Shown here in pieces: positions 1 to 64,000 of a stretch of DNA of 64,000 nt (its first letter is position 1; each line of letters starts with the position of its first letter). Origin of the DNA: Lentilactobacillus curieae (GTDB lineage Bacteria; Bacillota; Bacilli; Lactobacillales; Lactobacillaceae); NCBI RefSeq assembly GCF_000785105.2, contig NZ_CP018906.1, positions 1,364,001 through 1,428,000 of the forward strand, read 5' to 3'. A model generated the notes under the pieces. It worked only from the letters and a program-made list of their open reading frames with translations. It was not told the DNA's origin and searched no databases. The translations under genes were made by a program, and so were the position numbers.

Positions 1-155
1 CAGGTAATTGTTTTTACGGGTAAGTATGCTCAAAAAATGATACAAGATAGCTTTGATGTGAAAGGTTGCGACACACCCGGATGCTTTGCCATGGGTTTGG
101 CGGTAATTTTCACGGAGTTAGTCATATTTTTAAAATAGACGAAGGAGGGAACACA
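1..155 (+). promoter_or_regulatory. 5' leader of the S10 ribosomal operon
   Basis: No plausible gene lies here; a reading frame starting at 66 only extends rpsJ upstream. The stretch includes a GC-richer patch (about 70-120) and ends in a strong SD (GAAGGAGGG, 141-149) before the rpsJ ATG. In other bacteria the S10 operon leader is a target of autogenous control by L4; that this leader is regulated the same way is inference. The promoter may lie outside the window. Confidence 0.35.
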
Positions 156-464
156 ATGGCAAAACAAAAGATTCGTATTCGCTTAAAGGCATATGAGCAT
201 CGTATTTTAGATCAATCAGCAGAAAAAATCGTTGCTACGGCAGAAAGAACTGGAGCTACTATTTCAGGTCCAATTCCACTACCTACTGAACGCACAATTT
301 ATACTGTTTTGAGTTCACCACATAAGTTTAAGGATGCTCGTGAACAGTTTGAAATTTTGACACATAAGCGTTTAATCGATATTACTAATCCAACACCAAA
401 GACAGTTGACTCATTAATGAAGCTCGACTTGCCAAGCGGTGTGGACATTGAAATTAAGCTATAA
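156..464 (+). CDS. rpsJ: 30S ribosomal protein S10
   Basis: This is S10 (102 aa) of the 30S head, which also acts as NusE in transcription antitermination. The sequence begins [16 protein letters not shown], typical of the family, and has the usual length. The ATG at 156 is chosen over an upstream in-frame ATG at 66 because it has a strong SD at 141-149 and gives the family N-terminus. It is the first gene of the S10 block, followed 28 nt later by rplC. Confidence 0.98.
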
Positions 465-492
465 AAAATACAATTAAATTGGAGGTGTACTC

Positions 493-1125
493 ATGACCAC
501 AAAAGGAATCTTAGGAAAGAAAGTTGGAATGACCCAAGTATTCACAGATAATGGTGAATTAGTTCCCGTTACAGTTGTTGAAGTAAGTCCAAACGTTGTT
601 ATGCAAGTTAAAACTGCAGAAACTGACGGTTACGACGCAATTCAATTGGGTTATGCAGACAAACGCGCTGTGCTTGCAAACAAGCCAGAAGAAGGTCATG
701 CAAAGAAAGCAAAAACTACTCCTAAGCGCTTCATTAAAGAAATCAAAGATGTTGAGCTAGGAGATTACGAATTATCAGGTGAAGTTAAGGCTGACATCTT
801 TGAACCAGGAGACATCGTTGATGTAACTGGTATTACTAAGGGTCATGGATACCAAGGTAACATTCATAAAGATGGTCAACGTCGTGGACCAGAAACTCAT
901 GGTTCTCGTTATCACCGTCGTCCAGGTTCATTGGGACCAATCATTAACCGTGTTGCAGCAGGTATGAAACTACCAGGTAGAATGGGTAACAAGACAGTTA
1001 CAATTCAAAACCTTGAAATCGTTCGTACTGATGTTGAAAACAATGTGATTTTGGTTAAGGGTAACGTTCCTGGAGCTAACAAATCATACATTACAATCAA
1101 AACCGCAGCTCGCGGTACAAAATAA
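493..1125 (+). CDS. rplC: 50S ribosomal protein L3
   Basis: L3 (210 aa) is an early-assembly 50S protein whose extension reaches the peptidyl transferase centre. It starts with [16 protein letters not shown] and contains the conserved segment rich in Gly, His and Arg around residues 115-155, including the RRPGSLG stretch. SD GGAGGTG is at 481-487. Its length and its place between rpsJ and rplD are canonical. Confidence 0.98.
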
Positions 1126-1145
1126 TAGAAGGGAGGCAACCATAA

Positions 1146-1769
1146 ATGACTGATGTAGCATTATATAAACAAGATGGAAGTAAAAGCGGTAACGTATCAT
1201 TAAACGACTCAATCTTTGGTATTGAACCAAACGAAAACGTTGTTTTTGACACAATCTTAATGCAACGTGCTTCAATGCGCCAAGGAACACACGCTGTTAA
1301 GAACCGTTCAGCTGTTCGCGGTGGTGGTAAGAAACCATGGCGTCAAAAGGGTACTGGTAGAGCTCGTCAAGGATCAATTCGTTCACCACAATGGCGTGGC
1401 GGTGGAATTGTCTTCGGACCTGCTCCACGTTCATACGCATACCATTTACCACGTAAAGTTACTCGTTTAGCATTGAAGTCTGTTCTATCTACTAAGGTAG
1501 CAGATGACAAGTTCTTAGTTGTTGATGCACTTGCATATGACGCACCAAAGACTAAAGACTTCTCAGCAATGTTAGACAAGTTGGAAGTTTCAACTAAGAC
1601 ATTGGTAGTTTTGGAAGACGACAACGAAAAAGCAATGTTATCTGCACGTAACCTTGAAAACGTTAAGGTTGTCCTTGCAAAAGGAATTAACGTACTCGAT
1701 GTTGCCAACAGTGACAAAGTCGTTATTACAAAAGCTGCCCTTTCTCAAGTAGAGGAGGTGCTCGCATAA
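1146..1769 (+). CDS. rplD: 50S ribosomal protein L4
   Basis: L4 (207 aa) lines the peptide exit tunnel. The long basic loop [19 protein letters not shown] (about residues 58-77) is the tunnel-constriction signature. In several bacteria L4 also represses its own operon; nothing here proves that for this organism. SD GGGAGG lies about 10 nt upstream. The stop codon overlaps the rplW start by one base (TAATG), indicating translational coupling. Confidence 0.98.
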
Positions 1770-2056
1770 TGGAATCACGCGATATCATTTTACGCCCAGT
1801 TATTACTGAAGAATCAACCAGCAAGATGGACGATAAGAGCTACACTTTCGACGTAGATCTACGAGCAACTAAAACCCAAGTGAAAAAAGCTATCGAAGAC
1901 ATTTTTGATGTTAAAGTAACACGAGTAAACATCATGAACGTTAAGGGTAAGCAAAAACGCCAAGGTAGATATGTTGGCTTTACTAAGAAACGTCGTAAGG
2001 CAATCGTTACATTGTCTGAAGATTCAAAAGAAATTCAATTATTCGGCGAAGAATAA
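1769..2056 (+). CDS. rplW: 50S ribosomal protein L23
   Basis: L23 (95 aa) sits at the exit of the peptide tunnel and docks trigger factor and SRP. It begins [17 protein letters not shown], a clear L23 N-terminus, and has the usual length. Its ATG overlaps the rplD stop by one base. The SD (GAGGAGGTG) lies inside the end of rplD. Confidence 0.97.
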
Positions 2057-2082
2057 AAATAATCAACTAGGAGGGAAACATC

Positions 2083-2922
2083 TTGGCTATTAAGACATAC
2101 AAGCCAACCAGCAATGGTAGACGTAACATGACTAGCCTTGACTACAGTGATATCACTAAGTCAAAGCCTGAAAAGTCATTGCTTGAACCAAAGAGCAAGA
2201 CTGCTGGCCGTAACAACTACGGTCATATGACTGTTCGTCACCGTGGTGGTGGTAACAAGAATCAATACCGTGTTATTGATTTCAAACGTAACAAAGATGA
2301 CATTACAGCTACTGTTAAAGCCATCGAATATGATCCTAACAGAACTGCAAACATTGCTCTTGTTGTATATGAAGATGGTGTTAAGTCATACATCCTCGCA
2401 CCTAAGGGCTTAAAAGTTGGGGATAAAATTGAATCTGGTGCAAATGCAGATATTAAGACTGGTAACACTTTGCCATTGGTAAACATTCCAGTTGGTTCAG
2501 TTATCCACAATATCGAATTGAAGCCAGGTAAGGGTGGACAACTTGTTCGTTCTGCTGGTACTTCAGCTCAATTACTTGGCCGTGACGGTAAGTACGCACT
2601 TGTTAGATTATCATCTGGTGAAGTTCGTATGATTCTTTCTGTTAACCGCGCTACTATCGGTGCCGTAGGTAACGAAGAACATGAACTTGTTAATGTTGGT
2701 AAAGCTGGTCGTACTCGTTACAAGGGTCAACGTCCACACGTTCGTGGATCTGTAATGAACCCTAACGATCACCCACATGGTGGTGGTGAAGGTAAAGCTC
2801 CAGTTGGTCTTCCATCACCATTATCACCATGGGGTAAGAAGACAGTTGGTAAGAAGACTCGTTCTAAGAAGGCACGTTCAGATAAGTTTATCGTTCGTCG
2901 TCGTAAAGGATCGAAGATGTAA
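2083..2922 (+). CDS. rplB: 50S ribosomal protein L2
   Basis: L2 (279 aa) is a core 50S protein needed for subunit joining and peptidyl transferase function. The highly conserved C-terminal region with [13 protein letters not shown] (about residues 226-238) holds the functionally important His. The start is TTG at 2083, ten bases after SD AGGAGGG; no ATG gives the family N-terminus (AIKTYKPTS). Codon use is highly biased, as in its neighbours. Confidence 0.98.
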
Positions 2923-2965
2923 TAAATCGCATTAAAAAGCACATGTTAACAGAGGAGGTCACATA

Positions 2966-3244
2966 ATGAGTCGTAGCTTAAAAAAGGGACCATTCGCTGA
3001 CGAGTACCTACTTAAGAAAGTAGATGCCCAAAAGGACCAAGACAAGAAGTCAGTAATCAAGACTTGGTCACGTCGTTCAACGATTTTCCCAAGTTTTATT
3101 GGATATACATTCGCAGTTTATGATGGACGTAAACACGTCCCAGTGTATGTTCAAGAAGACATGGTTGGACATAAACTCGGTGAGTTCGTTCCAACTCGTA
3201 CTTTCCATGGACACGGTAGCAATGCCGATAAGAAAACAAAGTAA
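2966..3244 (+). CDS. rpsS: 30S ribosomal protein S19
   Basis: S19 (92 aa) of the 30S head contacts 16S rRNA near the A site together with S13. It starts [10 protein letters not shown] and carries [15 protein letters not shown] and the [15 protein letters not shown] block, all typical. SD GAGGAGGT precedes the ATG. It lies 43 nt after rplB and 16 nt before rplV. Confidence 0.98.
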
Positions 3245-3260
3245 GCAAGGAGGATAACTA

Positions 3261-3617
3261 ATGGCTGAACAAGTTACATCAGCAACAGCAACTGCTAAAA
3301 CTGTTCGTATCGCCGCTCGTAAGGTCCGCCTTGTAGTTGATCTTATCAGAGGCAAGAACGTTGCAGAAGCAGCAGCTATCTTGGACTTCACACCTCGTGG
3401 AGCTTCACCGGTAGTATCAAAAGTACTAAAATCTGCAGTTGCTAACGCAGAAAACAACTTTGACTTAGACAGTGAGAACTTGTACGTAAGCGAAGCATTT
3501 GTCAACGAAGGACCAACGCTCAAGCGTTTCCGTCCACGTGCAAAGGGCTCAGCTTCACCAATCAACAAGCGCACAAGTCATATTACAATCGTAGTTTCAG
3601 AAAAAGAGGAGGGATAA
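3261..3617 (+). CDS. rplV: 50S ribosomal protein L22
   Basis: L22 (118 aa) contacts all 23S rRNA domains and, with L4, forms the tunnel constriction. The family core is present ([17 protein letters not shown] at about residues 16-32, and the C-terminal beta-hairpin with [11 protein letters not shown]). SD AAGGAGG is at 3247-3253. Only 3 nt separate its stop from rpsC. Confidence 0.98.
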
Positions 3618-3620
3618 CGC

Positions 3621-4286
3621 GTGGGACAAAAAATTAATCCTAATGGATTCCGAGTAGGTGTGATTCGCGACTGGGAAGCTAAATGGTACGCTGATAAAGA
3701 ATATGCAGCATACTTGCGTGAAGACCTACAAATCCGTAAATATATTGAAAAGCGTCTTGCAAGTGCTTCAGTTTCAACTGTTGAAATTGAACGTGCTGCA
3801 AACCGGGTTAACGTTTCAATTCATACTGCTAAACCAGGAATGGTTATTGGTAAGGGTGGATCTGAAGTAGAAAACCTTCGTAAAGAACTTAATAACCTTA
3901 CTGGTAAGAGAGTTCACATCAACATCATCGAAATCAAGAAACCTGATTTAGATGCTAAATTAGTTGGCGAAAACATTGCTCGTCAATTGGAAGGCCGTGT
4001 TGCTTTCCGTCGCGCAATGCGTCAAGCAATGCAACGTTCAATGCGTTCAGGCGCAAAGGGTATCAAGACACAATCATCAGGTCGTTTAAACGGTGCGGAT
4101 ATGGCACGTGTTGAAACATATTCTGATGGTACTGTTCCTTTGCATACTCTTAGAGCTGATATTGACTATGCATGGGTAGAAGCTCACACAACTTACGGTG
4201 CAATTGGTGTTAAGACATGGATTTACCGTGGTGAAATTCTTCCAGAAAAAAAGAACAGCGAGAATGAGGACAAAGGAGGGAAATAA
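3621..4286 (+). CDS. rpsC: 30S ribosomal protein S3
   Basis: S3 (221 aa) forms part of the mRNA entry channel on the 30S subunit. A KH type-2 domain is visible around residues 40-107, with the VIGKGG loop, followed by the C-terminal S3 domain ([10 protein letters not shown]). The start is GTG at 3621, behind SD GAGGAGGG. Two bases separate its stop from rplP. Confidence 0.98.
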
Positions 4287-4288
4287 AC

Positions 4289-4723
4289 ATGTTAGTACCA
4301 AAACGTGTTAAGCATCGTCGTGAACACCGTGGCAAGCTCCGTGGAGCAGCTAAGGGTGGTAAGCAAGTAAGCTTCGGCGAATATGGTTTGCAATCTTTGG
4401 ATTCAAAATGGATCACAAACAGACAAATCGAAGCCTCTCGTATAGCAATGACCCGTTATATGAAGCGTGGTGGAAAAGTTTGGATTAAGATTTTCCCTCA
4501 CAAGTCATATACCGAAAAAGGTGTCGGAGTTCGTATGGGTAATGGTAAAGGTACGCCAGCTGGATGGGTAGCCCCTGTTAAGCGTGGTAAGGTACTTTTC
4601 GAAGTCGGTGGTGTTTCAGAGGAAGTTGCCAACGAAGCATTAAGACTTGCATCAATGAAACTTCCCGTTAGAACTAAGATTATTAAACGTGAGGAAGTAG
4701 GTGGCGAATCAAATGAAGGCTAA
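4289..4723 (+). CDS. rplP: 50S ribosomal protein L16
   Basis: L16 (144 aa) lies near the A-site tRNA elbow. It begins [15 protein letters not shown], and the conserved [15 protein letters not shown] stretch lies at about residues 88-102. SD AAAGGAGGG overlaps the end of rpsC. Its last codons overlap the start of rpmC by 11 nt. Confidence 0.98.
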
Positions 4724-4907
4724 TGAAATTAATGAATTAACCACTGCTCAAATGATTGACAAAGAAAAAGATTATAAAGACGAATTGTTCAATCTTCGTT
4801 TCCAATTGGCCACTGGCCAACTTGAAAACACTGCTCGTCTGAAGCAAGTTCGTAAGAACATTGCTCGTATCAAGACAGCACTTCGTCAACAAGAACTAAA
4901 CAAGTAG
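4713..4907 (+). CDS. rpmC: 50S ribosomal protein L29
   Basis: L29 (64 aa) is a small helical-hairpin protein at the tunnel exit beside L23. The segment [20 protein letters not shown] is the L29 signature. I chose ATG 4713 (MKANEIN), which matches the usual N-terminus and length and has an SD-like GGTGG 8 nt upstream. A GTG at 4701 in the same frame would add four residues. The gene overlaps the end of rplP. Confidence 0.95.
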
Positions 4908-4932
4908 AATACGATAAGGAGGTAACTAATTA

Positions 4933-5199
4933 ATGGCTGAAGAACGCAACCAGCGTAAAGTATACCAAGGACGTGTAGTTTCTGCTAAGAGTGACAAAAC
5001 TATCACTGTTGTTGTTGAAACATACAAGACACATCCTGTATATGGCAAGCGTGTTAAGTATTCTAAAAAATATACTGCTCATGATGAAAACAATGAAGCA
5101 AAGGTTAACGATATTGTCCGGATCATGGAAACTCGTCCAATGTCAAAGACAAAGCGTTTCCGTCTTCTAAACATCGTTGAAAAAGCGGTTATTATTTAA
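4933..5199 (+). CDS. rpsQ: 30S ribosomal protein S17
   Basis: S17 (88 aa) is a primary 16S rRNA binder with an OB fold. It shows [20 protein letters not shown] and the [15 protein letters not shown] tail typical of the family. SD AAGGAGGT is at 4916-4923. It is the last gene of what corresponds to the E. coli S10 operon; the next gene is unusually far away for this cluster (60 nt). Confidence 0.98.
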
Positions 5200-5210
5200 T
5201 TTAATTTTTA

Positions 5211-5244
5211 TCATTTTTTATCGTATTCTGATCTTAAAAAATGA
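5211..5244 (+). repeat. 10-bp inverted repeat between rpsQ and rplN
   Basis: TCATTTTTTA (5211-5220) is the exact reverse complement of TAAAAAATGA (5235-5244), with a 14-nt loop. The hairpin ends next to the rplN SD (GGGAGG, 5246-5251). It has no clean U-tract after the 3' arm, so it does not look like an ordinary terminator. A role in mRNA processing or translation control is inference. Confidence 0.45.
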
Positions 5245-5259
5245 AGGGAGGATATACCT

Positions 5260-5628
5260 TTGATTCAACAAGAAAGCCGTTTAAAAGTTGCTGACAACTC
5301 AGGCGCAAGAGAAATTTTAACTATTAAGGTCTTAGGTGGCTCAACTAGAAGATATGCCGGAATCGGTGACACCATCGTTGCTACGGTTAAACAAGCAACA
5401 CCAGGTGGCGTTGTCAAAAAGGGTGACGTTGTTAAAGCTGTTGTTGTCCGTACTAAGTCAGTTACTCGTCGTAATGATGGTTCATACATTCGTTTTGACG
5501 AAAATGCTGCTGTATTGATTCGTGACGATAAAAGCCCTCAAGGTACTCGTATCTTTGGCCCGGTTGCTCGTGAATTGCGTGATCACAACTTCATGAAGAT
5601 CGTTTCATTGGCCCCAGAAGTACTTTAA
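5260..5628 (+). CDS. rplN: 50S ribosomal protein L14
   Basis: L14 (122 aa) lies at the 30S/50S interface and is the binding site of the silencing factor RsfS. It begins [19 protein letters not shown], a very conserved N-terminus. The start is TTG at 5260 behind SD GGGAGG; no ATG fits. In E. coli this gene opens the spc operon, and here it also follows the largest gap in the S10/spc block. Confidence 0.98.
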
Positions 5629-5658
5629 TTTCAACCAAGGATATAAGGAGGTGCCGTT

Positions 5659-5967
5659 ATGTTCATTAAAACTGGTGACAAAGTTCGCGTTATTAGTGGT
5701 AAGGACAAGGGTAAAGAAGGAACAGTTAAGAAGACTATTGCTTCAAAAGACCGTGTTATCGTCGAAGGCGTAAACATGATCAAGAAACATTCAAAGGCTT
5801 CATCAACTAACCCACAAGGTGGAATTGTTGATACTGAAGCACCTATCCATGTTTCTAACGTAATGCTAATTGACCCTTCAACAAATGAACCAACTCGTGT
5901 TGGTTTCAAAGTTGAAGATGGAAAAAAAGTTCGTTTTTCTAAAAAGACACAAAAAGCAATCAATTAA
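5659..5967 (+). CDS. rplX: 50S ribosomal protein L24
   Basis: L24 (102 aa) is an assembly initiator of the 50S subunit. A KOW motif is visible near the N-terminus ([16 protein letters not shown]), followed by [19 protein letters not shown] precedes the ATG. Canonical position between rplN and rplE. Confidence 0.98.
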
Positions 5968-5996
5968 TTATTAATTGAAAGGAGGATACCTTTTAA

Positions 5997-6539
5997 ATGT
6001 CAAGTCGTTTACGAGAAAAATTTGATAACGAAATCAAATCACACATGATGGAAAAGTTCAACTATTCTTCAACTATGCAAGCACCTAAGATTGAGAAGAT
6101 TGTTTTGAACATGGGTGTTGGTGACGCTGTTACTAACGCTAAGAACTTGGATGAAGCAGTTGCAGAACTTGCTTTGATCTCAGGTCAAAAACCTTTAGTT
6201 ACAAAGGCTAAGAAATCAATTGCCGGTTTCAGACTTCGTGAAGGAATGTCAATCGGTGCCAAAGTTACCCTTCGTGGTGACAGAATGTATGATTTCTTGG
6301 ATAAGTTGATCAATGTTTCATTACCACGTGTTCGTGACTTCCATGGTGTTAGTAGCCGTGCCTTTGATGGCCGTGGTAACTACACTTTGGGTGTTAGAGA
6401 ACAATTGATTTTCCCAGAAATTGACTACGATAATGTTAACCGTGTTAGAGGTTTGGACATTGTTGTTGTAACTACTGCTAATACTGATGAAGAATCACGT
6501 GAATTGTTGACTCAATTCGGTATGCCATTCGCCAAATAA
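5997..6539 (+). CDS. rplE: 50S ribosomal protein L5
   Basis: L5 (180 aa) binds 5S rRNA and the P-site tRNA region. Signature stretches include [14 protein letters not shown] (about residues 32-45) and the [19 protein letters not shown] block. SD AAAGGAGG is at 5978-5985, before an ATG at 5997. Length is normal for the family. Confidence 0.98.
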
Positions 6540-6554
6540 TGAGGAGGTTTCACA

Positions 6555-6740
6555 TTGGCTAAAAAATCATTAATTGTAAAAAGTGAACGCCCTGCTAAAT
6601 TCTCAACTCAGAATTACACTCGTTGCGAACGTTGCGGACGACCTCATTCAGTTTACAAAAAATTCCATTTATGCCGTTTATGCGTACGTGAACTTGCCCA
6701 CAAGGGACAAATTCCTGGCATGAAAAAAGCAAGTTGGTAA
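6555..6740 (+). CDS. rpsN: 30S ribosomal protein S14, zinc-binding short form
   Basis: S14 type Z (61 aa) of the 30S head. Four cysteines in two pairs (CERC at about residues 24-27 and CRLC at about 40-43) form the zinc ribbon, marking the C+ paralogue rather than the long zinc-free form. The start is TTG at 6555 with SD GAGGAGG. Many lactobacilli carry a second, zinc-free S14 elsewhere; none is seen here. Confidence 0.98.
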
Positions 6741-6766
6741 TATTCTAAAAAGGAGGTTGTACGTTA

Positions 6767-7165
6767 ATGTCTATGACTGACCCAATTGCAGACTTTTTAA
6801 CTCGCATTCGTAATGCAAACATGGTTTACCATGAAACAGTTGAAGTACCTGCATCAAAGATTAAACGTGATATCGCTGAAATCCTCAAACGTGAAGGTTT
6901 TGTACGCGATGTTGAATATATTGAAGATGATAAGCAAGGCGTAATCCGCGTATTCTTGAAATACGGTAAGGACAAGCAACGCGTTATCACCGGTTTAAAG
7001 AGAATTTCAAAGCCAGGTTTACGTTCATACGTTAAAGCTGACGCTGTTCCTAAGGTTCTTAACGGACTTGGAATTGCAATTATTTCTACTTCAAACGGAG
7101 TTGTTACTGACAAAGAAGCTCGCGCTCAAAAAGTCGGTGGCGAAGTATTAGCTTACGTTTGGTAA
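6767..7165 (+). CDS. rpsH: 30S ribosomal protein S8
   Basis: S8 (132 aa) is a primary 16S rRNA binder and, in E. coli, the translational repressor of the spc operon. It begins [18 protein letters not shown] and ends with GGEVLAYVW, both diagnostic. SD AAGGAGGT precedes the ATG. Confidence 0.98.
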
Positions 7166-7196
7166 TAAATATCATTAAATAGGAGGTGTAATTTCA

Positions 7197-7736
7197 ATGA
7201 GTCGTATTGGTTATAAAACTGTTACTATCCCTGAAGGTGTGGAAATTAAGTCTGAAGGAAACGTTGTAACTGTTAAGGGTTCTAAAGGATCTTTGACCCG
7301 TGAACTTTCATCAGATATTAAGATGAATGTTAACGGTAACGAGGTTACTTTTGAACCAATCGGAGCATACAACAACCGTGTTCGTGCTCTTCACGGAACT
7401 ACTCGTGCCAACTTCAACAACATGGTTGAAGGTGTTACTGATGGTTTCAAGAAAACACTTAAACTTGTCGGTGTTGGATACCGTGCACAATTGAAGGGAA
7501 AAACATTAACTCTTAATGTTGGTTACTCAAACCCAGTCGACATGACTGTTCCTGAAGATTTGACTGTTGAAGTTCCAGATAACACTACTATCAACATTAG
7601 TGGTATCAACAAGCAACACGTTGGTGACTTTGCTGCCGAGGTTCGTGCAGTTCGTTCACCAGAACCATACAAGGGTAAGGGTATTCGTTACGAAAACGAA
7701 CACATTATTCGTAAAGAAGGAAAGACTGGTAAGTAG
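7197..7736 (+). CDS. rplF: 50S ribosomal protein L6
   Basis: L6 (179 aa) lies near the GTPase-associated centre. Two L6 domains are visible; the C-terminal one holds the signature [16 protein letters not shown] (about residues 152-167). SD AGGAGGTG is upstream of ATG 7197. Confidence 0.98.
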
Positions 7737-7769
7737 TTCTTACTAGTAAATTAAATTGAGGTGACTATT

Positions 7770-8126
7770 TTGATTTCTAAACCAGATAAAAACAAGAACC
7801 GGAAACGTCGTCACAGTCGTGTCCGTAGTAAAATTTCTGGTACTGCCGAGCGCCCACGCTTAAATGTTTTCCGTTCAAACAAAAACATCTACGCTCAAGT
7901 AATTGATGACGTAGAGGGTGTAACGCTTGTTAGTGCCTCAACACTTGATACTGCAGTCAGTGGCGAAAGCAAGACTGAACAAGCAGCTAGTGTTGGTAAA
8001 TTAGTAGCAGAACGCGCTAATGAAAAGAACATTAAGAATGTTGTTTTTGATCGTGGAGGATACATTTACCATGGTCGTGTTCAAGCTCTTGCAGATGCTG
8101 CTCGTGAAAATGGACTAGAATTTTAA
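7770..8126 (+). CDS. rplR: 50S ribosomal protein L18
   Basis: L18 (118 aa) binds 5S rRNA with L5. It shows [21 protein letters not shown] and the C-terminal [15 protein letters not shown] chose TTG 7770: a GTG at 7761 in the same frame lies inside the SD (GAGGTGA, 7758-7764) and cannot be initiated from it. The TTG start gives exactly five bases of spacing and the normal family length. Confidence 0.96.
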
Positions 8127-8147
8127 TAAAAGGAGGAATAACCGCAC

Positions 8148-8651
8148 ATGAAGAAGTTTATTGATCCAGATAAGTTAGAGCTTGAAGACACTGTCGTTTC
8201 AATCAACCGAATTACTAAGGTTGTTAAAGGTGGACGTCGTCTTCGTTTCGCCGCTTTGGTTGTCGTTGGTGACAAACAAGGACATGTTGGATTTGGTACT
8301 GGTAAAGCTCAAGAAGTTCCAGAAGCTATTCGTAAAGCAGTCGAAGCAGCTCGCAAGAACTTGATTGAGGTTCCGATTGTTGGTACAACAATTCCTCATG
8401 AAATCGTTGGAACATTCGGTGGTGGCCGTATTTTACTTAAGCCTGCCGCTGAAGGTTCTGGAGTTGCCGCTGGTGGTGCCGTACGTAACGTTATGGAACT
8501 TGCCGGTGTTGACGATGTTACAAGTAAGCGTTTGGGATCAAACACTCCAGTCAATGTTATTAGAGCTACTTTTGAAGGCTTGAAAGCTTTGAGAAATGCT
8601 GAAGCAGTTTCAGCATTACGTGGTGTTTCAGCCCAACATTTAGCTGAATAA
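8148..8651 (+). CDS. rpsE: 30S ribosomal protein S5
   Basis: S5 (167 aa) lies on the 30S back and affects decoding accuracy. The N-terminal double-stranded-RNA-binding domain holds the signature from [20 protein letters not shown] to [10 protein letters not shown]. The C-terminal domain carries [21 protein letters not shown] precedes ATG 8148. Confidence 0.98.
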
Positions 8652-8664
8652 GGAGGTTATTGTA

Positions 8665-8850
8665 ATGGCTCAATTGAAAATTACATTAATTCGTAGTGCA
8701 GCACATCGCCTCCCAAAGCAACGTAAAATTGTGAAGGCTCTTGGCTTAAACCGGGTGAATAGCTCAGTTGTCAAGCCTGACAATGAAGCAACTCGGGGAG
8801 CTCTTTTCCAAATTGCACATTTAATTGATGTAGAACAAGTTAAAGACTAA
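8665..8850 (+). CDS. rpmD: 50S ribosomal protein L30
   Basis: L30 (61 aa), a small 50S protein present in most Firmicutes. It has the family pattern [23 protein letters not shown] followed by [32 protein letters not shown] is at 8650-8657, ATG at 8665. Confidence 0.97.
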
Positions 8851-8879
8851 TTAATATTTTGTAAGGAGGTGCCAAATTC

Positions 8880-9314
8880 ATGAATTTGAACGAATTGAAG
8901 GCCGCTGAAGGTTCTCGTTCATTACGTACTCGTAAGGGACGTGGCCGTTCTGCCGGTAAGGGTAAAACTGCTGGTCGTGGTCAAAAAGGACAAAAGGCTC
9001 GTAGTAAGACTCGTGTCGGATTTGAAGGTGGCCAAATGCCACTTTACCGTCGTATTCCAAAACGTGGTTTCAACAACATCAACCGGAAAGACTATGCTGT
9101 AGTTAACGTTGCTAAGCTTGATGCTTTCGACAACGGTACAGAAGTAACTCCAGAATTGCTTGTTGAATCAGGTATCGTCAAGAACGTTAAATCAGGCATC
9201 AAAATTCTTGGTGAAGGTGAGCTATCAAAGAAGTTAACTGTTAAAGCTAACAAATTCTCAAAGACAGCTCAATCTACTATTGAAAATGCAGGCGGTAAAA
9301 TCGAGGTGATCTAA
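8880..9314 (+). CDS. rplO: 50S ribosomal protein L15
   Basis: L15 (144 aa) is a late-assembly 50S protein. The basic Gly-rich N-terminus ([19 protein letters not shown], about residues 21-39) and the [18 protein letters not shown] block are characteristic. SD AAGGAGGTG is upstream. The stop overlaps the secY start by one base. Confidence 0.98.
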
Positions 9315-10633
9315 TGCTCTCAACATTAAAGAGTGCATTTCAAGTTAAGGAAATAAGAAACAAGATCCTGTTTACATTAGGTGTGCTGATTATCTTCCGC
9401 TTAGGTGCCTACATTACGGTCCCTGGAATTAATGCGAAAGCACTTCAATCTGTTGCATCATCTGGGTTGGTTAGTATTTTGAACACCTTTAGTGGTGGAG
9501 GATTAACTAATTATTCCATATTTGCGATGGGAGTATCACCATACATCACTGCTCAAATCATCGTTCAGTTGTTACAAATGGATATTGTGCCCAGATTCGT
9601 CGAATGGGGTAAACAAGGTGAAGTTGGTAGAAGAAAGCTTAACCAATGGACAAGGTATCTTACCGTTATCCTTGGTTTCTTTCAATCTATCGGAATCACA
9701 GCTGGTTTTAACCAACTAAGTAGTTTGAATTTAGTCGCTCATCCCAATGCCCAAACATTTATCATGATTGGTGTTATTTTAACTGGTGGTACAATGCTTA
9801 CCACTTGGATGGGTGATATGATCACCGAAAGAGGTATTGGTAACGGGATTTCAATGATTATCTTTGCAGGTATCATTGCCCGTCTACCAGTTGGTCTACA
9901 AAAGCTACATCAACAATATTTTGTTGGTGTTAGCGGAAGTGACCTATGGTGGGCAATCCTCTTCGGAGTCGTTCTTCTTGTGGCTGTACTTCTGATTGTT
10001 ACATTCGTAACCTGGGTACAACAAGCTGAAAGACGGGTTCCAATTCAATATACTCGTCGAGTTGCTGGGGCATCAGATAGCAGTTACCTTCCATTGAAGG
10101 TTAACGTTGCGGGAGTTATCCCAGTTATCTTCGCAAGTTCATTTATTGCAACTCCACAAACAATTTTGATGGCATTTACTGCTAATCATTCACAAGACAC
10201 TTGGTATCTAATACTTTCTGATATCTTTAACATGCAAACACCAACTGGTGCAACTTTGTATACTGTTTTGATTGTTATGTTTACTTTCTTCTATGCTTTT
10301 GTTCAAGTTAACCCAGAGAAACTTTCTGAGAACTTACAAAAACAAGGAAGTTACATTCCAGGCGTTTGGCCAGGACATGAAACACAAGCATATGTATCAA
10401 GTTTGCTGATGAGATTAAGTACTGTTGGATCGGTATTCTTGGGTATTGTTGCTTTAATTCCATTAATTGCTCAAAACGTTTGGAACTTAGATGAATCAAT
10501 CGGTTTAGGTGGAACTAGTTTATTGATCGTTGTTGGTGTTGCTATTGAAACTATTCGTCAAATCAGAGGTTTGATGATGAAGAGACAATATGTCGGATTC
10601 ATTAAGAAAGACACAAACCCAACTACAGATTAA
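9314..10633 (+). CDS. secY: Protein translocase channel subunit SecY
   Basis: SecY (439 aa) is the pore subunit of the SecYEG translocon in the cytoplasmic membrane. About ten hydrophobic segments can be followed along the sequence. Conserved stretches include GVSPYITAQIIVQLLQMD (about residues 74-91), the cytoplasmic loop with RRVPIQY, and the C-terminal RGLMMKRQYVGF. The ATG overlaps the rplO stop (TAATG), so secretion-channel synthesis is coupled to ribosomal proteins. adk follows 30 nt later. Confidence 0.98.
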   Translation: MLSTLKSAFQVKEIRNKILFTLGVLIIFRLGAYITVPGINAKALQSVASSGLVSILNTFSGGGLTNYSIFAMGVSPYITAQIIVQLLQMDIVPRFVEWGKQGEVGRRKLNQWTRYLTVILGFFQSIGITAGFNQLSSLNLVAHPNAQTFIMIGVILTGGTMLTTWMGDMITERGIGNGISMIIFAGIIARLPVGLQKLHQQYFVGVSGSDLWWAILFGVVLLVAVLLIVTFVTWVQQAERRVPIQYTRRVAGASDSSYLPLKVNVAGVIPVIFASSFIATPQTILMAFTANHSQDTWYLILSDIFNMQTPTGATLYTVLIVMFTFFYAFVQVNPEKLSENLQKQGSYIPGVWPGHETQAYVSSLLMRLSTVGSVFLGIVALIPLIAQNVWNLDESIGLGGTSLLIVVGVAIETIRQIRGLMMKRQYVGFIKKDTNPTTD

Positions 10634-10663
10634 TTAAGCAAACCTAGTCGAGGAGGAAATCTA

Positions 10664-11320
10664 ATGTCATTAAATTTAATTTTAATGGGCCTGCCTGGAG
10701 CAGGAAAAGGTACACAAGCTCAGTTTATCGTTGATAAGTATCCAATCCCTCATATTTCTACTGGAGATATGTTTAGAGAAGCTATCTCAAATGAAACTCC
10801 AATGGGACTGAAGGCTAAGGAATATACTGACAAAGGGAATTTGGTTCCCGATGAAGTAACTAATGGAATCGTTAAAGACCGTCTTTCAAAGGATGATACT
10901 AAGACTGGTTTCCTTCTAGATGGTTATCCAAGAACTTTAGAACAGGCTGACGCTTTGTCCGGCATGTCTGAAGAACTTAATAAACCACTAGATGCAGTTA
11001 TTAACATCGATGTTGATCCTAAGATACTTACTGATCGGTTGACTGGTCGGTTTATCTGTAAGAATTGTGGTGCAACATATCACAAGATTTACCACATGCC
11101 TAAAGTGGAAAACACTTGTGATGTATGTGGCCACCACGAGTTTTATCAACGTGAGGATGACAAACCGGAGGCAGTTAAGAATCGCCTCGATGTAAACATT
11201 AAAATGAATACACCATTAATTTCTTACTACAAAGAAAGAGATTTACTATTTAATGTTGATGGTAACAAAGATATCAATGAAGTTTGGAAAGACTTAGACA
11301 AAATTCTTGGTTCTTTATAA
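10664..11320 (+). CDS. adk: Adenylate kinase
   Basis: Adenylate kinase (218 aa) interconverts ATP + AMP and 2 ADP. The P-loop GLPGAGKGT is at residues 9-17, and [12 protein letters not shown] marks the AMP-binding part. The LID domain carries two CxxC pairs (CKNC and CDVC), the zinc-binding form common in Gram-positives. SD GAGGAGG precedes ATG 10664. The secY-adk-infA order is canonical. Confidence 0.98.
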
Positions 11321-11348
11321 TTCTCGTTCTGTAAGAAAATGTGTTAGA

Positions 11349-11377
11349 TTGAAGAATTCGGATTAATGTGGTAGACT
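11349..11377 (+). promoter_or_regulatory. Internal promoter before infA
   Basis: TTGAAG (11349-11354), a 17-bp spacer and TAGACT (11372-11377), with TG one base before the -10 (extended -10). It lies in the 121-nt gap between adk and infA and would give the alpha part of the cluster (infA-rpmJ-rpsM-rpsK-rpoA-rplQ) its own transcript. Prediction from consensus match only. Confidence 0.5.
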
Positions 11378-11441
11378 ATCGTTTGGCTATTATATCGTAT
11401 TTGAACTGTCAATCTGACTTAATGGTTGGAGGTGTTTTTAA

Positions 11442-11660
11442 TTGGCAAAAGATAATGTCATTGAAATTGAAGGAAAAGTCATCGAAACATTGCCAAATGC
11501 CATGTTCCGAGTAGAACTCGAAAACGGACATGAAATTTTAGCACACGTTTCTGGAAAGATCAGAATGCATTACATTCGAATCCTTCCAGGTGATAAAGTT
11601 ACTGTTGAAATGTCGCCTTACGATTTGAGTAAGGGTAGAATTACTTATAGATTTAAGTAA
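11442..11660 (+). CDS. infA: Translation initiation factor IF-1
   Basis: IF-1 (72 aa) occupies the A site of the 30S subunit during initiation. It is a single OB fold with family signatures [21 protein letters not shown], the [13 protein letters not shown] stretch and a C-terminal GRITYRFK. The start is TTG at 11442 after SD TTGGAGGTG. Length is exactly that of the family. Confidence 0.98.
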
Positions 11661-11691
11661 TACACTTCATTTCTTTTGAGGAGGGTTAATA

Positions 11692-11811
11692 ATGAAGGTA
11701 AGACCATCTGTAAAACCAATGTGTGAACATTGTAAAGTTATTAAGCGTAAGGGTCGAGTAATGATTATTTGCTCTGCAAACCCTAAGCATAAGCAACGTC
11801 AAGGTAAGTAA
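11692..11811 (+). CDS. rpmJ: 50S ribosomal protein L36, zinc-binding form
   Basis: A 39-residue protein read directly from the sequence: it starts [20 protein letters not shown] and ends [10 protein letters not shown]. The Cys pattern C-x2-C ... C ... H is the zinc ribbon of the C+ form. SD GAGGAGGG is at 11679-11686, ATG at 11692. The infA-rpmJ-rpsM order is canonical in Firmicutes. Confidence 0.97.
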
Positions 11812-11831
11812 TAAATAGGAGGTGCTGTTAA

Positions 11832-12197
11832 ATGGCTCGTATTGCCGGAATTGATTTGCCACGTGACAAGCGTATTGTCATTGGTCTAACATACATTTTT
11901 GGTATCGGCGACACAACTGCACAACAAATCTTAACTAAGGCCGGAGTTTCAGAAGACGTACGTGTACGTGATCTAACTCCAGACCAAGAAGATAAGATTC
12001 GTGCCGTTGTTGGCGATTTGAAAATTGAAGGTGACTTACGTCGTGAAGTAAGCATGAACATCAAGCGTCTTCAAGAAATCGGCTCATACCGTGGTATGCG
12101 TCACCGTCGTGGTTTGCCCGTTCGTGGACAACACACAAAGAACAATGCCCGTACTCGTAAGGGTAAGAAAACTGCTATTGCAGGTAAGAAAAAATAA
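11832..12197 (+). CDS. rpsM: 30S ribosomal protein S13
   Basis: S13 (121 aa) contacts the P-site tRNA and bridges to the 50S subunit. It begins [24 protein letters not shown], has [17 protein letters not shown] (about residues 87-103) and a very basic tail. SD AGGAGGTG precedes ATG 11832. Confidence 0.98.
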
Positions 12198-12222
12198 TTA
12201 ACAAGGGAGGTCGTATGCTTTT

Positions 12223-12612
12223 ATGGTAAACAAGAAGACAAGTCGTAAGCGTCGTGTTAAAAAGAATATTGAGACTGGTGTAGCTCACATTCACTCAACA
12301 TTCAACAACACTTTAGTGATGATTACAGACTCACAAGGAAATGCTATTTCATGGTCATCTGCTGGTGCATTAGGTTTCCGTGGTAGTCGTAAATCAACAC
12401 CTTTCGCTGCGCAAATGGCTGCAGAAGCTGCTGCTAAAGCATCTATGGAACATGGCATGAAGTCTGTTGAAGTTGCTGTTAAGGGACCAGGTTCTGGTCG
12501 TGAAGCTGCAATTCGTGCACTTCAAGCAACTGGTTTGGAAGTTACAGCTATTAGAGATGTTACTCCAGTGCCTCACAACGGATCTCGTCCTCCAAAGCGT
12601 CGTCGAGTTTAG
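12223..12612 (+). CDS. rpsK: 30S ribosomal protein S11
   Basis: S11 (129 aa) of the 30S platform. Typical stretches are [18 protein letters not shown] (about residues 20-37) and [22 protein letters not shown], with the C-terminal [21 protein letters not shown] lies about 10 nt before ATG 12223. A 98-nt gap separates it from rpoA. Confidence 0.98.
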
Positions 12613-12710
12613 TATTTTGCGCACTCAATTCATAAAGTGGAATATGTACCCGCATATTTACAAATTGTACGAACAAGACTCACGCGTTTTGAAAGGGGTT
12701 AATGATAAGA

Positions 12711-13661
12711 ATGATTGAATTTGAAAAGCCTAACATTCACAAGATAGAAGAAACTGACAACTATGGTGAAGTTGTTGTTGAACCTTTAGAAAGAGGATAC
12801 GGAACCACTCTAGGTAATTCACTTAGAAGAACTCTGCTTTCATCTTTACCAGGTGCAGCAATTACTAGTATCCAAATTGATGATGTCCTTCATGAGTTTT
12901 CAACGATTAAGGGTGTTGTCGAAGATGTCACTCAGATCATCTTAAATGTTAAGAAAATTTCATTAAAATTAGATGGACCTGAAGACGAAGAAGAGAATTT
13001 AGAGATTGATGTAATTGGACCTGCTGACGTTACAGCTGGTGATATTGTTGGGGATAGTGACGTTACTGTTCTTAACCCCGATTTACACATTGCCACAGTT
13101 GCGGAAGGTACTAACTTCCATATGCGACTAACTGCTAACAAGGGTCGTGGGTATGTTTCTGCTGTTGAAAACAAGAAACGCAGTTCAGAAATGCCTATTG
13201 GTGTACTTCCCGTCGATTCTATTTATACCCCAATTGAACGTGTCAACTATCAAGTTGAGAGTACCCGGGTTGGTCAACGTGATGACTTTGATAAGCTTAC
13301 TTTGGATGTTTGGACTGATGGTTCAATCACACCTAGTGAGGCAGTTAGTTTAGCTGCAAAGATTTTAACTGAACATCTTGAAATGTTTGTTGATCTTACT
13401 GATGAAGCTAAGAACACTGAAATCATGGTCGAAAAAGAAGAAACACACAAAGAAAAGATGCTCGAAATGACAATTGAAGAATTGGATCTTTCGGTTCGTT
13501 CATATAATTGTCTCAAACGTGCAGGCATCAATACTGTTCAAGAGTTAACTGAAAAAAGTGAACCTGATATGATGAAAGTTCGTAACTTGGGCCGTAAATC
13601 ATTAGAAGAAGTTAAAGAAAAACTCGCTGCTTTAGGTTTATCACTTCGTAAAGAAGACTAA
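12711..13661 (+). CDS. rpoA: DNA-directed RNA polymerase alpha subunit
   Basis: RpoA (316 aa) dimerises to nucleate RNA polymerase assembly. The N-terminal domain contains [20 protein letters not shown] (about residues 27-46), and the C-terminal domain, which binds UP elements and activators, spans about 245-316 ([30 protein letters not shown]). I chose ATG 12711 (MIEFEKPN), the usual N-terminus; ATG 12702 adds three residues but sits only two bases from the SD AAAGGGG. Confidence 0.97.
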
Positions 13662-13682
13662 AAAAAGGAGGACATCTAACTT

Positions 13683-14066
13683 ATGAGTAATCGTAAATTA
13701 CAACGTACCAGTGAACATCGTCGTTCAATGCTTCGTAACTTGACTACTGAATTGATCATTCATGGCCAAATCATTACTACTGAAGCCAGAGCAAAAGAAG
13801 TTCGCTCAACTACAGACAAAATGATTTCACTTGGTAAACGCGGTGACTTACACGCTCGTCGCCAAGCTGCTGCATATATTCGTGACGTGGTTGCGGATGT
13901 TAAAGAAGACGGTGATGACATTACAGTTACTACTGCTTTGCAAAAGCTATTTGGTGATTTAGCAACTAAGTACGCTGACCGTAACGGTGGATACACTAGA
14001 ATCTACAAGACTATGCCACGCCGTGGTGATGGTGCAGAAATGGTTATCCTTCAATTGATTGACTAA
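13683..14066 (+). CDS. rplQ: 50S ribosomal protein L17
   Basis: L17 (127 aa) at the peptide exit region. It begins [20 protein letters not shown], has KVRS-like [24 protein letters not shown], and ends with [24 protein letters not shown] is upstream. It is the last gene of the ribosomal supercluster. Confidence 0.98.
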
Positions 14067-14160
14067 TATCATTAGACCATAAACATATTTTCACGAGAAT
14101 CACTCAAGTTTTCGGTATAGAACGTCATGATGGTGGATTATTCCTAGTCTAGTTTGAATG

Positions 14161-14203
14161 TGGGCAATTGCCCAAGCACCGATTACTTGTAAGTGATTTT
14201 TTT
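14161..14203 (+). terminator. Palindrome plus terminator hairpin after rplQ
   Basis: A perfect 14-bp palindrome TGGGCAATTGCCCA (14161-14174) is followed by a 7-bp stem (GATTACT 14181-14187 with AGTGATT 14192-14198, one or two G-U pairs) and a run of T to 14203. This most likely ends the ribosomal transcript, 95-137 nt after rplQ. An alternative pairing of 14098-14109 (AATCACTCAAG region) with the 3' arm is possible, so regulated read-through into ecfA1 cannot be excluded. Confidence 0.5.
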
Positions 14204-14234
14204 GTACATAAAATTACATTACAGGGCAAACATT

Positions 14235-15068
14235 ATGGAAAATATTATTGAAATCAACAACCTTTCATTTAAATATCCGGAACAAAATCAACTATTCGAT
14301 AATCTTAGTTTGAGTATTGAAGCTGGTAAGTGGACTGCTATCCTTGGTCAGAATGGTAGTGGCAAAAGCACTTTAGCTAGACTAGTTGATGGTTTGCTGG
14401 AAGCAGAGTCAGGGACAATTAGAGTGGCGGGTCTAGAGGTTAACGATGACAACTTGCAATTGGTTAGAAACCAAATTGGAATGGTTTTTCAGAATCCTGA
14501 AGACCAATTTGTTGGGGCCACCGTTGAGGATGATGTGGCTTTTGGGCTTGAAAATCGGGAACAACCTCGTCAACAGATGCAGCTTGTGGTCAAAGAAAGT
14601 TTAGAAGCTGTGGGCATGTGGGAATATCGTAACCGGATTCCCGCTAGTCTTTCTGGTGGTCAAAAGCAGCGGGTAGCAATTGCTGGTATATTAGCAATTA
14701 AACCAAAAATATTAATTTTGGATGAATCAACGAGTATGTTGGATCCGAAGGGGCGGCAAGAAATTATTGATCTTGTCAAAGAGATTAAAGAAAAAGAAGA
14801 ACTGACTGTAATTTCAATTACTCATGATATTGAGGAAGCTGCCATCGCAGACAGGATTGTGATTATTAATAAAGGGACTGTTGTTGCTGATAAAACTCCA
14901 ATTGAGTTATTAAATCGAGAAGATTTTTTAAAAAAATATGAGTTGGAGACCCCCTTTACCACTAAATTGTTGAGTAGCTTAAAAGAGCTTGGCATTTCTG
15001 TTCCCGATAAATATTTGAATGATGAGGAGCTGATTTCATGGATCAAGAAGTCACTTTCACAAAAGTAG
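14235..15068 (+). CDS. ecfA1: ECF transporter ATPase EcfA1
   Basis: EcfA1 (277 aa) is one of two ATPases that power group II energy-coupling factor vitamin transporters. Walker A GQNGSGKST is at residues 38-46; the ABC signature LSGGQKQ and Walker B ILILDEST follow. The protein starts at ATG 14235 (MENIIEINNLSFKYP); in-frame codons further upstream lie in the terminator region. It overlaps ecfA2 by 31 nt and forms an operon with ecfA2, ecfT and truA, the usual firmicute arrangement. Confidence 0.96.
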   Translation: MENIIEINNLSFKYPEQNQLFDNLSLSIEAGKWTAILGQNGSGKSTLARLVDGLLEAESGTIRVAGLEVNDDNLQLVRNQIGMVFQNPEDQFVGATVEDDVAFGLENREQPRQQMQLVVKESLEAVGMWEYRNRIPASLSGGQKQRVAIAGILAIKPKILILDESTSMLDPKGRQEIIDLVKEIKEKEELTVISITHDIEEAAIADRIVIINKGTVVADKTPIELLNREDFLKKYELETPFTTKLLSSLKELGISVPDKYLNDEELISWIKKSLSQK

Positions 15069-15910
15069 ACCATATTTATGAGCCCAATTCACCACTTGCT
15101 AAGTTAGCTCTGTCTGATATTTCTTTAACCATTGACCGGGGAAGCTTTACAGCGATAATCGGTCACACTGGTAGTGGTAAATCGACATTAGTACAACACA
15201 TTAATGCTTTGATCAAGCCTACCACTGGGACAATTACAGTTGCTGGTTTTGAAATTACGAATGAAACGAGTAATAAGAACCTGAAACAGCTTCGTGAGAA
15301 TGTTGGAATGGTCTTTCAATTTCCAGAAAAACAACTATTCGATGAAACGGTGATCAAGGATGTAATGTTTGGCCCACTGAACTATGGCAAAACTGATGAT
15401 GAGGCCAGACAAGCTGCAAGCTCCGCACTAAATCTGGTTAAGATTGGCGAACAATATTATGAAAAATCACCATTTGATTTATCAGGTGGTCAGATGAGAC
15501 GGGTTGCAATTGCCGGTGTATTGGCTATGAAACCGGAGATCCTTATTTTAGATGAGCCGACGGCTGGCTTAGATCCACAGGGCCACCAAGAAATTATGGA
15601 ATTGGTTCAAGCGCTTAACCGTGAGCAAAACGTGACCATTATATTGGTGACCCACCAAATGGAAGACGTTGTTGAATCAGCAAACCAAGTGGTTGTTATG
15701 GAGTCTGGTAAGATTGTTAAGGATGGGACTGTCAGAGAAATTTTTAACAATCCTCAATGGCTGGCAGACAAGCAGCTGTCGTTGCCTAAAGCGGCCGACT
15801 TTGCATCTAAACTAGGGCTGTTTGGACACAATGAAGAGTTGCCTCTAACAGTTGATGAACTTGCTAAGGCGATTGCCGGTAAGCTTAGGGAGGATCAAAC
15901 TGATGAGTAA
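15038..15910 (+). CDS. ecfA2: ECF transporter ATPase EcfA2
   Basis: EcfA2 (290 aa) is the second ATPase of the ECF module and forms a heterodimer with EcfA1. Walker A GHTGSGKST is at residues 42-50, with signature LSGGQMRR and Walker B ILILDEPT downstream, and the Q-loop FQFPEKQLF typical of EcfA proteins. The ATG at 15038 lies inside the 3' end of ecfA1, with SD GAGGAG; its own 3' end overlaps ecfT by 8 nt. Confidence 0.96.
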   Translation: MDQEVTFTKVDHIYEPNSPLAKLALSDISLTIDRGSFTAIIGHTGSGKSTLVQHINALIKPTTGTITVAGFEITNETSNKNLKQLRENVGMVFQFPEKQLFDETVIKDVMFGPLNYGKTDDEARQAASSALNLVKIGEQYYEKSPFDLSGGQMRRVAIAGVLAMKPEILILDEPTAGLDPQGHQEIMELVQALNREQNVTIILVTHQMEDVVESANQVVVMESGKIVKDGTVREIFNNPQWLADKQLSLPKAADFASKLGLFGHNEELPLTVDELAKAIAGKLREDQTDE

Positions 15911-16697
15911 CTTTATCTTTGGGCGTTATTTGCCAGGTGAATCCTGGATCCACAAGATGAGTCCACAGTCTAAATTGCTGTTATGCTTTTTCTTTGTATT
16001 AACGGTATTTTTTGCGAATAATGTGTGGACCTATGGTGTATTAGTGGTTGTGATGTTAGGGATTATTCTTTTGTCTGGGGTTTCAATTAGCTACTTCATT
16101 AAAGGAATTAGACCACTGATTTGGTTGATTATTTTTACTGTTCTCCTGCAAATTTTATTTAGTAGTGGAGGAACTCCAATATGGAATTGGGGGCCGTTTT
16201 CAATAACTGACGAAAGTTTGATAAACGGGGGCTATATCTTTATTCGTTTCCTCTTGATTATCATGATTTCAACAGTATTGACGTTAACTACTACACCACT
16301 TGCAATTGCGGATGGAGTACAAACAATTTTGAAGCCGTTAAAGTACGTTCATTTTCCAGTTGAAACCTTAGCGTTAATGCTTTCAATTGCACTCCGGTTT
16401 GTCCCCACGCTTATGGATGAACTTGAAACAATTATGAATGCTCAGCGTTCTCGTGGCGTTGACTTTGGTTCCGGAAGTATTGTAAAACGGGTTAAATCGG
16501 CCGTTCCCTTGTTAGTGCCACTTTTTAGTGGTGCAATCACCCATGCTGAAAATCTCTCCACTGCGATGGAAGCTAGAGGATTTGCAGATAGTGAACACCG
16601 ATCTAAATACCGAGTTTATCATTGGCAGGGTAAAGATACGATCACATGGTTGTTTATGATAATCATTTTTGTCATCATTATCTTTATCAGAAAATAA
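15903..16697 (+). CDS. ecfT: ECF transporter transmembrane subunit EcfT
   Basis: EcfT (264 aa) is the membrane subunit linking the ATPases to interchangeable S components. It has four or more hydrophobic segments and two coupling motifs of the Ala-Arg-Gly type: AQRSRG (about residues 180-185) and AMEARG (about 220-225). ATG 15903 follows SD GGGAGG and overlaps the ecfA2 stop. The S component at 18649 is a plausible client. Confidence 0.95.
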   Translation: MSNFIFGRYLPGESWIHKMSPQSKLLLCFFFVLTVFFANNVWTYGVLVVVMLGIILLSGVSISYFIKGIRPLIWLIIFTVLLQILFSSGGTPIWNWGPFSITDESLINGGYIFIRFLLIIMISTVLTLTTTPLAIADGVQTILKPLKYVHFPVETLALMLSIALRFVPTLMDELETIMNAQRSRGVDFGSGSIVKRVKSAVPLLVPLFSGAITHAENLSTAMEARGFADSEHRSKYRVYHWQGKDTITWLFMIIIFVIIIFIRK

Positions 16698-16713
16698 CAT
16701 CGAGGTGAGTATC

Positions 16714-17502
16714 ATTCGTTACAAAATAACCTTTGCATATGACGGAACCAACTTTAATGGTTTCCAACGTCAACCTAAGCAAAGGACTGTTGAAGGCGTT
16801 TTGACTTCAAAAATAAATATAATGGCAAAAAAGCCCCAAAAAACAATTGAAGTATTTGGGTCAGGTAGAACTGATTCTGGAGTTCATGCCTTAGCACAAG
16901 TTGCTCATTTTGATTTTCCTTTTGATCTACCAACTGAAGCAATTTACCGTGGTCTAAACAGTATGTTGCCTTTAGATATGGAAGTTTTAAAGGTAGAGAA
17001 GGTTAGTGACACCTTCCATGCGAGATATGATGTTTCTGGCAAACGGTATATGTATAGGGCTGACCTAGGAGAGTTTTCAAATCCATTTAAACGTAACTAT
17101 ACGGGGCATTGGAAATTTCCGGTTGACGTGGATAAAGTTAGGACTGCATTAACGGACTTAATTGGGCAGCATGATTTTTCAAGTTTTGTTGCATCAGGTT
17201 CTACCGCCAAGAGCAATGTCCGAACTATTTATGACGCCAAGTGTTTTTATGATGAAGCTGAGAACGAAATTAATATTGAGTTTTATGGAAATGGGTTCTT
17301 ATATAATATGGTTCGCATTATGGTTGGTGTCGCAATGGAGATTGGGGCAGGGACGAGACCGGAACATGATGTATTAAGATTATTTGATGTTAAGGATAGA
17401 GATCAAGCACGGCTAACCATGCCAGCGTCTGGTTTATATTTAAAAAAAGTTTATTATGAGGGCGATGACCCAGAGCATCCTACCAAGTTACCGAAGTTCT
17501 AA
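16714..17502 (+). CDS. truA: tRNA pseudouridine(38-40) synthase TruA, apparent ATT start
   Basis: TruA (262 aa from this start) makes pseudouridine at positions 38-40 of tRNA anticodon arms. The catalytic motif GSGRTDSGVHA is present, with the nucleophile Asp at residue 54. The start is unusual. SD GAGGTGA (16702-16708) is followed five bases later by ATT (16714), giving MRYKITFAYDG, the usual TruA N-terminus. The nearest canonical codon, GTG 16705, lies inside the SD, and TTG 16669 is inside ecfT with no SD. Annotation software would probably choose one of those. The gene follows ecfT by 16 nt. Confidence 0.9.
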   Translation: MRYKITFAYDGTNFNGFQRQPKQRTVEGVLTSKINIMAKKPQKTIEVFGSGRTDSGVHALAQVAHFDFPFDLPTEAIYRGLNSMLPLDMEVLKVEKVSDTFHARYDVSGKRYMYRADLGEFSNPFKRNYTGHWKFPVDVDKVRTALTDLIGQHDFSSFVASGSTAKSNVRTIYDAKCFYDEAENEINIEFYGNGFLYNMVRIMVGVAMEIGAGTRPEHDVLRLFDVKDRDQARLTMPASGLYLKKVYYEGDDPEHPTKLPKF

Positions 17503-17521
17503 TTATTGTTTTCAAAATTAA

Positions 17522-17550
17522 TTGACTTTAGCAGTAATTATTTGTATTAT
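17522..17550 (+). promoter_or_regulatory. Promoter of rplM-rpsI
   Basis: TTGACT (17522-17527), a 17-bp spacer and TATTAT (17545-17550), a close match to the vegetative sigma consensus. Predicted transcription start near 17557, giving a leader of about 77 nt that contains the nested hairpin at 17564-17610. Confidence 0.65.
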
Positions 17551-17563
17551 TGTAACTGGTATT

Positions 17564-17610
17564 GTTTGCCCCACGATAAGCCCCGGAAACTTATTTGGTG
17601 TCGAACAAAC
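17564..17610 (+). promoter_or_regulatory. L13-type ribosomal leader (nested hairpin)
   Basis: Three short helices nest in one structure: GTTTG (17564-17568) with CAAAC (17606-17610), CCCCA (17569-17573) with TGGTG (17596-17600), and ATAAG (17576-17580) with CTTAT (17590-17594), closing a CCCCGGAAA loop. It lies between the promoter and the rplM SD. Leaders that sense L13 are known in Firmicutes; that this is such a leader is inference from position and fold. Confidence 0.5.
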
Positions 17611-17633
17611 ACAGAAACATGGAGGAAATTAAC

Positions 17634-18077
17634 GTGCGTACAACATATATGGCAAAACCTGGTGAAGTAGAACGTAAATGGTACGTGGTTGACGCTACAG
17701 ATGTTCCTTTGGGACGTCTTTCAGCAGTTGTTGCTTCTATTTTAAGAGGTAAGAACAAGCCAACTTTCACCCCTAACGTAGATACTGGGGACAATGTAAT
17801 CGTAATTAACGCAGAAAAAGTGGCCTTGACAGGTAAGAAGGCTAAAAACAAGATTTATTACCGTCACAGTCGTTTTATCGGTGGCTTGAAGCAAAGAACC
17901 GCTGGTGATTTTCGTGAAAAAGATCCTGAAAAGTTGATCGAAACATCAGTTAAGGGAATGCTTCCTCATAACTCATTAGGTCACAAGATTGGTTTGAAGT
18001 TGCATGTATACACAGGCGCTGAACATACTCAACAAGCTCAAAAGCCTGAAGTATTAGACATTAGTAACCTAATTTAA
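17634..18077 (+). CDS. rplM: 50S ribosomal protein L13
   Basis: L13 (147 aa) is one of the first proteins bound in 50S assembly. Diagnostic stretches: [18 protein letters not shown] (residues 4-21), [16 protein letters not shown], and GMLPHNSLG. The start is GTG 17634, giving [10 protein letters not shown] and SD GGAGG nine bases upstream; an upstream in-frame codon would place coding sequence through the leader hairpin. Operon with rpsI, 13 nt downstream. Confidence 0.97.
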
Positions 18078-18090
18078 GGAGGAAATAGCA

Positions 18091-18483
18091 TTGGCTCAAG
18101 TACAATATCGCGGCACTGGCCGTCGTAAAGATTCAGTTGCTCGTGTACGTTTAGTACCAGGAACTGGTAAAATCACAATGAACGATCGTCCAATCGAAGA
18201 CTACATTCCAGCAGCTGATTTACGTGAAGTTGTTGTTCAACCATTCAATGTTACTGAAACTCTTGGTAACTACGACGTTTTAGTTAACGTTAATGGTGGT
18301 GGTTACTCTGGACAAGCTGGCGCAACTCGTCACGGAATTGCCCGTGCATTGCTAGAAGTTGACCCAGACTTCCGTGGACCATTGAAGCGTGCAGGTCTAT
18401 TGACTCGTGACGCTCGTATGAAAGAACGTAAGAAGCCAGGTCTTAAAAAGGCTCGTAAAGCTTCACAATTCTCAAAGCGTTAA
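18091..18483 (+). CDS. rpsI: 30S ribosomal protein S9
   Basis: S9 (130 aa) reaches the P-site tRNA anticodon with its C-terminal tail KR. Conserved segments: [16 protein letters not shown] (residues 5-20), [20 protein letters not shown] and the tail [12 protein letters not shown]. The start is TTG 18091 with SD AAGGAGG. A strong terminator follows. Confidence 0.98.
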
Positions 18484-18500
18484 TATTCGTTTATTTTCGC

Positions 18501-18533
18501 AAAAACACCTTCCATTGTGGAAGGTGTTTTTTT
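18501..18533 (+). terminator. Intrinsic terminator after rpsI
   Basis: A stem with arms AAAAACACCTTCC and GGAAGGTGTTTTT closing a short loop (ATTGT), followed by T residues. It ends the rplM-rpsI transcript. Confidence 0.9.
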
Positions 18534-18648
18534 ATTGTTAAATATTATGATTTATCCAAGAAGCTAAACATTTAATGAAGATTTTTAGAAAACTTTTTGT
18601 TACATTATCTGTTAGTATATAATTACTTGAATTGTGGGAGGAAGTCTG

Positions 18649-19257
18649 ATGAATACAAAGTCAAAAACGCTACGAATGAGTGTGTTGGCGATGTTTATCG
18701 CAATTATTATTTTACAAACAACTATTCCAATTATTGGGTACATACCGATTGGTCCACTTGAGATAACGATCATTCCGGTGACGGTAGTAATTGCGACTAT
18801 CTTGATGGGAACCCTTGATGGTGCAATTGTTGGTGGGGTATGGGGGCTAATTACCTTTATTAGGGCATTTGCATGGCCTACTAGCCCATTAGCGGCTATC
18901 GTGTTCGTCAACCCTGTTGTTTCAGTGCTTCCACGAATTTTGATTGCAGTGGTTGCTGGCGTGGTGTATAGCAGTATAACAAAGCATATTAAAAGCAATT
19001 CTGCTAGCATTTCAATTGCGGCTATCCTTGGAAGCCTAACTAACACTGTGTTAGTCTTGGGGTTGATATACGTTTTTTATAAGGCACAGGCACCACAACT
19101 TTACCATTTAAATATAAAAGATTTATTGCCTTATTTACTAGGTGTAGTGGGGACAAACGGAATTCCAGAAGCAATCTTTAGTGGAATTGTTGCACCGTTA
19201 ATTGTTACACCACTGCAAAAATCCTTTGGCTCTAAGTTAGTAAGAAAGCCAAAATAA
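18649..19257 (+). CDS. ECF transporter substrate-binding (S) component, possibly for pantothenate
   Basis: A 202-residue hydrophobic protein with about six membrane segments, typical in size for an ECF S component. The N-terminal helix carries the small-residue pattern that docks EcfT (MSVLAMFIA, about residues 10-18), followed by the loop GYIPIGPLEITIIP. The overall pattern resembles the pantothenate-type (PanT-like) S components of lactobacilli, but the substrate cannot be fixed from sequence alone. ATG 18649 follows SD GGGAGGAAG. A perfect -10 (TATAAT, 18618-18623) with a weak -35 lies upstream. It would use the EcfA1-A2-T module at 14235-16697. Confidence 0.8.
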   Translation: MNTKSKTLRMSVLAMFIAIIILQTTIPIIGYIPIGPLEITIIPVTVVIATILMGTLDGAIVGGVWGLITFIRAFAWPTSPLAAIVFVNPVVSVLPRILIAVVAGVVYSSITKHIKSNSASISIAAILGSLTNTVLVLGLIYVFYKAQAPQLYHLNIKDLLPYLLGVVGTNGIPEAIFSGIVAPLIVTPLQKSFGSKLVRKPK

Positions 19258-19277
19258 AAAGGCCACGAGGGCCTTTT
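19257..19277. terminator. Bidirectional terminator between convergent genes
   Basis: AAAAGGCC (19257-19264) pairs with GGCCTTTT (19270-19277) around a 5-nt loop. A/T runs on both sides let it serve the S component on the plus strand and the DUF2187 gene on the minus strand, whose stop codon overlaps it. Confidence 0.8.
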
Positions 19278-19536
19278 ACTTTTCTTCTTCTTCATCGTCT
19301 TCAGTTTCAACTTTTGGAGCCGCTTTGATCATCTTAAGGTGCTGATTATTGATAACTACTTTATTGTGGTACTTATCAATAATTTCAGGATCTTTTGATT
19401 CAAAAGTGATCAAGAAAGAGTTGGTATAACTTTTATCGATGAAACCAGTAAACTTTTGCTTTTCGATGGTGAATTCAACTTCGTCACCTACGTTGTATTT
19501 TGCCTGTTGTTCTGAAACTTCGGTATTTTTTGCCAA
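19276..19536 (-). CDS. DUF2187 family small protein
   Basis: An 86-residue protein with a single small beta domain of the DUF2187 (YkvS-like) type: YNVGDEVEFTIEKQKFTGFI, then a Tyr- and Asn-rich middle (HNKVVINNQHLKMI) and a highly acidic tail (DDEEEE). Function is unknown; the fold resembles small SH3/KOW-like nucleic-acid-binding domains, which is only a suggestion. The start chosen is TTG (first base 19536, giving MAKNTEVSEQ), 6-8 nt after SD GGAGATG; the in-frame ATG at 19545 is inside that SD. Confidence 0.85.
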   Translation of the reverse strand: MAKNTEVSEQQAKYNVGDEVEFTIEKQKFTGFIDKSYTNSFLITFESKDPEIIDKYHNKVVINNQHLKMIKAAPKVETEDDEEEEK

Positions 19537-19572
19537 TGAAAACATCTCCAAGGTTTTTAAGTATCAAATGAT

Positions 19573-19601
19573 AAAATAACCGATATTAACAGGGATGTCA
19601 A
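19573..19601 (-). promoter_or_regulatory. Promoter of the DUF2187 gene
   Basis: Read on the minus strand: perfect -35 TTGACA (19601-19596), 17-bp spacer, -10 TATTTT (19578-19573). It lies back to back with the plus-strand promoter at 19631, with 29 bp between the two -35 boxes. Confidence 0.65.
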
Positions 19602-19630
19602 ACAAAATTGTCGAAATCGTAATTTATTAA

Positions 19631-19659
19631 TTGTCTTTACTCAAAATTACCGTTAGAAT
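19631..19659 (+). promoter_or_regulatory. Promoter of the GH73-xpt-purK-like operon
   Basis: TTGTCT (19631-19636), 17-bp spacer, TAGAAT (19654-19659). Predicted start near 19666, about 23 nt before the TTG start codon of the GH73 gene. Confidence 0.55.
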
Positions 19660-19688
19660 TAATTTATTGTAGAAAGATTGGAAATTAA

Positions 19689-20321
19689 TTGTCAGCGTAT
19701 AAAAAAGGCCGCAAAAGCCGAAAAAAACAATCAAATAGAATTGTCATGTTCGCATTTATTGCGTTCGGACTGTTTGTTGTGCTTGGATTTCATGTGTTAT
19801 ACCAGGCGGAATCTACTCCCCAACGGGTTGAGAATACTGGTCAAAGCCTAAGTGAGCAACACCAAAAGTTCATCCGGACAATTGCACCAGAGGCCCAAAA
19901 GTTGCAAGGACAGTATAATATTTTGCCAAGTATTACGATTGCGCAGGCAATATTGGAGTCGCAGTGGGGCGAAAGTGACCTTGCAAGTAAGTACAATAAC
20001 TTATTTGGGGTTAAGGCTCAGGGGGGATTATCGAAGTCAGTCTATTTGGACACTCAAGAATTCGTAAATGGTGAGTATGTTACTGTAAAAGCGCGTTTCC
20101 AGGTATACTCTTCTTACTCTGAGTCACTGAGTGATCATGCTAGATTATTGGCGATGGGCACAAAATGGAATCCAAATCAGTATGCAGACGTAGTCAACGC
20201 TACAAATTATGTGCAGGCAGCCAAGGGATTGCAAACAGATGGCTATGCAACCGACCCAGCTTATACGCAGAAATTAATTCAAATAATCAAGACGTACAAA
20301 TTATATCGATACGATGACTAG
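19689..20321 (+). CDS. Membrane-anchored glucosaminidase-type (GH73) peptidoglycan hydrolase
   Basis: A 210-residue protein with a very basic N-terminus, one membrane-spanning segment (about residues 18-38) and an extracellular GH73 (endo-beta-N-acetylglucosaminidase, FlgJ/LytG-like) domain at about 55-205. The probable catalytic Glu is E90 in AILESQWGES; the YNNLFGVK motif follows, as in the family. There are no LysM or SH3 repeats, so attachment is by the membrane anchor. The start is TTG 19689 with only a weak SD. It is followed 15 nt later by xpt. Confidence 0.88.
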   Translation: MSAYKKGRKSRKKQSNRIVMFAFIAFGLFVVLGFHVLYQAESTPQRVENTGQSLSEQHQKFIRTIAPEAQKLQGQYNILPSITIAQAILESQWGESDLASKYNNLFGVKAQGGLSKSVYLDTQEFVNGEYVTVKARFQVYSSYSESLSDHARLLAMGTKWNPNQYADVVNATNYVQAAKGLQTDGYATDPAYTQKLIQIIKTYKLYRYDD

Positions 20322-20336
20322 AGAGGATATTATTAA

Positions 20337-20912
<576 letters not shown>

Positions 20913-20940
20913 TCGATAAATACCAGAAGAGGTAGTGAGA

Positions 20941-22104
20941 ATGTTGGCGAATGAAAATGTTGTTTATCCAGGGCAAACAGTCGGAGTGATTGGTGAAAGT
21001 ATTAGTAATCTTTCATTAATAACTACCGCTAAAAAAATGGGATTCAAGGTAGCTGTATACAGCAGCAACGAAAGTTCTGATATCATGCAAGTTTCTGATT
21101 TTCAGTACATGGGTGACTACACTGATAAATCCTCATTAAAAATGTTTGCTGAAAGATGTGACGCAGTTATCTATAATGATGACCAAATTGGTTCAGACAT
21201 CGTCGACTATCTTTCTCAGTACACCAGAGTTCCTCAAAATACTGATTTACTCGACATTAACCAGGATCGGTTAATTGAACGTAGTTTTTTTGAGACGCTA
21301 AACATGAATATGGCTCCGTACGCAACGATTATCGAACTGGAGGATATTTACCAGGCAATCAATTCAATCGGCTATCCTGCCATTTTAAAGCCCATTCAGA
21401 GGGGACTATTAGGTGGCCAAGAACTTTACATTGAAAAACAGAGTGACATTGTAAAGGCATCTGGGATGCTTGATGTTGGGACATACATCCTGGAATCATA
21501 TGTAAAGCACGATATTGACTATTCGGTAGTTGTGACTCGGGGTGAGAATTCTGATCGGGTAATCTTCCCAGTTATTGAGGATATTTACCAACGTTCTCGC
21601 TTAATCACAGCATTTACGCCTGCAAAAATCGAGTCAGGATTAGAAAAAGAAATGATTCGGATTGCTAATGAAATTGCCAATAACTTGGACTATGTTGGTA
21701 CGTTTGAAGTTTCTTTCTATGTTTCTGAAAACGGGTCGATTTATGTAAACAAAATCGCTCCTAATATGGGAATTGCCGGCTCAGTTTTTGAATACGCACT
21801 GAGTGTTGATCAATTTGAACAACATCTCCGGGCAATTGCTGGGTTACCTTTGATGAAACCGATTGTCGGAATTCCTACTGTTTTACAAACTATCAATGAA
21901 CAAGATTACGGCAGAATTCAAACTCAATGGGTAATCAAAGATAATTGGCACTTCAACTTTTATGGCTTAAATGATGGCCGTCACGGAACAATCGGTCACA
22001 TTTTAATTCCAACTGAGTCGATTGCCAAAACGTTGATGCAAATTGAAGGAACCAATATTTGGAACAATATTGATTTTGAAGCAAAATATAAAAAAATGGA
22101 CTAA
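20941..22104 (+). CDS. PurK-like ATP-grasp protein with degenerate active site
   Basis: A 387-residue relative of N5-carboxyaminoimidazole ribonucleotide synthase (PurK), recognisable from the N-terminal pre-ATP-grasp domain, QDRLIERSFFETL-like segment, MAPYATI and the C-terminal QFEQHLRAIAGLPL. Key PurK motifs are altered: the Gly-rich N-terminal loop (GGGQLG in the family) is GESISN, the metal-binding and substrate motif NE-x-APRxHNSGH is NKIAPNMGIAGS, and the YDGKGQ loop is missing. It probably does not carry out the PurK reaction; no other de novo purine gene is nearby. ATG 20941 has SD AGAGGT; a GTG at 20935 overlaps that SD. Operon with xpt. Confidence 0.75.
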   Translation: MLANENVVYPGQTVGVIGESISNLSLITTAKKMGFKVAVYSSNESSDIMQVSDFQYMGDYTDKSSLKMFAERCDAVIYNDDQIGSDIVDYLSQYTRVPQNTDLLDINQDRLIERSFFETLNMNMAPYATIIELEDIYQAINSIGYPAILKPIQRGLLGGQELYIEKQSDIVKASGMLDVGTYILESYVKHDIDYSVVVTRGENSDRVIFPVIEDIYQRSRLITAFTPAKIESGLEKEMIRIANEIANNLDYVGTFEVSFYVSENGSIYVNKIAPNMGIAGSVFEYALSVDQFEQHLRAIAGLPLMKPIVGIPTVLQTINEQDYGRIQTQWVIKDNWHFNFYGLNDGRHGTIGHILIPTESIAKTLMQIEGTNIWNNIDFEAKYKKMD

Positions 22105-22127
22105 GTCGGCGTCGTGCCGGCTTTTTT
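22105..22127 (+). terminator. Intrinsic terminator after the PurK-like gene
   Basis: GTCGGC (22105-22110) pairs with GCCGGC (22116-22121) around a 5-nt loop, then six T. It directly abuts the stop codon. Confidence 0.85.
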
Positions 22128-22161
22128 GCTTGCTTTTTGAAAAGCAGCAGTGAGGCTTTTC

Positions 22162-22170
22162 TGGTATAAT
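22162..22170 (+). promoter_or_regulatory. Extended -10 promoter of pcrA-ligA-camS
   Basis: TGGTATAAT: a perfect -10 hexamer (22165-22170) with an extended -10 TG. No good -35 at the expected distance. About 36 nt before the chosen pcrA start. Confidence 0.55.
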
Positions 22171-22205
22171 TGATTGGATAATTGTGCGAGAGGATGGACA
22201 GTAAT

Positions 22206-26482
<4,277 letters not shown>

Positions 26483-26496
26483 CGGAGGAAGAATCG

Positions 26497-27618
26497 GTGA
26501 AAAAAGTATGGATGGCATTATCCATAGCGTTAATGGGTGTATTGTTGGTAGCGTGTGGAAGTGCTGATAATTTGAACACTGGAAGTAAGTCGTCTAACTC
26601 CAGTAAAACTGAACTAACTGGCCAAACTGATAGTGGGTATTATCAAGGGGTCATTAAGAATGGTCATTATCAAACAAGCAAGTCTCGAGGGGTTAGCGTT
26701 TCCCAAGTATCAAATCAACTAAATATTAAGGGATTTGAAAATGGTTTGTTGAATATCTCTAAGGAAGAATTTTCTACTAAGAAATATGTCTTCCAAGAAG
26801 GACAGTATCTTTCAACTGCTAAGGTAGAAAACTGGTTGGGAAGAAAATCAAAGTCTAATCCAACTGGTTTGAATCCTAAAAAGGGTAGTCCATACGTACC
26901 TAATTACTTATCACAGATTAGTGAACAGGACTTCATGACTGAAAATGGGCGAAATTTATCTCTATCGGGAATGACTATTGGTCTAGCTATCAACTCAGTT
27001 GATTACTACACCAAAAAGACTGATGGACCAACACTAGAGGCAGATATTTCTGATGCCCAAGTCAATAAGCAGGGAAAAGCAATTGCTGCCAAGGTACTAA
27101 AACGCTTGAGAGCACAAAAAGCCTTGAAGAACATTCCGATTGTTATTGCTTTATACAAGCAAGCTTCAGATGACAGCTTGGTTGGTGGAAACTTCTTTGC
27201 TTATGCAGTTAACGATGGTGGTGCCACTAAGATTTCTAAGTGGACTAAAGTTAACCAAAAGAACTATGTATTCCCAATTCAATCCGGAAAGAAATCACCA
27301 AGTAAAACCGACGAAGATGCTTTCGATAACTTTAAATCACAAGTTCAAAACTTCTTCCCTAATTTGAGTGGGGTTACCGCTCAAGCTCAATATTCAGATG
27401 GAACATTGAACGGAATGAAAGTCAGCATTACCACCCAATTTTACAGTCAAACTGAAATCATCAGTTTTACTCAATACTTGCAACAAGCTGCCCAAAAGTA
27501 TTTACCAAGTAATGCGCCAATCGATATAACGGTTCAATCGACTGACGGGATTCAAAGTTTCTTAAGTCGAAATGCCGGCGAAAAGAACTTCACTTCCCAT
27601 ATTTTCAACAGTTATTAA
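26497..27618 (+). CDS. camS: CamS family lipoprotein (sex pheromone precursor type)
   Basis: A 373-residue lipoprotein. The signal peptide ends in a lipobox LVAC with the lipidated Cys at residue 20, followed by a Ser/Asn-rich linker. The remainder is the CamS domain, named after a staphylococcal pheromone-precursor lipoprotein; its cellular job is not established. The start is GTG 26497 with SD GGAGGAAG. Position between ligA and gatC is conserved in lactobacilli. The pheromone peptides of relatives come from the signal peptide; whether this one (LSIALMGVLLVA) yields a signal is unknown. Confidence 0.9.
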   Translation: MKKVWMALSIALMGVLLVACGSADNLNTGSKSSNSSKTELTGQTDSGYYQGVIKNGHYQTSKSRGVSVSQVSNQLNIKGFENGLLNISKEEFSTKKYVFQEGQYLSTAKVENWLGRKSKSNPTGLNPKKGSPYVPNYLSQISEQDFMTENGRNLSLSGMTIGLAINSVDYYTKKTDGPTLEADISDAQVNKQGKAIAAKVLKRLRAQKALKNIPIVIALYKQASDDSLVGGNFFAYAVNDGGATKISKWTKVNQKNYVFPIQSGKKSPSKTDEDAFDNFKSQVQNFFPNLSGVTAQAQYSDGTLNGMKVSITTQFYSQTEIISFTQYLQQAAQKYLPSNAPIDITVQSTDGIQSFLSRNAGEKNFTSHIFNSY

Positions 27619-27629
27619 TATGGTAAAAT
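27602..27629 (+). promoter_or_regulatory. Possible promoter of gatCAB
   Basis: TTTTCA (27602-27607), 16-bp spacer, TAAAAT (27624-27629) with TG one base before the -10. It overlaps the end of camS and lies 32 nt before gatC. Confidence 0.4.
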
Positions 27630-27661
27630 GTCATTTGTGATTAACGAAAGGAAGGGTCGAA

Positions 27662-27973
27662 ATGAGCGAGAGAATTTCTGAAGACCAAGTAAACCACGTT
27701 GCAGAACTTGCAAAGTTAAAGTTGGAGGCTGATCAGCTTCCATACTTCACAAACCAATTGGATAAAATTATTGGTATGTTTGAAACCTTAAGCAAGGTTG
27801 ATACTGATGGTGTTGAACCAACAACAAGCGTTAGCGATCAACTTAACACTATGCGTGAAGACGTTGCTGATAATTGGAACCAACGTCAAGAACTATTGGA
27901 TAACGCTCCTGATGCGGAGAACGGTTATATCAAGGTTCCTGCAATTATTGATGAAAGTGGGGACAACGAATAA
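27662..27973 (+). CDS. gatC: Asp-tRNA(Asn)/Glu-tRNA(Gln) amidotransferase subunit C
   Basis: GatC (103 aa) is the small stabilising subunit of GatCAB, which amidates Glu-tRNA(Gln) and Asp-tRNA(Asn). Typical pattern: [17 protein letters not shown] (residues 5-21) and a C-terminal stretch MREDVADNW. The stop overlaps the gatA start by one base. Confidence 0.97.
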
Positions 27974-29436
27974 TGAATTACTTTAACCAATCATTAAGCG
28001 AGATCCATGAAAAGCTGGTTAACAAAGAAATTACTGCTGAAGACCTCACTAAACAAACATTGGCTAACATTGCGGAAGTTGATAAGGATATTAATGCTTT
28101 CATCAACGTTGATGAAGAAGGCGCCTTACAACGTGCTAAAGCAATTGATGAAGCCGGAATTGACGCTGACAATTTGCTTTCTGGGATGCCAATTGCATTA
28201 AAGGATAACCTTGTAACTAAGGGATTTAAAACTACTGCTGCATCAAAGATGCTAGAAAACTTTAAGCCAATTTATAATGCAACTGTTGTTGAAAAGTTAG
28301 CTAACTTAAATGCAATTAGTGTTGGTAAAACCAACATGGATGAATTTGCAATGGGTGGTTCAACTGAAAACTCAGCATTTAAAATTACCCATAACCCTTG
28401 GGATACTAACAAGGTTCCTGGTGGTTCATCAGGTGGTTCTGCTGCGGCAGTTGCTGCAGGGGAAGTTTTAGCTGCGCTAGGTTCAGATACTGGTGGTTCA
28501 ATCAGACAACCAGTTTCATTTAACGGGGTTGTTGGAATGAAGCCAACGTATGGTCGCGTTTCACGTTGGGGTCTGATTGCCTTCGGATCATCACTAGACC
28601 AAATTGGACCAATCACAAGAAATGTTGCTGATAACGCAACGTTATTAAACGCAATTGCTGGTCACGATGATCACGATATGACTAGTTCAAATAAAGATGT
28701 TCCAGACTTTTCTGCCAACCTAAATGCTGGAGTTAAGGGCATGAAGATTGGGATTCCGTCAGAATTTATGGCTGCTGGACTCGATGATGATGTGAAGCAA
28801 ACAGTTTTAGATGCTGCTGAAACCTACAGAAAACTAGGCGCCACAGTTGAAGAAGTTTCATTACCACATACTGAGTATGGGGTCGCTGCCTACTACATTA
28901 TCTCTTCTTCAGAAGCTTCATCTAACCTACAACGGTTTGACGGGATTCGCTATGGATACCGTGCTGAAGATGCTAAAAATCTTGAAGAACTATACGTTAA
29001 GTCACGCTCACAAGGTTTTGGTGATGAAGTTAAACGAAGAATTATGCTTGGAACTTTCTCACTTTCAGCTGGTTTCTATGATGCATACTTCAAGAAGGCT
29101 GCTCAGGTAAGAACTTTGATGATCAACGATTTTACAAATGTCTTCAAAGATTATGACCTAATCTTGGCACCAACTGCACCAACACCCGCATATGGTATTG
29201 GCGAAGATATTAGTGATCCAATGACAATGTACATGAATGACGTTTTGACATTACCAGTTAACCTTGCTGGTCTACCAGGAATGTCGATTCCTGCTGGGTT
29301 CTCAAACGGATTGCCAGTTGGTGTACAACTGATTGGTAAGCCATTCGATGAAACAACTATTTACCAAGCAGGTAATGCGTTTGAACAAGCAACCGACTTT
29401 CATAAGCAAACACCAAAGATGGGAGGAAATAACTAA
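27973..29436 (+). CDS. gatA: Asp-tRNA(Asn)/Glu-tRNA(Gln) amidotransferase subunit A
   Basis: GatA (487 aa) is the glutaminase subunit that supplies ammonia. It belongs to the amidase-signature family: the catalytic Lys lies in ALKDN (about residue 77), and the Ser-cisSer-Lys triad's serines lie in [14 protein letters not shown] (about 150-163) and DTGGSIRQP. Start and stop each overlap the neighbours by one base, so gatC-gatA-gatB are translationally coupled. Confidence 0.98.
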
Positions 29437-30857
29437 TGAATTTTGAAACAACTATTGGACTTGAAGTCCACGTCGAGTTAAAAACAAACTCTAAAATTTT
29501 TAGTCCCTCTCCCGTAGAATTTGGTGATGATCCTAACTCAAATACCAACGTTATTGACTGGGGTTATCCTGGTGTTCTCCCTTCAACTAACAAAGGAGTT
29601 GTTGAATCTGGGATTAAAGCAGCTTTAGCACTTCATGCTGATATTGAACGTCATCCTCACTTTGACAGAAAGAACTACTTCTACCCTGATAATCCAAAGG
29701 CTTATCAAATTACTGAATCAGAGACACCACTGGGTCATGATGGTTATGTAGAAATCGAAGTTGACGGTAAGACTAAGAAAATCGGAATTGCTGAGCTGCA
29801 TATCGAAGAAGATGCTGGTAAAAATACCCATAGCAATGAGTATTCTTACGTTGATTTAAACCGTCAAGGAACACCGTTGGTCGAAATCGTTTCTAAACCA
29901 GATATTGCATCACCAGATGAGGCATACGCTTATTTGGAAGAACTTCGCCAAGTAATTCAGTTTACTGGTGTTTCCGACGTTAAGATGGAAGAAGGTTCAA
30001 TGCGTGTCGATGTAAACATTTCGATTCGCCCCGTAGGTCAAAAAGAATATGGGGTCAAGACCGAGTTAAAGAACTTGAACTCATTTAACTATGTTCGTAA
30101 GGGCCTTGCTTATGAAGAACAGCGCCAACAACGAGTATTGATGTCTGGTGGTACCATTCAACAAGAAACTCGCCGTTTTGACGAGACTACAGGTCAAACA
30201 GTATTGATGCGGGTTAAGGAAGGTTCTGACGATTACCGGTACTTCCCAGAACCAGACTTGCCAGCCTTGGATATTTCTCAAGAGTGGATTGATTCTGTTG
30301 AAAAAGATTTGCCTGAAGCACCTAAGAAGCGCCGAGCTCGTTATGTTAATGAGCTTGGAATTACTGATTACGATGCAATGGTTCTAACTCAGACTAAAGA
30401 GATGTCTGATTTCTTCGATGAAATGATTGCTCAAGGTGCTGACGCTAAGCTATCAGCTAACTACCTTCAAGGTGACGTTAATGCGTTCTTGAATGACAAT
30501 CACGTTGATTTACAGAAGACAGATATCACCGCAGAACATTTAGCTACAATGGTTAAATTGATTACTGACGGGACAATTTCATCAAAAATGGCTAAGAAGG
30601 TCTTTAAGGCAGTTACCCAAGGTAAAGAGCCAAAGGCATTCGTTGAAGAAAAGGGCATGGTTCAACTTTCAGATCCTGCTCAATTACAACCAATCGTTGA
30701 TGAAGTATTGGAAGCAAACCCACAATCAGTGGAAGACTTCCACAATGGTAAAGACCGTGCAATTGGATTCCTTGTTGGTCAAATTATGAAGAAGACCCAA
30801 GGAAAAGCTAACCCATCAGTGGTTAACAAGTTATTAATTGACTCAATGAATAAATAG
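29436..30857 (+). CDS. gatB: Asp-tRNA(Asn)/Glu-tRNA(Gln) amidotransferase subunit B
   Basis: GatB (473 aa) carries the kinase/amidotransferase site acting on the mischarged tRNA. N-terminal [18 protein letters not shown], the [13 protein letters not shown] motif (about residues 81-93) and [11 protein letters not shown] are diagnostic; the C-terminal YqeY-like helical domain binds tRNA. Presence of GatCAB implies transamidation for at least one of Gln or Asn. Confidence 0.98.
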
Positions 30858-30873
30858 AAGGACAGGTAGGGGT

Positions 30874-31887
30874 ATGCGTAAACGTGCCAGAGTAATTTAT
30901 AACCCGACATCTGGAAGGGAATTATTAAAGCAAAAGCTAGTTGATATCTTAAATATTTTTGAACAAGCTGGGTTTGAGACCAGCGCTTTTGCTACAACGC
31001 CAGAACCCGATTCAGCAAAAAATGAGGCTAACCGGGCGGGAAGAGATGGATTTGATTTAGTCGTTGCAGCAGGTGGTGATGGAACCATTAATGAAGTTGT
31101 TAACGGTTTGGCACCACTAAAAAAGCGACCTAAAATGGCAATTATTCCTGCTGGAACAACTAATGATTATGCTCGGGCGTTACACATTCCCCGTGAAGAT
31201 CCTGTTGAAGCAGCCAAGGTAGTGTTGAAGAATCAAACCATTCGGATGGATATTGGTGAAGCGGGAGATAATTACTTTATTAATATCGCAGCCGGCGGTT
31301 TATTAACTGAATTAACATATGATGTCCCATCGGACTTGAAGACAATTTTTGGTTACCTAGCTTATTTAGTTAAAGGGGCCGAATTATTACCTAGAATTAA
31401 ACCAATCGATATGGATATCAAGTATGATGATGGTGAATTTAAGGGAAAGGCGTCAATGTTTTTCCTTGCTTTGACAAATTCAGTTGGTGGATTTGAGCAA
31501 ATAGTTCCCGATGCTGCCTTGGATGATGGTAAATTTACGCTGATTATCGTTAAAACTAGTAATTTAGTGGAAATCATGCACTTAGCGTCGAAGGTGATCA
31601 ACGGTGGTAAACATATAAATGATCCCCGGATTATTTATAAAAAGACCAAGAAAGTCGTTGCTAAGCCAATTATGAATCGGATGCAGATAAACCTTGATGG
31701 AGAGTATGGTGGGGATGCACCGATGAAGTTTGTTAACCTTAAACAACACATTGAAACCTTCGCAAACCTGGACGATATTCCAAATAAGGCGTACACTGAT
31801 GAGAGTGAGGAGTTAATTAACGTTGAGAAGAACTTCATTGAAAACGTTGATAAACTTCCAGATAACGATACTGACGATAATAACTAA
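30874..31887 (+). CDS. dagK: Diacylglycerol kinase (DgkB-type lipid kinase)
   Basis: A 337-residue soluble lipid kinase that recycles diacylglycerol to phosphatidic acid. The catalytic domain signature GGDGTINEVVNGL is at about residues 69-81, and the second conserved part VPDAALDDGKFTLIIV at about 210-225. The C-terminal about 40 residues are acidic and low complexity. ATG 30874 has SD AGGTAGGGG. It is 16 nt after gatB and ends at a terminator. Confidence 0.93.
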   Translation: MRKRARVIYNPTSGRELLKQKLVDILNIFEQAGFETSAFATTPEPDSAKNEANRAGRDGFDLVVAAGGDGTINEVVNGLAPLKKRPKMAIIPAGTTNDYARALHIPREDPVEAAKVVLKNQTIRMDIGEAGDNYFINIAAGGLLTELTYDVPSDLKTIFGYLAYLVKGAELLPRIKPIDMDIKYDDGEFKGKASMFFLALTNSVGGFEQIVPDAALDDGKFTLIIVKTSNLVEIMHLASKVINGGKHINDPRIIYKKTKKVVAKPIMNRMQINLDGEYGGDAPMKFVNLKQHIETFANLDDIPNKAYTDESEELINVEKNFIENVDKLPDNDTDDNN

Positions 31888-31899
31888 GAGATAAAATAT

Positions 31900-31934
31900 A
31901 AAATTGCGTTGCGATTTGTCGCTTCGCAATTTTT
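31900..31934 (+). terminator. Intrinsic terminator after dagK
   Basis: AAATTGCG (31901-31908) pairs with CGCAATTT (31925-31932), enclosing a second perfect helix GCGA/TCGC around TTTG, followed by T residues. Stem is stacked and convincing. Confidence 0.75.
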
Positions 31935-31960
31935 GTTTGTTTGAAGGAAAAGGTGGATAC

Positions 31961-33328
31961 ATGAAATTTACGGCCCCAGTTGCCAAGAACGAAAAGTACG
32001 AAGTTATAATTGAAGATTTAACCTATGAAGGGCTTGGATTTGCCAAGATAGACGATTTTCCAATCTTTATTGAAAATGCCTTGGTTGGTGAAAAAATTAT
32101 TACACTAATAACAAAGGTTAAAAAGAATTTTGCTTTTGGTAGAACAGATGAAATTATCACTGAAAGCCCTGATAGAGTTCATGGTATTGCAAAGGCATAC
32201 ACTCAAACCGGGATTACACCACTTCAACATCTAAAATACCCAGCTCAACTTAGATTTAAACAACACCAAATTCAAGTTGATTTTGATAAGTTAAAGGTGC
32301 CTGCTGAAGTTAATGAGACTATCGGTATGGATGATCCATTTCATTACCGGAATAAGGCTCAAATTCCAGTAAGAATGCTTAATGGTAAGCTATCTACCGG
32401 ATTTTATAAGAAGCATTCCCACGAAATGATTCCGCTTGAAGATTTTAAGATTCAGGATGAAAGAATCGATAAGGCCGTTTTGATTGTTAGGGATATTCTT
32501 CGTAAATTCCAGGTAAATCCATATGATGAACGTAACCATACGGGAGTAATCAGAAACATTATGGTACGGGTTGGTAAGTATACTGACCAAATGATGATTG
32601 TTTTAGTTACTAGAACTAAAAAGCTACCAAGTACCGAGGAGATTACTAGGGAAATTAACGAACAAATTCCTGGGCTAACCAGCTTGATTCAAAACGTTAA
32701 CTCTGAAAAGACTAACGTCGTGTTAGGTAAGAAGAACATTGTTCTTAGTGGCTCAGACCGCATCCATGACCAATTAATGGGATTGGATTTTGAAATTTCG
32801 GCTAACTCATTCTATCAAGTAAACCCCGTTCAAACTGAAAAGTTATACAAACTTGCGATTGAAAAGGCAGAATTAACTAAAGATGATGTCGTAATTGATG
32901 CGTATAGTGGTATTGGGACAATTTCATTGTCAGTTGCCAAGGCGGTTAACAAGGTTTATGGGGTTGAAATCGTTGAAGATGCTGTCACCGATGCAAAGAC
33001 TAACGCAATGATCAACGGAATTAAAAACGTTGAATTTGTGGTCAATAAAGCTGAAGACCAAATGGCGAAGTGGCAAGCAGATGGTTTAAAACCAGATGTT
33101 GTCATTGTTGATCCTCCACGTAAGGGGTTAGCTGAATCCCTAATTGAAAGTGTTGCTGAAATGAATCCCAAGCGCGTGGTATACGTTTCATGTAACCCAG
33201 CAACTTTGGCACGAGATGTAAAATTGTTTGGTGATTTTGGCTACGAATTGAACCAACCAATTCAACCAGTTGACCAATTTCCACAGACGGTTCACATTGA
33301 ATCAATCTCTGTTTTAGAGAAAAAATAG
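31961..33328 (+). CDS. rlmD: 23S rRNA (uracil-C5)-methyltransferase RlmD/RumA family
   Basis: A 455-residue SAM-dependent m5U methyltransferase. An N-terminal TRAM domain (about residues 1-60) is followed by the RumA-type central domain and a Rossmann fold. Catalytic motifs: DPPRKGL (about 382-388) and VSCNPATLARD (about 408-418) with the nucleophile Cys. The Cys cluster that holds the iron-sulfur centre in E. coli RumA is absent (the matching region reads QTGITPLQHLKY), so this belongs to the cluster-less Gram-positive type. Which uracil (747, 1939 or both) is not decided. ATG 31961 follows SD AAGGTGG; an upstream codon at 31904 lies in the terminator. Confidence 0.92.
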   Translation: MKFTAPVAKNEKYEVIIEDLTYEGLGFAKIDDFPIFIENALVGEKIITLITKVKKNFAFGRTDEIITESPDRVHGIAKAYTQTGITPLQHLKYPAQLRFKQHQIQVDFDKLKVPAEVNETIGMDDPFHYRNKAQIPVRMLNGKLSTGFYKKHSHEMIPLEDFKIQDERIDKAVLIVRDILRKFQVNPYDERNHTGVIRNIMVRVGKYTDQMMIVLVTRTKKLPSTEEITREINEQIPGLTSLIQNVNSEKTNVVLGKKNIVLSGSDRIHDQLMGLDFEISANSFYQVNPVQTEKLYKLAIEKAELTKDDVVIDAYSGIGTISLSVAKAVNKVYGVEIVEDAVTDAKTNAMINGIKNVEFVVNKAEDQMAKWQADGLKPDVVIVDPPRKGLAESLIESVAEMNPKRVVYVSCNPATLARDVKLFGDFGYELNQPIQPVDQFPQTVHIESISVLEKK

Positions 33329-33361
33329 TTATAAAATTGTTCATTTTTCTTCACTAAATGT

Positions 33362-33383
33362 GAAAAAAAGTGGACTTTTTTTA
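33362..33383 (+). terminator. A/T-rich terminator-like hairpin after rlmD
   Basis: A run of A then AAG pairs with CTT and a T run around a 4-nt loop (TGGA). The stem is almost all A-T, so it is weaker than the other terminators here. Confidence 0.45.
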
Positions 33384-33511
33384 TTGATAATTCAATTAAT
33401 GTTATCCTTAAAACATAGGGGTGTGGCGCATGATTATCATAATTAAGCGATGCTCAAAATTAAGATAAACATTTGAATTAGTTCTCTGATTTTGTTAATG
33501 TTGTATCTGTT

Positions 33512-33552
33512 AATTTATTTTTGAGGATTATAAAAATCCCCCCAAATAAATT
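33512..33552 (+). promoter_or_regulatory. Leader hairpin before the osmolyte transporter operon
   Basis: AATTTATTT (33512-33520) is the exact reverse complement of AAATAAATT (33544-33552); inside, GGATT (33525-33529) pairs with AATCC (33535-33539). The structure ends about 20 nt before the SD of the transporter ATPase gene. Its 3' side is followed by TTGTTTACTC rather than a T run, so it looks like an operator or mRNA structure more than a terminator. An ATGAT-T-ATCAT palindrome also occurs at 33430-33440. Confidence 0.4.
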
Positions 33553-33582
33553 GTTTACTCAAATAAATGTAAGGAGGAGCAC

Positions 33583-34782
33583 ATGACAATTAAACTTCAA
33601 GTGCAAAATCTTACCAAAATATTTGGCCGTCGAATTGGACGCGCCAAAGAGTTAATCGACGCTGGTAAGTCAAAGGCTGAGATCCTGGAACAAACGGGAG
33701 CCACAGTGGGTGTCGAAAATGCTAGCTTTGAGGTTAATGAGGGTGAAATCTTCGTTATCATGGGGCTTTCTGGTTCAGGAAAGTCAACAATGATTCGGAT
33801 GATTAACCGACTTATTGAACCTACATCTGGCAACATTCTAATTGATGGACAGGATTTAACTGGTCTTAGTAAAAAGGAACTCTTGGACGTTCGGCGTCAG
33901 AAGATGAGCATGGTATTCCAAAACTTTGCTCTGTTCCCTAACAGAACAATCGTTGAAAATACTGCGTACGGTCTAGAAGTTAAGGGTGTCGACAAGGCAG
34001 AACGGCTTAAAAAGGCTCATGATGCTTTGGAGTTAGTTGGTCTTCATGGTTATGATGACCAACTTCCAACCCAACTTTCAGGTGGTATGCAACAACGGGT
34101 TGGTTTAGCTAGAGCTTTAGCTAACGACTCAGAAATCCTATTAATGGATGAAGCTTTCTCTGCATTGGACCCACTTAACCGTAAGGACATGCAGAACGAA
34201 TTACTGGATTTACAAGAAAATCTTCATAAGACAATTGTCTTCATTTCTCATGATTTAAATGAAGCCCTTAGAATCGGCGATCGAATCATGATTATGAAGG
34301 ATGGGGAAGTTGTTCAAACTGGTACCCCAGAAGAGATCCTGACTAAACCAGCTAACGAGTACGTTGAACGGTTCATCGAGGATGTTGATAGAACTAAGGT
34401 ACTGACTGCATCTAATGTTATGATTCGACCAAATACCGTTAACATTGATAAAGACGGTCCACGGATTGCAATTCGCCGGATGCGTGAAAACGAAATTTCT
34501 TCCGTTTACGTTGTTAACAGTAAACGTGAATTTGTTGGAATCGTTGATGCTAAGCATGCCTTAGAGTTAATCGAAAGTGGTGAACGGAAGTTGGACTCAA
34601 TCGTTGAACGCGACATCCCGACAACTTCACCAGATACACCAATCACAACAATTATGGATCAGATTTCTAAATCACCATTCCCATATGCCGTTGTGGATGA
34701 ACAAAAGCATTTACTTGGAATCATTATTAGAGGTGCGGTTCTTGGTGCAATTTCAGGAAACGAGGTGGTAGAAGGTGAATAA
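33583..34782 (+). CDS. Quaternary amine (glycine betaine/carnitine/choline) ABC transporter ATPase
   Basis: A 399-residue ATPase of the ProV/OpuAA family. Walker A GLSGSGKST is at residues 61-69, signature LSGGMQQRVGLARAL and Walker B ILLMDEAFSALDP follow. Two CBS domains occupy about residues 280-395; in relatives these sense ionic strength or cyclic di-AMP. ATG 33583 has SD AAGGAGG. The 3' end overlaps the permease gene by 8 nt; together with the permease and the binding lipoprotein it makes a complete osmolyte importer. Confidence 0.94.
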   Translation: MTIKLQVQNLTKIFGRRIGRAKELIDAGKSKAEILEQTGATVGVENASFEVNEGEIFVIMGLSGSGKSTMIRMINRLIEPTSGNILIDGQDLTGLSKKELLDVRRQKMSMVFQNFALFPNRTIVENTAYGLEVKGVDKAERLKKAHDALELVGLHGYDDQLPTQLSGGMQQRVGLARALANDSEILLMDEAFSALDPLNRKDMQNELLDLQENLHKTIVFISHDLNEALRIGDRIMIMKDGEVVQTGTPEEILTKPANEYVERFIEDVDRTKVLTASNVMIRPNTVNIDKDGPRIAIRRMRENEISSVYVVNSKREFVGIVDAKHALELIESGERKLDSIVERDIPTTSPDTPITTIMDQISKSPFPYAVVDEQKHLLGIIIRGAVLGAISGNEVVEGE

Positions 34783-35626
34783 CATTCCTCAATTACCAGT
34801 TGCAAAGTGGATTGACAGTTTAGTTGATTGGTTATCTGGATTCGAAGGATTCTTCAACGCAATCACCAACTTTATTGGTGGAATCGTTGATGGATTCCAA
34901 TGGATTTTTGATTTAATTCCTGCTTGGCTGTTCATTATCCTGATTGTTGGTTTTACCTATTACTTATTGAGAAACCGTAAGCACTGGTCACTAATTATTT
35001 TCGAAATTATTGGTCTAATCTATGTTTGGAACCAAGGGTACTGGCGCGATATGACCCAAACTTTGACCTTGGTTTTAACTTCTAGTTTGATTGCTTTAGT
35101 AATTGGAATTCCAATTGGAATTTGGATGGCAAAATCAAACGTAGTTCAAATGATTGCTAAGCCAATCTTGGACTTCATGCAGACTATGCCAGCCTTTGTT
35201 TACTTGATTCCTGCTGTTGCATTCTTTGGAATCGGAATGGTGCCCGGGGTTATTGCCTCAGTTATTTTTGCTATGCCACCCACAGTTAGAATGACTAACC
35301 TTGGGATTCGACAAGTACCAACTGATTTGATTGAAGCGGCTGACTCTTACGGATCAACTTCATGGCAAAAATTGATCAAGGTACAATTACCACTTGCTAA
35401 GTCAACCTTGATGGCAGGGGTTAACCAAAGTATGATGCTTTCACTTTCAATGGTTGTTATTGCATCCATGATTGGTGCGATGGGTCTTGGAAACAAAGTT
35501 TACTTTGCCGTAGGTAGAAACGATGCCGGTAGTGGTTTTGCTGCCGGACTTGCAATTGTTATCTTAGCCATCATCTTGGATCGGGTAACTCAAGCAATCA
35601 ATAAAAAACCAGCAGACAAGTCTTAG
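34775..35626 (+). CDS. Quaternary amine ABC transporter permease
   Basis: A 283-residue inner-membrane permease of the ProW/OpuAB family, with six or seven hydrophobic segments and the EAA-type cytoplasmic loop EAADSYGSTSWQKLIKVQLPLA (within about residues 188-210). Start is GTG 34775 with SD GAGGTGG inside the ATPase gene. Unlike the fused OpuA/OpuC forms of some Gram-positives, the binding protein is a separate gene 12 nt downstream. Confidence 0.93.
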   Translation: MNNIPQLPVAKWIDSLVDWLSGFEGFFNAITNFIGGIVDGFQWIFDLIPAWLFIILIVGFTYYLLRNRKHWSLIIFEIIGLIYVWNQGYWRDMTQTLTLVLTSSLIALVIGIPIGIWMAKSNVVQMIAKPILDFMQTMPAFVYLIPAVAFFGIGMVPGVIASVIFAMPPTVRMTNLGIRQVPTDLIEAADSYGSTSWQKLIKVQLPLAKSTLMAGVNQSMMLSLSMVVIASMIGAMGLGNKVYFAVGRNDAGSGFAAGLAIVILAIILDRVTQAINKKPADKS

Positions 35627-35638
35627 GAGGTGGTTACT

Positions 35639-36541
35639 ATTTTAAAGAAAATCACTAAGTTAACGACTTTCTTAGCATTAGCAGCCATCGCAATCGTGCT
35701 TGCTGGGTGCTCAAACCAAATGGCTAAGTACAATCCAAAGAAACCAGTTGGTGAGCAGGTTGACTACACAATTACGGGAATCGATGCTGGTGCCGGAATT
35801 ATGGCTAGTACGCAAAAGGCAATTAAAGCCTATGGCTTAGACAAAGATAACTGGCAGTTGCAAACTAGTTCAACCGCAGCGATGACCAGTACTTTAGACA
35901 AGGCATACAAGAAGAAGTTGCCAATCGTTATTACCGGTTGGACTCCCCACTGGATGTTTACTAAATACAAATTGAAGTTCTTAAAGGATCCAAAAAATGT
36001 TTACGGTAAAGCCGAAGACATTCATACAGTCACTAGGAAGAACTTACAAAAAGATCGTCCCGAAGCATACAAAATGCTCGACCGGTTCCACTGGACCCCT
36101 GAGCAAATGTCTTCTGTGATGATCAAAGTTAATAATGGTGAATCACCTGAGAAGGCTGCTAAGAATTGGATCAAGAATAATCCAAAACAAGTAGCCCAAT
36201 GGACCAAGGGAATTAAGCACGTTAAGGGACAATCATTTAAGATGACCTACGTTGCCTGGGATTCAGAAATTGCGTCAACTAACGTAGTGGCTGAAGTCCT
36301 TAAATCACTTGGTTACAAGGTGACGATTCAAGCAATGGAAATGCAACCAATGTGGGCTGCCGTGGCGGGTAATGATGCTGACGCAATGGTTAGTGCTTGG
36401 TTACCAAACACTTCAGCTGTCTTCTATAAAGATTACAGAAGCAAAATTGAAGACTTGGGAATCAACTTACGCGGTGCCAAGGTTGGTCTTGCCGTTCCTT
36501 ACTATATGAAGAACATTAATTCAATTGAAGATTTAAAATAA
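35639..36541 (+). CDS. Quaternary amine ABC transporter substrate-binding lipoprotein, apparent ATT start
   Basis: A 300-residue OpuAC-type binding protein: signal peptide with lipobox LAGC (lipidated Cys at residue 24 from this start) and two lobes. Trp-rich motifs GWTPHWMF and AWDSEIAST, and MQPMWAAV, are consistent with an aromatic cage for a trimethylammonium group. The start is odd. SD AGGAGGTGG (35625-35633) is followed five bases later by ATT 35639, giving MLKKITKL. The only in-frame canonical codon, GTG 35630, is part of the SD itself. Choline, betaine or carnitine specificity is not decided. Confidence 0.88.
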   Translation: MLKKITKLTTFLALAAIAIVLAGCSNQMAKYNPKKPVGEQVDYTITGIDAGAGIMASTQKAIKAYGLDKDNWQLQTSSTAAMTSTLDKAYKKKLPIVITGWTPHWMFTKYKLKFLKDPKNVYGKAEDIHTVTRKNLQKDRPEAYKMLDRFHWTPEQMSSVMIKVNNGESPEKAAKNWIKNNPKQVAQWTKGIKHVKGQSFKMTYVAWDSEIASTNVVAEVLKSLGYKVTIQAMEMQPMWAAVAGNDADAMVSAWLPNTSAVFYKDYRSKIEDLGINLRGAKVGLAVPYYMKNINSIEDLK

Positions 36542-36547
36542 AAAGTT

Positions 36548-36598
36548 AAAAAAGTGACCTCCATAGTTTTCGTTTAAAACTATGGAGGTCACTTTTTT
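36548..36598 (+). terminator. Strong intrinsic terminator after the osmolyte transporter
   Basis: A perfect 23-bp stem: arms 36548-36570 and 36576-36598 around the loop CGTTT, with GTGACCTCC at the base and flanking A and T runs. It is by far the longest terminator stem in the window. Confidence 0.95.
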
Positions 36599-36678
36599 AG
36601 TACCTGATATCTCGTGATATCAATAACTTAATAAAAAGATAATATGTTACAAAAATCACAAAATGAACATTTTTTCTA

Positions 36679-36692
36679 TAAAAGCGTTTACA
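36679..36692 (+). promoter_or_regulatory. cre (catabolite repression) box of the deo operon
   Basis: TAAAAGCGTTTACA matches the CcpA consensus TGWAANCGNTNWCA at all fixed positions except the second. It overlaps the -35 of the deo promoter, where CcpA binding would repress. This fits a catabolic operon for nucleosides. Confidence 0.7.
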
Positions 36693-36715
36693 TTTGTTCA
36701 ACAATTCGTTAATAT
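36687..36715 (+). promoter_or_regulatory. Promoter of the deo operon with operator-like palindrome
   Basis: TTTACA (36687-36692), 17-bp spacer, TAATAT (36710-36715). Inside the spacer is a perfect palindrome TTGTT-C-AACAA (36694-36704), a candidate site for the DeoR regulator encoded in the operon (inference). TGAACA at 36664-36669 is the inverse of TGTTCA at 36695-36700. Confidence 0.6.
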
Positions 36716-36750
36716 AAAGTTGTACTTAAATGAAAGGGGTTACATTTATT

Positions 36751-37410
36751 ATGACACTAACAAACGAAGAATTAGCAAAATACCTAGATCACACTAATTT
36801 AAAGCCTGATGCTACAAGGGAATACATCATTAAGACCTGTGAAGAAGCAGCTAAGTATAATACCGCTTCTGTTTGTGTTAACTCACACTGGATTCCATTG
36901 GTTGCAGAACAACTCCAAAACACGGATGTTAATCCAATCACAGTTGTCGGTTTTCCTCTAGGGGAGACGAATACCGAAACAAAAGTTTTTGAGGCTCAAA
37001 CAGCAATCGACGACGGGGCAGAAGAAGTCGATATGGTGTTAAATATTGGTGAATTAATTGGTGGCAACACTAAGTTTGTTACTGAAGATATTAAAGCAGT
37101 TGCAGACGCAGTTCACGAAAAGGGCAAGTTGTTAAAAGTTATTTTAGAAACTTCATATTTAAACAATGATCAAATCGTAGCAGGTAGCAAAGCTTCAGAA
37201 ACTGCCGGTGCAGACTACGTTAAGACCTCAACTGGATTTTCATCAGCTGGTGCCAAATTAGACGATGTTAAATTGATGCGTCAAACAGTCGGCGACAGAT
37301 TGGGTGTTAAGGCATCCGGTGGGATTCATTCTAAAGAAGAAGCACTTGCAATGATAGATGCTGGTGCAAGTCGGCTAGGTGTCAGTGCCACTGTTAAGAT
37401 TTTGTCGTAA
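36751..37410 (+). CDS. deoC: Deoxyribose-phosphate aldolase
   Basis: DeoC (219 aa) splits 2-deoxyribose-5-phosphate into acetaldehyde and glyceraldehyde-3-phosphate. The Schiff-base Lys is K158 in DYVKTSTGF, and the second active-site Lys is K187 in GVKASGGI. The N-terminal [12 protein letters not shown] motif is typical. I chose ATG 36751 for the family N-terminus; ATG 36730 overlaps the SD (AAAGGGG), which is somewhat far (11 nt) from 36751. First gene of the deo operon. Confidence 0.97.
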
Positions 37411-37436
37411 TTAAGAATGTTTTAGGGGGCTTTTTA

Positions 37437-38645
37437 ATGACTAAGAAATACAAACGAATTTTTGGAATTGTCTTGGATTCAGTTGGTACTGGAGAAGCAT
37501 TTGATGCTGAAAAATACGGGGATGTTGGCTCAGATACCCTTGGACACGTTGGTGAAGCGTACAAGGGTGATTTGAAAATTCCTAACTTACAAAAATTAGG
37601 AATTGCCAACTTACGAGATAAGCCAATTCTAGGGGTAGATAAGGTGGATAAGCCAATAGGATACTTTGGCAAAATGAAAGAAATTTCGGCCGGCAAAGAT
37701 AGCATGGACGGCCATTGGGAAATGATGGGGCTTCCGGTTGAGAAACCACTGGACACATTTCCAAATGGTTTTCCCGATTCAATCATTAAACAAATTGAAG
37801 ACTTTTCTGGCAGAAAGGTAATTGGTAACCGTCCAGAATCAGGGACTAAAATCATCGCTGAACTTGGGGAAGATCAGATGAAAACAGGTGATTTAATTGT
37901 CTATACTTCTGGAGATTCAGTATTACAAATTGCTGCTCATGAAGATGTAATTCCACTGGATGAACTATATAAGATTTGTAAGTTTGCCCGTTCAATTGTA
38001 AATGGTCCTGAATATACTGTGGGCCGAATTATTGCTCGACCTTATGTTGGTCCCGATAAGGATCACTTTACTAGAACGGCTAACCGTCACGACTTTACGT
38101 TAGAACCAACTGGAACTACCGACTTGGATTACCTTCAAAAAGCAGGTGTTCATACAGTAGGAATTGGTAAAATCAACGATATTTTCTCTGGTCACGGAAT
38201 TGACGAAGGTTACCACAATGAAAGCAATATGGATGGAATGGATCATGTTGACCACGTAATGGCAGAGGATTTTGAAGGATTCTGCTTAACTAACCTGGTT
38301 GATTTTGATGCTATGTACGGCCACAGAAGAAACCCAATTGGATTTGGGCAAGCCTTAATGGACTTTGATCAACGCCTAGAGAAGGTTTTAAACAACTTGA
38401 AGGACGATGACCTATTGTTGATTACTGCCGACCATGGAAATGATCCTGGCTTTAAGGGAACTGACCATACCAGAGAATACGTACCACTATTGGCATACTC
38501 TCCATCAATGACCGATACTGGCAGCCTGGGAGTCAGAGAAACATTTGCTGATTTTGGTGCTACGGTTCTTGAAAACTTTGGCGTCACTGGTAACCCAGTG
38601 GGAACTAGTTTTCTTGATGAATTAAAACAGGGGGCGACACAATGA
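37437..38645 (+). CDS. deoB: Phosphopentomutase
   Basis: DeoB (402 aa) interconverts (deoxy)ribose-1-phosphate and -5-phosphate. It belongs to the alkaline-phosphatase superfamily: metal ligands are expected in [11 protein letters not shown] (about residues 11-21), DGHWEMMG, and the C-terminal [11 protein letters not shown] and [10 protein letters not shown] stretches, all present. Its product feeds DeoC. The stop overlaps the deoD start (ATGA). Confidence 0.97.
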
Positions 38646-39358
38646 GTACACACATTGGAGCAAATAAAGGTGACATCGCAGAAACAGTATTAATGCCTGG
38701 TGATCCACTGAGAGCGAAATTTATTGCGGAAAATTATTTGGATAATGTTGTGCAATACAGTAGTGTCCGCAACATGTTTGGTTTTACCGGAACATACAAA
38801 GGTAAACGAATTTCGGTTCAAGGGTCAGGAATGGGAATTCCATCACTAGCAATTTACACAACCGAATTGATTAAAGAATATGGCGTGAAGACTATCTATC
38901 GGGTTGGTAGTTGTGGTGGTATGAGCCCAGATGTTCACATGCGTGACGTTATTTTGGGTCAGGCAGGAACCACGGACTCATCGATTATTGAGAATACATT
39001 TGGACCAAATATGTATTATTCACCAATTGCTGACTTTGGTTTGCTTGATTCGGCATACCATACAGCAGAAGAGATGGGCATCAACACAAAGGTTGGGAAC
39101 ATCTTTGCTGCAGACCGATTTTACAATGACGAAATTGATATTCAAAAATTAATCGATTATGGTGTGTTGGCAACGGAGATGGAAACAAGCGGCCTATACT
39201 TATTGGCTGCAAAGCACCATATCCGGGCTTTAACAATTTTGACTGTTTCTGATCACTTGTTAAGTGGAGAAGCAATGTCTGCCAAGGATAGAGAAACTTC
39301 ATTCGATGAAATGATTAGATTAGCACTCAATACAGCAGTAAAAAATATTGAAGAATAA
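38642..39358 (+). CDS. deoD: Purine-nucleoside phosphorylase, DeoD type
   Basis: A 238-residue hexameric-type phosphorylase that cleaves purine (deoxy)nucleosides to base and (deoxy)ribose-1-phosphate. The family signature [16 protein letters not shown] lies at about residues 61-76, with GSCGG (phosphate binding), METSGLY and TVSDH downstream; the Asp of SDH is the catalytic proton donor. Starts inside the deoB stop. Confidence 0.97.
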
Positions 39359-39372
39359 TTGAGGTGAGTACG

Positions 39373-40320
39373 ATGGTGGCGAATGGCGAGATTGACAAAT
39401 TAAAGCAAAGTTTGCAGGCAGCAGAAATGTATTACCAAGACAACGCTAGCCAATCTGAAATTGCCAAGTCCCTTGGTGTATCGCGGCCAACGGTTTCCCG
39501 CTTGCTCCAGTACGCTAAAGATGCTGGCATCGTCAAGATTCAAATCGTCAACCCCGTCGTGAGCGCGCAAGTACTAGCAGATAAGTTGGTCGAAAAATAC
39601 GGAGTTGAAGTTCATGTGGTTTCAAATAACTATTTGGGAAACATTACGACTCAGGACAGCGTGGGAGCCTATGCTGCGGATTACTTAACCACCATCGTGA
39701 AACCTCAAGATGTTATTGGCATTGGTTGGGGAAAGACGATTCATAATGTTACTGAACATTTAGAGCCTCAATCAGTTCCTGGAGTTCGGGTGGTTCAGCT
39801 TAAGGGAAGTGTTAGTTATTCTAATCAGAAAACTTATGCTCACGAAAGCGTGAATGAACTGGCTAATGCCTACCAAGTAGCACCCGAATATTTACCTTTA
39901 CCAGTAATTTTTGATAATGAAGAAACTAAAGAGATGGTTGAACAAGATCGCTATATTAGCAGTATCCTCGAACTTGGCAAACGAGCAAACATTGCCCTGT
40001 TTACCGTAGGGACTGTTAGGTCTGAAGCTTTGATATTCCAATTGGGTTATTTTAACGATCGGGAAATCAAACAGTTGCAGAACGCTGCGGTTGGCGATAT
40101 TGTCTCCAGATTCATTGATGAGGATGGCCAGGTCGTCAACTCAGAGATTGATTCGCGAACAGTTGGAATTACGTTAGATGATTTGAAGAACAAAGAACAC
40201 GCAATTTTGGTTGCCTACGGAAATCAGAAGGCAGCTGGAGTGAATGCAGTTTTGAAGGCTGGATACGCTAATTGCGTAATCGTTGACCAAACTCTAGCTC
40301 AGCTGTTGCTCGATTTTTAA
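39373..40320 (+). CDS. deoR: SorC/DeoR-family sugar-binding transcriptional regulator
   Basis: A 315-residue regulator: N-terminal helix-turn-helix (about residues 25-52, NASQSEIAKSLGVSRPTVSRLLQ) and a C-terminal sugar-phosphate-binding domain (about 60-315, IGIGWGKTI, GTVRSE). Its position in the deo operon makes it the likely regulator of these genes, probably released by deoxyribose-5-phosphate as for Bacillus DeoR. ATG 39373 lies five bases after SD GAGGTGA; GTG 39364 is within the SD. Confidence 0.9.
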   Translation: MVANGEIDKLKQSLQAAEMYYQDNASQSEIAKSLGVSRPTVSRLLQYAKDAGIVKIQIVNPVVSAQVLADKLVEKYGVEVHVVSNNYLGNITTQDSVGAYAADYLTTIVKPQDVIGIGWGKTIHNVTEHLEPQSVPGVRVVQLKGSVSYSNQKTYAHESVNELANAYQVAPEYLPLPVIFDNEETKEMVEQDRYISSILELGKRANIALFTVGTVRSEALIFQLGYFNDREIKQLQNAAVGDIVSRFIDEDGQVVNSEIDSRTVGITLDDLKNKEHAILVAYGNQKAAGVNAVLKAGYANCVIVDQTLAQLLLDF

Positions 40321-40343
40321 TTTTATTCAAGGGGGATTTTTAA

Positions 40344-41645
40344 ATGAGAATGGTAGACATTATCCATGCAAAGCGTTCAGGGGAAGAACTTACGGATGAG
40401 CAAATCCAATTCTTTGTAGATGGAGTCGTTAGTGGATCAATTCCTGATTACCAGACTAGCGCATTGTTAATGGCAATTTACTTCCAAGGAATGACTGAAG
40501 AAGAGCAGTCTTCTCTGACCATGAAGATGATGGAATCAGGGGACCATCTGGATTTAAGCTCGATTCCCGGTGTGAAAGTCGATAAACATTCAACTGGTGG
40601 TGTTGGTGATAAAGTCAGCATTCCTTTAGCGGCAGTGGTTGCTGCGCTTGGAATTCCTGTACCAATGATTTCTGGTCGTGGCTTAGGTCATACTGGAGGA
40701 ACGTTGGATAAATTAGAGGCGATTCCGGGATATCAGGTTGAGATTTCAGAATCCGAATTCATTGATCAAGTAAAGAAGGAAAAGTGTGCTATCGTTGGGG
40801 CAACGGGAAATATTGCCCCTGCAGATAAGAAGATTTATGCGTTGCGGGATGTTACTGACACAGTTGACTCGATTCCGTTAATTGCTGGGTCAATTATGAG
40901 TAAAAAGATTGCTTCCGGAACCGATGCATTAGTAATTGATGTAAAGACCGGAGCGGGTGCGTTTATGAAGACCATTGAAGATTCCCGTAATTTGGCTAAA
41001 GCCTTGGTAGGAATTGGTAAGGGAGTCGGGATGAAATGTATGGCACTCATTACCGATATGAACCAACCATTGGGTAACGCAATTGGAAATGCCTTAGAAA
41101 TTAAGGAATCCATCGAATTACTAAAAAATAATGGTCCGGAAGATTTGGTTGATTTAACCACGACAATTGGTGGCTACATGGCCGTAATGGGAGATGTTGC
41201 TGATACTCCTGAAGCTGGTAAACAATTATGTGCTGAAGTTATTGCAAATGGTAAGGCGCTTGCATCATTTAAGGCAATGGTTGCTGCTCAACACGGTGAT
41301 GCTAAAGTGGTTGATGATCCCGATAGTGTATTACCACAAGCTAAGTACAAGATTGATCTCCCTGCCAAGGAGTCGGGAGTGATATCGAAAATTGTCGCTG
41401 ATGAGGTCGGAGTTGCCAGCATGTTGCTTGGTGGTGGCCGGCAAAAGGCTGACGATAAGTTAGATTATTCAGTTGGAATCTATCTCCACCATAAAGTTGG
41501 CGATCAAGTGAACTCTGGAGAGCCGTTACTAACGATATACAGTAACCGTGAAGATGTTGATGACATTAAGGATTTGCTATACAGCAATATTGAGGTTTCG
41601 TCTTCAGCCCAAAAACCAACTTTAATTTACGAAACAATTGAATAA
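40344..41645 (+). CDS. pdp: Pyrimidine-nucleoside phosphorylase
   Basis: A 433-residue phosphorylase for uridine, thymidine and deoxyuridine. The family signature SGRGLGHTGGTLDKLEAIPG is at about residues 111-130, after the phosphate loop KHSTGGVGDKVS. The C-terminal alpha/beta domain begins around 330. SD AAGGGGG precedes ATG 40344. It completes the set: both purine and pyrimidine deoxynucleosides can enter via DeoB and DeoC. Confidence 0.96.
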   Translation: MRMVDIIHAKRSGEELTDEQIQFFVDGVVSGSIPDYQTSALLMAIYFQGMTEEEQSSLTMKMMESGDHLDLSSIPGVKVDKHSTGGVGDKVSIPLAAVVAALGIPVPMISGRGLGHTGGTLDKLEAIPGYQVEISESEFIDQVKKEKCAIVGATGNIAPADKKIYALRDVTDTVDSIPLIAGSIMSKKIASGTDALVIDVKTGAGAFMKTIEDSRNLAKALVGIGKGVGMKCMALITDMNQPLGNAIGNALEIKESIELLKNNGPEDLVDLTTTIGGYMAVMGDVADTPEAGKQLCAEVIANGKALASFKAMVAAQHGDAKVVDDPDSVLPQAKYKIDLPAKESGVISKIVADEVGVASMLLGGGRQKADDKLDYSVGIYLHHKVGDQVNSGEPLLTIYSNREDVDDIKDLLYSNIEVSSSAQKPTLIYETIE

Positions 41646-41685
41646 AAAATACCCACTAGCATAGTTGTGTTAGTGGGTGTTTTTA
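41646..41685 (+). terminator. Intrinsic terminator after pdp
   Basis: ACCCACTAGCA (41651-41661) pairs with TGTTAGTGGGT (41668-41678) with one G-U pair, flanked by A-rich and T-rich runs. Ends the deo operon. Confidence 0.9.
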
Positions 41686-41720
41686 TTACCATTGGAAAAT
41701 GTAACACATCTATTACCTCC

Positions 41721-41749
41721 TTGCTATGGAATGATAACAAGCGTAAACT
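41721..41749 (+). promoter_or_regulatory. Promoter of the S53 protease gene
   Basis: TTGCTA (41721-41726), 17-bp spacer, TAAACT (41744-41749). The start codon follows 36 nt later. Confidence 0.45.
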
Positions 41750-41785
41750 GACGCTGAATTACCACACATGGAGGAGTTGAATCAT

Positions 41786-43699
41786 ATGAAGATCGGCAAA
41801 TACAAACTGGCTAGCCTAGTTATTGCGGCAACTATTGGTTTGGGAGTCAGTTCTCAAACCGTTAGCGCCAAAAAGAAAGATTCCGATAAGGGATATGATA
41901 TCCAAAAAATTCTGGATAAGCTAAACGGTAAGGGAAGTAAGTTATCACCGAAGAAAACAATCATCATTGATGTGTTCTTAAAGCCCAAAAACGAAGCAAA
42001 GATGAGTTCTCAAATATATGCAGTCAATACCCCGGGAACAAGTGATTTTAAGCACTTTTATACCCCGCAACGGTTTGCTCAAGAATTTGGTCAGAGTGAA
42101 CAGACAGCTAACCAATTTAAACGGTATTTTACTAAGTATAAATTGAGTACGCATCGTTACCAAAATGGTCTGGTATTACGAATTAAGGGTAAGGTAAGTA
42201 ATATTAATCGGGCCTTGAATACCAACTTACAGACAGCAAGATATCATGAGGATCCGGTGCAATTTTCTGCTAAAAAACCTAAGATGCCAAAGTCACTTTC
42301 TCAGCATGTATTGGCGATTCTGGGGATTACCAATTTTAACCCAAAAGCTAATATGGCAAAGTTTATCAACCATAAAAAGCAAAAACAGACACATCACAAG
42401 CAAAAAGTATTCTCAAAGTATGCGCCAACTAAATTTACTCGGCACTATAATTTAGATTCCTTGAGCAGCCAGGGGCAGGAAGGCCAAGGTCAGACAATGG
42501 GGATCATTACCTTTGCTGGGTTTAATAAGCAAGATGTATCTCATTTCTGGAAACATGAAAACGTTCCTGCAAGTACTAAGCGGGTTTCAATTAAAAAACT
42601 TGCTAACCCAGTTGCAACAACATCTGACACTAAAACGAATAAACTTGAAACTACTCTGGATGTCGAACAAGCCGGAGCAGTGGCACCCAAAGCAAACGTT
42701 AGGGTCTACCAAGCTAACTTTAACGATGTTGGGTTGGTGAACACCTTCGCAACAGCGTTTGATGAAAATAAAGCCCAATCTTTATCAATGAGTTGGGGCA
42801 TTAGTGAATACATGACACATTACTTGAAGAACCACAAAATGTGGACACCTGAATATGCAAAAATTATGAACATTATCTTGGCACAAGGAGCTTTACAAGG
42901 AGTTTCCACCTTCGTTGCTTCCGGGGATTCAGGTGCTTATAACCAAGGAGTCGGTGGCAAAATTGGCCCATTCTCAATTCCTAACTTCAACACGTATGCC
43001 AACTTTCCATCAGACAGTCCTTGGGTAACTTCCACTGGCGGAACTACACTACCTTTTAAGAAGAAACTTGCTAAAGATCTATCGATTGATGTAAAAAGGG
43101 AGAGAACCTGGGGCGGAGATTACATGTACCCAGCGTTCCAAAAACGCCGGAGCTTCTTCACTAAAAATATTAAGAACGCTTTGTTATTAACTAAGATTTT
43201 TGCTGGAGGTGGCGGTGGAATTAGTAGTCTATACAACACGCCGTTGTATCAAGAACAGGTTCCGGGAGTTAACACGTTTAATGCCCGTCAGTATCTATCG
43301 ATTACTTTACAACCGAAAATTAACCCGGTATTGGTAAGTGGAACTGATTACGGTAGAAATTATCCTGACTTGTCTGCAAATGCTGACCCAATGACCGGCT
43401 ACCAGATGTATCAAAAGTCGTTGGGTGGCTGGAACGTAATTGGTGGAACCAGCGTAGTTGCACCTCAATTTAGCGGGGCAACGGCCGTGATGAATAGTGG
43501 TCGTACTTCTAGAATGGGATTTTGGAATCCTCAAATTTATAAATTGGCACAGGATAAAATCAACACACCATTCACAGTTTTGGATAGCACGACCAATAAT
43601 TCTAACCTGTATTACACTGGCCAACCTGGTAAGCCATATAATCAAGCTAGTGGGCTAGGGACCGTCAACTTTGAAAAATTATTTTCAACATTCAAATAG
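41786..43699 (+). CDS. Secreted S53 family serine peptidase (kumamolisin/sedolisin type)
   Basis: A 637-residue secreted protease. The signal peptide (about residues 1-29, ending TVSA) is followed by a pro-kumamolisin activation domain (about 45-190) and the catalytic domain. The S53 residues are in place: E288 and D292 in LETTLDVEQAGA, oxyanion Asp D381 in ASGDSGA, and Ser S556 in GGTSVVAPQ. DYGRNYPDLSANADP precedes the Ser, and the C-terminus has the Ca-site GLGTVNF. There is no sortase or membrane anchor. ATG 41786 is preceded by GGAGG 11 nt upstream. The gene stands alone between terminator and fab promoter. Acid-active extracellular proteolysis is the expected role. Confidence 0.92.
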   Translation: MKIGKYKLASLVIAATIGLGVSSQTVSAKKKDSDKGYDIQKILDKLNGKGSKLSPKKTIIIDVFLKPKNEAKMSSQIYAVNTPGTSDFKHFYTPQRFAQEFGQSEQTANQFKRYFTKYKLSTHRYQNGLVLRIKGKVSNINRALNTNLQTARYHEDPVQFSAKKPKMPKSLSQHVLAILGITNFNPKANMAKFINHKKQKQTHHKQKVFSKYAPTKFTRHYNLDSLSSQGQEGQGQTMGIITFAGFNKQDVSHFWKHENVPASTKRVSIKKLANPVATTSDTKTNKLETTLDVEQAGAVAPKANVRVYQANFNDVGLVNTFATAFDENKAQSLSMSWGISEYMTHYLKNHKMWTPEYAKIMNIILAQGALQGVSTFVASGDSGAYNQGVGGKIGPFSIPNFNTYANFPSDSPWVTSTGGTTLPFKKKLAKDLSIDVKRERTWGGDYMYPAFQKRRSFFTKNIKNALLLTKIFAGGGGGISSLYNTPLYQEQVPGVNTFNARQYLSITLQPKINPVLVSGTDYGRNYPDLSANADPMTGYQMYQKSLGGWNVIGGTSVVAPQFSGATAVMNSGRTSRMGFWNPQIYKLAQDKINTPFTVLDSTTNNSNLYYTGQPGKPYNQASGLGTVNFEKLFSTFK

Positions 43700-43755
43700 T
43701 GGTCAAATCATTGATGTATCAACAATCCAAGTATAAAAATCACGAAATGAGCTCA

Positions 43756-43792
43756 AAATTAGTTTGATATTCAAACTAATTTATATTATCAT
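43756..43792 (+). promoter_or_regulatory. Distal fab promoter with FabT operator 1
   Basis: A palindrome with 12-bp perfect arms (43756-43767 and 43771-43782, core AGTTTGA-TAT-TCAAACT) matches the FabT box of lactic acid bacteria. It covers a -35 TTGATA (43764-43769), with -10 TATCAT (43787-43792) 17 bp downstream. FabT bound here would block RNA polymerase. Confidence 0.75.
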
Positions 43793-43797
43793 GACTA

Positions 43798-43823
43798 ACG
43801 TCCGTTAAGGGCGTTTTATTTTT
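43798..43823 (+). terminator. Terminator-like hairpin between the two fab promoters
   Basis: ACGTCC (43798-43803) pairs with GGGCGT (43809-43814; one G-U pair) around GTTAA, followed by TTTTATTTTT. It starts just downstream of the predicted start from the distal promoter, so it could stop or attenuate that transcript. Confidence 0.5.
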
Positions 43824-43829
43824 ACCTAA

Positions 43830-43862
43830 TAGTTTGATATTCAAACTAAATTTAAGTGTAAT
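43830..43862 (+). promoter_or_regulatory. Proximal fab promoter with FabT operator 2
   Basis: TAGTTTGA-TAT-TCAAACTA (43830-43848), a second FabT box with 8-bp arms. It again covers TTGATA (43834-43839), 17 bp before a -10 TGTAAT (43857-43862). Predicted start near 43869, about 23 nt before fabZ, just enough to include the SD. Confidence 0.7.
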
Positions 43863-43870
43863 TACACTTA
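43853..43870 (+). promoter_or_regulatory. 18-bp perfect palindrome over the proximal fab -10
   Basis: TAAGTGTAATTACACTTA is its own reverse complement. It spans the -10 and the likely start site of the proximal fab promoter. No known operator is recognised in it; binding by a second regulator is inference. Confidence 0.5.
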
Positions 43871-43891
43871 AGGATGTAAGGAGAAATAGAT

Positions 43892-44338
43892 ATGAGTGTT
43901 TTAGATGCGTCTGAAATTATGGATTTAATTCCTAACCGTTACCCAATTTTGTTTATGGATAAGGTTGACGAATTAGAACCTGGTAAGTCAATTACAGTAA
44001 CCAAGAACGTTACTATCAACGAAGAGTTCTTCCAAGGACACTTCCCTGGTAATCCAGTTATGCCTGGCGTTTTGATTATTGAATCATTGGCTCAAGCAGC
44101 ATCGATTTTAATTTTGAAGTCAGAAGAATTCGCTGGTAAGACTGCTTACCTTGGTGCCATTGACAACGCCAAGTTTAGAAAAGTTGTTCGTCCTGGTGAT
44201 GTGCTTAAGCTTCACGTTGAAATGGAAAAGGTAAGATCAAACATGGGAACAGTTAAGTGTTCAGCTAACGTTGACGAAAAAACTGCTTGCTCATGTAAAT
44301 TAACATTTATCGTCGCTGACGCTGATAAGAAGATTTAG
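43892..44338 (+). CDS. fabZ: 3-hydroxyacyl-ACP dehydratase FabZ (catalytically complete)
   Basis: FabZ (148 aa) dehydrates 3-hydroxyacyl-ACP in fatty acid elongation. The hot-dog helix motif GHFPGNPVMPGVLIIE gives the catalytic pair His50 and Glu64. In some lactic acid bacteria such an enzyme also isomerises the trans-2 product to start unsaturated fatty acid synthesis; not decidable here. SD AAGGAG, ATG 43892. First gene of the fab/acc operon. Confidence 0.95.
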   Translation: MSVLDASEIMDLIPNRYPILFMDKVDELEPGKSITVTKNVTINEEFFQGHFPGNPVMPGVLIIESLAQAASILILKSEEFAGKTAYLGAIDNAKFRKVVRPGDVLKLHVEMEKVRSNMGTVKCSANVDEKTACSCKLTFIVADADKKI

Positions 44339-44358
44339 TTTTTTAGAGGAGGGAGATC

Positions 44359-44838
44359 ATGGACCAAGTGCTTGATAGAAGAAAAGAAGAAGAACATTCT
44401 GATTTCAAGTTTATAAGTGATTCAATGATTGACATTTACGACAGCATTATGCGAATTGAAGAATCTGAAATTCGCAAAAGCCGATTCAAAGATGTCACTG
44501 CCAAAGAACTTCACTTAATCCATGCAATCGGCCTACATGCTCATAAGACTACTTCTGAGGTAGCTAATTATCTTAAACTCAGTAAAGGAACTTTGACAGC
44601 AAACATTAACACGCTGGAACGTAAGGGCTACGTTAAGCGGGTTCCTAATCAGGTAGACCGGAGGATTATTAATCTGGAGTTAACTGATAAGGGAAGAATC
44701 CTGTTTCGTGCTCACAGTGCGTTTCACTCAGCGTTAGTTAAAAGTGTGCTGGATGGTTTTTCAGATGATAACGTAGAAATAATCGAGCAGGTATTGAAAA
44801 GACTGCTGGGTTTTATTGACGAGGTATCTGACAAATGA
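44359..44838 (+). CDS. fabT: MarR-family fatty acid synthesis repressor FabT
   Basis: A 159-residue MarR-type regulator: winged helix-turn-helix at about residues 45-115 (TSEVANYLKLSKGTLTANIN recognition region, RKGYVKRVPNQVDRRIINLELT wing). Place in the operon, family and the two AGTTTGA palindromes upstream identify it as FabT, which represses fab genes when bound to long-chain acyl-ACP. The stop overlaps the fabH start (ATGA). Confidence 0.93.
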   Translation: MDQVLDRRKEEEHSDFKFISDSMIDIYDSIMRIEESEIRKSRFKDVTAKELHLIHAIGLHAHKTTSEVANYLKLSKGTLTANINTLERKGYVKRVPNQVDRRIINLELTDKGRILFRAHSAFHSALVKSVLDGFSDDNVEIIEQVLKRLLGFIDEVSDK

Positions 44839-45818
44839 AATATGAAAATGTTTCAGTGCTTCAATCTGCACGTAAGATTCCGGCTCGGGTCGTCACAAAT
44901 GATGAGTTATCCGAGATGATGGATACCTCTGATGAATGGATAACCCAACGCACTGGAATCAAACGTCGACATGTAGCTGATGGTGAGACGACCACTAGTC
45001 TTAGTGTTGACGTCAGTCGGGAGTTGTTAGCTAATGCTAACGTTGCTCCTGAAGAGATTGACTACATTGTGGTGGCAACTATGTCGCCCGACTTCTTAAC
45101 CCCTTCTGTTGCCGCAACGGTTCAAGGAGAAATTGGGGCAACTAATGCGGTGTCGTTTGATTTAAACGCCGCTTGTTCTGGATTTTCATACGGATTATCT
45201 GTAGTTCAGAAGTTACTGGTCAGTGATGAGCCTAAAAAGGCAATCTTGATTGGTGGAGAAGTCCTAAGCAAGTTAATTGATTGGCATGATCGCAGTACGG
45301 CCGTTTTATTTGGGGACGGAGCTGCAGGAATGTTGCTGACGAACAGTGCAACGGAAACAGGCGCCATTTTAGGATCAGATCTTAGAACCCTGGGAGAGCT
45401 TGGAAAGTATCTCACTGCAGGCCAGACTGGAGAAACAACTCCATTTCAAACTGACCAACCAGAGTTCAGTAGGTTCTTTGCCATGAATGGTAGAAGAGTC
45501 TATAACTTTGCAGTAAAAAACGTTCCAATTTCAATTGAAGCTGCTTTAAAACAAGCTAACTTAACTCTTGCAGATGTTGACCACTTTGTTTTGCACCAAG
45601 CAAACGTGCGGATTGTTGAACGAATCGCCGAAAAGTTGGAAGTTGACTTTGATAAGTTTGACACCAATATTGACGAGTATGGGAATACGGCCGCAGCTAG
45701 TGAGCCAATTCTGTTTGATGAGTTAGTACAGAAAGGCAAAATCAATCGCGGTGACGTGGTGGTCTTGTCAGGCTTCGGTGGCGGTTTAACAATTGGAACA
45801 ATTATATTAAAATACTAA
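44835..45818 (+). CDS. fabH: 3-oxoacyl-ACP synthase III (FabH)
   Basis: FabH (327 aa) starts chain synthesis by condensing acyl-CoA with malonyl-ACP. The Cys-His-Asn triad is visible: Cys in AACSGFSYGL (about residue 113), His in HQANVRI (about 255), Asn in GNTAAASEP (about 285). ATG 44835 overlaps the fabT stop. Confidence 0.97.
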   Translation: MKYENVSVLQSARKIPARVVTNDELSEMMDTSDEWITQRTGIKRRHVADGETTTSLSVDVSRELLANANVAPEEIDYIVVATMSPDFLTPSVAATVQGEIGATNAVSFDLNAACSGFSYGLSVVQKLLVSDEPKKAILIGGEVLSKLIDWHDRSTAVLFGDGAAGMLLTNSATETGAILGSDLRTLGELGKYLTAGQTGETTPFQTDQPEFSRFFAMNGRRVYNFAVKNVPISIEAALKQANLTLADVDHFVLHQANVRIVERIAEKLEVDFDKFDTNIDEYGNTAAASEPILFDELVQKGKINRGDVVVLSGFGGGLTIGTIILKY

Positions 45819-45851
45819 TTAATTTATTTAAAATATTTGGAGGAATTTATA

Positions 45852-46088
45852 ATGACTAAAGAAGAAGTATTCAACAAGGTAAAAGAAATCATCGTGGACC
45901 AATTAGACGTAGACGCAGATAAGGTTACAGAAACTACTAACTTCAAGAACGACTTGGATCTTGATAGCTTGGACATTTTCGAAGTTGTTGACAAGATTGA
46001 AGATAGCTACGACATCGAAATCGAAACTGATGATGGTATGGAAACTGTTGGTCAATTAGTAGACTACGTTGTTAAAAAAGCTGAATAA
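45852..46088 (+). CDS. acpP: Acyl carrier protein
   Basis: ACP (78 aa), the carrier of growing acyl chains. The phosphopantetheine Ser is S39 in DLDLDSLDIFE. Strongly acidic. ATG 45852 (MTKEEVFNKV) follows SD TGGAGGA; a codon 15 nt further upstream is inside the SD region. Confidence 0.97.
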   Translation: MTKEEVFNKVKEIIVDQLDVDADKVTETTNFKNDLDLDSLDIFEVVDKIEDSYDIEIETDDGMETVGQLVDYVVKKAE

Positions 46089-46105
46089 AAAGTAGGTAGA
46101 CAATC

Positions 46106-47014
46106 TTGAAACTAGGTTATTTGTTTAGCGGTCAAGGAAGCCAATTCAAAGAAATGGGTCAAGACCTTTACAAAGCTGAACCAGTATACAAGGATACAGT
46201 CGATGAAGCTGCTGAGATTCTAGGAATGGACTTAGCAAATTCTGCAGTTTTTGATGATCCTGATAATGTTCAAGTGGCAATTTTGACGATGAGTACTGGA
46301 ATTTTCAGGTTACTTAATCAAGATTTAGGCAACCCAGTTGCTGCCGCGGGACTAAGCCTTGGAGAATACAGCGCTTTGGTTGCTGCATCAGCAATCTCAT
46401 TTGATGATGCACTACCACTTGTTCATGACCGTTCTCAATATATGGACGAAGCCGGTAAGGCTAATCCTGGGGTTATGGCAGCCGTATTGAATGCTGACAG
46501 TGAAGTTTTGACAACTGCCCTCAAGGTTGGAAGTGAAGCTGGTCGGGTTTACCCAGCCAACTACAACACTGATTCTCAAATAGTAATTGGTGGGGATGAA
46601 GCTGGAGTTAATGCGGCTTCTACCTACCTAAAGGAACATGGGGTTAAGCGTGTGGTTCCACTTAAAGTGGCCGTGGCTTCCCATACTCCACTAATGAGTA
46701 GTGCAGCAGATAAACTTGGTTTGCGGCTTGAAAATGTTGATTTCTCAGAGCCTGCTTTCCCGGTAATCAGTAATACCACTTCTACTCCGTTTACCCTAAG
46801 TGACGTTAAGGATGTTTTAAAGCGACAGTTAGTTAATCCGACTCACTTTTCAGATGGAGTACAGGCAATTACTGATCTATCAGCAGACACCTTGGTAGAA
46901 ATTGGCCCAGGAACAACCTTGACCAAATTAGCTAAGAAAATAAACCGTGGCGTTGATACATACCACGTTGACAGTGTGGAAACACTGGCAGAATTAAGAG
47001 AGAAATTGGGGTAA
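46106..47014 (+). CDS. fabD: Malonyl-CoA:ACP transacylase
   Basis: FabD (302 aa) moves malonyl from CoA to ACP. N-terminal YLFSGQGSQFKEMG and the nucleophile motif GLSLGEYSALVAA (Ser about residue 92), with the catalytic His in VASHTPLM (about residue 195). The start is TTG 46106, with only a modest SD (AGTAGGT). It ends 4 nt before fabG. Confidence 0.96.
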   Translation: MKLGYLFSGQGSQFKEMGQDLYKAEPVYKDTVDEAAEILGMDLANSAVFDDPDNVQVAILTMSTGIFRLLNQDLGNPVAAAGLSLGEYSALVAASAISFDDALPLVHDRSQYMDEAGKANPGVMAAVLNADSEVLTTALKVGSEAGRVYPANYNTDSQIVIGGDEAGVNAASTYLKEHGVKRVVPLKVAVASHTPLMSSAADKLGLRLENVDFSEPAFPVISNTTSTPFTLSDVKDVLKRQLVNPTHFSDGVQAITDLSADTLVEIGPGTTLTKLAKKINRGVDTYHVDSVETLAELREKLG

Positions 47015-47018
47015 TCAA

Positions 47019-47750
47019 ATGACAGACGATAAAAAAGTTGCTCTAGTTACTGGAGCTGCAAAAGGAATCGGCTTAGCTACTGCCAAGCGTCTTAGTGATG
47101 ATGGCTATACAGTAGCGATTAACACCCATTCAGAACTTTCTGATGATCAAAGAGCCGAGCTAAAAAAAGCTGGTTATGACTTTGAAGCCGTAGTTGGGGA
47201 TGTCTCAGATGATGATTCAGCCAAGGCGATGGTCGATACAGTTTTTGAAAAATTCGGTAGAATTGATGTTCTCGTAAATAATGCCGGAATTACTCGTGAT
47301 AAGTTACTGACTCGGATCAAGGCTGACGATTTCAAGGCAGTTATTGATACCAACTTGGTTGGGACTTTCAACATGACTAAGTACGCAATGAAGTACATGC
47401 AAAAGCAACGTTCCGGAGCAATTGTTAACCTTTCAAGTATTTCAGGCCTCCATGGTAACATTGGCCAAGCAAACTACTCAGCAAGTAAAGCTGGGGTAGT
47501 CGGGTTAACTAAGACTGCTGCTCGTGAAGGTGCCCTTAGAGGTATCCGCGTTAATGCAGTTGCCCCTGGAATGGTGCGCACTGATATGGTCGAAGCAATG
47601 AGCGAAAAACGCCAACAAGAATTTGCGGATACGATTCCGTTGAAACGCTTTGGGAACGTTAAGGAAATTGCAGACACCGTTTCATTTTTGGTAAATAACG
47701 AATACATCACTGGTCAAGTTGTGACCGTTGATGGTGGTTTAACTATTTAA
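47019..47750 (+). CDS. fabG: 3-oxoacyl-ACP reductase
   Basis: FabG (243 aa) is the NADPH-dependent short-chain dehydrogenase of the first reduction. Cofactor loop TGAAKGIG (about residues 11-18), NNAGITRD, catalytic Ser in NLSSISG and Tyr/Lys in YSASKAG (about 148-154). C-terminal ITGQVVTVDGGL is typical. Confidence 0.97.
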   Translation: MTDDKKVALVTGAAKGIGLATAKRLSDDGYTVAINTHSELSDDQRAELKKAGYDFEAVVGDVSDDDSAKAMVDTVFEKFGRIDVLVNNAGITRDKLLTRIKADDFKAVIDTNLVGTFNMTKYAMKYMQKQRSGAIVNLSSISGLHGNIGQANYSASKAGVVGLTKTAAREGALRGIRVNAVAPGMVRTDMVEAMSEKRQQEFADTIPLKRFGNVKEIADTVSFLVNNEYITGQVVTVDGGLTI

Positions 47751-47763
47751 AAGGAGCATTTAT

Positions 47764-48993
47764 ATGACTAGAGTTGTCGTTACAGGAATGGGAACTGTTA
47801 ACCCATTAGGAAATGACGTTAAATCATTCTTAGATAACATGTTCGATTCTAAGGTTGGAATCAGCAAGATTACTAAGTTTGACGCTACTGAAACTGGGAT
47901 TACTGTTGCTGGTGAAGTTAAGGACTTTGATCCAACCGTACGGATGGATAAAAAAGCAGCTCGTCGTAATGATGCCTTCAGTAACTATGCTGTTTATAGT
48001 GCTAAGGAAGCCATGGAAATGGCTGGCTTGAATGAAGATAACGTTGATCCATACATGCTTGGTGTTATCTACGGTTCAGGAATTGGTGGTTTGACCACGA
48101 TTGAAGAACAAGTTATTAAAATGCATGACAAGGGACCGAAGCGGGTTTCACCACTTTTTGTTCCTAACTCAATCGCTAACATGGCTGCTGGAAATATCGC
48201 CATTGAATTTAATGCCTTAAATACCAGCCAAGCTGTTGTTACTGCTTGTTCATCAGGAACTAATGCAATTGGTAACGCCTTTGAATTTATCAAGTCAGGT
48301 AAAGCTGACGTTATGATTGCTGGTGGTGCCGAAGCTTCAGTCAACGAAATCGGTATCTCTGGGTTTGCTGCTTTAACAGCATTAACTAAGAGCGAAGACC
48401 CAATGAACGCTTCAATTCCGTTTGATAAAGACAGAAATGGATTTGTTCTTGGTGAAGGTGCCGGAACATTGATCCTTGAAAGTTATGACCATGCTAAAGC
48501 TCGTGGTGCAAATATCTTGTGTGAAATTGTGGGTTACGGAACTACTAGTGACGCCTACCACATGACTGCTCCAGACCCAGAAGGTAAAGGGGCAATGCGG
48601 GCAATGCAACAAGCCATTGATGAAGCTAACATTCCAGCTAGCGATGTTGATTACATCAACGCACACGGTACAAGTACCAAGGCTAACGATAGCGCTGAAT
48701 CAAAGGCAATTGCTGATGTCTTCAAGGACAACGACTATGTGAAGGTAAGTAGTACAAAGTCAATGACTGGTCACTTGCTTGGTGCCGCTGGTGCCATTGA
48801 AGCAGTTGCAGTTGTTGGATCAATCCAAAGAAATCAAATGCCAGTTAACGTTGGTGTAAAGAATCAAGACGAAGAATGCCCAGTTGATCTCGTTACAGAG
48901 GACAACAAGAAGGGTGCAGTTAACGTTGCAATCAGTAATTCATTTGGTTTCGGAGGCCATAACGCCGTATTGGCATTCAAGGGAGTTGAATAG
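47764..48993 (+). CDS. fabF: 3-oxoacyl-ACP synthase II (FabF)
   Basis: FabF (409 aa) is the elongating condensing enzyme. The Cys-His-His triad is visible: Cys in VTACSSGTNAIG (about residue 162), His in INAHGTSTKAND (about 301) and His in STKSMTGHLLGAAG (about 338). No fabB gene is in the operon. SD AAAGGAG, ATG 47764. Confidence 0.97.
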   Translation: MTRVVVTGMGTVNPLGNDVKSFLDNMFDSKVGISKITKFDATETGITVAGEVKDFDPTVRMDKKAARRNDAFSNYAVYSAKEAMEMAGLNEDNVDPYMLGVIYGSGIGGLTTIEEQVIKMHDKGPKRVSPLFVPNSIANMAAGNIAIEFNALNTSQAVVTACSSGTNAIGNAFEFIKSGKADVMIAGGAEASVNEIGISGFAALTALTKSEDPMNASIPFDKDRNGFVLGEGAGTLILESYDHAKARGANILCEIVGYGTTSDAYHMTAPDPEGKGAMRAMQQAIDEANIPASDVDYINAHGTSTKANDSAESKAIADVFKDNDYVKVSSTKSMTGHLLGAAGAIEAVAVVGSIQRNQMPVNVGVKNQDEECPVDLVTEDNKKGAVNVAISNSFGFGGHNAVLAFKGVE

Positions 48994-48997
48994 CCCA

Positions 48998-49468
48998 ATG
49001 GATGAGAAAGAAATTGAACGATTAATGGATAAGTTTGACCAGTCCTCGTTGATGAACTTTGAATTACAAAACGAAGATTTCAAACTTGCCTTGAGCAAAC
49101 GCGAGGAAGGGGATACCACAATTATTGGTAACCCTGGAGTTGCTGATCAGGGTACTACCCAATCTGAGACAGTGGCAACTGATGCAAACAGCCAAGAAGC
49201 TGCGACACCAGTTGTTGATGATGCTAATTTAGCAGAAATCAAGGCACCTTTAGTTGGTGTAGTTTACTTTGCCCCTAGTCCTGACAAACCAGCCTTTAAA
49301 AAGGTCGGCGACCACGTTTCTAAGGGTGAGGTTGTCTGTGTTATCGAAGCAATGAAGATGATCAATGAGGTCAAGAGTGACATCGACGGTGTAATTAAAA
49401 ATGCACTGGTTGGTGACGGCGCTATGGTTGAATTTGATCAACCAATTTTCAGCGTGGAAAAGGAGTAA
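48998..49468 (+). CDS. accB: Biotin carboxyl carrier protein of acetyl-CoA carboxylase
   Basis: AccB (156 aa): an N-terminal segment, a Thr/Ala-rich linker (about residues 45-75) and a C-terminal biotinyl domain (about 80-156). The biotinylated Lys is K120 in EAMKMINE. The thumb region typical of AccB is present (PLVGVVYFAPSPDKPAFKKVGD). ATG 48998 follows SD GGGAG; upstream in-frame codons lie within fabF. It is the likely substrate of BirA at 53790. Confidence 0.95.
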   Translation: MDEKEIERLMDKFDQSSLMNFELQNEDFKLALSKREEGDTTIIGNPGVADQGTTQSETVATDANSQEAATPVVDDANLAEIKAPLVGVVYFAPSPDKPAFKKVGDHVSKGEVVCVIEAMKMINEVKSDIDGVIKNALVGDGAMVEFDQPIFSVEKE

Positions 49469-49472
49469 GCAA

Positions 49473-49889
49473 ATGGATTTAAATGTTCAAGATGTTATTC
49501 CTCAACGCTACCCATTTCAAATGATCGACTACTTTAACGAGGTTAATCCTGGTGAAAGTGCTTCTGCCACTAAGTTGATAACCATCAACGAGTGGTTTTT
49601 TGCTAATCAGCCCCATGACCACCTAGTGGTTCCGCGGCCAATTTTGATTGAGTCGGTTGCTCAAACTGGAGTAGCAGCCATCCTCAGTATGGATGACTAC
49701 AAAGGCAAGAACGTTTTCTTCGGTGGAATTAGGTCAGCTAAGTTTCATGATGACTTTAGACCCGGAGATAAATTAGTAATGTCAGTTAAATTACAGAAAC
49801 TTAAGTTAAATGTCGGAGTTGGTCACGGTGAAATTTCACGTGACGGCGAAGTGATTGCAGAAGCTGACCTAGTCTTTGCAATCGAATAG
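49473..49889 (+). CDS. fabZ: FabZ-like hot-dog protein lacking the catalytic His
   Basis: A 138-residue second FabZ homologue. It keeps the fold pattern (YPFQMIDYFNEV, ITINEWFF, FRPGDKLVMSV) and the catalytic Glu (E60). The GHFPGxPxxPG loop is replaced by ANQPHDHLVVPRP, so the catalytic His position is Q46. It may be an inactive or altered-function partner of the first FabZ, or use a nearby His (48 or 50). A second fabZ between accB and accC is the usual lactobacillus layout. ATG 49473, SD AAAGGAG. Confidence 0.85.
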   Translation: MDLNVQDVIPQRYPFQMIDYFNEVNPGESASATKLITINEWFFANQPHDHLVVPRPILIESVAQTGVAAILSMDDYKGKNVFFGGIRSAKFHDDFRPGDKLVMSVKLQKLKLNVGVGHGEISRDGEVIAEADLVFAIE

Positions 49890-49907
49890 ACATTTCGAGG
49901 TGGATAT

Positions 49908-51281
49908 ATGTTCAAAAAAGTTTTAGTTGCCAACCGTGGCGAAATCGCAGTGCAAATTATTCGCGCACTTCACGATATGGATATTGTTGCAGTTGCAGTT
50001 TATTCTAGTGCTGACCAGGATAGTTTATTTGTATCCTTGGCTGACGAGGCCGTAAAAATTGGTGGCCCGCAACCCAGTGAGTCATATTTAAACATGGCAG
50101 AAATCATTAGCGCTGCAAATCTGACCGGCTGTGAAGCAATTCATCCAGGATACGGATTCTTATCAGAAAATGCTGAATTTGCTGCTCTGTGTGAAGAGTG
50201 CCACATTAATTTTATCGGCCCAGACTCAGACATCATCACTTTGATGGGTGATAAGTCAAACGCTAGAATTGCTATGAAAAAAGCTGGGGTTCCAGTTATT
50301 CCAGGTAGTGACGGCGTGGTTAACGACGTGGCAACTGCTAAGCAAATTGCTGACGAAATTGGTTATCCAGTTTTGCTTAAATCAGCTGCTGGTGGTGGTG
50401 GCAAGGGAATTCGGGAAGTTGATGAGCCTGATGAGTTGGAATCAGCATTCTTATCTACTCAACAAGAAGCCCGAATCTCTTATGATGACGACGATATTTA
50501 CGTTGAAAAGTTACTAACACATACTAAGCACATTGAAATGCAAGTAATTGCTGATAACTTTGGCGATGTTGTATATCTACCAGAGCGTGATTGCTCACTT
50601 CAACGAAATCACCAAAAGGTTATTGAAGAAAGTCCATGTACTTTGATCAGCCAAGAGGAACGCGAAATGCTCGGGGGGATTGTTACTAAGGCCACTAAGA
50701 GTCTTAAGTACACAAATACCGGCACGTTCGAGTTCCTTATGGATCAAGACCATAACTTCTACTTCATGGAAATGAACACCCGACTTCAGGTGGAACATAC
50801 CGTGACCGAAGAGGTAACTGGGTTAGAATTGATCAAAGCCATGATTTTGGTCGCTAATGGCGACCGTTTGCCGTTTGCCCAGGCTGATGCGACGGTCAAG
50901 GGTTACGCAATCGAGTGCCGGTTAAATGCCGAGAATCCATATCAAGGATTTGCACCTCAACCAGGGAAAATTGATCACCTATACCTTCCAGTTGGAACGA
51001 TGGGGGTTCGGTTTGATTCTGGTATCATTCAGGGCAGTTTCATCTCACCATTCTATGATTCGATGATCGCTAAGGTGATTGTTCATCTTGATAATCGCGA
51101 AATTGCCGTTAAGAAGATGAAACGCGTGCTATCTGAGTTGGAAATCGGCGGAGTAACTACCAACCAAGACTTTCTTGCAGAAATTATTCATAGTGATGGT
51201 TTTGCCGGCGGAAAGTTCGATACGAACTTTATTGAAGACGAAATCTTAGGAAACCGGAGGGTCACAAATGGAGCCAAGTAA
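49908..51281 (+). CDS. accC: Acetyl-CoA carboxylase, biotin carboxylase subunit
   Basis: AccC (457 aa) carboxylates the biotin of AccB using ATP and bicarbonate. ATP-grasp features: KKVLVANRGEIAVQIIRA at the N-terminus, the Gly-rich loop KSAAGGGGKGIR (about residues 159-170), and FEFLMDQDHNFYFMEMNTRLQVEH (about 272-295, split here by known metal Glu and Asn residues). SD CGAGGTGG, ATG 49908. The 3' end overlaps accD by 14 nt. Confidence 0.97.
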   Translation: MFKKVLVANRGEIAVQIIRALHDMDIVAVAVYSSADQDSLFVSLADEAVKIGGPQPSESYLNMAEIISAANLTGCEAIHPGYGFLSENAEFAALCEECHINFIGPDSDIITLMGDKSNARIAMKKAGVPVIPGSDGVVNDVATAKQIADEIGYPVLLKSAAGGGGKGIREVDEPDELESAFLSTQQEARISYDDDDIYVEKLLTHTKHIEMQVIADNFGDVVYLPERDCSLQRNHQKVIEESPCTLISQEEREMLGGIVTKATKSLKYTNTGTFEFLMDQDHNFYFMEMNTRLQVEHTVTEEVTGLELIKAMILVANGDRLPFAQADATVKGYAIECRLNAENPYQGFAPQPGKIDHLYLPVGTMGVRFDSGIIQGSFISPFYDSMIAKVIVHLDNREIAVKKMKRVLSELEIGGVTTNQDFLAEIIHSDGFAGGKFDTNFIEDEILGNRRVTNGAK

Positions 51282-52095
51282 GTTTAAAACTCCTAGCAAT
51301 GAGATTCTTCGGAAGCGAATGGATGACATTCCTGACAACATTCTTAAGGAATGTCCAGTTTGTCATCAGGCGTTCTTTGCTAGTAAAGCAGGAGTTCTTA
51401 ACGTTTGCCCTAACTGTGGATACGGTTTTCGAATTACAGCCAAGAAAAGAGCTACGATTACTTTTGATGCATTTGATGAAATCGATAGTGAACTAACCGT
51501 ACCAAGCCGCTATCAAGATCCTAAGTACCTAAGTAAGATTGAAAAGTCCAAAAAGGTTACTGGAATCAATGAAAGTGTTCTGACTGGAATTGCGGAGATC
51601 AAGGATGTGAAGTTCGCTGCTGGTATCATGGATCCATTCTTTGTTATGGGAAGTTTAGGATCGATGACTGGTGAAAAGATGGCTCGCCTATTCAAACGAG
51701 CGACTAAAGATTCTCTTCCGGTGGTAATGTTTACTGCCTCTGGAGGTGCCAGGATGCAGGAAGGAATCATGTCATTGATGCAAATGGCAAAGGTTTCTTC
51801 TGCTGTTAGTGAACACGCCAAAGCTGGCCTGTTATATATCGTGGTTTTGTGCGATCCAACAACTGGTGGGGTAACCGCTAGTTTTGCAATGGACGGCGAT
51901 ATTATTTTGGCAGAACCTCACGCTTTAGTAGGTTTTGCTGGAAGAAGGGTAATTGAGCAAACAATTAGGCAAAAGCCCCCAGTTGATTTTCAACGAGCTG
52001 AGACCGTGCTTGAACATGGATTTATTGATGCAATCGTTGAAAGGCACAACATGAAAAGAACGTTGTACCAGTTGATCAAATTGCACGAACAATAG
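51268..52095 (+). CDS. accD: Acetyl-CoA carboxylase carboxyltransferase subunit beta
   Basis: AccD (275 aa), beta subunit of the carboxyltransferase. The zinc ribbon CPVC ... CPNCG (about residues 29-51) is intact, followed by the crotonase-like carboxyltransferase domain with FTASGGARMQEG (about 152-163). ATG 51268 lies in accC, with SD GGAGGG. Confidence 0.97.
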   Translation: MEPSKFKTPSNEILRKRMDDIPDNILKECPVCHQAFFASKAGVLNVCPNCGYGFRITAKKRATITFDAFDEIDSELTVPSRYQDPKYLSKIEKSKKVTGINESVLTGIAEIKDVKFAAGIMDPFFVMGSLGSMTGEKMARLFKRATKDSLPVVMFTASGGARMQEGIMSLMQMAKVSSAVSEHAKAGLLYIVVLCDPTTGGVTASFAMDGDIILAEPHALVGFAGRRVIEQTIRQKPPVDFQRAETVLEHGFIDAIVERHNMKRTLYQLIKLHEQ

Positions 52096-52105
52096 GAGAT
52101 TAACA

Positions 52106-52873
52106 ATGAAAAATGCAGCGTATGAAAAAGTAACTGCGGCAAGAAGCCAAAGTAAAATTTTAACCACGACCTTGGTTAAGCAACTGATAGATGGATTTTT
52201 TGAAATCCATGGTGATCGCGGCTATGCAGACGATCATGCGGTAATTGCAGGAATTGGCCGTCTGAACGATCGGCCAATTACGGTGGTGGGAATCTCAAAG
52301 GGTGACGATACCGAATCAAATATCGACCGTCACTTCGGGAGTCCAACCCCAGCTGGTTATGCAAAGGCATTACGGGCAATGAAACAAGCCGAAAAATTTA
52401 ACCGCCCGGTTTTAGCTTTGGTGAATACACCAGGAGCTTATCCAGATGTTGAGTCAGAGTATCATGGCCAAGGTTCAGCTGTAGCACAATGTATTATTCA
52501 AGGTTTACAATTAAAAGTACCGTACATTAGCATTATCTTAGGTGAAGGCGGAAGTGGTGGGGCACTTGCTCTTTGCTGTGGCGACGAGGTTTATATGCTT
52601 GAAAATAGCATTTACTCAGTGTTATCGCCTGAAGGGTATGCTAGTATTATGTGGAAGGATTCTAAGAAGGTTCCTGAGGCAGCCGAAGAGCTAGGATTAA
52701 CTCCTGAAAGGTTGCTCAAAGAACATGTTATCGAAGGAATCCTACCGGAGATTGAGACGAACGACGACGTGGTGAACCTTAAGAAATTTTTGACTGATCG
52801 ATTTGAACAGTTAAGTGCTCAAAGTGTTGATGATTTAATTGATCAGCGACAAGAAAGATACGATAGGTTCTAA
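52106..52873 (+). CDS. accA: Acetyl-CoA carboxylase carboxyltransferase subunit alpha
   Basis: AccA (255 aa), alpha subunit. The conserved FEIHGDRGYADDHAVIAGIGRL (about residues 32-53, motif FxIHGDRxxxDD), LVNTPGAYPDVESEYHGQG and GEGGSGGALAL (about 151-161) are present. It completes the AccABCD set. SD TAGGAG, ATG 52106. Confidence 0.97.
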   Translation: MKNAAYEKVTAARSQSKILTTTLVKQLIDGFFEIHGDRGYADDHAVIAGIGRLNDRPITVVGISKGDDTESNIDRHFGSPTPAGYAKALRAMKQAEKFNRPVLALVNTPGAYPDVESEYHGQGSAVAQCIIQGLQLKVPYISIILGEGGSGGALALCCGDEVYMLENSIYSVLSPEGYASIMWKDSKKVPEAAEELGLTPERLLKEHVIEGILPEIETNDDVVNLKKFLTDRFEQLSAQSVDDLIDQRQERYDRF

Positions 52874-52893
52874 ATTAGTTTGGAGGAAAAGAA

Positions 52894-53652
52894 ATGGACG
52901 GGATTTTAACTGGTAAGACCATCGTGGTTATGGGTGTTGCCAACAAGAGAAGTATTGCTTGGGGATGTACTAATGCCTTGATTAACCAAGGTGCTAAAGT
53001 AGTACTTACTTATCAAAACGATCGAATCAAGGAAAGCTTGCAAAGATTTGTTCCTGAAGATCTTGATTTGATCGAATGTGATGTTGCTGAAGATAGTAAT
53101 ATCGAAGTAGCATTTAAAGAAATTGGTGACAAGTACGGCAAGATTGATGGGGTTATCCACGCCATTGCATTTGCTGATAAGGAAACTTTGACTAACGGAG
53201 TAATCAACACTAAAAAGGACGGTTACGACCTTGCCCAAAACATTAGTGCATACTCGTTCATCGCCGTTTCAAGATACGCCAAACAATACTTAAACAATCC
53301 AGGTAGTATCATTACCCTTACTTACTTCGGTTCAATTCGCGCTATCCCTAACTACAACATGATGGGTATCGCTAAGGCCGCCCTTGAATCAAGTGTTCGT
53401 TACTTAGCTAAAGAGTTAGGTGAAGACGGAATTCGCGTTAATGCTATTTCTGCAGGAGCTGTTAAGACACTTGCTGTTACAGGTATCAAGGGGCACAGTG
53501 ACTTATTGAAGATGTCTCAAGGATTTACAGTTGATAATGTCAGTGTTACTACCGACGAAATCGGTAATGTGGCTGCATTCTTGATGAGTGACTTATCTAC
53601 TGGAATGACTGGTGATACCTTGTTTGTTGATAAAGGTGTTCACTTGATGTAA
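52894..53652 (+). CDS. fabI: Enoyl-ACP reductase FabI
   Basis: FabI (252 aa), the NADH-dependent final reductase of each elongation cycle and the target of triclosan in other species. GVANKRSIAWG (about residues 14-24) is the cofactor motif, and NYNMMGIAKAALE (about 151-163) holds the Tyr-x6-Lys pair. SD TTGGAGG, ATG 52894. Last gene of the operon; no fabK is seen. Confidence 0.97.
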   Translation: MDGILTGKTIVVMGVANKRSIAWGCTNALINQGAKVVLTYQNDRIKESLQRFVPEDLDLIECDVAEDSNIEVAFKEIGDKYGKIDGVIHAIAFADKETLTNGVINTKKDGYDLAQNISAYSFIAVSRYAKQYLNNPGSIITLTYFGSIRAIPNYNMMGIAKAALESSVRYLAKELGEDGIRVNAISAGAVKTLAVTGIKGHSDLLKMSQGFTVDNVSVTTDEIGNVAAFLMSDLSTGMTGDTLFVDKGVHLM

Positions 53653-53700
53653 TTTTTTGACTTCGTCAATTATTAAATTATGCTATTATTTATATAAAGG

Positions 53701-53730
53701 AAGCCGTCCGGAATTTCCGGGCGGCTTTTT
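53701..53730 (+). terminator. Intrinsic terminator after fabI
   Basis: AAGCCGTCCGGAA pairs with TTCCGGGCGGCTT (one G-U pair), then TTT. It ends the fab/acc operon about 50 nt after fabI. Confidence 0.9.
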
Positions 53731-53789
53731 ATAGTATGTAGTTGAATAGCTTAAATGCTAAAAAAATGGCTGTTATGGAGTTGACTTGA

Positions 53790-54596
53790 TTGGATGGCAC
53801 ATTGATTCATAAATTAATATTAAATAGCTTAACGGGCAAATATGAGCCAGCTGTGCAATCTTTTGACGAGATAGACTCGACCAACCAATATTTGAAACGA
53901 TTAGTTACAAGTGGTGGGCAAAATGAGCCCCTAATTGTTGTGGCTGAGTCGCAAACTGCTGGGTACGGAAAACGGGGTAGAAGTTTTTACTCACCTGAAA
54001 AGACTGGAATCTATATGAGCATTCTAATTCCATACGTGGAAATTCCACTTAACTTAGTCGGAAGGGTGACGATTGGGGTCGCAGTCTCAGTCATGGCCGC
54101 TATTCAAAAGTTTTTTCCGTCTGTAGAGCTAACCGCTAAGTGGGTCAATGACATTCTGGCTAATAATCGTAAGGCAGTCGGAATTCTGGCTGAGCTTGTC
54201 GATAATCCTAGCGGGCAGGCTGACTTAATTGTCGGTATCGGAATCAATCTAAGTACCCAAAATTTCCCTGAAGAATTAAAAAACAAAGCGGGATCGATTG
54301 CCGGAGTTTCTAAACAAGTAGAACGAGAACGACTTGTTGCCCAAATCTATTTGGAGTTTGTTAAAGTGTTCAGTGATTTTAAAAACCCTACAATTATTGC
54401 CAATTATCGTCACTCATTGGGGACAATTGGCAAAGAAGTTGAAGTTCGGGTTGGTAGTAAAATAATCAGGGGAATTGCTAGGGACATCGATGACGATGGC
54501 AGTTTAGTTGTTGAACTAAATGATGGCGAACTCCGGCACCTTGCTAGCGGAGATGTCGTCAAAGTAAATACCCCAAATTCCAATTATTATGGTTAA
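53790..54596 (+). CDS. birA: Biotin-[acetyl-CoA-carboxylase] ligase
   Basis: A 268-residue biotin protein ligase that adds biotin to AccB. The adenylation loop GYGKRGRSF (about residues 65-73) and KWVNDI (about 117-122) are typical; the C-terminal SH3-like BPL_C domain is at about 215-262. There is no N-terminal helix-turn-helix, so it is a ligase only and not the repressor form. The start is TTG 53790, nine bases after GGAG. Placed next to the acc genes it serves. Confidence 0.93.
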   Translation: MDGTLIHKLILNSLTGKYEPAVQSFDEIDSTNQYLKRLVTSGGQNEPLIVVAESQTAGYGKRGRSFYSPEKTGIYMSILIPYVEIPLNLVGRVTIGVAVSVMAAIQKFFPSVELTAKWVNDILANNRKAVGILAELVDNPSGQADLIVGIGINLSTQNFPEELKNKAGSIAGVSKQVERERLVAQIYLEFVKVFSDFKNPTIIANYRHSLGTIGKEVEVRVGSKIIRGIARDIDDDGSLVVELNDGELRHLASGDVVKVNTPNSNYYG

Positions 54597-54607
54597 CGGA
54601 GGAAACT

Positions 54608-55318
54608 ATGGGACTAACTAATCAGACCCCAGAAGATCAAGTTCAGAAAATATTTGACGAGATTGCGGGTAACTATGATAGAATGAATGATCTTATCAGT
54701 TTGCAGTCACATAAACGGTGGCGCAATCAAATGGTTGATATGATGGCACTTCGACAGGGTGATCACGTTTTAGATTTGTGTTGTGGAACTGCTGACCTAA
54801 CGATTGCGACAGCTGGTAAGGTTGGTTCAACTGGGCACGTGGTTGGTCTTGATTTCAGTAAAGAAATGGTTAAGTCCGGTCAAAAGAAGGTTGAACAAGC
54901 AGGGCTTGAGGAGCAAATTGAGTTTCAAATTGGTGATGCAATGAATTTACCATTTGAATCGAATAGCTTTGATGCGGTGACCCTTGGATTTGGGTTAAGA
55001 AATGTACCTGATGCAGCTGCTGTCCTTCGCGAAATGCGGAGAGTTGTTAAACCAGGAGGGACTGTTGCTTGCCTGGAAACTTCGCAACCGCAAAATCCTG
55101 TAATCAAATTCTTTTGGAAACAATACTTCAAACTAGTTCCCGTGATGGGACAAGTTGTTAGTCACCATTTCAAGCAGTATAGTTACTTAGAACAAACCGC
55201 AGGGCAATTTGTTTCGGCACCAAAACTAAAGCAAATGTTTGAGACGGCGGGTCTTCGCAAGGTTAAGGTTAAGACCTTAATGTTCGGAGCTGCCGCAATT
55301 CACATTGGTAAAAAATAA
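54608..55318 (+). CDS. menG: Demethylmenaquinone methyltransferase (UbiE/MenG family)
   Basis: A 236-residue SAM-dependent C-methyltransferase for the last step of menaquinone synthesis. The family N-terminus FDEIAGNYDRMNDLISLQSHKRWR, motif I LDLCCGTADL (about residues 55-64) and VTLGFGLRNV (about 121-130) support this. No other menaquinone gene is in the window. SD GGAGGAAAC, ATG 54608, 11 nt after birA. Confidence 0.92.
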   Translation: MGLTNQTPEDQVQKIFDEIAGNYDRMNDLISLQSHKRWRNQMVDMMALRQGDHVLDLCCGTADLTIATAGKVGSTGHVVGLDFSKEMVKSGQKKVEQAGLEEQIEFQIGDAMNLPFESNSFDAVTLGFGLRNVPDAAAVLREMRRVVKPGGTVACLETSQPQNPVIKFFWKQYFKLVPVMGQVVSHHFKQYSYLEQTAGQFVSAPKLKQMFETAGLRKVKVKTLMFGAAAIHIGKK

Positions 55319-55335
55319 AGTATGAGGATATTTAA

Positions 55336-56961
55336 ATGATTACAATTTCTGAGATGGGTTTACAGATCTCCGGTAAAAAACTGTACGATAACGTTAACTT
55401 AAAATTCACCCCTGGTAATTGTTACGGGGTAATTGGGGCTAATGGAGCTGGAAAGTCAACTTTTCTTAAGTTACTTGAGGGCAAACTTTCTCCAAGTACT
55501 GGTGAGGTTCACGTTGATAAAAATGAACGAATTTCTAGTTTGAGCCAAGACCACTATGGTTTTGAAGACCAGACAGTAATGCAAACGGTTATTCAAGGCT
55601 ACCAACATCTTTCAGATGTGATGCAGGAAAAGGACGCTTTGTATGCCAAAGAAGATTTTTCTGAAGAAGATGGAATCAAGGCAGCTGACCTAGAAGCTGA
55701 GTTTGCTGAAATGGATGGTTGGAACGCCGAACCAGACGCATCACAATTGCTTCAGTCTCTAGAAATCCCAGAAGAAATGCACCAACAATTAATGAGTGAA
55801 TTGACTGAAGGCCAGAAGGTTAAGGTGTTATTGGCTCGAGCTCTTTTTGGTGAACCAGATATCTTGCTACTTGATGAACCTACCAACGGTTTGGATGTCT
55901 ACACGATCAATTGGTTGGAGAACTTCCTTGCGGATTATTCAAAAATCACAATCATTGTTTCCCATGATAGACATTTCTTGAACCAGACATGTACCATGAT
56001 GTGTGACGTTGATTTTGGTGAAATTAATATGTTCGTTGGTAACTATGATTTTTGGCTAAAATCAAGCCAACTAGCTGCCAAAATGAAAAGTGATTCTAAT
56101 GCAAAAAAAGAAGAAAAGGTTAAAGAACTTCAGGAGTTTATTGCCAGATTTAGTGCTAATGCTTCTAAGTCAAAGCAAGCAACTTCACGGAAGAAGCAAC
56201 TGGATAAGATTACCCTTGATGATATTAAGCCATCTTCTCGAAAATACCCATTCATTAAATTTGAACAGGAGCGTCCACTTGGAAATGATTTAGTTAGAGT
56301 GGATAAAGTTTCTAAAACAATTGACGGGGTCAAAGTTTTGGATAACGTTTCATTTACTTTGAGGCCAACTGACAAGACTGCATTTGTCAGTCGAAATGAC
56401 TTGATCACCACTACATTGATGCAAATTATGGCTGGCAATGTTGAACCGGACTCAGGTGAAGTTGTCTGGGGGCAAACTGTTAAATCATCCGCAATCTCAA
56501 AGGATTTTGCCAGTGAGTTTAATAATAATGACCTGCGGATTATTGACTGGCTTCGTCAATATGCGCCAAAGGGTAGTGATGATGATGCTTTCTTACGTCA
56601 ATTCTTAGGAAGAATGCTCTTCTCTGGGGATGACGTTGATAAGAAGGTTAAAGTCCTCTCTGGTGGTGAAAAAGTCCGTTGTATGCTTTCTAAGATGATG
56701 TTAGAAAAGGGTAACACTCTGATATTGGATGATCCTACTAACCATCTGGATTTGGAATCAATTACGTCATTAAACGAAGGCTTAGCTGGCTTTCCAGGTG
56801 CAATTCTGTTTACTTCTCATGACCATGAGTTTATTCAAACAATTGCTAACAGAATTATTGAGGTTTCCAGCAATGGAATCATTGATAAGGCTGATACAAC
56901 TTATGACGAATTTATTAACCACCCAGATGTTCAAAATAAATTAGCTAATTTGTACGACTAA
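55336..56961 (+). CDS. ABC-F family ATP-binding protein with degenerate second P-loop
   Basis: A 541-residue soluble protein with two ABC domains joined by a linker and no membrane segment, i.e. an ABC-F ribosome-associated type (YbiT-like). Domain 1 has Walker A GANGAGKST (about residues 33-41), a modified signature LTEGQ and Walker B LLLDEPTNGLD. In domain 2 the P-loop position reads VSRNDLITTT, lacking Gly-Lys, and Walker B is LILDDPTNHLD with Asp for the catalytic Glu, while the signature LSGGEK is intact. Only domain 1 is likely to hydrolyse ATP normally. Substrate process unknown. Confidence 0.88.
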   Translation: MITISEMGLQISGKKLYDNVNLKFTPGNCYGVIGANGAGKSTFLKLLEGKLSPSTGEVHVDKNERISSLSQDHYGFEDQTVMQTVIQGYQHLSDVMQEKDALYAKEDFSEEDGIKAADLEAEFAEMDGWNAEPDASQLLQSLEIPEEMHQQLMSELTEGQKVKVLLARALFGEPDILLLDEPTNGLDVYTINWLENFLADYSKITIIVSHDRHFLNQTCTMMCDVDFGEINMFVGNYDFWLKSSQLAAKMKSDSNAKKEEKVKELQEFIARFSANASKSKQATSRKKQLDKITLDDIKPSSRKYPFIKFEQERPLGNDLVRVDKVSKTIDGVKVLDNVSFTLRPTDKTAFVSRNDLITTTLMQIMAGNVEPDSGEVVWGQTVKSSAISKDFASEFNNNDLRIIDWLRQYAPKGSDDDAFLRQFLGRMLFSGDDVDKKVKVLSGGEKVRCMLSKMMLEKGNTLILDDPTNHLDLESITSLNEGLAGFPGAILFTSHDHEFIQTIANRIIEVSSNGIIDKADTTYDEFINHPDVQNKLANLYD

Positions 56962-56962
56962 T

Positions 56963-56999
56963 AAAAAAGCCTCTAAGAGCATTGCTCTTAGAGGCTTTT
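56963..56999. terminator. Bidirectional terminator between ABC-F gene and gntP
   Basis: AAAAAGCCTCTAAGAGC pairs exactly with GCTCTTAGAGGCTTTT around ATT, with A and T runs on both sides. It serves the plus-strand ABC-F gene and the minus-strand gluconate operon. Confidence 0.92.
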
Positions 57000-57015
57000 A
57001 CTGTATTAATCTGAA

Positions 57016-58368
57016 TTACATCACGAGACTTAACAGCATAACCATGACGATACCAACGACCGAAATGATTGATTCAAGCACTGTCCAAGTTTGTAAAGTT
57101 TGTTTAACAGTTAAATCGAAATATTCTCTAAACATCCAGAAACCAGCATCGTTAACGTGTGATGCGGCAAGTGATCCAGCACCGATTGATAGTACCATCA
57201 ATGCAGGGTTAACACCTGATTGTGCCATCAGTGGAGCAACAATTCCTGCGGCGGTTAATGACGCAACGGTTGCGGAACCAAGGGCGATACGAAGCACAAC
57301 GGCAACTAACCAACCAAGTAATAATGGTGAAAGTGATGAGTGAATAAAGATCTTGGCAACTTCTTTACCAACACCACCATCAATAAGAACTTGTTTGAAG
57401 GCACCACCACCACCGATAACCAATAGCAACATAGCAATTGATTTAACGGCATTTTCAAGTGATTCCATAATTTGAGCAGTTGTCCGCTTACGGTTCCAAC
57501 CCATTGTCCACATTGCGAAGAATAATGAAATTAACATCGCAATACTTGGTGAACCAATGAATTCGATAATTGAATCAACAGTAGATGGATTCTTAGGTGC
57601 TTGACCACCGTGAACTGTCATTGTGTAGATTGTAGTAATTGCTAACAAGATAACTGGGAATAAAGCAGTTAAAACAGAAATTCCAAATGAAGGAGCTTCA
57701 TCTGGTGAGAATTGCTTAACTTCACCGATTGATGAAAGATTTCCCTTACGATCAAATGCTTCTGGAGCATATTTGCGGGCAAGTTTTGAGAACAATGGAC
57801 CAGCAATGTATGCAGCTACAATGGCAATAATCAAACCAAATAGCAGAACGTGACCATCGTTAGCTCCTAAAACTTGAGCAATAGCAACTGGAGCGGGGTG
57901 AGGTGGTAAGAATCCGTGGGTAACAGATAAGGCTGCTGCCATTGGAATTCCTAAATAAAGAATTGGTACACCGGCATCAAGGGCAATCGCGAATACGATT
58001 GGCACTAACAGAACCATCCCAACTTCGAAGAAGAGGGCGATACCCAAGATAAATGAGGCAACCATGATTGCTAGTTGAAGACGAGTTTTACCAAAACGTT
58101 GGATCATGGTTTCGGCGATGATATAGGCACCACCGGAATCAGACACCAGCCTTCCAAGCATGGCACCAAAACCAAACACCATTGAAAGCTCACCTAACTG
58201 GCTTCCAATACCGTTAGAAACTGACTCGGCAATATTTGCCATTGGCATTCCTAACATGATAGCTGTAACTACTGCTGTTAAGACCAAAGAAACGAATGTG
58301 TTGATCTTAAACCTAATGATCAGAACTAGTAAGAAGATAATTCCGATAACTAATGCGATTAATTTCAT
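57016..58368 (-). CDS. gntP: Gluconate:H+ symporter, GntP family
   Basis: A 450-residue membrane protein with about 12 hydrophobic segments. Conserved GntP stretches include PHPAPVAIAQVLGAN and ASHVNDAGFWMF. SD GAAAGGGGAA on the minus strand precedes the ATG at 58368. It lies 39 nt after gntK, so the two form one operon; partner and family point to gluconate as substrate. Confidence 0.93.
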   Translation of the reverse strand: MKLIALVIGIIFLLVLIIRFKINTFVSLVLTAVVTAIMLGMPMANIAESVSNGIGSQLGELSMVFGFGAMLGRLVSDSGGAYIIAETMIQRFGKTRLQLAIMVASFILGIALFFEVGMVLLVPIVFAIALDAGVPILYLGIPMAAALSVTHGFLPPHPAPVAIAQVLGANDGHVLLFGLIIAIVAAYIAGPLFSKLARKYAPEAFDRKGNLSSIGEVKQFSPDEAPSFGISVLTALFPVILLAITTIYTMTVHGGQAPKNPSTVDSIIEFIGSPSIAMLISLFFAMWTMGWNRKRTTAQIMESLENAVKSIAMLLLVIGGGGAFKQVLIDGGVGKEVAKIFIHSSLSPLLLGWLVAVVLRIALGSATVASLTAAGIVAPLMAQSGVNPALMVLSIGAGSLAASHVNDAGFWMFREYFDLTVKQTLQTWTVLESIISVVGIVMVMLLSLVM

Positions 58369-58407
58369 TTTCTTTCCCCTTTCAAATAAATGGTATCTTG
58401 ACTTTAA

Positions 58408-59970
58408 TTAGGCGTTACTTTCGCTTCCGCCATCTGGGTTTTCATGCCGACGCTGGAAATCAGCAATGTTCTTGTACTCAGGTTGAAGTGAACGACTTAA
58501 TCGAATGTAAATAGGAACTAATTCGCGGTAAGCGGTAAAGTTCGCTGCGTCTGGATGATGTACATTTGTTGTCCCCACAAATTTTGAAACATCACTCAAA
58601 CTATCGATTAAGCCAAGGCTGTACATTCCAAGGGTTGCTGCACCAAGAGCGGTACTTTCAAAACTTTCTGGAATGGCAACGTCTTGCTCAAAGATGTCAG
58701 TGAGCATTTGGCGCCAAAGTTCTGAACGGGCGAAGCCACCACTAGCTTGGATACTAGTTGGTTTGCCGACAACTTCTTCAAGGGCGAGCATAACTGTGTA
58801 TAAGTTATAAACAATTCCTTCCAAAGCAGCCCGAATCATGTGTGCACGGGTGTGAGTTCTGGTTAAACCAAAGAATGAACCACGGGCGTTAGCGTCCCAA
58901 ATTGGGGCACGTTCGCCACCAAGGAATGGGAAGAAGAGCAATCCATCTGAACCTGCTGGAACCTTAGCTGCAATTTCAGTAAGTAAGTCATATGGATCAA
59001 TCTTCATTTGTTCTGCGGTAACCTTTTCAGGGGCGCAAAGTTGATCACGAACCCAACGGAAGACAACTCCACCGTTGTTAACTGGTCCGCCAACAACCCA
59101 CATATCCTTTGCAAGGTAGTAGCAGAATACTCGAGCCTTTGGATCAGTCTTTGGCTTGTCAGTTACAACCCGTACGGCACCTGAAGTACCAATGGTAACG
59201 GCAACGACGCCAGGCTTGATGGCGTTAACACCAAGGTTAGCTAATGGGCCATCTGAAGCACCAATGATAAATGGAGTATCAGCAGAGATACCAAGTACCT
59301 TAGCGTACTCTTCATGGATACCCTTTAATTGGTAGGTAGTATCAACTAATTCAGGAAGTTGATCAGCGGTTACACCGGCAACTTTAAGGGCTTCTTCATC
59401 CCAATCCATGTTGAAGATGTTGAAAAGACCAGTTGCGTTGGCAATTGAGTAATCTTCCTTTAATACACCAAACAATTTGTGGATAATGTATTCCTTAATT
59501 CCAACGAAATAACTAGCTTGCTTAAACAATTCCGGTTTGTCATTTCTGAGCCAGATTAGTTTAGTAAGTGGTGTCATTGGGTGGATAGGAGTACCGGTGT
59601 GTTGGTAAATCTCCATTCCTTTATCACTGTTCTTCAACTCATCAGCGTAGTGAACAGCACGGTTGTCACCCCAAGTAATGGCACGGGTAAGCGGCTTGTA
59701 ATTATCGTCCAATAAAATCAAGCTGTGCATAGCACATGAGAATGAAACTCCTTTAAGTTCACCCTCCGCCAGGTTTGCTTTTCTAAGAACCTCAGTAATT
59801 CCGTCTGACATTGCAGAAAAAATTTCTTCAGGATCTTCTTCGGCCATATCTGGCGTGTCTTGGTAAAGAGGGTACCCATTATTTGAGTAACCACTAACTT
59901 TCCCCTCTGTATCAAAAAGAACGGTCTTTACACTAGTCGTTCCAATGTCTACTCCCAGAGTGTAATCCAT
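58408..59970 (-). CDS. gntK: Gluconokinase (FGGY family)
   Basis: A 520-residue sugar kinase with two actin-like ATPase lobes: YTLGVDIGTTSVKTVLFD at the N-terminus (phosphate loop), WGDNRAVHYA, and GASDGPLANLGV and ASGGFARSELWRQML in the C-terminal lobe. Phosphorylates gluconate to 6-phosphogluconate, which enters the phosphoketolase pathway in heterofermenters. I chose the ATG with first base 59970 (MDYTLGVD) behind SD AAAGGAAG; the upstream in-frame extension runs through the operator region. Confidence 0.94.
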   Translation of the reverse strand: MDYTLGVDIGTTSVKTVLFDTEGKVSGYSNNGYPLYQDTPDMAEEDPEEIFSAMSDGITEVLRKANLAEGELKGVSFSCAMHSLILLDDNYKPLTRAITWGDNRAVHYADELKNSDKGMEIYQHTGTPIHPMTPLTKLIWLRNDKPELFKQASYFVGIKEYIIHKLFGVLKEDYSIANATGLFNIFNMDWDEEALKVAGVTADQLPELVDTTYQLKGIHEEYAKVLGISADTPFIIGASDGPLANLGVNAIKPGVVAVTIGTSGAVRVVTDKPKTDPKARVFCYYLAKDMWVVGGPVNNGGVVFRWVRDQLCAPEKVTAEQMKIDPYDLLTEIAAKVPAGSDGLLFFPFLGGERAPIWDANARGSFFGLTRTHTRAHMIRAALEGIVYNLYTVMLALEEVVGKPTSIQASGGFARSELWRQMLTDIFEQDVAIPESFESTALGAATLGMYSLGLIDSLSDVSKFVGTTNVHHPDAANFTAYRELVPIYIRLSRSLQPEYKNIADFQRRHENPDGGSESNA

Positions 59971-60001
59971 AAAAATAACTTCCTTTCTTAAAGTCAAAAA
60001 G

Positions 60002-60015
60002 AGCGGTATCCGTAT
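60002..60015 (+). repeat. Left arm of a 14-bp inverted repeat flanking the gluconate promoter
   Basis: AGCGGTATCCGTAT; its partner ATACGGGTACCGCT (60077-60090) is the reverse complement with one mismatch. It lies in the gntK leader between the predicted transcription start and the SD. Likely an operator half of a two-site arrangement (inference). Confidence 0.5.
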
Positions 60016-60047
60016 CGAAATAAAATAACTTAGATGATAGAATATAA

Positions 60048-60076
60048 ATGTTATTCGCAAATAAGACCATTACCAA
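60048..60076 (-). promoter_or_regulatory. Promoter of gntK-gntP
   Basis: Read on the minus strand: -35 TTGGTA (60076-60071), 17-bp spacer, -10 TAACAT (60053-60048). Expected start near 60041, giving a leader of about 70 nt. Confidence 0.5.
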
Positions 60077-60094
60077 ATACGGGTACCGCTTTCA
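60077..60094 (-). promoter_or_regulatory. cre-like box overlapping the right operator repeat
   Basis: On the minus strand 60094-60081 reads TGAAAGCGGTACCC, matching the CcpA consensus TGWAANCGNTNWCA except at the twelfth and last positions. It overlaps the right inverted-repeat arm (60077-60090) and abuts the -35 of the gluconate promoter. Confidence 0.5.
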
Positions 60095-60184
60095 AATTAA
60101 AATTTAGCATGTTGCAAACTCTAGGACAACTATAATGCCTTATGAGTTTTATTAGTTGCTACAATAGATTATATGGAAAAAAAT

Positions 60185-60222
60185 TTCACAAAGCAACCTT
60201 TTTGTTGTAAAATATTTACAAC
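60185..60222 (+). promoter_or_regulatory. rpiR promoter with palindromic operator over the -10
   Basis: TTCACA (60185-60190), 17-bp spacer, TAAAAT (60208-60213). The perfect inverted repeat GTTGTAAA-ATA-TTTACAAC (60204-60222) covers the -10 and start region, as expected for an autorepressor site. A TATAAT further upstream (60131-60136) has no good -35. Confidence 0.5.
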
Positions 60223-60251
60223 GACAACGAAATAATTAAGGGGTGAAACTA

Positions 60252-61097
60252 GTGAGTACACCAGTACAGTTATTAAAACAGTATTTTGACGATTTAAGCA
60301 GAACCAACAAGAAGATTGCCAGATATGTCATAGACAATCCACAAGATGCCTCTGAAGCAAACATTGAGGAACTTGCTGAAAAAACAAACACATCAACGGC
60401 ATCAGTTTCAAGGCTGGTGAAAACGCTTGGTTACAATAATTTTAGGGAATTCACACTGTCGCTTGCGTACACCCAGCTTCGACCACAAAATCTTCCTATA
60501 TTTAAGGATATTGACGCAAATGATACTTTAGATGTAATTGCAGACAAGACGTTTAACAGTTCACAGAGAGCCTTACAGGACACGAGAGCAGGTATAGAGG
60601 AAGCGGATTTTGCTAGAAGTGTTTTGAGAATTATTAATTGTGATCGACTTGGATTCTTTGGTTTAGGTGGCTCAGCCGTTGCTGCTTTGGACGGTTACCA
60701 TAAGTTTTTGAGAACCTCAATTGACTGTTTTTACCATCCGGACTTTGACGTGCAATTGATGCAAGCGGTAAAATTAGACCAAGACGATTGTGCAATTGTT
60801 ATTTCTCATTCCGGTAAAAACCGCCAGACGTTAAAATTATTGGAAACGTTGAAGGGTAATGGGGTAACTGTTATTGGAATTACTAGTTACATTGATTCCC
60901 CATTAGCACTTCACAGTGACATTACGTTTATTTCATCTAGTGATGAAGCTAATTACCGTTCTGAAGGAATGTACTCATTGATTGCGCAAATGACGATTAT
61001 TGATACTCTCTTTATGATGGCAACAGTTAGAATGGGACCAGCGACTGAAGAAACAATTCGCAACGTGCAGGGAATCATCGAGAGTACCAGAAATTAA
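60252..61097 (+). CDS. RpiR/MurR-family transcriptional regulator
   Basis: A 281-residue regulator: N-terminal RpiR helix-turn-helix domain (about residues 1-77; TSTASVSRLVKTLGYNNFREFTL) and a C-terminal SIS sugar-phosphate-binding domain (about 110-245; GLGGSAVAALDG, ISHSGKNRQTLKLL). Divergent from gntK-gntP, so it probably controls gluconate use in response to a sugar phosphate. I chose GTG 60252 (MSTPVQLLK), eight bases after SD AAGGGG; GTG 60243 is part of that SD. Confidence 0.9.
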   Translation: MSTPVQLLKQYFDDLSRTNKKIARYVIDNPQDASEANIEELAEKTNTSTASVSRLVKTLGYNNFREFTLSLAYTQLRPQNLPIFKDIDANDTLDVIADKTFNSSQRALQDTRAGIEEADFARSVLRIINCDRLGFFGLGGSAVAALDGYHKFLRTSIDCFYHPDFDVQLMQAVKLDQDDCAIVISHSGKNRQTLKLLETLKGNGVTVIGITSYIDSPLALHSDITFISSSDEANYRSEGMYSLIAQMTIIDTLFMMATVRMGPATEETIRNVQGIIESTRN

Positions 61098-61123
61098 ATC
61101 TGAAGCTTTAGGATGATGCTTAA

Positions 61124-61897
61124 ATGAAAAGACAAGACATTCAACCGATTTATAAACGAGCGAATAAGAATCGCAAGCTCTTTTTCCGGTGGAGTCTTGT
61201 CTTTTTGATTGTCTTGGTTATCGTGGGTGGTGGCTACACAATATATCATTTTCACCGTGAACAATTATTGAAACAGTACCCAGTTCGAGGGGTCTCCGTC
61301 AGCCAAACTGATGGTTACATTGATTTTGAGCAACTAAAAAATGACGACTATAAGTTTGTGTATTTAAAGGCGTCACAAGGATCAGTGTATACAGATGACA
61401 GTTTTAGTAATAATTTTCAAAGGAGCCAAGGATCTCAGCTACCAATTGGGGTATACCATGTGTTTTCATTCAGCAGTTCACCAGCATCCCAATTTAGAAA
61501 CTTTGTCCGTCAGGTAGGTTATGACACTGGAAGCCTACCCATCGGAATTGATGTGCAACCTTATGGTACATACAACAAAGACACCCTGAACTACAAACGG
61601 GTGTCTAAAAATTTAAAGCTATTCATTTCTAAACTTCGAAATTACTATCAACGTCCAGTGGTGATTTGGACTGACAAGTCGATAATTTCTGGAATGGATA
61701 TTCAAACCAACGACAACCAGCAGTTGTGGTTAAACGATGGCAAACTTGGCAAACCAAATTCGGACGCAACCTTTATTTTTGTTGATCCTAATGCTGCAGT
61801 AAAGATGGATAACCAAACAGCATTTCTAAACGAATCCGTGTTTAACGGAAACGAGAGCAAATGGCATCGATATCTTAATCAAATCTTGAGCCGCTAA
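61124..61897 (+). CDS. Membrane-anchored GH25-like protein with altered catalytic site
   Basis: A 257-residue protein: basic N-terminus, one membrane segment (about residues 24-43) and an extracellular GH25 (Chalaropsis lysozyme) fold. The family pattern can be followed (GYIDFEQLK, FVYLKAS, LPIGVYHVFSF), but the acidic residues are changed: the first Asp of GVDVS is S58, the Glu of the KATEG motif is Q85, and the catalytic Asp-x-Glu is D143-V-Q145. Muramidase activity is therefore doubtful. ATG 61124. Its stop codon overlaps that of the convergent DUF4828 gene. Confidence 0.8.
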   Translation: MKRQDIQPIYKRANKNRKLFFRWSLVFLIVLVIVGGGYTIYHFHREQLLKQYPVRGVSVSQTDGYIDFEQLKNDDYKFVYLKASQGSVYTDDSFSNNFQRSQGSQLPIGVYHVFSFSSSPASQFRNFVRQVGYDTGSLPIGIDVQPYGTYNKDTLNYKRVSKNLKLFISKLRNYYQRPVVIWTDKSIISGMDIQTNDNQQLWLNDGKLGKPNSDATFIFVDPNAAVKMDNQTAFLNESVFNGNESKWHRYLNQILSR

Positions 61898-62226
61898 GCT
61901 AGACTTAATTTATAAGTGGCGTTGTCTGATTCATCATAAAATTTTATCGGTTTGCCGGCATTAGTCTGGATTTCAATTTTATAGCCAAAGTTATCAACAA
62001 GAACCACTTCGTCCCGATCAGTTTTCTTAACCTGAACAGGGACCGAATGACGATCAATCTTGAGGTCAAACGCCGATTGGATTTCGAGGGTGTGTCTGTG
62101 AGAATTATTGTCAGTATAGTGATAAGTTCCTGGAAAAATGGGATTTTTGACTGAAGTTTTGTAAACATTGTTGTCCCGCTTTCTGAATAGTGACTGGAAT
62201 GGTTTGATTAGTGAGTTGAACTTCAA
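61894..62226 (-). CDS. DUF4828 family protein
   Basis: A 110-residue protein of unknown function of the DUF4828 type found in lactobacilli. A basic N-terminus (MKFNSLIKPFQSLFRKRD) is followed by a compact beta-rich domain (GTYHYTDNNSHRHTLEIQ ... VLVDNFGYKIEI). No signal peptide or clear membrane segment. The start is TTG (first base 62226) with SD GGAGGTAA on the minus strand. It converges on the GH25-like gene with overlapping stops. Confidence 0.8.
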   Translation of the reverse strand: MKFNSLIKPFQSLFRKRDNNVYKTSVKNPIFPGTYHYTDNNSHRHTLEIQSAFDLKIDRHSVPVQVKKTDRDEVVLVDNFGYKIEIQTNAGKPIKFYDESDNATYKLSLA

Positions 62227-62312
62227 TAAGTTACCTCCAAAATAGAAAATACCTGATTACTTGAATTTTAGTTATTGTAACGAATAAATATGACGAGACT
62301 AATAACGAGAAA

Positions 62313-62341
62313 TTTCAATCCTGTAAAAACCTTGTTACAAT
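62313..62341 (+). promoter_or_regulatory. Promoter of the oxidoreductase gene
   Basis: TTTCAA (62313-62318), 17-bp spacer, TACAAT (62336-62341); 25 nt before the chosen start codon. Confidence 0.5.
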
Positions 62342-62366
62342 AAGTAAAGAAGAAAGGATGATTCGA

Positions 62367-63368
62367 ATGATTAAACTTGGGGTTATTGGCACAAACTGGA
62401 TTACCCAACAATTTGTTGAAGCGGTCCAAACATTAAAGGAGTACGACTTTACTAGTGTTTATTCTCGGAAAGTGGAGACTGCCGAAGAATTTGCTAGCAA
62501 AAACGGAGCAAGTAATACTTACACTGATTTGAAAGAATTCTTTTCAAGCGACAATTTTGACACGGTTTACATTGCCTCACCAAACAGCCTGCACTTTGAC
62601 CAGGCAAAGCAAGCGATTGAGAATGGTAAGAATGTGATTGTTGAAAAGCCAGCGTTTGCTAACCAAAAACAAATGGCTGAATTTCAAACCTTACTTGCAA
62701 GTCATCCAGAAGTTAAGTTTTTTGAAGCTGCTAGAAATATCCACACAGCTAATTTCCATTCAATTGAAGACCAAATGGCAAAAATGGCTGGAATCTCTGG
62801 AGCAGAATTCACCTATTCTAAGTACTCGTCACGTTATGACAAAGTATTAGCAGGGGAAGAACCAAATGTATTCTCACTTAAGTTTGCTGGTGGGGCACTG
62901 CAAGACCTTGGTGTTTACACAGTGTACGACGCCGTAACTTTGTTTGGCCTACCAGAGGAAGTTGCCTACTTCCCTAAACTTGTTGCTACGGGAGTCGATG
63001 GCAAAGGAACTGCAATTTTAAAGTATTCCAAATTTGTGGTCACACTTAACTTTTCAAAAATGTCGAATTCACAGATGACATCTGAAATCGCCGGGTTAAA
63101 AGATTTTATTGAAATCGATGATGCTGGTGAGATTACCGAAGTTAGTTATCATGATGCCGACGGAAATCGCCAAGTAATTGGTAATTCAAACAAGGAAAAC
63201 CCAATGATTGAAGAAGCAATTGACTTTGCTAAGGTCATTGATAATCCTGAAGATTCTGAAATGCAACGTTTATACAAGTATTGGAATCAATTAAGTATTA
63301 ATGTAAATAAAGTATTGTTCAACCTTCGTCAGGACGCTAACATCGTGTTCGTTGACGAGGAGAAATAA
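62367..63368 (+). CDS. Gfo/Idh/MocA family NAD(P)-dependent oxidoreductase
   Basis: A 333-residue oxidoreductase: N-terminal Rossmann fold with LGVIGTNWIT (about residues 4-13, glycine-poor variant of GxGxxG), VYIASPNSLHFDQAKQAIENGKNVIVEKP (about 70-98) carrying the family EKP motif, and a C-terminal substrate domain. The usual substrates of this family are sugars or polyols; this one is unknown. ATG 62367 is chosen over ATG 62358, which abuts the SD AAAGGATG. Confidence 0.9.
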   Translation: MIKLGVIGTNWITQQFVEAVQTLKEYDFTSVYSRKVETAEEFASKNGASNTYTDLKEFFSSDNFDTVYIASPNSLHFDQAKQAIENGKNVIVEKPAFANQKQMAEFQTLLASHPEVKFFEAARNIHTANFHSIEDQMAKMAGISGAEFTYSKYSSRYDKVLAGEEPNVFSLKFAGGALQDLGVYTVYDAVTLFGLPEEVAYFPKLVATGVDGKGTAILKYSKFVVTLNFSKMSNSQMTSEIAGLKDFIEIDDAGEITEVSYHDADGNRQVIGNSNKENPMIEEAIDFAKVIDNPEDSEMQRLYKYWNQLSINVNKVLFNLRQDANIVFVDEEK

Positions 63369-63381
63369 TGGGAGAATTTTA

Positions 63382-64000
63382 TTGTTAGTTGAATTTGAAA
63401 AATTAAAAGAGCGACTGGGTTTTACGCAAACTACGGCTATTCAAAGAGCAGTTGCTGAGCCACTACGTGCTGGTAGAAGTGTTGTTGGAATCTCACCTAC
63501 AGGTTCCGGCAAAACCGTTGCGTTTATGGAGCCATTGCTAGAAAGAATTGAAGGCGCTGATGGTGAGGTTAGCATGCTGGTTTTAGAACCATCCGCCGAA
63601 TTAGCAATGCAAGTTTTCCGTGAAGTGTCTAAATGGGCAGATGAGATTGGACTATCAGCAATGTCAGCAATTGGTGGAGCCAACATCAGTCGCCAAATTG
63701 ATAAGCTAAAGGAACACCCTGAAATCGTTGTTGGAACGGTTGGCCGAGTGTCTGAATTGATTGATAAGGGAAAGCTGACACTTCATGAGCTTGATTCAAT
63801 GGTGATTGATGAAGCTGACAATCTGTTAAGTGAAGAAACTTTGGATCCCATTCGTGATATGGCGGATATGGCTCCCGATGATGTCACATTGGGATTGTTT
63901 TCAGCGACTAGAAATGATGTGTTAGACCACATTAATCGGTGGTTTACGCAAGACATTGAAATGATCGATGTTACCGATATTGATGACAGTATGGGGAAAA
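63382..64000 (+). CDS. DEAD-box RNA helicase, cut at the window end
   Basis: The first 206 residues of a DEAD-box helicase, read directly from the sequence. Motifs of the first RecA domain are present: Q-motif region (LGFTQTTAIQRA), motif I SPTGSGKT, Ia LEPSAELAMQ, Ib GTVGR, II DEAD and III SAT. The C-terminal domain lies outside the window. The start is TTG 63382 with SD GGGAGA eight bases upstream, 13 nt after the oxidoreductase. Resembles CshB-like helicases, but the exact subgroup cannot be fixed. Confidence 0.93.
   Translation, partial: MLVEFEKLKERLGFTQTTAIQRAVAEPLRAGRSVVGISPTGSGKTVAFMEPLLERIEGADGEVSMLVLEPSAELAMQVFREVSKWADEIGLSAMSAIGGANISRQIDKLKEHPEIVVGTVGRVSELIDKGKLTLHELDSMVIDEADNLLSEETLDPIRDMADMAPDDVTLGLFSATRNDVLDHINRWFTQDIEMIDVTDIDDSMGK

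Follow-up and report, generated by a model that had tools for sequence, protein, structure and literature searches.

A candidate PurK-derived pseudoenzyme encoded behind xpt in Lentilactobacillus curieae

We analyzed a 64,000-nucleotide stretch of the Lentilactobacillus curieae chromosome (the window throughout this text), focusing on a gene whose product, here called PurKL, resembles the purine enzyme PurK. The gene follows a cell-wall hydrolase gene and xpt, and it is followed by two genes that we take, from resemblance, to be pcrA and ligA. The features at the locus are as follows.

19689-20321, plus strand: gene for a glucosaminidase-type cell-wall hydrolase (Pfam PF01832, 139 bits), whose sequence shows a hydrophobic segment at the N terminus
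20337-20912, plus strand: xpt, xanthine phosphoribosyltransferase (NF006671/PRK09219, 301 bits against a cut-off of 177)
20941-22104, plus strand: gene for PurKL, a putative PurK-derived ATP-grasp pseudoenzyme of 387 amino acids, in an intact open reading frame
21388-21414, plus strand: replaced GGYDGKGQ loop, codons 150-158 of PurKL (KPIQRGLLG), in which Lys150 corresponds to E. coli Lys120
21712-21762, plus strand: former metal/AIR site, codons 258-274, with Ser258 in place of Glu226 and Lys271 in place of Glu238
22103-22123, plus strand: terminator-like hairpin directly 3′ of the PurKL gene and then a T run (pattern scan only)
22182-24437, plus strand: pcrA helicase gene, the conserved downstream flank (named by resemblance)
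24452-26482, plus strand: ligA, next after pcrA (named by resemblance)

The intergenic gaps calculated from these coordinates are short (15 nt between the hydrolase gene and xpt, 28 nt between xpt and the PurKL gene), and together with the terminator-like hairpin after PurKL they make a single hydrolase-xpt-PurKL transcript plausible; the pattern scan that gave the hairpin found 5 such sites against 2.1 expected in shuffles. Control of this operon by a riboswitch was considered and rejected, as the Rfam scan of the window gave no purine riboswitch match near xpt or the rest of the operon at the Rfam threshold. The Rfam matches that the window does contain are ordinary: a ribosomal protein L13 leader (17558-17615) just before an L13-like gene and an S10-Clostridia leader (45-142). 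A short minus-strand gene (19276-19551) lies between an ECF-substrate-component-like gene and the hydrolase gene; a counterpart occurs in every one of the loci L013-L026 (14/14) and also in some further genera.

PurKL starts with the ATG at 20941, and its stop codon ends at 22104; the reading-frame listing opens two codons earlier, at a GTG. The best PDB match is PurK (PDB ID code 3q2o, E 7e-52), nearly full length over residues 4-376, and QFEQHLRAIAGLPL is PurK-like, which bears out the sequence-only reading of a PurK-like frame with this segment conserved. PurKL also scores as an ATP-grasp protein (PF02222, 82.5 bits; PF22660, 36.6 bits; cut-off 27 for both). All seven NCBIfam PurK models listed place it below their curated cut-offs, with a best score of 253 bits against 375 and a TIGR01161 score of 169 bits against 318. 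The canonical PurK of the same genome reaches 547 bits on the model where PurKL gets 253 and is above the cut-off in four of the seven. The Pfam PurK_C domain, whose position spans the AIR ligands Lys307, Arg313, and Lys314, gave no match at E 0.001 in any of four PurKL proteins scanned (those of the window, L083, L098, and L110) and was matched by the genome's own canonical PurK with 67.9 bits. At the level of motifs, GGGQLG has become GESISN, GGYDGKGQ has become RGLLGGQE, VEMF has become VSFY, and NELAPRPHNSGH has become NKIAPNMGIAGS. The N-terminal loop, the YDGKGQ loop, and the NELAPRPHNSGH site had all been called replaced beforehand; this stands, except that the N-terminal loop retains its first glycine. 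An AF2 model of PurKL built on 15 rows (the window and 14 related loci) had a mean pLDDT of 58 and a pTM of 0.48 and was therefore too poor for pocket analysis. By membership, we would place PurKL outside PurK, as several defining features that were tested are absent.

The changes reach the residues on which PurK chemistry depends. Glu226 and Glu238, which we take to be the two metal-binding glutamates of PurK, are Ser and Lys in the window PurKL, so that the loss of the metal-binding glutamate claimed earlier holds and extends from one residue to both. According to PMC3261824, the AIR ligands of PurK are Gln11, Lys307, Arg313, and Lys314, with Glu49 as a further AIR contact and Asp127 as the base, and the ATP residues are Arg80, Lys120, and Glu153 (E. 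coli numbering). At Gln11, Lys307, Arg313, Lys314, and Asp127, the window PurKL has Ile, Leu, Gly, Thr, and Leu, respectively, and Glu49 is Asn; Arg80, Lys120, and Glu153 are all kept. We counted these residues in all 55 PurKL sequences and in a set of 42 that limits the weight of close Lentilactobacillus relatives. In the set of 42, Arg80 and Glu153 are retained in 95% each and Lys120 in 88% (in the full set, 53/55, 53/55, and 50/55). Gln11 is kept in 10% of the 42, Asp127, Lys307, Arg313, and Lys314 in 5% each, and Glu49 in 21%; for Q11, D127, R242, N245, K307, R313, K314, and E238 taken together, retention ranges from 0 to 10%. Arg80, Lys120, and Glu153 all stand in the top 8 of the 48 columns that are invariant in 31 canonical PurKs, a placing for which our own arithmetic gives a chance of 0.003 for three named columns. 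Lys120 is followed by a new, PurKL-specific Pro-Ile-Gln, each residue of which is conserved in 86-98% of the 42. With AIR ligands, base, and metal glutamates lost, the earlier argument against AIR carboxylation has good sequence support, and we infer that PurKL could neither bind AIR nor make N5-CAIR. The earlier observation of a PurK homologue that lacks the active site is thus confirmed, and the evidence strongly supports the view that PurKL is not a working PurK.

The genome (2.1 Mb, one contig) contains only one other PurK-family gene (C1:704521-705630). In the part of the purine operon that was read, it sits among purE, purK, purC, purQ, purL, purF, and purM (gene names rest on resemblance, with family models in addition for purE and purL), and its product has YDGHGQ and NELAPRPHNSGH intact. 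A separate purEK, whose presence had been put forward as something to check, therefore exists, and the window PurKL is a paralogue and not the genome's only PurK, a case that had been named beforehand as able to refute the earlier reading. All 24 Lentilactobacillus genomes searched contain PurKL, with internal stops in none. Canonical PurK is found in 18 of the 24 (in two pieces in the draft genome G004), purE and purL are found in the same 18, and canonical PurK thus accompanies purE in 18 of 18 purE-bearing genomes of the genus. Six genomes (G009, G010, G011, G018, G019, and G023) keep PurKL without purE, PurK, or purL; four of them are 99% complete, G009 83%, and G011 88%. purB occurs in all 24, that of G009 in pieces below the cut-off; there it appears as two overlapping pieces with a stop (G009:C1:187419-188704), possibly an assembly error in a draft genome.

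Across the family, purE is absent in 102 of 301 Lactobacillaceae genomes. A PurK-family match at E <= 1e-30 is present in 77 of these 102 (61 at 1e-50), with synteny checked only where the locus was fetched; one of the 77 is a canonical PurK (G085, 65% complete). Seven of the 301 genomes have no PurK-family match at E <= 0.001, and others have weak matches only. Searching two genomes of genus g16 (G038 and G075) with the PurKL profile returned a single PurK-family match each, canonical in both, and in genus g37 a match at E <= 1e-40 is missing from at least 12 genomes. The absence of PurKL from these g16 and g37 genomes indicates that its function is dispensable.

We compared 54 PurKL loci, hand-picked with no random draw from the matches listed for genomes that have one; 40 of them cover 29 of 40 genus codes. 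Reference genes for labeling the neighbors by BLAST came from the window, the same genome, and two loci, and pbuX and purB were named by NCBIfam. Within five same-strand genes upstream of PurKL, the hydrolase gene is found at 50 of the 54 loci, xpt at 45, and pbuX at 10; within five same-strand genes downstream, pcrA is found at 50 and purB at 12. The tie between xpt and PurKL is not strict, since xpt is absent nearby at 9 of the 54. No PurKL locus (0/54) has purE within five genes upstream, a position that it occupies at 8 of 8 canonical loci of other families. A purine riboswitch directly upstream of xpt on the same strand was found at 6 of the 11 loci scanned, namely at four of nine Lactobacillaceae PurKL loci (L081, L087, L092, and L095), at one locus with canonical purK (L120), and at one with a degenerate copy (L124); in some genera, the order is a purine riboswitch and then xpt-pbuX-PurKL. 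Insertions also occur. In G289, two genes lie between PurKL and pcrA (L083:3755-5701), one of them with a partial match to the MADS3 defense AAA ATPase (43 bits against a cut-off of 420), and in two genera a PRK04164 "hypothetical protein" gene lies between xpt and PurKL (L086:5414-5959 and L097:7238-7855).

In other Lactobacillales families, canonical purE-purK stands behind xpt at the chromosomal place of PurKL. Such loci include the hydrolase gene in L118, L119, and L120 and pbuX in L116, L120, and L132; purB is downstream in L116, L118, L120, and L132 and not in L119. The cell-wall hydrolase, previously offered as a functional clue, looks instead like part of an old neighborhood: in L118, L119, and L120, this kind of hydrolase gene stands a few genes upstream of canonical purEK. 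On the same ground, we rejected this neighbor as a clue to a cell-wall role.

Among 20 regions picked from an order-wide search of Lactobacillales, 12, from five other families, carry a PurK copy without the GGYDGKGQ loop. Six of these 12 genomes have no purE and a single PurK-family match; the other six have purE elsewhere and a second PurK-family match, canonical in G315, the one that was read. Where canonical purK occupies the locus, purE is adjacent and the PurK match is single in four genomes of four. The 12 degenerate copies retain Arg80, Lys120, and Glu153 in 12/12 each, Glu226 and Glu49 in 11/12, His244 in 10/12, Lys307 in 6/12, Glu238 in 5/12, Gln11 and Lys314 in 3/12, Arg313 in 2/12, Asp127 in 1/12, and Asn245 in 0/12. 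By these counts, they are less stripped than Lactobacillaceae PurKL.

In a tree from all alignment columns (83 rows, leaving out some near-identical Lentilactobacillus rows and L109, L111, and L112), PurKL and canonical PurK of Lactobacillaceae form separate groups (100/100 and 99/95, respectively), and the PurKL branches between genera are long. The 12 degenerate rows from other families, treated as a group, take six changes on this tree, two of them forced by well-supported branches. A second tree with the motif columns removed, and the AU tests, used 56 rows (20 PurKL, 12 degenerate, 9 canonical from other families, and 15 canonical Lactobacillaceae), a set that omits, among others, the longest-branch PurKL sequences L103, L104, L107, and L113. 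Here, PurKL, the degenerate copies, and locus-type canonical PurKs from three further families come together (90/97, short of the program's star mark), and explaining the degenerate state takes five changes, at least four of them forced by well-supported branches. A single origin of all degenerate copies was rejected (AU p 1e-58, for groups named by motif after the trees had been seen and with long branches). Duplication within the family, with PurKL as sister to canonical Lactobacillaceae PurK, was weakly rejected (AU p 0.038). The trees give moderate support to the view that PurKL descends from the purK of this locus. Since regain of a whole active site is implausible, we read the degenerate changes as repeated losses: purK at the locus seems to have lost its active site at least four times in the tree, without an adjacent purE and with the gene still open. 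The clearest case is the degenerate L126 beside the canonical L120 (100/99).

The explanation that we favor, and to which we give an even chance, is that PurKL is a PurK freed of its enzyme work that serves purine salvage as a nucleotide-binding sensor or scaffold. We infer that it would bind adenine nucleotide in the ATP-grasp cleft, and this binding would probably be independent of Mg2+ because the Glu238 position is Lys or Arg in most copies. Nucleotide-bound and empty PurKL would differ in shape, a partner would read the difference, and PurKL would in this way signal the state of the adenylate pool to the salvage or interconversion of purines, as a regulator or a scaffold; among purine proteins, Xpt, PbuX, and PurB are those most often encoded beside it. 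A new ligand or a sensing role, as the sequence-only reading had suggested, is consistent with the evidence, given that the ATP residues are kept, the AIR residues are lost, and the neighbors belong to purine salvage. PurKL may preserve a noncatalytic role already present in PurK. According to a review (PMC10912719), PurK takes a central place in the interactions between purine enzymes of E. coli, and altered PurK interactions lower adenylate and guanylate energy charge. If a noncatalytic role of this kind outlives catalysis, the repeated retention of disarmed copies would be accounted for.

A wider form of this proposal is possible but doubtful. PurK would have a hidden, noncatalytic job in purine control, and at the xpt-pbuX-purEKB locus its catalytic and AIR-binding residues would have been stripped repeatedly once the activity was unneeded, the adenine-nucleotide pocket being kept. 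Stripping would be fullest in Lactobacillaceae and partial elsewhere, and the resulting sensor or scaffold, Mg2+ independent in Lactobacillaceae, would tune salvage across Lactobacillales.

Alternatively, PurKL could be a noncatalytic scaffold that keeps the protein contacts of PurK, with nucleotide merely stabilizing the fold. We hold this to be unlikely: it draws on the hub position of PurK reported for the E. coli purine enzyme network (PMC10912719) and on the purine genes among the PurKL neighbors. Against it, PurE, PurK, and PurL, the de novo partners searched for, are gone in 6 of the 24 genus genomes, and the best-kept functional residues of PurKL are the ATP ones. The same ATP residues, together with the conserved P-I-Q in the remodeled loop and strong purifying selection, would also suit an ATP-grasp ligase that is active on a new substrate. 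We regard such a ligase as quite unlikely, since both putative Mg2+-binding glutamates are lost in most PurKL (Glu226 is present in 9/55 and Glu238 in 1/55) and position 238 is Lys or Arg in 38/55. A basic residue at this position is unexpected for an ATP-grasp enzyme.

To gauge selection, we took dN/dS from the 14 pairs of highest similarity and from the pairs that include the window sequence. Where dS was measurable, in five Lentilactobacillus pairs, the PurKL ratios were 0.041, 0.024, 0.032-0.037, 0.019, and 0.015. For comparison, ligA gave 0.031, 0.025, and 0.034 in three measurable pairs, and pcrA and the hydrolase gene gave 0.017-0.018 and 0.037-0.069 in the pairs measured. dS was saturated in many other pairs, including the window PurKL against its nearest relatives, and four pairs that include the window sequence, at a nearly saturated dS of about 3, would have a ratio of ∼0.09-0.10. 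By these ratios, PurKL is under strong purifying selection, with close-pair values as low as those of ligA, which argues that it is not decaying. A decaying relic, or a gene kept solely for operon expression of the genes downstream, is therefore very improbable. PurKL does occupy the place of canonical purK in other families, and its branches between genera are long, but close-pair dN/dS of ∼0.015-0.041 is like that of ligA, internal stops occur in 0 of 24 genus genomes, and PurKL is kept where purB is not downstream. That PurKL is an isoenzyme with unusual motifs that still works as PurK is barely credible, despite the full-length PurK homology, the other-family copies that keep Glu226 and part of NELAPRPHNSGH, and the scores of both other-family copies scanned (L114 and L126) above an NCBIfam PurK cut-off: PurKL has lost the AIR ligands and the base, a canonical PurK is present wherever purE occurs in the genus (18/18, that of G004 in two pieces), and among the 12 genomes of other families that carry a degenerate copy, 6 have no purE.

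These copies carry a risk for annotation. L114:6004-7131 and L126:6001-7116, which have lost the catalytic loop, pass model NF004675 (485 and 453 against a cut-off of 375), and automatic annotation could therefore call them functional PurK. Lactobacillaceae PurKL appears purK-like enough to receive that name as well, and very probably has done so: the accessible part of PMC9160967 describes "another purK gene" in L. rhamnosus in an operon with xpt, pucK (a permease), and purB. Its operon partners are those of the PurKL locus, and on this match, one of partners and not of sequence, it is very probably the same paralogue, already seen in annotation. That part of the paper lists the gene as purK by annotation, and its lost active site, history, and function are not discussed there. 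Where PurKL-type copies are named purK, pathway reconstructions could wrongly predict purine synthesis. Among the matches listed by our literature search, there was no PurK pseudoenzyme, no catalytically dead PurK in lactobacilli, and nothing on the lost active site of PurKL or its recurrence.

A core enzyme that has apparently been disarmed several times and retained each time is a natural experiment, and this history suggests a selectable role of PurK besides N5-CAIR synthesis. It would offer a testable handle on PurK as the reported hub of bacterial purine enzymes and on purine-state sensing in purine-auxotrophic lactobacilli.

Among known systems, PurKL is closest to PurK itself (N5-CAIR synthase, EC 6.3.4.18; PDB ID codes 3q2o and 1b6r), with which it shares full-length homology, Arg80, Lys120, and Glu153, and the chromosomal place of purK in the purEKB locus. 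It differs from PurK in lacking the AIR ligands, the Asp127 base, and the putative metal glutamates, in having no purE partner at the locus, and in being kept in genomes without purE and PurK. Pseudoenzymes, such as pseudokinases, are enzyme folds that remain under selection after their catalytic residues have been lost, with the nucleotide site retained. PurKL appears to resemble them in its selected fold, lost catalytic residues, and kept ATP residues, and a pseudoenzyme of PurK is the best reading of what it is. Set against pseudoenzymes in general, PurKL differs in that its type of loss is repeated in parallel lineages at a single syntenic position.
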